From positions 1 to 30,924 of the IMG/VR virus record IMGVR_UViG_3300038856_000046: a stretch of 30,924 nucleotides of DNA. One strand, written 5' to 3'. Every line of letters begins with the position of its first letter. Within the stretch, counting starts at the first letter, position 1. This document shows, one piece after another, positions 1 through 30,924 of this stretch. Both the position numbers and the translations under genes were made by a program. The notes below the pieces were generated by a model that worked only from the letters and a program-made list of their open reading frames with translations, was not told the origin of the DNA and ran no database searches. The DNA is from a virus.

Positions 1-237
1 GTTAATGTTTTTCATGCTAAATCAGATTTAGACACTTCAAAAGTTGCGCAGCATCACACCTTGGGACCGGGAGCAAATCAGTCTAGTCCTGGAGCTCATA
101 AACATGATGGGAGAGATTCGAAGTTATTACTTAGAGGGGAATTCCCATCATTCCCCCAATCAGCTTCACTTATCCCAACTCAGGCAGAAGTAGATGCCTG
201 TATCCAAGCGTTAAGATTCTTAGGAGCAGGACAGTAA
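1..237 (+). CDS. Partial virion protein, C-terminal 78 aa
   Basis: The reading frame is open from the first base of the window and stops with TAA at 235-237, so the gene begins upstream. The visible part has a His-rich stretch (HHTLGPGANQSSPG followed by HKHDGRD) and ends in ALRFLGAGQ. The pattern HHTLG...PG.H.HDG recalls C-terminal parts of phage head or tail proteins of Gram-positive phages; this is recalled family resemblance, not a search result. It precedes the packaging genes on the same strand, which fits a structural role. It has no start in the window. It could be a tail-fibre-type protein or a capsid decoration protein. Confidence 0.6.
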   Translation, partial: VNVFHAKSDLDTSKVAQHHTLGPGANQSSPGAHKHDGRDSKLLLRGEFPSFPQSASLIPTQAEVDACIQALRFLGAGQ

Positions 238-299
238 CTATTTCGGAAGGTGTGTAAGATAGTGAAGATTGAGGGCGCTGTAGCGGCAGGAAGATACAC

Positions 300-395
300 A
301 TGATAGATATCCTAGTAGGATTGGGTGTAGGACTTCTAATCGTAATTATATGCATATTTATTGCTTTTGTCCTTGCTGGTGGAGTGTATAAATGA
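300..395 (+). CDS. Small single-pass membrane protein, 31 aa
   Basis: ATG at 300 follows an AGGAAG ribosome-binding sequence about 8 bases upstream and ends in TGA that overlaps the next ATG (ATGA at 392-395). The product is almost one hydrophobic helix (residues about 4-27, containing VGLGVGLLIVIICIFIAF) with a short GGVYK tail. No family is recognised. The good ribosome-binding site and the junction typical of this genome support it despite its size. It is probably a small membrane protein of the packaging operon with unknown role. Confidence 0.5.
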   Translation: MIDILVGLGVGLLIVIICIFIAFVLAGGVYK

Positions 396-529
396 CGGAT
401 CATGAGGAGCCAGAGCATAAATCTTGGTGTTTGTTAGTAAGATATCCTAATATTAGGGAATTACATTTCCCTTGGTGTAATTGTCAAGAATTACAACCTA
501 CTATAAAGAGTAAGAAAAATGTTAGATGA
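392..529 (+). CDS. Small Cys-containing protein, 45 aa
   Basis: It starts at ATG 392, overlapping the previous stop, and ends at TGA 527-529, overlapping the terminase start by 11 bases. The protein contains three cysteines (SWCLLV, then FPWCNCQ) and a basic C-terminus. The C-x-C pair could bind metal, but no family is recognised. Being between partial tail-gene sequence and the large terminase, it may occupy the place of a small packaging protein, but it is too short for a normal small terminase. Confidence 0.4.
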   Translation: MTDHEEPEHKSWCLLVRYPNIRELHFPWCNCQELQPTIKSKKNVR

Positions 530-1967
530 ACTATTACGAGCTGTAGCGGACGGTCTTAATAATGCGTCTAAGAGACCTAATTTCTTAAACTATATCCCAC
601 ACAAGGGAGCTCAGACTGATTTTCATAAGTCAGATTCTATAGGACGTCTTTTATTCGGATCAAATAGATCCGGTAAAACAGTTGCTGGAATTGTAGAAGA
701 TTGCTGGTGGCTTTGCGGAGAACACCCCTACATAAAAACTCCCGAACCCCCGATTTATGGGAGAATCATCACAGTTGACTTCCCTAAAGGAGAGAAAGAA
801 ATCATTGAGCCAGCTCTTAGACAATGGTTACCTCCTTCTAAATTAAAGAACGGAAGTTGGGAAGATAGCTATCATAAAGCGAGTCATAAATTAACTCTTC
901 GTAATGGTTCTCGACTAGAAATTATGACACATGATCAGGATTTAAATGCCTTTGCAGGAGTTTCAAGACACTTTTTGCATGTGGATGAAGAATGTCCTAA
1001 AGCCATCTTTACAGAATCTCGTTTACGTTTAGCTGATACTAATGGTCATTATTGGATTACAATGACGCCAGTAGAAGGCTTAACATGGATTTACGATAAG
1101 ATGCTAGATAGAGAGCTGAAGTCTCTAGAGAAATTTCACATCGACGTCAGAGATAATCCTCATATTTCGGAGGCAGCACGAGAAACAATAAGAGATGAAC
1201 TTGATGACGAAGATGCTGAAATCAGAATTGGGGGCCTTTTCCACCCCAAAGGTGGTAAGATTTTTAGAGAATTTAATCCTTTAAAACATATAATACCTGC
1301 GGGGATGCCTCCTCGTAGTTGGACCTTTATGGTTAGTATTGATTCAGGAATTAATAATCCTACAGCAGTCCTTTGGCAAGCGATTAGTCCTGAAGGTCTA
1401 GTTATTACTTTTTATGAGCACTATCAGTCAAATATGACTGTAAGACAACATGCTGAGAGAATTCATGCAATTAACAAAGAATTAAAAATTGTTCCTATGC
1501 TTTATATAGGTGACCCTGCGATGGGACAACGAAATATTGTAACAGGCAGCACTGTTTTTCAAGAATACAGAAATTATGATATTAATGTTATGCCAGGTAA
1601 GAAAGATCCTGCTGGTGGTATTTCTAAAATGAATGATTATTTTAGACACGACTTATACTACATAACAGAAAGATGTCCAAATACAATTCGAGAGTTTAGG
1701 ATGTATAGTTGGAAGACTTATGATTCTCCAAAAACTACAGATAAGAACAATAAAAGAGAAGAACCTCAAAAGAAAAACGATCACTGTCCTGATAGTGCTC
1801 GTTACTTCTTCTCTCTCATGCCAGAAATTGACGATTCAGTTCTAGTTAGAAAGAAGCCTTTAAACTGGTCTAAGACAGAGACTAATCCTTCAGAATATCC
1901 TTGGCATGTTGATACAAATCTTGTTAGACCTACGAAAGAATATCAGTACGGTTGGGGAGAAGTGTGA
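519..1967 (+). CDS. terL: Terminase large subunit
   Basis: This is the ATP-driven DNA packaging motor and headful or cos nuclease, acting at the portal vertex. At 482 aa it has the usual length. Walker A is GSNRSGKT at residues 47-54, Walker B is FLHVDEE at about 152-158, and MTP near 181 fits the coupling motif. The C-terminal RNase H-fold nuclease is marked by VSIDSGINNPTAV, YIGDPA and HCPDSARYFF, which supply the acidic residues. No small terminase is recognisable in the window. The gene is followed by a GTGA overlap with the next gene. A copy of the repeated word GCTGTAGCGG sits at 540-549, encoding AVA at residues 8-10. Confidence 0.95.
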   Translation: MLDELLRAVADGLNNASKRPNFLNYIPHKGAQTDFHKSDSIGRLLFGSNRSGKTVAGIVEDCWWLCGEHPYIKTPEPPIYGRIITVDFPKGEKEIIEPALRQWLPPSKLKNGSWEDSYHKASHKLTLRNGSRLEIMTHDQDLNAFAGVSRHFLHVDEECPKAIFTESRLRLADTNGHYWITMTPVEGLTWIYDKMLDRELKSLEKFHIDVRDNPHISEAARETIRDELDDEDAEIRIGGLFHPKGGKIFREFNPLKHIIPAGMPPRSWTFMVSIDSGINNPTAVLWQAISPEGLVITFYEHYQSNMTVRQHAERIHAINKELKIVPMLYIGDPAMGQRNIVTGSTVFQEYRNYDINVMPGKKDPAGGISKMNDYFRHDLYYITERCPNTIREFRMYSWKTYDSPKTTDKNNKREEPQKKNDHCPDSARYFFSLMPEIDDSVLVRKKPLNWSKTETNPSEYPWHVDTNLVRPTKEYQYGWGEV

Positions 1968-2578
1968 AGCCTGAGGAGTTTATGGCAAAATACAATCGGT
2001 TGCCCACCGAAAATGATTGGGTGTACATTAGAGAAATAGAGAGGAAGAAACTTATGTCTAAGTTTCATGTAGGAACCAGACCTTTGATGCATCCTGGCAG
2101 ATGTATGGGATGTCTTAGTAATTCGGAAGATGGGAGGAAATATGTAGATTTAGGTTGTGACATTCAGGAATATATTAATGAGGTAGGAGTCGATCTTGGT
2201 AGACTCTATATTTGTAGCTTCTGTATTAAAGAGTTGAGTAATCTACTATTTCCGCCGCAGGCGGGTGTAGCGGCTCCTCCCACTATAAAAGATGATGATC
2301 GACCTAAATTAGATCAAATTCTTGCAGGTCTAAATATAATTACAGAATTTTTGTCTTCTAAGGAGAATGTAAGTGGAAACAACAGTCCTTCTGATTTTGA
2401 TAATTCTTCTAGTAGCATTGCTGATCCACCAATCGTTAACTCCAACACAGGGTCAGAAAACAGCGGAAAAGATGATCGAAATACTTCAGAATCAGAATTA
2501 CCAGTTACTGAACAGGATACAAGCTCCCACGTTCCCAGCCTTGAGGAGCTTCTTGGACGACGAGAAGTTACAAGTTGA
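1964..2578 (+). CDS. Zinc-binding-type protein between terminase and portal
   Basis: The product is about 204 aa if started at GTG 1964, which makes the GTGA overlap with the terminase stop that this genome favours. ATG 1982, preceded by GAGGAG, is an alternative. Two Cys pairs, CMGC and CSFC, are about 45 residues apart with an extra CD between them, the pattern of a zinc ribbon or treble-clef finger. The C-terminal third is low-complexity, rich in Ser, Asn and Asp, and coincides with an overlapping gene in another frame (2373-2729). No family is assigned. A DNA-binding packaging accessory role is possible but inferred. Confidence 0.7.
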   Translation: MKPEEFMAKYNRLPTENDWVYIREIERKKLMSKFHVGTRPLMHPGRCMGCLSNSEDGRKYVDLGCDIQEYINEVGVDLGRLYICSFCIKELSNLLFPPQAGVAAPPTIKDDDRPKLDQILAGLNIITEFLSSKENVSGNNSPSDFDNSSSSIADPPIVNSNTGSENSGKDDRNTSESELPVTEQDTSSHVPSLEELLGRREVTS

Positions 2579-2729
2579 TACTAAATATTCGCCTGATGAT
2601 GCTGGTGAGGCGGAAAGAGCTTTAGGAGTAGGGGTCTATGACGATACCGACGAAAGAGAAGAGTTCGTCAAAGAAGGTTTATTTGGAGTCGACAGGTCTA
2701 TTCTTGGAGAAAGGGAGACAAGCAGATAG
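2373..2729 (+). CDS. Overlapping small membrane protein, 118 aa
   Basis: GTG at 2373 is preceded at 8 bases by AAGGAG, a better ribosome-binding site than many certain genes here have. The product opens with a hydrophobic helix (VLLILIILLVALLI, about residues 5-18), then a helical stretch with coiled-coil character (AEKMIEILQNQNYQLLNRI), then an acidic tail rich in D and E. It shares 206 bases with the Ser-rich tail of the upstream gene and 92 bases with the portal start, each in a different frame. Only about 59 bases are unique to it. It may be a real overprinted gene; the alternative is a shadow frame. A topological parallel is a small holin- or spanin-like membrane protein, but nothing specific is recognised. 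Confidence 0.45.
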   Translation: METTVLLILIILLVALLIHQSLTPTQGQKTAEKMIEILQNQNYQLLNRIQAPTFPALRSFLDDEKLQVDTKYSPDDAGEAERALGVGVYDDTDEREEFVKEGLFGVDRSILGERETSR

Positions 2730-4746
2730 ACTTAGAGAACATTTAGCAGGTGTAGCGAGAAATCTTTTTAATAAGGTACAGTCAGAACGGTGGCGTCAAG
2801 AGCGCCAGTGGTACATGAATTTATCTTTTTATTATGGACAGCATCATTTTGTTTGGAGAAATGCTAGAGGAGCACCTAGAGGTACTTTTGATCTGCATTT
2901 ACCGGAAGCACCTTATTGGCGTGTAAGACCTGTAATTAATCAGGTTAGAAAAGTTTGTCGTAGAGATATGTCTCGATTGACTTCTCAGAAGCCTAATGCT
3001 TTTATCATGCCTGCTAGTTCTGAAGATAGAGATATTTTTGCAGCACAGGCTGGTGAAGCAATTTGGGATAGTCTTTGGCGGCGACTTGCTTTTAAACAGA
3101 TTATGAGAGAAATTGCTTTTTGGCAAGTTGTTTGTGGTAATGGATTTTCAAAGCAATGGTGGAATAGTAGTAAACAAGATCCGACAAATCCTGGAAAATT
3201 TGGTGACGTACAAATTGATCCAATTACTCCTTTTCATATTTATGTCCCTGATCTTAAAGAAACTAAGCTTCAGAGTCAGCCATATTTATTTCACGCTAAA
3301 ACTGTAACTAAAGAGTATGTAAAAAATACTTTTGGAGTGGATGCTGCAAGCAAGGCACACAGCATCGTGGATTCTAATATGCTTAGTGTTATGGGTATTA
3401 ACAATAAGCCAGATAAAGAAGATACTACTATTATTCTTGAAATGTGGGTTAATGCAGGAGTCTTAAAAGAATTTCCTGATGGTGGTATGTTAACAGTTGC
3501 AGATGATAAAGTTGTGCAGGGACAAGTTGGACACGTTTATAACCATGGAGAATATCCTTACTCGAAATTTGATGGAATTCCTACAGGAAAATTTTATAAT
3601 GAATCTATTCTAGTTGACCTGATTCCCTTGCAAAGAGAACTTAATAGAACCCGAGGACAAATTATTGAAGCAAAAAATATTATGTCAAAACCTCAAATTG
3701 CGGCCGAGCGTGGATCACTCGATGCGCATAGAATTACGTCTGAGCCAGGATTAGTTATATTTTATAAGCCAGGATATAATCCTCCAAAACCAATGCCTTT
3801 ACAGAATCTCCCTTCATATGTAACTGAAGAAGTGAATAGAATTTATACAGACATTGCAGACCTATCCGGTCAGCATGAAGTTTCAGAAGGAAAAACGCCT
3901 CCTGGAGTAACTGCGGCTGTAGCGATTTCTTACCTTCAGGAACAAGATGAATCTCTTATTTCAAGTTATTTTGATTCTGAAGAAGAAGGAATTCAAGATA
4001 TTGCTAGGCAGTGTTTAAGCTATGTGAAAGATTACTGGGATGAGCCTCGAACAGTTCAAACTGTCGGAATGGATAGAACTTTTGATGTTCAAACATTCTT
4101 AGGTTCAGATTTACGCAGCAATACAGATATTAGAGTAGAAGCAGGCTCTATGCTACCTAAATCTAGAGCAGCTAAACAAGCCTTTATTATGGATCTAATG
4201 AACAGTGGATTTATTCCTCCAGAAAAAGGTCTAGAAATTCTGGAACTTGGTGGTGTTGAAAAGCTTTATGAAGAAATTCAAGTAGATCAGCGACAGATTC
4301 AGCGCGAAAATCTAAAGATGAGAGTTGTTAAACCTGAAGATGTTATGGCGCATATTGAGGCATGGAATCAAAAACCTCTAGAGGAGCGTTCTGACCCTAT
4401 TACCAAACAGCCATTACCTCCACCACTTATTATTCCTGTAAATAATTATGATAATCATCTTTTACACATTGAAGGACATAATAGATATCGCAAGACTCAG
4501 GCTTATGAAATGGCAGATACTTTAGTGAAGCGACTTTTTGATGAACATGTTCAAAACCATAAAGATGCTCTAGTTGCTCCAGAAAATTTAAACGCACCTG
4601 CTCAGCTTGGCCAGCCTCTAGGTTCTCCTGTACCCTCTACAGCAGGACCAGGGCCAGAAAGCGGACTAGATCCGTCTCAGGTACAGCCTAACGGCTCCGG
4701 TCCTGCCTCTGTAGGGTCCGGAGATGTGACTCAAGGAGGTATGTAG
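2638..4746 (+). CDS. Portal protein (P22-like family)
   Basis: This forms the dodecameric ring at the capsid vertex through which DNA is packaged and ejected. The 702-aa length, the early RQERQWYMNLSFYYGQHH segment, the central NRTRGQIIEAKNIMSKPQ helix region and SGQHEVSEGKTPPGVTA fit the P22/podovirus type portal family. The C-terminus (from about residue 660) is a Pro, Gly, Ser-rich tail. ATG 2638 has AGGAG 9 bases upstream; no later start in frame has a better site, so the start overlaps the preceding frame by 92 bases. It lies directly after the terminase group and before scaffold and capsid, the normal order. It contains two copies of the repeated word (2749 and 3916). Confidence 0.9.
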   Translation: MTIPTKEKSSSKKVYLESTGLFLEKGRQADRLREHLAGVARNLFNKVQSERWRQERQWYMNLSFYYGQHHFVWRNARGAPRGTFDLHLPEAPYWRVRPVINQVRKVCRRDMSRLTSQKPNAFIMPASSEDRDIFAAQAGEAIWDSLWRRLAFKQIMREIAFWQVVCGNGFSKQWWNSSKQDPTNPGKFGDVQIDPITPFHIYVPDLKETKLQSQPYLFHAKTVTKEYVKNTFGVDAASKAHSIVDSNMLSVMGINNKPDKEDTTIILEMWVNAGVLKEFPDGGMLTVADDKVVQGQVGHVYNHGEYPYSKFDGIPTGKFYNESILVDLIPLQRELNRTRGQIIEAKNIMSKPQIAAERGSLDAHRITSEPGLVIFYKPGYNPPKPMPLQNLPSYVTEEVNRIYTDIADLSGQHEVSEGKTPPGVTAAVAISYLQEQDESLISSYFDSEEEGIQDIARQCLSYVKDYWDEPRTVQTVGMDRTFDVQTFLGSDLRSNTDIRVEAGSMLPKSRAAKQAFIMDLMNSGFIPPEKGLEILELGGVEKLYEEIQVDQRQIQRENLKMRVVKPEDVMAHIEAWNQKPLEERSDPITKQPLPPPLIIPVNNYDNHLLHIEGHNRYRKTQAYEMADTLVKRLFDEHVQNHKDALVAPENLNAPAQLGQPLGSPVPSTAGPGPESGLDPSQVQPNGSGPASVGSGDVTQGGM

Positions 4747-4748
4747 TA

Positions 4749-5141
4749 GTGACCACTACTCATGTAATGATGGATACAGCTAATGTAATTAGCTTTCCTG
4801 CTGGAGATAGAGGAGCTACTCCTAAAGCAGAATCTTCAATTCCTGCGGGAGCAGTTATTGCCTTATCTAGTTTAGCGCAGATGGATGTTGCACTTTTAGC
4901 TGCCGGTGATTCTCAGGTTTATCTCAATAGTTTAACTATGAATGATAAAGTTCATAGAATTAGAGACATGATTGAACGTGGAATTATTGTTTCTACAGAT
5001 TTCTTACCTGCTGCTGTTATTAGTGCAAATACTGATCCTGTGGCAGAAGTACATCCTTTTGGAACTGTCTGGATTAATGAGCTAACGCCAGAAGCTTTTC
5101 AAACGCCGGGTGGTGGCGTATGGGTTTCTATTTGGGTTTAA
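4749..5141 (+). CDS. Head-region structural protein, 130 aa, unknown
   Basis: GTG 4749 is preceded by a near-perfect AAGGAGGT 7 bases upstream, which decides the start and suggests strong translation. The protein is Ala-rich in the middle (VIALSSLAQMDVALLAAG) and ends with a Gly/Trp segment (PGGGVWVSIWV). It lies between portal and scaffold, so a head-completion or decoration function is possible. No family is recognised. The predicted high expression would fit a virion component. Confidence 0.65.
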   Translation: MTTTHVMMDTANVISFPAGDRGATPKAESSIPAGAVIALSSLAQMDVALLAAGDSQVYLNSLTMNDKVHRIRDMIERGIIVSTDFLPAAVISANTDPVAEVHPFGTVWINELTPEAFQTPGGGVWVSIWV

Positions 5142-5150
5142 GGAGAATAA

Positions 5151-5279
5151 ATGGTAGCTATCTCTTATGGAGAGTATGGCAAAAGTGATGTAGAAAAGAA
5201 GAAAAAGAAAAAGAAAAGAGAAGATTTTTCCGAAGAGGCGTTAAAAAGACGTCTCTCTAGTAGAAAGAATAGTTATTGA
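5151..5279 (+). CDS. Lys-rich small protein, 42 aa
   Basis: ATG 5151 has AAGGAG at 5140-5145. The protein begins MVAISYGEYGKSD, then has a run of seven lysines followed by an Arg/Ser-rich tail, and stops at TGA 5277-5279, sharing one base with the scaffold start. It is too basic and repetitive for fold recognition. A nucleic-acid-binding or capsid-internal role is possible. The A-rich run could slip during replication or translation, but no fused product with the next gene is apparent. Confidence 0.55.
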   Translation: MVAISYGEYGKSDVEKKKKKKKREDFSEEALKRRLSSRKNSY

Positions 5280-6097
5280 TGCAAACTTTTAGCCAGGGCG
5301 GTAACGTACAGCTAGATAGTTCCTTGGATAATCAACTAGGTATGGGTGGACCTGACGAGGAAATTACTCCTGCTAATTCAGGTATTCCTTTAGTTGAAGG
5401 TGGAAATCCTGCATGGAATGATTTTCTTCAGTATGTTCCTGAGGACAAAAGACAAGAAGTTGTTCCTACTCTAAAGCAGTGGGATGAACATGTAAATAAA
5501 ATGCGAGCTGATTATGAGCCTTGGAAGAATTTAGGGACTACTCCTGATCAAGCTGAACAAGCTATTAAAGTTAAAAACTTGATTGAATCTCAACCCCAAG
5601 CTGTTTATGAGCGTTTAGGTGAATATCTAGGAGTCAGTACCAAAGAAGCGAAGAAAATTGTAGAAGAAGAGGCTAAGAAAGAAACAGAAACAGCACCAAC
5701 AGGGACTCCAGATTTAGAGAAGCTTCAAAATACAGTTAATTACATGGCACAAATTTTATTAGCTCAAAAGCAGGAACAGGAATCCACTGAAGCAGAAAAA
5801 GCAGAAGATGCTAAATTAGATGCTGCTCTTAAAGAATTGAAAAAGAAATATGGTGATTTTGATGAAGAAGAAGTTGTTATGCGTGCTGTTCATAGAGGAT
5901 TATCTGTAGAAAAAGCTCTAGAAGAGTGGAAAGCTAAGGAAGCTGAAATTCTTAAGAGAAGACCAGCTCCTTGGTTGCTAGGCGGTGGTGGAGAAATTCC
6001 TTCACCTACTACAGACCCGCGTAAGTTGGATCGTAAGGCAACTAAAGACTTAATTGCTCAAACGATTCATCTTGCAAACATGGAGGGAAATAAGTAA
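5279..6097 (+). CDS. Capsid scaffolding protein
   Basis: This guides procapsid assembly and is normally released before or during DNA packaging. The 272-aa product is acidic and highly helical. It has an N-terminal flexible segment, a long charged coiled-coil-prone region at about residues 105-220 (many E, K and Q), and a basic C-terminal helix (DPRKLDRKATKDLIAQTI) of the type that contacts the coat protein. It sits immediately upstream of the major capsid gene. I use ATG 5279 rather than the in-frame TTG three bases earlier. Identification rests on composition and position. Confidence 0.8.
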   Translation: MQTFSQGGNVQLDSSLDNQLGMGGPDEEITPANSGIPLVEGGNPAWNDFLQYVPEDKRQEVVPTLKQWDEHVNKMRADYEPWKNLGTTPDQAEQAIKVKNLIESQPQAVYERLGEYLGVSTKEAKKIVEEEAKKETETAPTGTPDLEKLQNTVNYMAQILLAQKQEQESTEAEKAEDAKLDAALKELKKKYGDFDEEEVVMRAVHRGLSVEKALEEWKAKEAEILKRRPAPWLLGGGGEIPSPTTDPRKLDRKATKDLIAQTIHLANMEGNK

Positions 6098-6099
6098 GT

Positions 6100-7314
6100 A
6101 TGTCTACAACTATGGCTACGGTTGATAATATCCTTAAGGAAATTATCGAACCACGAGTTAGAGACCAGCTCCAGAGCGAAATGGTTGCAGCAAAACGAAT
6201 TGAAGGCTCTAGTGAAGGTGTTTATACCACTAATACTGGTGGTAAGTATGTTAGATTTGCAACTCGGGTTAGCCGCAACCATGGTATTGGTGCTAGAAAT
6301 GAAAATGAGCCTTTGCCTACTGCGGAAACTCAGGGTTATGAAGATGCTCAGGTTAAACTGAAGTATTTTTACGGATCAATCCAGCTTACTGGTCAGGTTT
6401 TTCAGCTTGCTGAGAAAGATCCTCAAGCTATTGCAAGTGCGCTGGATCAAGAAGTTAATGGTGTTACGGAAACGCTAAAGAAAGATATTAACCGGCAGAT
6501 GTACGGAACTAATGCCGGTATTCTTGCTACTTCTTCAGTCAGTTCTGCGGCGCAGGATGAGTTTCACACAACCAATGCTCAGTATTTAGAGCATGGTATG
6601 GTTGTGGATGTTTATGATGAAGTTGGAGCTATTCCTGCAACGGGTTCTAAGCGCAAAATTATTGATATTGATGATACTGTAGATCCTATTGTAGTTACTT
6701 TAGATGCTGCGGTAGGTGAAGTTATTGATATTAATTATGAACTAACTCGTCATGGAAGCCGTGGTAAAGAAAAGACTGGCTTTGCTCAGATCACTAATAT
6801 CTCTGGTGCTTTTGATGCACTTTACACTATTGAACATAAAGTCTGGACTGCCAATATTGACTCAACTGGTGGTGCTGTTACTGAGGGTCGCATGAGGCAG
6901 ATGTGTGACAGAATTAGACGGCGGGGTGGAGGTAATCCTTCCGTTATTTTCTGTGATGATGGCATCCAGAGAGCTTATGCTAACCTTTTAGCTCAGCAGA
7001 GACGCTACACCAATACTACTACCTTTAAGGGTGGTTTCTCGGGCATTGCCTTTACAACTAGCAATGGTGAGATTCCCGTTGTTGTTGATTTCGACTCTCC
7101 TCCTGCTACTATGTGGTATATTAATGAGGGTGAGCTTCGCTATTATAACGATGGTGATTGGTCGTGGCTCGATAGAGATGGTAGTCGGTGGAAGCAGGTT
7201 ACAGACGCTAATGGCGAGTATGATGCTTATAGGGCTACGCTTTATAAGTATTGTGATATCGGCACCTTCCGCCGTAATGCTCATGGTGTGCAGACAGGAC
7301 TGACTCCCGCGTGA
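6100..7314 (+). CDS. Major capsid protein
   Basis: The 404-aa product follows the scaffold by two bases. The N-terminal part (VDNILKEIIEPRVRDQLQSEMVAAKRIEGSS in outline) resembles the N-arm and E-loop region of HK97-fold coat proteins of the N4-gp56/P22-like kind, followed by KYFYGSIQLTGQ and a long alpha/beta domain ending RNAHGVQTGLTPA. The stop overlaps the next gene by four bases (GTGA). Codon use here is somewhat richer in G and C ending codons than the neighbouring genes, as expected for the most expressed virion gene. The family choice is by pattern, not alignment. Confidence 0.85.
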   Translation: MSTTMATVDNILKEIIEPRVRDQLQSEMVAAKRIEGSSEGVYTTNTGGKYVRFATRVSRNHGIGARNENEPLPTAETQGYEDAQVKLKYFYGSIQLTGQVFQLAEKDPQAIASALDQEVNGVTETLKKDINRQMYGTNAGILATSSVSSAAQDEFHTTNAQYLEHGMVVDVYDEVGAIPATGSKRKIIDIDDTVDPIVVTLDAAVGEVIDINYELTRHGSRGKEKTGFAQITNISGAFDALYTIEHKVWTANIDSTGGAVTEGRMRQMCDRIRRRGGGNPSVIFCDDGIQRAYANLLAQQRRYTNTTTFKGGFSGIAFTTSNGEIPVVVDFDSPPATMWYINEGELRYYNDGDWSWLDRDGSRWKQVTDANGEYDAYRATLYKYCDIGTFRRNAHGVQTGLTPA

Positions 7315-7535
7315 CAGATCCTACGTATTCTGGAGAAGGTTCGTTACAGGATCAGATGATGGCAGGATTAGTTATTCAAGGATTTACGACAGGTTCACTT
7401 GCAGATAGAGAGCGTGAGAGATTAACTGCTAAACTTGTACTATCTGAGGCTGTAGCGGCTACCTTCAGTATATCGGATCTTTATGAATTAGCTAATGAAA
7501 CAAACAGATTAATGGGGCTGCATCCAGATGAGTAA
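7311..7535 (+). CDS. Small head-assembly region protein, 74 aa
   Basis: It starts at GTG 7311 in a GTGA overlap with the capsid stop. The protein is helical: GEGSLQDQMMAGLVIQG, then RERERLTAKLVLSEAVAATFSISDLYELANETNRLM. No family is recognised. Its location right after the capsid gene matches small connector or completion proteins. A copy of GCTGTAGCGG at 7449-7458 encodes its AVA. Confidence 0.65.
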   Translation: MTDPTYSGEGSLQDQMMAGLVIQGFTTGSLADRERERLTAKLVLSEAVAATFSISDLYELANETNRLMGLHPDE

Positions 7536-7959
7536 AGCAATTATGTTAGAAGATGGGAGTTGGGTATCTGAGAGATTCTATCAATTGTCAGAAATTCTAC
7601 AGGATTATGATAAGAATTTAGAGTTAAGATGGATACCTCCAGACAAAAGAGAAACTAAGTTTGAAAAAGCTAATCCTTATGTAATTGTTGATACTAGAAC
7701 AGAAACAATTGTTAAATATGTGTCAGAAAGAGATGAGCCTCATTTAGTTTTAGCTGAAATTTTTGGAATGGATAATATCCATAATGATCCTATAAGAAGG
7801 TTGGCTGATCAAAATGCGGCGATAGCAACATTTAAATTAAAAGAAAAGATAGATCATAGTGAGGCTTTACGCGATGAAATGAATTTCTTATTTGGAAATC
7901 AAAAAAGTAGAATTAAACATAATGGAGTTTGGTATGACGATGAAATGCGGCGATTGTAA
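7528..7959 (+). CDS. Conserved-type phage head-tail region protein, 143 aa
   Basis: It starts with ATG 7528, overlapping the previous gene by 8 bases, and ends in TAA overlapping the next ATG. The sequence has an N-terminal beta-prone part (GSWVSERFYQLSEILQDY), a segment NPYVIVDTRTETIVKYVSE, and a helical acidic/basic C-terminus ending GVWYDDEMRRL. This arrangement is reminiscent of small structural proteins found between capsid and connector genes in podovirus-like phages. No activity is predicted. Confidence 0.65.
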   Translation: MSKAIMLEDGSWVSERFYQLSEILQDYDKNLELRWIPPDKRETKFEKANPYVIVDTRTETIVKYVSERDEPHLVLAEIFGMDNIHNDPIRRLADQNAAIATFKLKEKIDHSEALRDEMNFLFGNQKSRIKHNGVWYDDEMRRL

Positions 7960-8612
7960 TGGATGTAGAAGAAATTATTACAAGTGTTAAAAATACTTTT
8001 GGCGACGAATCAGGTGTACAAATTTCAGATGAAGATATTATACGTTGGATTAATGCAGCTCAACATGATGTAGTTCTACATAATGAGAGCGTAATGGAGG
8101 AAGAAGTAACTGTAAATCTAATAAAAGATCAGCAAACTTATGCTTTTCCTACAGATTTATTAGTTTTACGTTCTATTAGAGTGCAATCTTCGGGAACTCA
8201 AGCTTATATTAGAATTTCTCCTTATAGTCTACAGGAGTTTGACAAATATGTTAATGGATGGGACAACTCTCTGCAACATACAGGGCAGCCGTCGATCTAT
8301 ACGACCTACGAACAGAAAATTTTTCTTTTCCCAACCCCGAGTGCGGACGCGGAAAACGGTCTTAAGATTTTATACTCTAAGAAACCAACAGTGGTCACAC
8401 AGGCAAGCGGTCCTCTATCTTTACCATTATTATACCATAATGCCATCGTAGATTATTGCTTGAGTAGAGCACATGCTATGGATGAAGATTATGAAGCATC
8501 AACTATACATAGAGCGCAATATAAAGAAGATGTTAGAATTCTAAGTTTTAGAGAGCAAGAAGGAGCTAGAGAATACTATCCTACTATTACGGTGATGCCG
8601 GAGGATTGGTAA
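7959..8612 (+). CDS. Head-tail adaptor (gp4/tail tubular A-like)
   Basis: The 217-aa protein starts in a TAATG overlap. It opens with a helical segment (VEEIITSVKNTFGDESGVQISDEDIIRWINAAQHDV in outline), then strands (VNLIKDQQTYAFPTDLLVLRSIRV), then a helical C-terminal half with YHNAIVDYCLSRAHAMDED. This helix-bundle plus beta-insertion layout is typical of portal-binding adaptors such as P22 gp4 and T7 gp11. It would ring the portal and connect to the nozzle protein encoded next. The family call is based on pattern and gene order. Confidence 0.72.
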   Translation: MDVEEIITSVKNTFGDESGVQISDEDIIRWINAAQHDVVLHNESVMEEEVTVNLIKDQQTYAFPTDLLVLRSIRVQSSGTQAYIRISPYSLQEFDKYVNGWDNSLQHTGQPSIYTTYEQKIFLFPTPSADAENGLKILYSKKPTVVTQASGPLSLPLLYHNAIVDYCLSRAHAMDEDYEASTIHRAQYKEDVRILSFREQEGAREYYPTITVMPEDW

Positions 8613-10186
8613 TGCCTGGACAAGCATTACGTTTAGGTCCTTTTGTAGGAGGACTAAATCGTGCTGCTGATCCTGTGGTTATAGGAGATGAAGAATTAAT
8701 TGATTGTTTAAATTTTGAACTCGATATTGACGGTTCCTTAACATATAGACCTGCAATTAGAGTTGTAGAAGAAGGAGCTACGGATGAGAGACTACTTATA
8801 TTTGGACATGTAGAATTTAGTGAAGTTAATTACTTGTTTGCAACACAAGATGGTAAGACTTTTGTTAGTGATGATTTAGGAGAAACCTGGACGGAATTAG
8901 CTCCGGGAAGTAACTCTCGTGAATGTATTACAATGGAAGTTTACCAAAATAATGTATGGTTACCAGCAACTCCGGATTCTGCTAACGGTGGAATTTCTTG
9001 GACTGTTTCAGGAGGGGCTGTAGCCGAAGATGCTATGCCTAGAGGAATTGCTTGTGTAACTCATAAGAATAGATTGTATATTGCTCCTGGTAAGGACGCT
9101 ACAAATAGTTCTAGATTAAACTTTTCAGAAGCAGGAGATTTTACAGATTGGCCTGGAACCAATTTTATTGATGTTGCGGATGGAGATGGTTCTTCTTTAA
9201 ACAATCTAATTGTATATCAAGATAACCTATTATTATTTAAGGGTGAATCTACGCATGTTTTAGCCTATGATTTACATCCAGAAGAAGCTATTTTACGAGA
9301 AATTAATTCTGTAGTAGGTTCGCACGATTTCCATGGTGTAGTACAGCATGAAAACACAGTTTATTGTTTGCATCATAATAATGTGTACGAGATTGTGAAT
9401 TATAATTTTGGACTACTTAATCTAAAGGTTCCTTTTGAATTTGATAATTCAATGCCACCGAATACTTCGGCAAGATATGAAGATCAACATCTTTCTTTAT
9501 TTGGTGATAGACTTGTAGTTAGATTTTTCAATAGAACTTATGTATTTGGATTGCGCACACGTACATGGTCTGAGTGGAAAAAAACAGACGATACTTCAAC
9601 TATCGAATGGCATATTTTTGGACCTTTAGTTAGAGTTCATACTTCTCCTGGTACAGGAATAGATTCTTATTTCTCTACTTATTCTTTTGATATGAATGAC
9701 GTTAGTGGATATAAAATTATAAAAATGCATGATGAACATACTGTGATAGATTCTGAGGGATTCGGAACTCATACCTTTAAATGCATTGCTACAACTAAAG
9801 ATTATGATATGGCTGATCCTATTAGATATAAAAGACTCTTTTGGTGGGGAGCAGACCTTATATCCGGAAATACTATTGTCGCAGGAATTAAACCTATTAC
9901 ACTAATTTTCTCTCCTACGTGGGACGAAGGAGAAGCTGATTGGGATGAAGACGAAGGAACTTGGGATAATCCAGAGCCAGGTTCCTTTTTAATAACAGAT
10001 AGTGTAGCTGCGGATTTGATATTTAATACAAATAAACTTGTAAAATTTCACAAAGGATTACGTTTTAGGAAGGTAAATTTTTCTGTTCAATTAGAAACTA
10101 ATGGTTTAAATACACAACAGACTAAATTATTCTCTATTCTCGCTATTATCTCAACTAAACAAGTTGTCAGTGAAAGGATGAGCTGA
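8612..10186 (+). CDS. Tail nozzle/hub-like protein
   Basis: The start is ATG 8612, preceded by GGAGG at 7 bases; the in-frame TTG at 8606 lies too close to that site. The product (524 aa) begins PGQALRLGPFVGGLNRAADP and continues with repeated beta-strand blocks containing Trp and Asp/Gly turns (DDLGETWTEL, GDFTDWPGTNFIDVADGDG, GSHDFHGVVQHENTVYCLHHNNVYEI). This suggests a beta-propeller as in P22 gp10 and T7 gp12 nozzle proteins. It follows the adaptor gene, as in short-tailed phages. It would form the tail hub binding fibres. Confidence 0.72.
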   Translation: MPGQALRLGPFVGGLNRAADPVVIGDEELIDCLNFELDIDGSLTYRPAIRVVEEGATDERLLIFGHVEFSEVNYLFATQDGKTFVSDDLGETWTELAPGSNSRECITMEVYQNNVWLPATPDSANGGISWTVSGGAVAEDAMPRGIACVTHKNRLYIAPGKDATNSSRLNFSEAGDFTDWPGTNFIDVADGDGSSLNNLIVYQDNLLLFKGESTHVLAYDLHPEEAILREINSVVGSHDFHGVVQHENTVYCLHHNNVYEIVNYNFGLLNLKVPFEFDNSMPPNTSARYEDQHLSLFGDRLVVRFFNRTYVFGLRTRTWSEWKKTDDTSTIEWHIFGPLVRVHTSPGTGIDSYFSTYSFDMNDVSGYKIIKMHDEHTVIDSEGFGTHTFKCIATTKDYDMADPIRYKRLFWWGADLISGNTIVAGIKPITLIFSPTWDEGEADWDEDEGTWDNPEPGSFLITDSVAADLIFNTNKLVKFHKGLRFRKVNFSVQLETNGLNTQQTKLFSILAIISTKQVVSERMS

Positions 10187-10386
10187 TGGAACAGTTTCTT
10201 CCTTACGCTGTAGGAAATAAAATATATGGTGCAGGAAGACCTTATCCTAATATAGGACCTTCAGATAAATTAGGTTACAGAGAAAGAGACAGACGTGCCG
10301 CCGCACGTAGAGCTGCATTGCTGCGTAGATTAATGGCAATGCAAAACAGCGATTATATGTCTCCAGATGTGGGGAGGAAAATATGA
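10186..10386 (+). CDS. Basic small virion-operon protein, 66 aa
   Basis: It starts at ATG 10186, sharing one base with the upstream stop, and ends in an ATGA overlap. A Gly/Pro-rich N-terminus (GNKIYGAGRPYPNIGPSDK) is followed by a basic helix (RERDRRAAARRAALLRRLMAMQ). No family is recognised. Its position among tail and internal proteins suggests a virion or assembly role, possibly contacting DNA through the basic helix. Confidence 0.6.
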   Translation: MEQFLPYAVGNKIYGAGRPYPNIGPSDKLGYRERDRRAAARRAALLRRLMAMQNSDYMSPDVGRKI

Positions 10387-10988
10387 CAAGTCCATTTGCA
10401 ACTGTAGATGGAATGACCTACCAGAGCCAAGTTACTCCTAAGCCGAAAGCTAGAATAAGCACAGCTAAGCCTCCTGAAAAAAAGAAGAGTGTTTTACCTC
10501 CTCCTAATATGCCTATAGCTTCGGGAGCTGTTCAGCCTGTTACGCAACCTAGTCCTAAACCTAATCCTAAGCCTCCTTCTATTAAAAACTTCTTAGCTGG
10601 AGACGATATTTACCAGCAATCTCTTAGAGGGGGTCAGAGAAGTCTCTCTGATTTTCTGAGTGATTTAACTCGAAGAGAGGGAGAAGCTAAAACTAGCTTT
10701 GGGCAGACTGAAGGATTGCTAGAGCAAGATAGAGATAGACAACTTCAGCGTATGCGTGATGAATTTGCTTCTAGGGGATTACTTCATTCTGGTTTATTTG
10801 CGCAAGAACGTGGAGAATTTGAAGAAGATTTTGGGTCACAGCTTCAAATGATGCAGCAAAACTTAACTATGTTGTTAGCTGATCTGGCCTCACAAGAAAC
10901 TGGTTTTAAAAGAGAACAAGAGTTAACTGCGGAACAGGCTAGACAGCAAGCTCTTAATAGGAGAGCTTCTCGATTTAATTTGGCTTAA
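10383..10988 (+). CDS. Probable internal virion protein, 201 aa
   Basis: The N-terminal third is Pro/Lys-rich and probably disordered (PKPKARISTAKPPEKKKS, PSPKPNPKPPS). The rest is a charged Gln/Glu-rich helix set (GLLEQDRDRQLQRMRDEF, GFKREQELTAEQARQQ). The short motif FASRGLLHSG in the middle is of a type common in phage virion proteins of this kind. With the two genes downstream it probably makes up the internal or ejection protein set of a short-tailed phage. The evidence is composition and order only. Confidence 0.6.
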   Translation: MTSPFATVDGMTYQSQVTPKPKARISTAKPPEKKKSVLPPPNMPIASGAVQPVTQPSPKPNPKPPSIKNFLAGDDIYQQSLRGGQRSLSDFLSDLTRREGEAKTSFGQTEGLLEQDRDRQLQRMRDEFASRGLLHSGLFAQERGEFEEDFGSQLQMMQQNLTMLLADLASQETGFKREQELTAEQARQQALNRRASRFNLA

Positions 10989-10998
10989 GAAGGTAATT

Positions 10999-12222
10999 AT
11001 GGCTTCCTGGTGGGATCAGTTAAAAGCGGCATTAGCGCAGGGAACTAACATCTCTACTGATATTGCTACTGCTCCTCTACGTGCAGCTAAATCCTGGTTA
11101 CCTGAGGAATTAGAACATCATCTATTAGGTTTTAGTAGAAATCAGCCTGCTTTTAGACCTACACCTGTTGCTCCTACTAGACCTACATTACCTTCAACTA
11201 CCTCACCTTCTGTTACACCTTCTTCAGCAACAACAACTTCTGTAGACAATTTATTTGCTAGATTCTTAGAATTACTTCAGCAAGAACCACAAGTTAATAG
11301 CTACGCTAATCAAGTAAATCCTATTTATGATGCCAGAATTGCCGCACTACAAGATTTAATGTCTAGAGCAGAACAGAGAGTAGGACAAGGTAAACAAGAA
11401 ATTGGAGATATGTATGGAGCATTAGCTGAGAATTATGAAGAACTGGCTCCACAAGTTAGACAGCAAGCAGAAGAAGCTCAGCAAGATGTTTCTCAGCTTT
11501 TTGGTGAGTTGCGCTCAACTGTAGAAGGTCACTATACTAAAGTAGCTAAAGAACAGGCAGATTTATATAGACAATTAGGAATTGAAGCTGCTGCACCTGA
11601 AGTATTAGGTTCTCAAGGAGAACGTCAAGCCGAAGGTATGGCGCTAGCAGATACTTTAGGTGCTATTAATGAACAAAGGATGGCTGACATTGGAGAAATT
11701 GACGAAAGCTATTATAGACAAGGAGCACCTTTAGCTAGACTAACTGGTAGTAACAAACAAACAGATTTAATGCAACAGCTAGAAGATTATTTAGCTAATA
11801 CTTCTAGTGAAATATCTATGGCTGAGGCAGAAAGAACTTCAGCTTTAGCTCAATTGCAGGCACAAGCACAAAGAGAGGCAGCACAGCAGCAGCAACAGCA
11901 AATGCAGATGTTGTGGCAAGTTTTACAATCTCAGGCTCAGGCTGAAAATGTAGAGTTGACTCCTGATCTTCTTCTGCAACAGTTGCCTACGCAATTACGC
12001 TCCGAAGTTTCTAATGCTTATAGACAAATTGAACGCTCGGAGCCTATTTTAGCAAATCAGGTTTCTGGTAGAATCCCCGGTACATCTGTTACAACACCTG
12101 ATGAATATTGGTTAGAATTAGCTCAGATTATGTATGAGAACGGAGATATTAGTTCTCAAGCTTATAGTGCTTTATCTCAGCTTATTAGATTGAAGCATGA
12201 ACTTCCTATGATTGGTTATTGA
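10999..12222 (+). CDS. Gln-rich coiled-coil internal virion protein, 407 aa
   Basis: ATG 10999 follows AAGAAGGT. Residues about 50-75 are a Pro/Ser/Thr linker. From about 95 on the protein is nearly all helix with heptad-like spacing and very high Gln, Glu and Ala content (for example AQREAAQQQQQQMQMLWQVL near residue 300). Such proteins form ejectosome or scaffold rods inside podovirus heads. It is followed after one base by the giant virion protein. No enzyme motif is seen. Assignment as an ejection protein is inferred. Confidence 0.6.
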   Translation: MASWWDQLKAALAQGTNISTDIATAPLRAAKSWLPEELEHHLLGFSRNQPAFRPTPVAPTRPTLPSTTSPSVTPSSATTTSVDNLFARFLELLQQEPQVNSYANQVNPIYDARIAALQDLMSRAEQRVGQGKQEIGDMYGALAENYEELAPQVRQQAEEAQQDVSQLFGELRSTVEGHYTKVAKEQADLYRQLGIEAAAPEVLGSQGERQAEGMALADTLGAINEQRMADIGEIDESYYRQGAPLARLTGSNKQTDLMQQLEDYLANTSSEISMAEAERTSALAQLQAQAQREAAQQQQQQMQMLWQVLQSQAQAENVELTPDLLLQQLPTQLRSEVSNAYRQIERSEPILANQVSGRIPGTSVTTPDEYWLELAQIMYENGDISSQAYSALSQLIRLKHELPMIGY

Positions 12223-12223
12223 G

Positions 12224-15200
12224 ATGGCTTCTAGAGAAGAAATTAATGAGGTCTTACGAGAGTTAGTTAAGATGCAAGCCTCTCATGGACCTTTACCTTC
12301 TGCATCTCAAAATGCAACTATCTCTAGTGCCATTCTATCTGCTCCTGCTGTTGAAAAATATAATTTTCAATTACAGGAGGGAGCTGATCCTCGTGGACCA
12401 TCACCTATAATGCGTGTATTAGATTTATTATCTAGACCTCTATATGCTGTAGCAAATCCTATTAAAACCACTCTTGAAGCTCCACATGTACAAGATTTAT
12501 TACAGGGACGAGCGAGTTTTGCAGAAACGTTAGAGAGACATCCAGATCAATACATTCAATCTTTTACTGATATAGGAAGAGGTTTAACAGGAAAAGATAA
12601 GACAACGGGTAGTGATATTTTAGAAGCTGCGGGAATGGAGTCAGGAGCAGGACGAGGTGTAGCGGGTTTTGGTTTAGATGTTGCTCTTGATCCTTTGACA
12701 TATTTAGGTGTGGGATTAGCTTCTAAGTTAGGTCAAGGAACAAAGCAAAGTGTTGCTGCATTAAGAGGTGTAGAGGAAGGAACAGAACAAGCTTCTAGAG
12801 AATTAACTGAGAATATCTCTCGACGAGCTGCGGGACTTTCGGAAAATCCTCCAGTTCCTAAACCAACTATTCCTTTAAAAGATCAGGTTCAAGATCCTCC
12901 AAGAACTTTTATGGCAGGTCCAGGCCCTTCTACTCCTTCTAAAGAATTAGCAACTATTGATCCTGCTACAGCAGTTTCTCCAACTTCTGTTACAGAAATG
13001 TTGCAACAAATTAGTTCCCAAGGTAGAAACTGGGAGAGACTACGCACACAACAAGTTAGTATAATTCCTCCAAATGCTAGTAAAGATGTAATTCGTGCTA
13101 TTCTTCAATCACAGGTTGATTCTGTTAAGAGTCCTGTTCAGAAAAATATGATAAAGAAACAACTTGCAAAGCTTGATGAAGGTGTTGTGCCTGCTGTAGC
13201 GGCAACTGCTGCTAAAGTAGAATTTCCTAAAATTACCTTATCTACAACGCGACAAACAGAAGCTTTAGGTATTGCAAATAGCTTTATGAGGACAAATAAG
13301 TTTGAGGAAATTAATCCAGTAGGACAGACTAATCTCTTTAATAGAGTACAAAACTGGGTTTTGAAAAATGTTCCTGCAAAAGCTAGAGGTTCTGTTGCAT
13401 ACCAAATGTTGCGTATAGCAGAAGATGCTTTATTAACTACTGGAAGAAAGTTAGTTGATAGAGAAGGTCTCTCAACTAGATTGAGCGATATTGCGACAGC
13501 TGCTGGAGGGTCAAAAGCTTTAACTAATGAACTGGTGGATGCTTTTAGAGCAGGTAGAGCTGTACAAGCTGTAGAAGATACTAAAGCTGCTACAGCTGCT
13601 ATAACTGCTCAAGATATCTTAGATCCTGTCTTGAGCACAGCTAGTAAAACAAGTCTAGCTGCTAAAGCTGTATTGGCTCCTTCTAGAATAGAGCAATTAG
13701 GTGGTTCTATTTCTGATGAATTAGCTAAAATTGCTAAAACAGCAGGAGCCTCTTCTGTAGAAGCTAAAAAGGCTAAAGAATTTATGTTAGATTTGTTTAA
13801 TCCGGGACGAGACGAGCTTTACGAAGAAATTCACCAACAGGCTAGGCAACTTATTAGACGTTCAATGTATGGAGAAATTGATGCGCATATTATTCATAAA
13901 GTAAATAACAAAATTTACAACGTGTTGCAGGCTAATCCTAAGTTTCTTGGAAAAGCTGCTAATCAGTCTAAAGTTGTTGAAGCTATTATGATGAGGTTTG
14001 CTACCTGGTTTAATGCTAAAGATTTACGACCTTTTGCAAGAGAATACATTGATACTGCACGTAATGTGGCAGCAGCTTTTGAACGTGCAATGACTCCTTT
14101 AGTACGCAATAGTACCCGTTCACAGCGACAGCAAGCCTTCAGAGCTGCCCAAGGTAGGGTCGCTGCTGGTCCTGATGATGGGGAGCTTGCCGGTCAGTTT
14201 CAGGCAATGGTAGAGAGTCTATTAGGAACTCATGGGGCGCATAATGCAGAAGCTGTAGTTTTTCGCAGTGGATTGACATTAAAAGAAATTAATAAGGAAC
14301 TTCCTCCTCAATTGCGCTTTATGAATAAAAAAGGATCAGATGCATTAGGTAGAGAATTTGATTACACCGAGGGTAATTGGATGCATTCTTGGAGAGAATG
14401 GGATATAGAGGAACCAGCTGAAGCTCTTTATTCCTTAACTAGAAGTATGCAATTAGCTTTACGTAAGAATGCTATGTTAGATGATGCAGCTGCTAGATGG
14501 GGAATGCCTGTATCTGGTGGTGAGTTTAAACACACTGTTGATATAGACAGATTAAAGGGTTTTTACTTTCCGAAAGAAATTGCTCAGCAATTAAATGCTG
14601 TTTGGCATAGATTAGAAACAGATAAATTTAAAATTGGACCTCCGATTTTGCAGCTCTTTGATAAAATCCAAAGAATGTGGAAGACTGGTGTTACTATTTA
14701 CAGCCCCAGTCACCACATCAGAAATTTAAATGGTGATATTTTCTTAGCTGGACTAGATGGAGTTACTACAACTACTCCTTATCTTATGGCTGCTAAGGTT
14801 CAGTGGGCTCACAAAGGTAAATACAAGGATATGGAAAGTGTTCTTAATATTGCTGATCCGAAATTAAGGCAAGCAGCCACTACAGCCAGACCAGGAGATG
14901 CATTAGTAACTACAGCAGGTGGACATAAATTAACTAACCAACAAATATACGAAGCTGCGGAGAGTCAGGGATTTCTTTTAAGGGCTCCATTGTTAGAAGA
15001 CCTTGTTGGTGACACTTCTCAACTTTCAGGAACATTTAATACTAAATTTTCTCCTTTTGGTGGTAGAGTTCATAGGACTGCTGCGGGTGCTTCTGAAATG
15101 AGAGATCACTTTGTTAGACTAGCTCATTTTATTGATGTATTACGAAAGTCTAAATTTAAGAACTTGAGAGATGCTATTGAGGAAGCGGGTCGCCGAGTTA

Positions 15201-15922
15201 AGAAGTGGCATCCAGATGGTTCAGATTTAACTGGATTTGAACAGTCAGTAATGAGAAGAATTATTCCCTTCTATTCGTGGATGAGAAAATCAACTCCAAT
15301 CATATTTGAGGGAATGGCTATGCGCCCTCATATTACAATGGCTTTTCCTAAAGCTATGTCTAATTTACAAGAAATAACTGGAATTGAGAGTCAAGGACCT
15401 GGTGATCCTTTCCCTATGGATCAGATGTTTCCTGATTGGTTGCGTGAAAAAGGTATAGGACCCTTATATCCTGCGGGACATCCTTTTGGAGATATGATTA
15501 GCAGGCAAGAAACTTGGAAAGGTGAAACTCCTGGTTATACTATTGTTAACCCTACGAATCCATTTACAGATCAAATTTCAGAACTAGGCAATCCAAGAAA
15601 AGCACTTATTTCAAGTATTACTCCTGCGCTTGGTCTACCTATTGAATTTATTACAGGACACACTTCTCTTGGAATTCCTTTAGAAGAAGTAGAAGGTGGA
15701 GCAGCAGGATATTTAGCTACACAAGTGCCTCCTGTTGGAATTGGAGCTAGAGTTACAGGATTAAGTCGTTCGGATGAACCTTGGCAGCCGGAGCAGCTTA
15801 TTAATTGGTTGTTAACAGGTAGTCTAGTTACAGGTTCTGGACCTTATAGACAGCAAGCATCCATTGAGATTCAAGAGATGTTCGATAAAATGGTCCGAAA
15901 AGAAAGAAGGAAAGAAAGATGA
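12224..15922 (+). CDS. Giant virion protein, 1232 aa (ejection protein candidate)
   Basis: I use ATG 12224, one base after the previous stop; a TTG start four codons earlier would overlap it. The N-terminal 330 residues alternate Pro-rich linkers with amphipathic or hydrophobic segments (GRGVAGFGLDVALDPLTYLGVGLASKLG in outline, about 143-170). The central part is Ala-rich and helical. About residue 820 has TIYSPSHHIRNLNGDIF, and about 1009 has MRRIIPFYSWMRKSTP; similar P-F-Y-x-W-x-R patterns occur in large polyvalent phage proteins delivered with DNA. No lytic transglycosylase or nuclease motif was recognised. It is probably injected with the DNA or lines the ejection channel. It carries repeated-word copies at 12656 and 13193. 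Confidence 0.65.
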   Translation: MASREEINEVLRELVKMQASHGPLPSASQNATISSAILSAPAVEKYNFQLQEGADPRGPSPIMRVLDLLSRPLYAVANPIKTTLEAPHVQDLLQGRASFAETLERHPDQYIQSFTDIGRGLTGKDKTTGSDILEAAGMESGAGRGVAGFGLDVALDPLTYLGVGLASKLGQGTKQSVAALRGVEEGTEQASRELTENISRRAAGLSENPPVPKPTIPLKDQVQDPPRTFMAGPGPSTPSKELATIDPATAVSPTSVTEMLQQISSQGRNWERLRTQQVSIIPPNASKDVIRAILQSQVDSVKSPVQKNMIKKQLAKLDEGVVPAVAATAAKVEFPKITLSTTRQTEALGIANSFMRTNKFEEINPVGQTNLFNRVQNWVLKNVPAKARGSVAYQMLRIAEDALLTTGRKLVDREGLSTRLSDIATAAGGSKALTNELVDAFRAGRAVQAVEDTKAATAAITAQDILDPVLSTASKTSLAAKAVLAPSRIEQLGGSISDELAKIAKTAGASSVEAKKAKEFMLDLFNPGRDELYEEIHQQARQLIRRSMYGEIDAHIIHKVNNKIYNVLQANPKFLGKAANQSKVVEAIMMRFATWFNAKDLRPFAREYIDTARNVAAAFERAMTPLVRNSTRSQRQQAFRAAQGRVAAGPDDGELAGQFQAMVESLLGTHGAHNAEAVVFRSGLTLKEINKELPPQLRFMNKKGSDALGREFDYTEGNWMHSWREWDIEEPAEALYSLTRSMQLALRKNAMLDDAAARWGMPVSGGEFKHTVDIDRLKGFYFPKEIAQQLNAVWHRLETDKFKIGPPILQLFDKIQRMWKTGVTIYSPSHHIRNLNGDIFLAGLDGVTTTTPYLMAAKVQWAHKGKYKDMESVLNIADPKLRQAATTARPGDALVTTAGGHKLTNQQIYEAAESQGFLLRAPLLEDLVGDTSQLSGTFNTKFSPFGGRVHRTAAGASEMRDHFVRLAHFIDVLRKSKFKNLRDAIEEAGRRVKKWHPDGSDLTGFEQSVMRRIIPFYSWMRKSTPIIFEGMAMRPHITMAFPKAMSNLQEITGIESQGPGDPFPMDQMFPDWLREKGIGPLYPAGHPFGDMISRQETWKGETPGYTIVNPTNPFTDQISELGNPRKALISSITPALGLPIEFITGHTSLGIPLEEVEGGAAGYLATQVPPVGIGARVTGLSRSDEPWQPEQLINWLLTGSLVTGSGPYRQQASIEIQEMFDKMVRKERRKER

Positions 15923-16569
15923 GTATGGACTGGCTGAATGAGCTGATTGATCGCTACAGCCAACCAAAAAGAGAATTTTATAAACCTAGAGGCTTCCAAT
16001 TTAATAGACAACCTTTTGATCCCAGTGACTATTATAGAGATTTAGAGGGCATAAAAGAAATCAACAGACTAGGGACAGAGCAAGAGTTACAAAGGGCCGA
16101 AACTCGGAAGCAGCGCCAGAAAGCACAGATTCCTTTAATTAGTGCAAATGTTTCTGCTTTCACACGTTCAGATTTAACTGGAGAAGGTAATTTAGGTAGA
16201 CCTTTAGGTAATTATAATGTTTCATCTGGTTATGGACAGAGACAACATCCTATTACAGGAGGTCTTAAATTTCATACTGGCATTGATCTGGCTGTAGCGG
16301 AAGGAACTCCTATTTATGCAACTCATTCAGGTGTGGTACAAACTTCAGGAGTTCAAGGTGGATATGGCAATCTAGTTGTGTTAGGTGGTGCTAACGGCTT
16401 GCAGACATATTATGCTCACCAATCACGTATGGCTGTAAAAGTAGGAGAGTATATTCAGCAAGGACAGCTTGTTGGTTATGTAGGTTCAACAGGAATGTCA
16501 ACTGGTCCGCACCTTCATTATGAGGTGAGAATGAATGGGCGGCACGTTAATCCCGCGAGTTACTTATAA
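15919..16569 (+). CDS. M23 (LytM-type) peptidoglycan endopeptidase, virion-associated
   Basis: The 216-aa product starts in an ATGA overlap. The N-terminal 90 residues are charged and without a signal peptide. The C-terminal M23 domain starts about residue 100 with SSGYGQRQHP. The zinc ligands are H119 and D123 in FHTGID and H200 of the HLH motif (H198, H200), with H167 (YYAHQS) as the fourth signature residue. The domain cuts peptide cross-bridges in peptidoglycan. Placement at the end of the virion operon suggests a tail-tip or internal lysin that opens the wall during entry, though a lysis role cannot be excluded. Confidence 0.88.
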   Translation: MSMDWLNELIDRYSQPKREFYKPRGFQFNRQPFDPSDYYRDLEGIKEINRLGTEQELQRAETRKQRQKAQIPLISANVSAFTRSDLTGEGNLGRPLGNYNVSSGYGQRQHPITGGLKFHTGIDLAVAEGTPIYATHSGVVQTSGVQGGYGNLVVLGGANGLQTYYAHQSRMAVKVGEYIQQGQLVGYVGSTGMSTGPHLHYEVRMNGRHVNPASYL

Positions 16570-16856
16570 TGGCAGCTACAGATGCAGAAGTGTTAGCTGC
16601 TTCATTAGGTCATCTTCGAGAAATGATGTCCGATAAATTAGAAGGTTTAAAGGACGATTTATCCGACTTAAAAAGTGACGTTAAAGAACTCAAAGATGGA
16701 TCTCCTATCTTTAGAATTCAATTGCTTGAAGAAGAACAGAAAGCTATGGTACATTATAGAAGAAAAATGAGATTTATGGTAACAGCTTCTCTAGTGGGGG
16801 CTTTAAGCAGTTTAGTAGTTTCTCTAATTTTAGTTTTAATTAGTAATGTTCTATAG
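16569..16856 (+). CDS. Coiled-coil single-pass membrane protein (XhlA/holin-accessory-like)
   Basis: The 95-aa protein begins with a TAATG overlap. Residues about 15-45 form a charged coiled coil (DKLEGLKDDLSDLKSDVKEL), and residues about 68-93 a C-terminal transmembrane helix (VTASLVGALSSLVVSLILVLI). This architecture matches XhlA-type or haemolysin-like small proteins placed next to lytic enzymes. Here it follows the M23 peptidase, so it may help lysis or anchor virion proteins. The stop overlaps the terminator stem. Confidence 0.65.
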   Translation: MAATDAEVLAASLGHLREMMSDKLEGLKDDLSDLKSDVKELKDGSPIFRIQLLEEEQKAMVHYRRKMRFMVTASLVGALSSLVVSLILVLISNVL

Positions 16857-16888
16857 TTAAACCCCATCACAGAGGACGGGGTTTAACT
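16855..16888. terminator. Bidirectional terminator between converging arms
   Basis: A perfect 11-bp inverted repeat (AGTTAAACCCC and its complement) encloses a 12-base loop at 16866-16877. On the + strand it is followed by TTATTT. It lies exactly between the last rightward gene and the last leftward gene and contains the rightward stop codon. The T-tract is better in the rightward direction, so leftward termination is less sure. Confidence 0.88.
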
Positions 16889-17458
16889 TTATTTAGACAA
16901 AGGTCTCAAACTGGCCCAAATCTTTTCATGGTGCTCTTGTTTGAAAGGTTGCTGTAAAAGATAGGATGGATGAACCATAGGAATTACAATTTTATCAGAA
17001 CTAATCCTAATTTTTCTTCCGACAATATTTGTTATATTTCCTTTAATGTCAAAAATAGATTTAGCAATATTTCCTAAAACAATGATAATTTCCGGTTTAT
17101 TAATTATTACCCATTCTCTCATGAGATAGTGTAGAGAAGCATTAACTTCATTGCGGGTAGGGGTACGATTATCTCCATTTGGGTCTATGGGACGATATTT
17201 AACTACGTTGGTAATAAAGCAGTTATCCGTAGTGAAGTTAGCTCTCTTCATTAATTTAAAGAGGAGAGTTCCTGATTGTCCCATGAATGGACTTTTGTGG
17301 TAATTCTCCCATTTTCCTGGAGCTTCTCCTATTATCATTATCTTAGGCTGTAGCGAGCCTCTTCCTGGTACATAATTAATGTACTCGCTTCTCATGTGAC
17401 TCAATGCTGGGTCAGCTTCATATTCTTTTTGAATAAGTTTTAAGTTATCTTCTCTCAT
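16889..17458 (-). CDS. Uracil-DNA glycosylase superfamily protein
   Basis: The 189-aa product has the UDG-fold motifs: IIGEAPG at about residues 42-48 (motif 1), FITNVVKYRP in the middle, and HPSYLLQQ near the C-terminus (leucine-loop region). The overall pattern is that of family 4/SPO1-polymerase-related UDGs. The four cysteines that hold the iron-sulfur cluster in family 4 are absent; only one Cys is seen. It would remove uracil or act in replication fidelity, or serve as a polymerase-associated factor. It starts in an ATGA overlap with the RuvC-like gene and is last in the leftward operon. Confidence 0.82.
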   Translation of the reverse strand: MREDNLKLIQKEYEADPALSHMRSEYINYVPGRGSLQPKIMIIGEAPGKWENYHKSPFMGQSGTLLFKLMKRANFTTDNCFITNVVKYRPIDPNGDNRTPTRNEVNASLHYLMREWVIINKPEIIIVLGNIAKSIFDIKGNITNIVGRKIRISSDKIVIPMVHPSYLLQQPFKQEHHEKIWASLRPLSK

Positions 17459-17892
17459 TTCTTTACAAACTCCTTAGGGTTGATGCGACCGGTTTTAACT
17501 GCCCAGTACACAAAATGTGCATGAGCAACTTTAGCGTGAGAAAGAGGATCACTTCGAGGTGGCTTTCTCTTTTCCATAAAGCGAAAACCTAGACTATAAT
17601 ACTGTGCAGCTTGTTTAATCAATTTTACTTTATTGTCTTCTGCCCAACTTTCAACTCTTCCTATAGCCCTAGCCGTTGTTAATCTTGATCCTGTGTGTGC
17701 TTGTGCTTTGTGTTCATAGACGATGTAATCCTCACACAAACAAATTTTAATACCTGTGAATTGGTCAAGAAAAGGTTTAAGTTCTTTGTAGGGTATGCAT
17801 TGTAAAAGCTTCAGACTGTAGCGGTCATCATATATTGCAATACCATTAGTCTCTCCAGGATCAATTGCTATGTATTTAATATCATCGTACAT
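17455..17892 (-). CDS. RuvC-like Holliday junction resolvase
   Basis: The 145-aa RNase H-fold protein starts IAIDPGETNGIAIYDD (catalytic D11 candidate), has CEDY with E54, and HTGSRLTTARAIGRVE, the helical segment typical of RuvC-like phage enzymes. The final motif, usually H-x-x-D-A, reads SHAKVAHAHFVYW, with Val in place of the expected Asp; D115 a few residues upstream might substitute. The family resolves branched DNA before packaging. It lies between zinc-knuckle genes and the UDG gene with overlaps on both sides. Enzyme activity is therefore uncertain. A repeated-word copy at 17815 encodes R-Y-S here. Confidence 0.8.
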   Translation of the reverse strand: MYDDIKYIAIDPGETNGIAIYDDRYSLKLLQCIPYKELKPFLDQFTGIKICLCEDYIVYEHKAQAHTGSRLTTARAIGRVESWAEDNKVKLIKQAAQYYSLGFRFMEKRKPPRSDPLSHAKVAHAHFVYWAVKTGRINPKEFVKK

Positions 17893-18169
17893 TTTTCAGA
17901 TAACTCTCAATTGGCAATAAAGCGTTCTTAATATAAGGATCGGTTTCTCCTTTGATTCTTTCTCGTAAATATTGAGCAAGCTGTTTGTAGTGTTCCCATT
18001 CATCTTTATCTACAGTAATCGTATGAAATTCTTGATTATGTTGCTTTCTAATAGTTTCAATAGGATCTAAATTTATAAGTTCCCAATCTGTTATAAAATA
18101 TGTCCATTTACAATTTTTACGTTCACAGCGAATAGTACCTTTTTCAATATAGAGTGGAGTTTTATTCAC
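17882..18169 (-). CDS. Zinc-knuckle protein, paralogue A
   Basis: I choose GTG at 18169: it has GAGGAG upstream and makes the GTGA overlap used in this operon, whereas an earlier in-frame TTG at 18193 has no site. The 95-aa product begins MNKTPLYIEKGTIRC and continues as a C-x4-C-x-W-T-Y knuckle with His pair QHNQEFH about 25 residues later, a C2H2-like metal site. The C-terminal part is a charged helix. It resembles the next gene upstream in start, knuckle and spacing, so the two are probably tandem duplicates. A nucleic-acid-binding role is inferred. Confidence 0.7.
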   Translation of the reverse strand: MNKTPLYIEKGTIRCERKNCKWTYFITDWELINLDPIETIRKQHNQEFHTITVDKDEWEHYKQLAQYLRERIKGETDPYIKNALLPIESYLKNVR

Positions 18170-18471
18170 TTTAACTCCTCTTCTAAATTCCAAGTATACT
18201 TTTGAATCTCAGAAATTAATTTCTCGTAAGAATCTATTAAACCTCGTCTAGATTCACCTGCCTCTACTTCAATTTTAGCATTTTTTTGCAGACGAATATA
18301 ACTTACTAAAATCTGCTTAGGAATTACAGTGCAATGTTTGTTAATATAATGTTCATCACATTCTCTAACAACATGATTTAATCCATTTTCAAATTCTAAA
18401 TTATAAGTCCAAGAACAATCTTGACACTGAGCTGTATTAGCTTCTATATAGAAGCGGTGAGTGAAGTTCAC
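18166..18471 (-). CDS. Zinc-knuckle protein, paralogue B
   Basis: The 101-aa product starts at GTG 18471 (GTGA overlap with the previous stop). It begins MNFTHRFYIEANTAQC and has C-x2-C-x-W-T-Y followed by a CDEHYINKH segment that can supply His ligands. The alignment with paralogue A (M-N-x-T, YIE, C..C-x-W-T-Y, H...H-T) is clear by eye. The C-terminal half is a long charged helix (LQKNAKIEVEAGESRRGLID). The gene pair sits between the polymerase and RuvC-like genes, suggesting replication or recombination accessory factors. Confidence 0.7.
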   Translation of the reverse strand: MNFTHRFYIEANTAQCQDCSWTYNLEFENGLNHVVRECDEHYINKHCTVIPKQILVSYIRLQKNAKIEVEAGESRRGLIDSYEKLISEIQKYTWNLEEELK

Positions 18472-18653
18472 TTCCTACATCCTTTCTCTAGAGAACAAGA
18501 ATCATAAAGGTTTTTGTATCTAAGTAACCCTAATAATCCGAAATCATCTAGAATTTTCTGTTCATCTTTTGAAAGTGTTTTTCTAAGATTATTGTGCCTT
18601 CTATCTTGTAGTCGCTTCCAAATAAACCAAGGCAACCAACCAGGAATTTTCAT
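18468..18653 (-). CDS. Small unknown protein, 61 aa
   Basis: It starts in an ATGA overlap with the polymerase stop. The N-terminus is Trp/Pro-rich (KIPGWLPWFIWKRLQDRR), then a helix-prone basic and acidic part. It has two cysteines near the end (DSCSLEKGCRK). No family is recognised. The Trp-rich, amphipathic start could touch membrane or protein partners. Confidence 0.6.
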   Translation of the reverse strand: MKIPGWLPWFIWKRLQDRRHNNLRKTLSKDEQKILDDFGLLGLLRYKNLYDSCSLEKGCRK

Positions 18654-19840
18654 TTTTTACCCCATTCCTTATAATCTACAGCAAATTTAACTCCCATTTC
18701 AGAAGATTCGGGAACAGCTTCTAAAGTTTGCTTAATAGATTCTAACGTTGATTCTGTGCAATGTTCTGCGGGCAATTCAACTAACACAGAGTCATGAACT
18801 GTCAGAACTAGAGGATAATTAATTGATCTGCGCAATCTCAACATACTTCTTTTTACGATTTCAAATGCTCCTCCTTGAACGTAGGAGTTGAAAGCTTTTC
18901 TGTGATCAAAAGTTAGATGTCGACGACGACCCGTCCAGTATTCAATAAAACCATCTTGCATAGCTATGTGTTTAGCTTGATCTATTGATTTTTTAATATT
19001 GGGATAAGCTCTAAAAAAGTCTCTCTTCATTTCTGTTGCGGATTCTATATCTAATTTAAAGATTAGAGCAATTTTAGCAATACCAGCACCATATAAAGTC
19101 ATATAGAAAAATAACTTAACTGAATCTCTATCCCATCCAAGGCGATCTGCCATTACTTGAAAAACATCAATACCATAAGAGAAAGCATCTAATAAGTCTT
19201 GCTCTACCGCTACAGCCGCGGATAATCTAGTTTCAAGTTGTTTATAGTCAAACTCAATAAGTCGCGTGGAAGAAAGGTCGGGCCAAGGTTTCTCTAGCAG
19301 AAGATGAAGGTCTGTATTTCGAGGAATAAATGCTTTCTTTAAATCTCCATTCCATTCTTTCTCAGACTCTCTTGGAATTTGCTGAAGATTAGGTAATTCG
19401 CAAGAACAGCGACCTGTGCGTGTACCATGGGGTTTATAATTAGGATGTATAATACCCTTTTTATCTGCTAAATCTAAATAAGCTTTATAGTTAGATGAAT
19501 AGGTTTTTTGCCATCCTCTATAACGGGCAACTTTTTGAGCTACATCACTGCCATCAGCTTCAAGCAGTTCTTGATATTCTTCAAGTGCATGTTTATCAAA
19601 AGAAGGATTACCTTTCTCTGTTCGCTTTAGAACAGGATATCCCATTTCTCCTAATAAGAACTCTCCAAGTTGTTTTGTACTACCAGGGTTCCAACCTAAC
19701 TCTGTTTGAATTTGACTACAGATTTGTCGTCCTTTAGCTAACTTAGGTCTACAAAATTCTGCATCTCTCTTAACTCCATTGTGCTTAAGTTCTTTAAGCA
19801 GCCTAATATAGTCTGACTCGATTTCCCACAAGGTAGGCAT
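18650..19840 (-). CDS. polA: Family A DNA polymerase, polymerase domain only
   Basis: This replicative polymerase copies phage DNA. Its 396 aa cover thumb, palm and fingers: a thumb-side NPGSTKQLGEFLLGEMG (51-67), RTGRCSCELPNLQQIP (141-156), motif A FDYKQLETR (197-205), motif B R238...K242...Y246...YG (250-251), GRRRHLTF (304-311) and motif C TVHDS (347-351). Motif C has Ser where HDE is standard; the catalytic Asp350 is kept. The position matching E. coli Phe762 is Tyr246. There is no 3'-5' exonuclease domain; a separate exonuclease lies about 4.4 kb upstream in the operon. ATG follows AGGTGATTAA. It resembles the family in other phages that split or shorten PolA. Confidence 0.93.
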   Translation of the reverse strand: MPTLWEIESDYIRLLKELKHNGVKRDAEFCRPKLAKGRQICSQIQTELGWNPGSTKQLGEFLLGEMGYPVLKRTEKGNPSFDKHALEEYQELLEADGSDVAQKVARYRGWQKTYSSNYKAYLDLADKKGIIHPNYKPHGTRTGRCSCELPNLQQIPRESEKEWNGDLKKAFIPRNTDLHLLLEKPWPDLSSTRLIEFDYKQLETRLSAAVAVEQDLLDAFSYGIDVFQVMADRLGWDRDSVKLFFYMTLYGAGIAKIALIFKLDIESATEMKRDFFRAYPNIKKSIDQAKHIAMQDGFIEYWTGRRRHLTFDHRKAFNSYVQGGAFEIVKRSMLRLRRSINYPLVLTVHDSVLVELPAEHCTESTLESIKQTLEAVPESSEMGVKFAVDYKEWGKK

Positions 19841-20086
19841 TTAATCACCTGCTGTATAGGAAAATTTGTAGGTTGCTCCGTAGATATTGTTATTGTGATC
19901 AAATAATATTAGGTTTCTTGTATAAATATGAACTAATAATTTACTCTCAATAGACTCCTTCAAATACATATATGGCTTTTTTTGAGTCGCAGTTTGTATA
20001 GAAATTTCAAGTTTAGGAACTCGTATTATTTGAGGTGCAGGACCATCTTCTAAAATTGCGGTTAACACTAGATAACTTTCACACAC
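19841..20086 (-). CDS. Small unknown protein, 81 aa
   Basis: This ends immediately before the polymerase ATG. The start is uncertain: GTG 20086 overlaps the upstream gene by 19 bases, and GTG 20068 (V7) is an alternative. The sequence is beta-prone (TAILEDGPAPQIIRVPKLEISIQTAT and LLVHIYTRNLILFDHNNNIYGATYKF in outline). No family is recognised. Confidence 0.55.
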   Translation of the reverse strand: MCESYLVLTAILEDGPAPQIIRVPKLEISIQTATQKKPYMYLKESIESKLLVHIYTRNLILFDHNNNIYGATYKFSYTAGD

Positions 20087-20250
20087 GTAGCTACAGCAAT
20101 GGCTAAAGAATTAGCATTAAATTCAGAAATAAGAATTCCCTCTCTGGCATAAGCTTTGTTATGATGTACTACAATCCAAATCTGATTTCCTGAATTGGGA
20201 CCAAATATACTAATGTCGTAGCCTTTCATAACTGCTTCAACTAGGGTCAT
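20068..20250 (-). CDS. Small unknown protein, 60 aa
   Basis: It starts at ATG 20250 in an ATGA overlap with a 47-aa upstream gene. The sequence, MTLVEAVMKGYDISIFGPNS followed by NQIWIVVHHNKAYAREGILISE, suggests a small alpha/beta fold. The segment LAIAVATCVKV is encoded with a GCTGTAGC word near 20083. No function is assigned. Confidence 0.55.
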   Translation of the reverse strand: MTLVEAVMKGYDISIFGPNSGNQIWIVVHHNKAYAREGILISEFNANSLAIAVATCVKVI

Positions 20251-20390
20251 TTTTGTTTCCTACTCTCTAATGCTCCCATAACCCACCAACGTTTACAAGT
20301 GCCATAAACTCCTGAATCTACAAAACCTTCTCTTGGATGCAATTTATCAAAAAGCTTTTCAAGTTCTTCTTTAGTGATTCTGCGAGTCAT
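20247..20390 (-). CDS. Small unknown protein, 47 aa
   Basis: ATG at 20390 has AGGAATAA just upstream and the TGA overlaps the next ATG. The product starts MTRRITKEELEKLFDKLHP and ends CKRWWVMGALESRKQK. The helical N-terminus and Trp pair give no family match. It fills the gap of about 150 bases between two certain frames and keeps the overlap pattern, which supports it. Confidence 0.6.
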   Translation of the reverse strand: MTRRITKEELEKLFDKLHPREGFVDSGVYGTCKRWWVMGALESRKQK

Positions 20391-20396
20391 TTATTC

Positions 20397-20714
20397 CTAT
20401 TTCTCCAAATAGGCTATACCAAAGTGTAACTCTGCTGCTTGAGTATGCAGTTCCATTAACCACGGAGCATATAGAGCACGAGCTGCAGAGACATTACGCC
20501 TCTGATATTCCTCTATAGTAAGAATGAAATCATCTACTCTTTGAAGATATTCTTTAGCTTTCTCTAAATGAGAGTTATGTTGTAAATTGCTCCTAACGTA
20601 GTAATTGTTTCCTTTCCAACAAATTACATTTCTATCATTGCTAGCAAAAATTTCTGGTCCGAGAACGATTACGTTGCCCTCTTCATAAGGATATTTATCC
20701 TGTACGCTATCCAT
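20397..20714 (-). CDS. Unknown early protein, 105 aa
   Basis: ATG 20714 is preceded by GGAGG about 10 bases away. The sequence has an acidic N-terminus (DSVQDKYPYEEGNVIVLGPE), an NYYVRSNLQHNSHLEKAKEYL segment and a helical C-terminus (APWLMELHTQAAELHFGIAYL). No family is recognised. It is directly downstream of the GC-rich island. Confidence 0.6.
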   Translation of the reverse strand: MDSVQDKYPYEEGNVIVLGPEIFASNDRNVICWKGNNYYVRSNLQHNSHLEKAKEYLQRVDDFILTIEEYQRRNVSAARALYAPWLMELHTQAAELHFGIAYLEK

Positions 20715-20717
20715 AAC

Positions 20718-20807
20718 TTATGTGCCTCCAATTGTGATTAATCCCAGCCCTCTGACCAGGGAAAACAGCCTGAGAGCGCCTGTAACAAGATCAACACCTC
20801 TACCCAT
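20718..20807 (-). CDS. Possible 29-aa amphipathic peptide in GC-rich island
   Basis: ATG 20807 opens a frame with product beginning MGRGVDLVTGALRL and ending GLITIGGT. It ends in TAA just before the next gene's start region. It is hydrophobic with one or two basic residues, like small membrane-active peptides. No convincing ribosome-binding sequence is seen and the codons are GC-rich, unlike the rest of the window. It could be spurious; the surrounding DNA may act at the DNA or RNA level. Confidence 0.25.
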   Translation of the reverse strand: MGRGVDLVTGALRLFSLVRGLGLITIGGT

Positions 20808-20880
20808 AGGATCACACCAGGACCATGATCACCAGGTCTCAGCGTGGCTGACAGCGGCCCGGTGCCTCCCCAGGTCTGGT
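20741..20880. other. GC-rich non-coding island in the early arm
   Basis: In this 140-base stretch 83 bases are G or C (59 percent), versus high 30s for the window. It is part of a 169-base gap, the longest between leftward genes. It holds four CCAGG words (near 20755, 20817, 20832 and 20870), two of them extending to CCAGGTCT. Only a 29-aa peptide is a possible coding content. No tRNA cloverleaf was found. It could be an origin, a structured RNA or transferred DNA. Confidence 0.6.
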
Positions 20881-20883
20881 CGC

Positions 20884-21129
20884 CTACTCGTATCTTAGAG
20901 CATTAAGAGGAATATGTTCCATTATTCTTTTTTCAGTAGCTTTATCTGAAATTACGATAGATAAAGCCATTGTTACATTGTCATTGTCATATGTAATTCT
21001 TGAAACTTTGACATTGCCTACATTGAGATTTAATTTTTTGCAATATTCTATTAACTCAGATACATTGGGTCCATGGTCTAACTCAAGCATTAAGATATCT
21101 GCAAATTTTCTCACTCCTACAATTTTCAT
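20884..21129 (-). CDS. Unknown early protein, 81 aa
   Basis: It starts at ATG 21129 within an ATGA overlap. The sequence MKIVGVRKFADILMLELDHG followed by PNVSELIEYCKKLNLNVGNVKV and VTMALSIVISD predicts an alpha/beta sandwich (ferredoxin-like order). No family is recognised. Its product end abuts the GC-rich island. Confidence 0.6.
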   Translation of the reverse strand: MKIVGVRKFADILMLELDHGPNVSELIEYCKKLNLNVGNVKVSRITYDNDNVTMALSIVISDKATEKRIMEHIPLNALRYE

Positions 21130-21299
21130 TTCTTCTTATTTCCTATGCTTAAGAATTCAAGTGCAGGTACTTCTATAACAACTCGCTGTCCGGCAACATC
21201 TTCGACAGTGATAGTAACTTGAGTATTTTCAGGATCAGGATGAGGTGTGACTGTTGCTTTCGCTTTCGTATCAAAAATAAGGTGTGCAAAAATTCTCAT
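21126..21299 (-). CDS. Small unknown protein, 57 aa
   Basis: ATG 21299 follows AAGGTCAGAATTA and TGA overlaps the next ATG. The product, MRIFAHLIFDTKAKATVTPH then PDPENTQVTITVEDVAGQRV and a KKK end, is mainly beta-strand. No family is recognised. The start context and overlap support a real gene. Confidence 0.62.
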   Translation of the reverse strand: MRIFAHLIFDTKAKATVTPHPDPENTQVTITVEDVAGQRVVIEVPALEFLSIGNKKK

Positions 21300-21317
21300 T
21301 AATTCTGACCTTCATTT

Positions 21318-21575
21318 CTATTCGTTACCACTAAATCTTGCTGTAGACCGAGAACCTACCCTATTTGCAGCAATTGAAGTTAAATAAGAGAGTAAAAAGC
21401 CTGCTACAGCCGCAGAACCTAAGCCTTGCCAATTAGTTTCCCATAAGTCTAAGACTAAATCACCTGCTCCCCAAAATAGGAGCATAGCTTGAGCACCACC
21501 ACGAATAGCTAGCTCCACAGCTTCTTTATGGAAGCTTCTTCTCCAAATCTGGCCTGTCGGTTGCAAAGCGCACAT
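21318..21575 (-). CDS. Holin (r1t-like)
   Basis: The 85-aa protein has two membrane segments (about 24-42, AIRGGAQAMLLFWGAGDLVL; about 51-70, GLGSAAVAGFLLSYLTSIAA), a Trp-containing turn between them and a charged tail. The pattern, helix with Gly-Gly-Ala-Gln-Ala, then W-x-x-G-L-x-x-A-x-x-A-G-x-L-L-S-x-L-T-S, matches the r1t type of phage holins of Gram-positive hosts. It would form lesions in the cytoplasmic membrane at lysis. The start is uncertain: ATG 21575 has AAGG directly against it, and TTG 21566 has better spacing. It lies in the early-type operon, about 0.9 kb downstream of a lysin candidate. Confidence 0.75.
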   Translation of the reverse strand: MCALQPTGQIWRRSFHKEAVELAIRGGAQAMLLFWGAGDLVLDLWETNWQGLGSAAVAGFLLSYLTSIAANRVGSRSTARFSGNE

Positions 21576-21789
21576 CCTTAACTGGAATCTTATGGAAAGC
21601 AGCTGCTGACTTAATTAGCCACTCTAGATGAGTAAAAGAAGATGAGACAACCCATCTAGCAATAAAACTGTCTAGATGCAATATAGTAGTTTCAGTTTCA
21701 CCGCTGACTAAAACTATCGCATTAGATCTAATACTAAAATGAGCGTCAGGGTGTAGCGGAGTCTCAGTCACCTTTGTCGGTCCTTTCAT
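21526..21789 (-). CDS. Unknown protein, 87 aa
   Basis: It overlaps the holin start by 50 bases and the upstream gene by 26 bases. Predicted strands and a helix (VLVSGETETTILHLDSFIAR; FTHLEWLIKSAAAFHKIP) indicate a compact fold. GTG within the first ten codons could be the real start. A repeated-word copy at 21750-21759 lies near its start and encodes TPLHP. No family is recognised. Confidence 0.55.
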   Translation of the reverse strand: MKGPTKVTETPLHPDAHFSIRSNAIVLVSGETETTILHLDSFIARWVVSSSFTHLEWLIKSAAAFHKIPVKDVRFATDRPDLEKKLP

Positions 21790-22012
21790 CTATAGCATAC
21801 TGAACTGGTTTGTGAAAATGATTAGGATTTTTGCAATGATCCGGATTTCTCTCTCGCCATGCTTCAATTTCTTTAATAGCTTCATGAACTTCTTTTGCCT
21901 GATCGAAAAGACCCATCCATTTGCAAACCTGAGCATAGTAGCGAATAGCTTCCAAAGCTATATTGTCTTTTGCCTTGATTGTAAACTTTGGCATAGGGTC
22001 AGAGTAGTTCAC
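21764..22012 (-). CDS. Unknown helical protein, 82 aa
   Basis: It starts at GTG 22012 in a GTGA overlap. Its core, LEAIRYYAQVCKWMGLFDQA followed by KEVHEAIKEIEAWRERNPDH, is a helical pair with Cys and His near the C-terminus (HCKNPNHFHK). The helical-repeat-like composition recalls small phage proteins of unknown function. No function is assigned. Confidence 0.6.
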   Translation of the reverse strand: MNYSDPMPKFTIKAKDNIALEAIRYYAQVCKWMGLFDQAKEVHEAIKEIEAWRERNPDHCKNPNHFHKPVQYAIDERTDKGD

Positions 22013-22242
22013 TTATCAAGTCCTAACGTTTCGATGTTTTGAGCAAAGAAGAAAACTAACTTAGAGACAGCTTCTTTGGATAAGGTAAATCGTGTTAGCT
22101 CCTCTCCGTCATTAGTGACAACAGCAATACCTGCAACAACCTGTGGTGACTCTAAATCATAAACAAAAGCAAATCTGAGATTATCAGCGTCAAGGTGAGG
22201 TACGGAATCAACGTATTCTAAAGGCTGCTCAGTTCTTCCCAT
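22009..22242 (-). CDS. Unknown protein, 77 aa
   Basis: ATG 22242 has GGGAAG five bases upstream and lies inside the end of the upstream gene. The sequence (NLRFAFVYDLESPQVVAGIA; FTLSKEAVSKLVFFFAQNIE) is alpha/beta. No family is recognised. Confidence 0.6.
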   Translation of the reverse strand: MGRTEQPLEYVDSVPHLDADNLRFAFVYDLESPQVVAGIAVVTNDGEELTRFTLSKEAVSKLVFFFAQNIETLGLDK

Positions 22243-22448
22243 AAGAACTTCCCATCAAACTTTAGAGTGCGATAAGTTTGAATCATGCCAAACTTCTTTT
22301 CCTTAGTAGGTTCTGATGTAGTTGATTCAATAAATTCAGCAGCTATGTCTAAAATATCTTTGTAGTTACTTGACTTTGGAGTAACAGAACCTAATCTACT
22401 GTAGATAGTTAAGGTCTTGTCTCCCTCGATTGCAATGATGTAATCCAT
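22218..22448 (-). CDS. Unknown protein, 76 aa
   Basis: It starts in a TAATG overlap with the lysin gene. The sequence MDYIIAIEGDKTLTIYSRLG is followed by a helical stretch (SNYKDILDIAAEFIESTTSE) and a strand-rich end. No family is recognised. It is translationally coupled to the lysin candidate by the overlap. Confidence 0.6.
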   Translation of the reverse strand: MDYIIAIEGDKTLTIYSRLGSVTPKSSNYKDILDIAAEFIESTTSEPTKEKKFGMIQTYRTLKFDGKFLWEELSSL

Positions 22449-23419
22449 TACTCAGCTCTTTCAAACCTAACTGTAATAGTATCGGGAGCATCTTGTCCAG
22501 GTTCTCCTTGGAATTCTTCCTTGTTAGTCATTAAATATTGCTTTAGAGATTCGATAATTTCTTCTGTGTCTGCGGAAGGGAATTTATCTCTATTACTCTC
22601 AAACCAAGTAGTGATCTCTTTCTTTACTTGAGTTATAGTAATCTTCCCCTTGTTAGCTAATTTTTCATCCATATCTTCTGCGTGCCAACCTGTGATCTCT
22701 TTTAGATCAGGATTTTGATAGCCGAAGACTGTTCTAGAAGCTTTTACTGCTCTGGTAACTCCCTCACCCCAAATACCATCATAGCGCCAATCTTCAGGAT
22801 CTTCTTCAGGATTGATGGTATCAAAACCTAATTTGACTAATCTTCTCTGTAGGTATCTAACACGTTGACCTCTGTCGCCTTCTTTAAGACCAATAATACC
22901 CATGTCCTCTTCTTCACCTACCCATTCCTCATAAGAGACTCCATTAACAACAGTCATGAAGTCTGCAAGTAACTTACGATTTTGTGTAAAGGCGCGGAAG
23001 ATACTATAGTGCTTATGCCATAAATGGCTAAGATCAGAAGTTACTTTAAACCAAGCATCTGTTAGACTATTGTGACGTAATCCTACAACTGTCTTACCAT
23101 CTAGAGTCCCGAAGAACTCTCTCAAGATGTTGCAACGAGGATCACGAGGATCTAGACAAGAATCCATAACTCTCTTAGTGACAATTTTCATTTGCTCATC
23201 ACTAAGAGTTAAGTCAAATCCTGCACAAAGTTCTCCTGAACCTTGCTTATCTAGTAGTAAAATAACAGAATAATTTGTTGGAGGATTACCGTTTCTATCT
23301 TCATGATAGCCTGTTTTAGGATTAAAGAAACCTCCTAAACGTTTTCCTGGAACTGTGCATTCTAACCACAGTTCTTCCCACATTTCATCTGAGATGCGCT
23401 CTGGAATAGGATTGGTCAT
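22448..23419 (-). CDS. Lysin candidate with peptidoglycan-binding domain
   Basis: The 323-aa protein has, from about residue 175 to 240, a PG_binding_1-type domain: LKEGDRGQRVRYLQRRLVKL, then DGIWGEGVTRAVKASRTVFG. The N-terminal part has TVVGLRHNSLTDAWFKVTSD followed by LSHLWHKHYSIFRAFT, a motif I have seen in peptidoglycan-related proteins of actinobacteria and their phages. No classical amidase or muramidase catalytic set is evident. No signal peptide is seen, so release would need the nearby holin. The C-terminus is acidic. It could be an endolysin with a novel catalytic N-domain, or a wall-binding protein. Confidence 0.7.
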   Translation of the reverse strand: MTNPIPERISDEMWEELWLECTVPGKRLGGFFNPKTGYHEDRNGNPPTNYSVILLLDKQGSGELCAGFDLTLSDEQMKIVTKRVMDSCLDPRDPRCNILREFFGTLDGKTVVGLRHNSLTDAWFKVTSDLSHLWHKHYSIFRAFTQNRKLLADFMTVVNGVSYEEWVGEEEDMGIIGLKEGDRGQRVRYLQRRLVKLGFDTINPEEDPEDWRYDGIWGEGVTRAVKASRTVFGYQNPDLKEITGWHAEDMDEKLANKGKITITQVKKEITTWFESNRDKFPSADTEEIIESLKQYLMTNKEEFQGEPGQDAPDTITVRFERAE

Positions 23420-23535
23420 GTGAAGATCACCGCTACTGTGATTAAAGCCGCAAGAATAACAACAGTAAAACTTACTGTAGCTATGGCAGCCTTAATGTCT
23501 CTGCATTCCTCGCATTTACATTTAAGCAGGATCAT
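23416..23535 (-). CDS. Small CxCxxC membrane protein, 39 aa
   Basis: ATG 23535 lies inside the end of the upstream gene with GGAG ten bases before, and TGA overlaps the lysin ATG. The product begins MILLKCKCEECRDIKAAI and continues into a hydrophobic segment (TVSFTVVILAALITVAVIFT). Three clustered cysteines precede one transmembrane helix. It may be a lysis accessory (spanin or antiholin-like), but this is inference from neighbours only. Confidence 0.5.
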   Translation of the reverse strand: MILLKCKCEECRDIKAAIATVSFTVVILAALITVAVIFT

Positions 23536-23722
23536 TGAAAATCAACTCCAATTCACCTTCACGAAGTTTGTTGAATCTTTCTTCATTGAGAATTTTGACT
23601 TTACCTGTAGAATCTTCTTTAATTTCCCAACGATTAGGAGACCCTACCGGATCGGTTTGTCTGGCTGACCAACCCTTCTCTGCGTCGAATAGGTGCCACG
23701 ACGTTGGTGGAAGTTGCTCCAT
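23522..23722 (-). CDS. Unknown protein, 66 aa
   Basis: ATG 23722 has GGAG at eight bases. The sequence MEQLPPTSWHLFDAEKGWSA followed by WEIKEDSTGKVKILNEERFN and an acidic C-terminus gives no family match. It shares 89 bases with the upstream frame, whose C-terminus looks low in conserved character. Both starts have ribosome-binding sequences. Confidence 0.55.
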   Translation of the reverse strand: MEQLPPTSWHLFDAEKGWSARQTDPVGSPNRWEIKEDSTGKVKILNEERFNKLREGELELIFNDPA

Positions 23723-23990
23723 TTCTAATTCTCCATTCTAGATCCATACAATAATACAGTCTCTCAACTTCTCCTCGCCAGAAGTTGTACTTAGCTAAGT
23801 AACCTTGAAGAAGCTTAACTTTAGCCTCTACTTCTTTTATTCTGATGTAGATATTATCTTCGTCAAAAATTCCTTGTCGATAGCAAATCTTTCTTTCTCT
23901 CTCTTCTAAAGCTTCAGATAAATTTGTATAAGCTGCCTTCCATTTTTCACATTGTTTGTTAGCTTTTAGAAATCCATCATATGTACTCAT
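23634..23990 (-). CDS. Coiled-coil unknown protein, 118 aa
   Basis: ATG 23990 has AGGG four bases upstream. The first 60 residues are helical and charged (KANKQCEKWKAAYTNLSEAL; IRIKEVEAKVKLLQGYLAKY). The last 30 residues overlap the next gene and look less structured. No family is recognised. Confidence 0.55.
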   Translation of the reverse strand: MSTYDGFLKANKQCEKWKAAYTNLSEALEERERKICYRQGIFDEDNIYIRIKEVEAKVKLLQGYLAKYNFWRGEVERLYYCMDLEWRIRNGATSTNVVAPIRRREGLVSQTNRSGRVS

Positions 23991-23996
23991 TTTACC

Positions 23997-24188
23997 CTAC
24001 TTATAAAGAATTACCTTTATGGTCCAAGATTTAAATCCTGCTTCTTGAGCTAATTCGTGAAGAGTCTCGACTACTTCATTAGATGAACTGTAAGTTACAC
24101 CATGAATTCCTTTAATCTCCCATACACCTTCCTCGTTTTTCTCACCATAGGTGTGAAGTTCGTTATCCTCATCGTAAAGCTCAATCAT
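23997..24188 (-). CDS. Small unknown protein, 63 aa
   Basis: I choose ATG 24188 with AGGAG at six to seven bases; an upstream start at 24245 would overlap the exonuclease end without a site. The protein begins MIELYDEDNELHTYGEKNEE and continues with a strand-turn-helix (THELAQEAG-type segment). No family is recognised. Confidence 0.6.
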   Translation of the reverse strand: MIELYDEDNELHTYGEKNEEGVWEIKGIHGVTYSSSNEVVETLHELAQEAGFKSWTIKVILYK

Positions 24189-24198
24189 TTCAATTCTC

Positions 24199-24789
24199 CT
24201 ACTCTTGGAATAAGGGACCAAACTGCTCGACATACATAGGTTCAATCATATCGAAAATTTCAGACGTCGCTACAGCATCTTGCATACAATAGTCATACAT
24301 TAGCTGTAGTGGAACATATTGCCATCCCATAGTTTTGATGATATTCGCCATCAAGGGATGCATTCTCTTACCTTCTCCATTGCAAAAATATTTATGTAGA
24401 TAGTCTAGTTTTTTACTGACAATGTTTTCATCTATCATATTAGCTAGAACCATAACATCTGCAAATCTGCCATTTAAAGGTAAACCTAAATCTTCAAAAT
24501 CTTGCAAATCGTGTGAAGCATTTTGAAAAACTCTTAATTTATGATTTTGAAGTAATTTAGCTGTAGCAATATAAATTTCTTCATTAATATTTCCTTCTTC
24601 TAAATGTCCTATAGGAAAATACATTCCTAGTTTGAGATAAGCTATCGCAAATCCGAGAAATCTATCAGTAATTGGATCTTTTTCTGTGTCAACTGCAATA
24701 TGTGAAACTGTCTCTAAATAGCTTAAAAAGCGTAAGTAGTCCTCCGAACTAGGAAGCTCTACCATCCCTATATTCAATTTAAGAGACAT
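24199..24789 (-). CDS. DEDDy 3'-5' exonuclease (split PolA proofreading domain)
   Basis: The 196-aa protein has all five marks of DEDDy exonucleases: D34 and E36 in IAVDTEKDP, D94 in NASHDLQDF, and Y167-x3-D171 in DYCMQDAVATSEIF. It therefore resembles the exonuclease domain of bacterial Pol I, encoded here as its own gene. It would proofread newly made DNA, presumably with the exonuclease-less PolA of the same operon (18650-19840). Start ATG 24789 has AGGGAGG upstream and overlaps the helicase stop. A repeated-word copy (24267) sits in the D171 motif, encoding AVA. Confidence 0.88.
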   Translation of the reverse strand: MSLKLNIGMVELPSSEDYLRFLSYLETVSHIAVDTEKDPITDRFLGFAIAYLKLGMYFPIGHLEEGNINEEIYIATAKLLQNHKLRVFQNASHDLQDFEDLGLPLNGRFADVMVLANMIDENIVSKKLDYLHKYFCNGEGKRMHPLMANIIKTMGWQYVPLQLMYDYCMQDAVATSEIFDMIEPMYVEQFGPLFQE

Positions 24790-26482
24790 GCTTCCTCCCT
24801 AATTGAAGAAGATCACTAGGCTTAACCTCTTCCTCAATTTTGTTAACTATTTTGAAATCTCTGTTATCTGTTCTCTCCAATAAGACACTATTAGCATCCC
24901 GTGTTAGTCTATTCTTAAAGCTATTAAGTTTAAACTTATTTCCTGTCATAGGATTTAGATTAAGAACAGTTTGTGCATTTGCTACAATGTAAACTGATCC
25001 AAAGGCATCATAGAAATCGTTAGGTTTTTTAGATTCTGCTGCTCCAGGTTTTCTTGGATGGTGTACGAAAAAATAACCACAGCCTCTATCTTTCCTTAAA
25101 TCTTCATTTAAGAAACTATTTAATCTCTTAATTTCGTTATCACTACTGATATCTCCATATAATGCAGCACCTAAAGAATCTACAATTAATAATTTAATTT
25201 CATATTGATCTATATATTTTAGTATCTCTATTTGTTGATCAGGAATATCAAAAGGATAAGCATGTCCTATAGGCCAAACAAAGAAATTCTCTTGTAACTT
25301 TCGAGCTTCTTCTTCAGGAACCTTCATGTCATAGAAGAATTCTTTTAACTCATCATGTGGCATTTCTAAGGAAACGAAGCCAACTCTTAACTGCTTCTCT
25401 ATAGGCCAATGTAAAAATTGTTCCCTACCGGCCGCTACAGCCATGCCCATTCTTAATGACCACATACTCTTACCGACTCCGGGTGGTCCAAATATTAGTC
25501 CTGATCCTGCTACGGGGATGACTCCTGGAATAACCCATCTTAGTCTAATATCTGTAGTCATAAAATCTAAGAATCTGTAGATTGTAGATTGATCTGTTAT
25601 TTCTAATGTATGTGCATTCTTTCCTCTAATATAGCTTATTAATCCTTCAAGGCGTCTATCTCTATCTGTTCTATCTTTGAACTTTCCCCAGCGTTCATCT
25701 GCATCTAGTAGAACTACGAAGACCTCTTCATTAGACATACCCATTTCTACACATTCAAAAGCCAGTCTAGTTAGAGCAGCAGAACGATCAGGAGTTACTC
25801 GTTCCTCATCTATATTGAGCTGATCTACTGTTTTAGTTAGAAGCTCATAAGCATCATTTGACCATTTGTATTTAGCTACAAGAGTTAGAAGTGAAGGAAG
25901 TTTTGTCTTATCTATGTTGATAGAAGCTGTAGCGGGGGGTTCAGGTAGAAACTTAAAATCATCTAAAGTATAAACACCTATAGAAGTTTTGATAAGTTTT
26001 GTAGTTAATTGTCTTTTGTGATTAAAAGTTTCTGGAGGTCTAAGAACTACTGCATAATCCCAAACTGATAAATCTGCATCTAGCGCATAAGCTAATCTTT
26101 TAGTTACATCTTCAATTTCAACTACATTATTCGTGAATTTATCTAGTTTCCAATACCAATGTTCGTGTCCGGATTTGCTTGAACAGATTCTTAGTGTAGG
26201 CTCTAATTGAAAACTTTCAGGAGCATTGCCATCAAACTCTGTCCAGATATAGTTAGTTCCTTTGAAAGTTCTGGGTGAAACTCTTTTAGCTGTAAAAAGT
26301 ACAGGAGAAATATAAACGTCGCGTGAAGAGTGATCTTTTAAGTGAGTTATAAGGTTATCGCGATGTAGTGGCCATTCGAAAAAATGTGGTAACCATCTCT
26401 TACTCTCCATTACTGGAGAATAAACATATCCCGTTTTATCTCCATATAACTCATCTAGGAAATCAGGTATATCCATAAGCAT
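24779..26482 (-). CDS. AEP-type primase fused to RecA-like helicase
   Basis: The 567-aa protein has an archaeo-eukaryotic-primase-like N-terminus with WTEFDG (residues about 80-85) and SSKSGHEHWYW (101-111), the typical acidic and S-x-x-G-x-H-x-x-W motifs. A linker follows at about 180-300. The RecA/RepA-like helicase domain has Walker A GPPGVGKS at about 332-339, Walker B LLIVDSLG at 432-439, and FFVHHPRK near 471-478. It would prime and unwind phage DNA, so no separate DnaB or DnaG is needed. ATG 26482 has AGGAG at a short distance. It lies between the ssDNA-binding and exonuclease genes. It contains two repeated-word copies (25432 minus, 25926 plus). Confidence 0.85.
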   Translation of the reverse strand: MLMDIPDFLDELYGDKTGYVYSPVMESKRWLPHFFEWPLHRDNLITHLKDHSSRDVYISPVLFTAKRVSPRTFKGTNYIWTEFDGNAPESFQLEPTLRICSSKSGHEHWYWKLDKFTNNVVEIEDVTKRLAYALDADLSVWDYAVVLRPPETFNHKRQLTTKLIKTSIGVYTLDDFKFLPEPPATASINIDKTKLPSLLTLVAKYKWSNDAYELLTKTVDQLNIDEERVTPDRSAALTRLAFECVEMGMSNEEVFVVLLDADERWGKFKDRTDRDRRLEGLISYIRGKNAHTLEITDQSTIYRFLDFMTTDIRLRWVIPGVIPVAGSGLIFGPPGVGKSMWSLRMGMAVAAGREQFLHWPIEKQLRVGFVSLEMPHDELKEFFYDMKVPEEEARKLQENFFVWPIGHAYPFDIPDQQIEILKYIDQYEIKLLIVDSLGAALYGDISSDNEIKRLNSFLNEDLRKDRGCGYFFVHHPRKPGAAESKKPNDFYDAFGSVYIVANAQTVLNLNPMTGNKFKLNSFKNRLTRDANSVLLERTDNRDFKIVNKIEEEVKPSDLLQLGRKHVS

Positions 26483-26507
26483 CTGTCTCCTAGATTCTGC
26501 AATTAAT

Positions 26508-26539
26508 TGGGTAGGGCGACTCTGAAGTCGCCCTACCCA
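26508..26539 (-). terminator. Strong hairpin between SSB and primase-helicase genes
   Basis: A perfect 14-bp inverted repeat (TGGGTAGGGCGACT and its complement) encloses a four-base loop. It directly follows the ssDNA-binding protein stop. The leftward tail (ATTAATTGC) is only moderately T-rich, so this may be a partial terminator, an RNA-processing or stabilising hairpin, or a DNA element. It would let SSB be made in excess over the helicase. Confidence 0.7.
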
Positions 26540-26544
26540 TCAAC

Positions 26545-27030
26545 TTAGAAAGCTTCGTCAGCGCGGCGAACCCACTTCACATTAGTGTATTCGTTATCGT
26601 CGCCACTATTTTTTACACCCAAATCAACCTCGATATTAAGAAGAACCTTAGGGTCCCAGTCTTCATTTAACTCTGATTCCGGAACACCTAAACCAGTGCT
26701 AACAACTGTCCCGTCAGGTTTACTCCATCCACAGAGCCGCCGCTTTACATTAGTGTTGTTGCGATCCACAATTCCCTGTTCTTCCGGAGACAAAGATGCA
26801 TATGTCTCTTCGTCCATTTCAGGATAAATAGTAAACCATTCGGTAACAAGCTTTCCATAATACTTGTTACCTTTATCAGTGATTTTGTAACTGATAATTA
26901 GTTGAGTCTTCTCTTTTTCCTTATTCTCTACGATCTTTGCTGACTCGACTACTCCAGTGTACTCGCCTTCTTCAACAAAGAAAGGATTAGTAGAAACATT
27001 GCGCGCATCTAACTTTCCGAAAATTCCCAT
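26545..27030 (-). CDS. ssDNA-binding protein (DUF669-type)
   Basis: The 161-aa protein has the pattern FFVEEGEYTGVVESAKIVEN followed by TQLIISYKITDKGNKYYGKL, an OB-fold-like core seen in DUF669 phage proteins, and an acidic C-terminal half. It ends with acidic and aromatic residues (RADEAF), like SSB C-terminal tips that recruit replication proteins. It would coat ssDNA at the fork. It starts in a TAATG overlap with the RecA-like ATPase gene and is followed by a strong hairpin. This is a typical phage recombination-replication gene pair. Confidence 0.78.
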   Translation of the reverse strand: MGIFGKLDARNVSTNPFFVEEGEYTGVVESAKIVENKEKEKTQLIISYKITDKGNKYYGKLVTEWFTIYPEMDEETYASLSPEEQGIVDRNNTNVKRRLCGWSKPDGTVVSTGLGVPESELNEDWDPKVLLNIEVDLGVKNSGDDNEYTNVKWVRRADEAF

Positions 27031-27788
27031 TATAGAACAATCTCCCTGTATGCTTTAATGAACTCTTCTAAGTCCATTACGCCTGAAATTCCACTAACTC
27101 TTGACTTGGCTACGCAATAACTGGCTGTTTCGCTTACATTAACCGTAACTTTATCCCTGCCTTTCGTTTCAATATATCCAATAATGCTTGCAGGTTTACT
27201 TATAATTTCCCAGGTTTTTCCTGGAAGACTAGGACGTAGCGTCATATCTGTATCTTGAGTTACTTTAATTGGTGAGTTAACGTGAGCTGTGAAAATAATG
27301 TGGGCTGGAAGTGTCATTAATCTGTTTAACGCGGGCTGGAAAGCATCACGAATAACCATATAGTCAATCATGGCTTTAGTCGTTACACCTTTTAGTTCGG
27401 GATTTATTGTAGAAAGTTTTTCTCTAAATTTACCCGCCCAAGAAGCATCTTTAAGAAGTAAATCACCAAAGCGATCAACCATTGAAGTAATGGGATCAGC
27501 GATTATGGTATCATAGCCTGAGTAATCAATGTAGTCCAACTCACTCAGACCATCATAAATTCTCAGATCTATTATGTTTCTAAGAGCTTTGTTTTCAGGT
27601 TTAAAAAGAACATCCCATGAATGGTCTGCACTAATTAACAACCCTCGCTCTTTAACCATGCGACAGGCTGTAGTAGTTTTGCGCTTACCTGTTTGACCAT
27701 AGAGAATAGTTGTTCTGTGCAGAGGCAGCTCAACTTGATCCAGAGGAAAAACTTCTGCCTTTGGCTTTTCTTCTATCTTTTCAGTCAT
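27030..27788 (-). CDS. RecA-like ATPase (Sak4-type, AAA_24-like)
   Basis: The 252-aa protein has a P-loop ILYGQTGKRKTTT at about residues 28-40, a Walker B-type YDTIIADP at about 93-100, and HIIFTAHV in the C-terminal half. This is the layout of Sak4-like phage recombination ATPases that promote strand annealing or pairing. The P-loop has Arg36 where Gly is usual before Lys37-Thr38. It is flanked by a Cas4-like nuclease and an ssDNA-binding protein, the standard recombination module. The N-terminus is Glu/Lys-rich. Confidence 0.8.
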   Translation of the reverse strand: MTEKIEEKPKAEVFPLDQVELPLHRTTILYGQTGKRKTTTACRMVKERGLLISADHSWDVLFKPENKALRNIIDLRIYDGLSELDYIDYSGYDTIIADPITSMVDRFGDLLLKDASWAGKFREKLSTINPELKGVTTKAMIDYMVIRDAFQPALNRLMTLPAHIIFTAHVNSPIKVTQDTDMTLRPSLPGKTWEIISKPASIIGYIETKGRDKVTVNVSETASYCVAKSRVSGISGVMDLEEFIKAYREIVL

Positions 27789-27937
27789 TGCTCGTCCTTT
27801 ATTTGCCTGATAGCTTGATTTAAAATATTGTCAATTAAGTTCTCAAGTTTTTTGTCTGCCTGTTTTCTATATAATTCTATTAAAGTGTCCATCATAAATT
27901 CATATTCTTTATCTTTTAAAGTTAGTTGCATAATCAT
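27785..27937 (-). CDS. Small helical protein, 50 aa
   Basis: ATG 27937 lies in an ATGA overlap with the nuclease stop, and TGA overlaps the ATPase ATG. The product begins MIMQLTLKDKEYEFMMDTLI and ends with a helix, NQAIRQIKDEQ. It is all-helical with balanced charge. No family is recognised. Position between two recombination genes suggests an accessory factor. A possible promoter lies inside it at 27807-27834. Confidence 0.6.
   Translation of the reverse strand: MIMQLTLKDKEYEFMMDTLIELYRKQADKKLENLIDNILNQAIRQIKDEQ
27807..27834 (-). promoter_or_regulatory. Possible internal promoter
   Basis: On the - strand TTGACA (27829-27834) is followed after 16 bases by TATCAG (27807-27812). It points toward the ATPase and ssDNA-binding genes. 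The -10 has one strong deviation at the last base. In AT-rich DNA this could arise by chance. Confidence 0.3.
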
Positions 27938-28752
27938 TGTTCGTATCCGTAATCATTAGTAGTAAATTCAGCCAGGAAAGTTTTACTAGCGTCTTTTCCA
28001 TTAGCCTCAAGATTGCATGGATAAGAGTAACGACAAAATGCACAAGTGTTGTTATCAAAAGTTCTGAAAGCCAACTCTCGTTGTTCTGCTACGGTTTTAG
28101 ACTTAAATTCTTGAAGCTCGATTGCTGCTAATGTAAATTCACGACGTAAAATTTTAAATTTTTCAGAAGATGGAGTATAGGGTTTAGATGTAATTTCGCC
28201 TGTTGTTAAATTAAAGAAGCGTAGAATGCTTTGAGAGACGTTCTCTCCCATTTCTCGCATCCAACCAGCATAAAGGTCTAGCTGAACATAGCGAGATTTC
28301 TTTTTTTCACTCCACATTTTTTCAATAAATTTAAAATCTTCTAGAGTTAAAAATCCTCCTTTAAACAGCCATCCGTAGTCTGGAGTAAAACCTACCCAAA
28401 GGTCAAAAGCTTCTACTAATGGATGTTTGAAAACTTGTTCAATGTAAACAGACTCGACATTACTAAAGTCAAGTGTATCCACATGTTTACAAACCAGTCC
28501 CCAAGTCTTAATGATAATTGGATCTTCAGTTTCTTCTCTAGTTAAGTCCTTTGTGATAGTTCGCTTAGCTTCTTCATGTGAAACCCCCGCTAAACGACTT
28601 TCAAGATAGGTTTGCATCATGCGATGCCCCATCTTTCCTCGTCTAAGTGCAGGACTTTCTTCAATAGGGATAAATCCTAAAGTATAATTGTAATAGTAAC
28701 TTTTGCGACATCTTTGCCAGGTGTTAAGCTCACTAAAAGAAACAATTGTCAT
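27934..28752 (-). CDS. Cas4/RecB-like PD-(D/E)XK nuclease
   Basis: The 272-aa protein begins IVSFSELNTWQRCRKSYYY, the N-terminal signature of Cas4/RecB exonucleases. It has GKMGHRM, D in GFTPDYGWLF, TLEDFKF (the E-x-K equivalent) and VQLDLYAGWM (the Q-x3-Y motif). Cysteine 15 together with CAFC and SYPC near residues 235-245 can hold a 4Fe-4S cluster as in Cas4. No CRISPR array or other cas gene is in the window. It would resect DNA ends for recombination with the neighbouring ATPase. ATG 28752 is in an ATGA overlap. Confidence 0.85.
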   Translation of the reverse strand: MTIVSFSELNTWQRCRKSYYYNYTLGFIPIEESPALRRGKMGHRMMQTYLESRLAGVSHEEAKRTITKDLTREETEDPIIIKTWGLVCKHVDTLDFSNVESVYIEQVFKHPLVEAFDLWVGFTPDYGWLFKGGFLTLEDFKFIEKMWSEKKKSRYVQLDLYAGWMREMGENVSQSILRFFNLTTGEITSKPYTPSSEKFKILRREFTLAAIELQEFKSKTVAEQRELAFRTFDNNTCAFCRYSYPCNLEANGKDASKTFLAEFTTNDYGYEQ

Positions 28753-29003
28753 TGTTTTAAAGCCTCTTCTACTCTTCTAATCATTCCTTCTGAAGTTTCA
28801 ACTGTAAATCCAGTAGCTAGAAATTTTGATGCGTATTCATGCATGAGATGGTGAGCTGCTCGTATGTCATTTAATTCTGCTGTATCATCTGCCTCAACGC
28901 AAGTATGATTTTCACTATGTAATCGACATATGTGGTTTCTAATTAGAATAGTTGCCACTTCTAAATAAGCTAATCTTTCTAAAATTTCCTCTTCCCTTGC
29001 CAT
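28749..29003 (-). CDS. First gene of the leftward operon, 84 aa, unknown
   Basis: I start it at ATG 29003, not at an earlier TTG at 29039, because that TTG is part of a promoter -35. The ATG has no ribosome-binding sequence and lies about where transcription would begin, implying a leaderless mRNA. The protein (MAREEEILERLAYLEVATIL..., 84 aa) is helical, with four histidines near Cys residues in the middle (RLHSENHTC). No family is recognised. It precedes the Cas4-like nuclease by an ATGA overlap. Confidence 0.68.
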   Translation of the reverse strand: MAREEEILERLAYLEVATILIRNHICRLHSENHTCVEADDTAELNDIRAAHHLMHEYASKFLATGFTVETSEGMIRRVEEALKQ

Positions 29004-29010
29004 AGAGATG

Positions 29011-29039
29011 ATGATACCACAGGTTTTATGACTTGTCAA
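29011..29039 (-). promoter_or_regulatory. Sigma70-type promoter for leaderless transcript
   Basis: On the - strand TTGACA (29034-29039) is separated by exactly 17 bases from TATCAT (29011-29016). It sits in the only gap (38 bases) between the lipoprotein gene and the next gene. The expected start of transcription, seven bases beyond the -10, falls at or next to the ATG at 29003. It probably drives the replication and lysis genes leftward. Confidence 0.82.
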
Positions 29040-29041
29040 CT

Positions 29042-29596
29042 CTACTTTTTCTGCGCTAAACTAAATCCAGATCCATTAGGTTGGGTACAAGTTTGAAGCA
29101 CTAGGTCATAATTAAATAGTAACTCCGGAGGTTTTGCTCCTCTGTCCTCTACCCAATGATGACCTGTAATAACATAACTCCCGCTACACGGGCCAGATTC
29201 GATAACTACTGTAACTCTTTCAGCTATATTATCTAACCAATGCCAACCATCTACATCATGTCCAGCAATAACACAAGTCTTATCATGGTAGATAAACCAG
29301 GTAACTAACTTACCATCATCAAGCACACTCTGGTCTAAAAAGGCTGTTGTAGGCCATAATGAAATTGTAGTCGGAGGTTTAGGTTCAGGTTTAGATTCAG
29401 GTTTAGGTTTAGAAAGCTCAGGAGGCTCAGGAGCAGGAGATATTTCAGGTGGAATAGCATAGGATTTTACTTCTCTAGGAATAGGCAGAATAGGCTCTAT
29501 TTCGGCAGGCGGTGTAGTGGGTGTAGCGGTAGGTTCAATTTGTTCTGCAGAACAGCCCACTACAGCTATAAGAGCTAATAGAAGTAGTTTTTTCAT
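29042..29596 (-). CDS. Sortase-like lipoprotein
   Basis: I start at ATG 29596 (AAGGA about nine bases upstream), giving 184 aa; a longer frame from 29638 lacks a signal. Residues 1-15 are a lipoprotein signal (MKKLLLLALIAVVGC, lipobox Cys15), so the protein is exported and lipid-anchored. A Pro/Glu/Lys linker follows (about 22-78). The domain at about 97-184 looks like a class D/E/F sortase: VIAGH (His113), then W..L..I, then LVLQTC (Cys170). The usual Arg about eight residues after the Cys is missing (QPNGSGFSLAQKK). Function may be wall attachment or, by analogy to phage lipoproteins, superinfection exclusion. The Arg loss could mean a pseudoenzyme. Confidence 0.72.
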   Translation of the reverse strand: MKKLLLLALIAVVGCSAEQIEPTATPTTPPAEIEPILPIPREVKSYAIPPEISPAPEPPELSKPKPESKPEPKPPTTISLWPTTAFLDQSVLDDGKLVTWFIYHDKTCVIAGHDVDGWHWLDNIAERVTVVIESGPCSGSYVITGHHWVEDRGAKPPELLFNYDLVLQTCTQPNGSGFSLAQKK

Positions 29597-29597
29597 T

Positions 29598-30482
29598 TTA
29601 TTTATCCTTAATTTGGATATGTTGCTCTGTTTGACCAAAATTTAGACTGCCTCTGGTGTGTTGAGGAATAAAGAACCTACCACTATATTTTCCAAATAGT
29701 AACCCTTTACCATTGACACCATACTCTGCAAAGTGACCTCTAACTGTGTGTAGAGGCTTACCTGTACCTTCGGGGCGAAAGCGGGAAGTACCTCGCTGAT
29801 AACTAAGACCCACAGGAAAAACGGATATATGAGAGACTCTTAATCCTGTACGTGCTATACGACGGCGTTCTGCTCTTGGTCGCTTAGGTTCTACTAATTT
29901 GACATTTCGACAATTCATAAAATTAATAGTTTGTAAAAGAGTTAGTTCAATAAATTCTGTTGCTTCTTTAGGAAATTCTATAAAATCTGCCCAATGTAAA
30001 TCTGCTGGTCTGCCATCTTCATAAATGGCCCAATTCATTTTTCGCAAAGGACCATAAACTTTATTAGAAGGTCTAGGACGAGCCCATACAGTAGTGTTGG
30101 TAATCCATTTTACGTTATTCCAGTCAATTTTATTTTGACTTTTCCATTTCCAATCTTTAAGCTTTTGATAGTCTTTAACAACAGTATCTAATTCTTTTGC
30201 CTCCACAGTGAACATGCTAGCAAGAATCAGATTATTGTAAGAGTTTTTATAGCCAATAATTACATTTTCCCAAGGTGGAGTTAAGATATGCTCATCATAT
30301 AAATCAAAAGCTCGATCCGCATTCAGAATACGATTATAGACAGCTGTAGCGTCCACTATCGTATTTCTACCCAATTCAGTTTCCTTTATAGCTGCCATAA
30401 GCAGTGTATCATCTTTTACAGTACGTACTATTCTAGAAGCTAAGATATCCGCTACAGCCTCAGCTATCTGATCCGCAGTCAT
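29598..30482 (-). CDS. Conserved-type phage protein with RGHF...HTRG tail, 294 aa
   Basis: Start ATG 30482 has GGGGAG six bases upstream; an earlier GTG has no site. The N-terminus is helical (MTADQIAEAVADILASRIVR), containing a repeated-word copy at 30449. The C-terminal part reads TVRGHFAEYG, GLLFGKYSGRFFIPQHTRGS and ends QHIQIKDK. The tail recalls a conserved C-terminus common in unknown proteins of Gram-positive phages; I do not know its biochemical role. A basic middle (RPRAERRRIARTG) could bind nucleic acid. It is followed after one base by the lipoprotein gene. Confidence 0.65.
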   Translation of the reverse strand: MTADQIAEAVADILASRIVRTVKDDTLLMAAIKETELGRNTIVDATAVYNRILNADRAFDLYDEHILTPPWENVIIGYKNSYNNLILASMFTVEAKELDTVVKDYQKLKDWKWKSQNKIDWNNVKWITNTTVWARPRPSNKVYGPLRKMNWAIYEDGRPADLHWADFIEFPKEATEFIELTLLQTINFMNCRNVKLVEPKRPRAERRRIARTGLRVSHISVFPVGLSYQRGTSRFRPEGTGKPLHTVRGHFAEYGVNGKGLLFGKYSGRFFIPQHTRGSLNFGQTEQHIQIKDK

Positions 30483-30642
30483 AGTAATTCTCCCCACCTT
30501 GATGAATTATCCAAATACTCTGTATAAAATTGTACCATAAAGCAAGTGTTGTAATTGCCCAAAGCTGTGTAATTATATTAACTTGTTGATTAAAATCAGC
30601 AGTTACATACCAAGCTAGTGAGATAAGAATAAACTCAAGCAT
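30460..30642 (-). CDS. Small hydrophobic protein, 60 aa
   Basis: ATG 30642 lies in the end of the upstream gene. Residues about 2-16 (LEFILISLAWYVTAD) and 22-48 (ITQLWAITTLALWYNFIQSI) form two membrane segments. The tail is polar (HQGGENYYDCGSDS). It overlaps the next gene by 23 bases. No family is recognised. Two membrane segments next to early genes could mean an exclusion or antiholin-like role, but this is speculative. Confidence 0.55.
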   Translation of the reverse strand: MLEFILISLAWYVTADFNQQVNIITQLWAITTLALWYNFIQSIWIIHQGGENYYDCGSDS

Positions 30643-30924
30643 CTAATAGTCCGAGTTCAATGAAAGCTCTTTTTAACTCATCATAGGAAATTTTAATTGC
30701 TGGCATAGAGCTTCCTGCATCAAAATAAAACCAGCCATCCGCTAGATTTTTTGTGTGGTTAAGAACTACCTCAGGTTCAAAATATTCCAGACCATAGCAC
30801 ATATGTGTTATTTCTTCAGGATAATGTGGATGCACATAGCCAAAAACCTTGTAGGAATCTGAAGTCCTTACTCCAGTGCCTATCCTGCCTCTGTAAGTTT
30901 CTGTTTTAGCTTTAGGATCGTTTC
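30635..30924 (-). CDS. Partial unknown protein, C-terminal 95 aa
   Basis: The frame is open to the window edge without a stop (reading NDPKAKTETYRGRIGTGVRT then SDSYKVFGYVHPHYPEEITH), so the gene starts outside. An internal GTG at 30835 is thus probably not the start. The visible C-terminus is alpha/beta with PAIKISYDELKRAFIELGLL as a final helix. No family is recognised. Confidence 0.6.
   Translation of the reverse strand, partial: NDPKAKTETYRGRIGTGVRTSDSYKVFGYVHPHYPEEITHMCYGLEYFEPEVVLNHTKNLADGWFYFDAGSSMPAIKISYDELKRAFIELGLLDA

Follow-up and report, generated by a model that had tools for sequence, protein, structure and literature searches.

Exported, sortase-like phage proteins annotated as peptidases are already known, and the described systems nearest to the protein analysed here are of three kinds. 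The PHROG 17228 "peptidase" family of Streptomyces phages (Samy WNA15407.1, TP1604 gp43) has the same domain, is exported, keeps the His and the Cys and, like our protein, has no Arg at the sortase site. Sortases proper (PF04203, classes A-F, e.g. SrtE1) resemble it in fold, in the order of elements, in the His after beta-4 and in the Thr-Cys ending beta-7. Ltp, the superinfection-exclusion lipoprotein of Streptococcus phage TP-J34, resembles it in layout only, being likewise encoded by a phage and displayed on the outside of a Gram-positive host's membrane; Ltp is not known to have a sortase fold.

The reference position for the catalytic Arg of sortases comes from SrtE1 of Streptomyces coelicolor, in which beta-8 has Arg329 as its second residue (PMC5148588). 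For S. pyogenes SrtA, the Thr preceding the Cys has been proposed as oxyanion residue, the Arg makes contact with the P3/P4 carbonyls and the R216A mutant lacks activity; an S. aureus SrtA evolved to carry Ser in place of the Arg remains efficient, on another motif (PMC9520033). It is a matter of open debate whether this Arg has a part in the chemistry or acts only in substrate choice (PMC9520033).

We analysed a 30.9-kb IMG/VR virus record, the whole of which we call the window, with a G+C content of about 38%. Its terminase and capsid show about 34-41% identity to those of Arthrobacter, Microbacterium and Cellulosimicrobium phages and of a Manatee Spring podovirus, so that the host is probably an actinobacterium. 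The gene under study (29042..29596, minus strand, as are all its features given below) encodes a 184-aa lipoprotein with a C-terminal sortase-fold domain. We consider this ORF a credible gene, with an ATG at 29596, a Shine-Dalgarno-like AAGGAT read directly from the sequence at 29604..29609 (7-base gap to the ATG) and close spacing to the preceding ORF (29598..30497, minus strand, 299 aa, PHROG 20769, function unknown), whose stop lies 1 base before the ATG. Two genes upstream, 30460-30642 (minus strand) encodes a 60-aa hydrophobic, probably membrane protein. The leftward strand carries the lipoprotein gene together with a PD-(D/E)XK nuclease, AAA ATPases and a family A DNA polymerase, and this position among replication genes is the one basis on which early expression of the lipoprotein would be expected. 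The polymerase (18650-19840, minus strand) is only 396 aa long and consists of little more than its polymerase domain. Also on the leftward strand, away from the structural genes, 22448-23419 encodes a 323-aa protein with an endolysin PHROG match and a weak PG_binding_1 match (E 2.9e-4, below the cut-off). An exonuclease was considered as a neighbour common to the window and phage TP1604, for which Pfam gave no support.

The protein starts with a lipoprotein signal peptide (MKKLLLLALIAVVG, aa 1-14, 29555..29596) and, judged by eye, a basic n-region, a hydrophobic core and a lipobox with its Cys are all present (MKKLLLLALIAVVGC). From this signal sequence lipidation is predicted at Cys15 (VVG-Cys, 29552..29554), so that the membrane anchoring proposed in the original prediction is supported by the lipobox, at the level of sequence only. 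A Pro/Glu/Lys-rich linker, rich above all in Pro (aa 16-76, 29369..29551), follows and may be a spacer reaching into the cell wall, and the remainder (aa 77-184, 29045..29368) forms the sortase-fold domain. The lipobox, the Pro-rich linker, His113 in VIAGH and Cys170 in LVLQTC were all found where the original prediction had numbered them, as was the lack of an Arg after the Cys, the following residues being TQPNGSGFSLAQKK. What sets the window protein apart from PHROG 17228 proteins is its lipobox, a Lys in place of the conserved Arg of FSLxxR and an identity to them of only 29-39% over the stretches compared. Cys108 and Cys137 are its own cysteines; it has neither the two N-terminal cysteines common to the Streptomyces-phage members nor the different pair of the chromosomal members (L003, L014 and L045 compared). 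These differing pairs suggest disulfides swapped between groups.

PHROG 17228 matched aa 56-182 with an E-value of 7.5e-15, and a tblastn search matched 20 Streptomyces-phage records at 35-39% identity over the domain, with E-values down to 4e-12. A profile built without the window protein scored it at 77 bits (E 3e-24), and because these three results agree we do not attribute the homology to chance. A profile of the EHDYCGG group alone scored it at 29 bits. We fetched 26 IMG/VR loci as relatives. The Samy record annotates that phage's own copy as a putative exported peptidase and relates it to PDB 4D70_B, which we take to be a class D sortase. Chromosomes, drawn mainly from the actinobacterial phylum and supplemented by a single limited scan of genome contigs, yielded two groups: one that we call the freshwater group, a label guessed from one named MAG, with a copy in 11 of the 166 genomes of one actinobacterial order, and the more distant EHDYCGG group, which includes chromosomal lipoproteins and one LysM protein. 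The latter (L080 in genome G009, reverse strand) ends in an Arg-less sortase-like domain, a fusion which suggests that the domain works at the cell wall. L080 was the only match kept from a single-protein search with the chromosomal relative L047, which otherwise gave mostly chance matches to other proteins, and the single match (L001) from a search with the window protein alone was rejected as low-complexity. Searches with freshwater-group patterns and with the EHDYCGG type found no closer viral relative. In the tree, the window protein sits on a very long branch beside one chromosomal row; this placement is weak and may be false.

The sortase-like domain of the original prediction is supported by both structure and profile searches. 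AlphaFold2, run with 21 sequences, modelled the window protein with a pLDDT of 82.5 and a pTM of 0.78, and the 26 best PDB matches of this model in Foldseek were all sortases (probability up to 1.00, TM-scores of 0.5-0.6), with no E-value below 0.001 and no other fold near in probability. The modelled fold thus appears similar to that of sortases, not close to it. A second model, of the chromosomal relative L045 (pLDDT 87.8), was again led by sortases with weaker scores. The family profile retrieved canonical sortases (GHR...TC...R) from actinobacterial genomes with E-values of 1e-6 to 1e-3, and hhalign against 17 canonical sortases gave a pairwise E-value of 2.5e-5 and a probability of 75%. 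None of these lines is strong alone; they agree, and the fold is supported by them together. As for the eight-stranded sortase barrel on which the original prediction had staked its case in advance, the fold is borne out by the sortase matches and the strand count is not, the model having about 7 strands; its topology is consistent with a His and a Cys that face each other. Pfam gave no match for the window protein, which does not reach the gathering score for PF04203, and the best relative had an E-value of 0.0066. Chains of alpha-hemolysin, matched by the profile with an E-value of 0.0075, were set aside, as the fold search points to sortases only. Compared with sortases, the window protein has neither a Pfam match nor, where beta-8 starts, a catalytic Arg; its N-terminal part is shortened, its turn between beta-7 and beta-8 is very tight, and it carries a lipid anchor instead of a transmembrane helix.

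To assess conservation, we aligned 50 domains from phages, freshwater-group chromosomes and the EHDYCGG chromosomal group; many rows are near-copies, so that the counts overstate independence and the real comparison is between three groups and the long-branched window row. Cys170, at the nucleophile position ending beta-7 (29087..29089), is present in 50/50 domains, as are Asp93 and Gln168, and His113, at the catalytic-His position ending beta-4 (29258..29260), in 49/50. The exception is phage YDN12 (L008 1683-2288, L027), in which Arg replaces the otherwise invariant His (ILAARN) and the Cys is retained, possibly a loss of activity in one phage. Thr169 (29090..29092), directly before the Cys and the counterpart of the proposed oxyanion residue of S. 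pyogenes SrtA (PMC9520033), is Thr or Ser in 49/50. His146 (29159..29161) is shared by 39/39 members of the clade of phage and freshwater-group proteins, window protein included, and not beyond that clade. In the models, beta-7 ends just past the Cys, the turn is very short and beta-8 begins at Gly175, so that, by comparison of their secondary structure with R329 of SrtE1, the site of the sortase catalytic Arg corresponds to Gly175-Ser176-Gly177 (29066..29074). This site reads G-S-G in the window protein, mostly G-T-G in the 38 phage and freshwater-group relatives and mostly Gln, Asn or Thr in the EHDYCGG group, of which at least 3 members (L048, L112, L113) have an Arg nearby. The missing Arg therefore proved largely a family trait among the 50 related domains; judged from the alignment, its loss is general within the phage clade and not found in every relative. 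A different Arg, aligned with Lys183 of the window protein (29048..29050), is present in 38/38 of the phage and freshwater-group relatives; by the secondary structure of the models it lies at the distal end of beta-8, away from the site of the sortase catalytic Arg.

Because Cys, His and Thr are conserved, the alignment argues against a dead enzyme, and the pattern is that expected of an enzyme with a changed substrate choice. The reading we favour, to which we give about an even chance, is that of a Cys-His thiol enzyme at the outward side of the membrane, where during infection it would work on the host envelope, its substrate not being an LPXTG sorting signal. The protein would be anchored by a lipid on Cys15 and, through the Pro-rich spacer of about 60 residues, its domain would reach the wall zone; the reactive pair would be Cys170 and His113, with Thr169 helping to hold the oxyanion. 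Since the Arg that positions LPXT-type sorting signals is absent, the substrate would probably be a different peptide, and candidates are a stem peptide of the wall, a precursor of the wall and a surface protein of the host. A search of the 30.9-kb window for a C-terminally anchored protein of the LPXTG type found none. Made alongside the replication genes, the enzyme could alter the host surface during infection, for instance so that a second phage is blocked. Counting against this reading are the loss of activity in R216A, the His-to-Arg change in YDN12, the modest TM-scores (0.5-0.6) and the absence of any structural match with an E-value below 0.001.

The main rival to a thiol enzyme, possible though rather unlikely in our estimate, is a non-catalytic binder: a membrane-anchored lipoprotein would have retained the sortase fold as a scaffold for binding parts of incoming phages or wall components, giving superinfection exclusion as with Ltp. 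It draws on the missing Arg, on the lost His of YDN12 and on precedent, since phage lipoproteins of Gram-positive hosts with a lipid anchor and a small outer domain exclude phages (PMC3952083) and an Ltp-like gp41 has been implicated in Cutibacterium acnes phages (PMC11480721). However, binding does not need a Cys, a His and a Thr/Ser before the Cys that are nearly invariant over 50 domains, which also weakens the original suggestion that sorting signals are bound without catalysis, and PADLOC gave no defence match.

The thiol-enzyme reading must also be weighed against two alternatives to which we assign only a small probability. For the protein to be a true transpeptidase of sortase type, with host sorting signals as its substrates, Lys183 (Arg in the relatives) would have to replace the catalytic Arg. 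Sortases are found over the cut-off in 50 of 60 sampled actinobacterial genomes; hhalign aligns the Lys183 region with the sortase Arg, and the 12-13 residues from the Cys to residue 183 fall inside the sortase range. However, both models put this residue some seven positions beyond the one facing the Cys, where beta-8 ends, whereas the sortase Arg sits at the start of that strand in SrtE1, and the EHDYCGG group does not conserve the Arg of the other relatives. We think it similarly improbable that the gene is a passenger (moron) acquired from a host chromosome, serving the bacterium in its envelope and hardly affecting the phage cycle. The chromosomal copies in 11 of 166 genomes, the chromosomal lipoproteins and LysM protein among the EHDYCGG relatives and the weakly placed branching of the window protein beside a chromosomal group would all fit such an origin, but the gene is retained in several phage lineages whose genomes differ greatly in size, each time with an N-terminal export signal (in the window protein, the lipobox), which suggests use by the phage.

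In the open-access literature we found no description of an Arg-less or inactive natural sortase or of a phage-encoded sortase, and no earlier description of an absent Arg with Cys, His and Thr retained across phages and chromosomes, which is not proof of novelty. Tentatively, and with more doubt than for the thiol enzyme itself, we propose that these proteins form a natural clade of Arg-less, non-LPXTG thiol enzymes of sortase fold in actinophages and on actinobacterial chromosomes, the phage form of which remodels the host surface. A family keeping Cys, His and Thr without the Arg makes the debate on that residue testable with natural proteins, and if such a clade is real, nature would show that the Arg sets substrate choice and that the chemistry does not require it. 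Exported phage proteins of sortase fold suggest, in turn, that actinophages modify the envelope of their hosts during infection.
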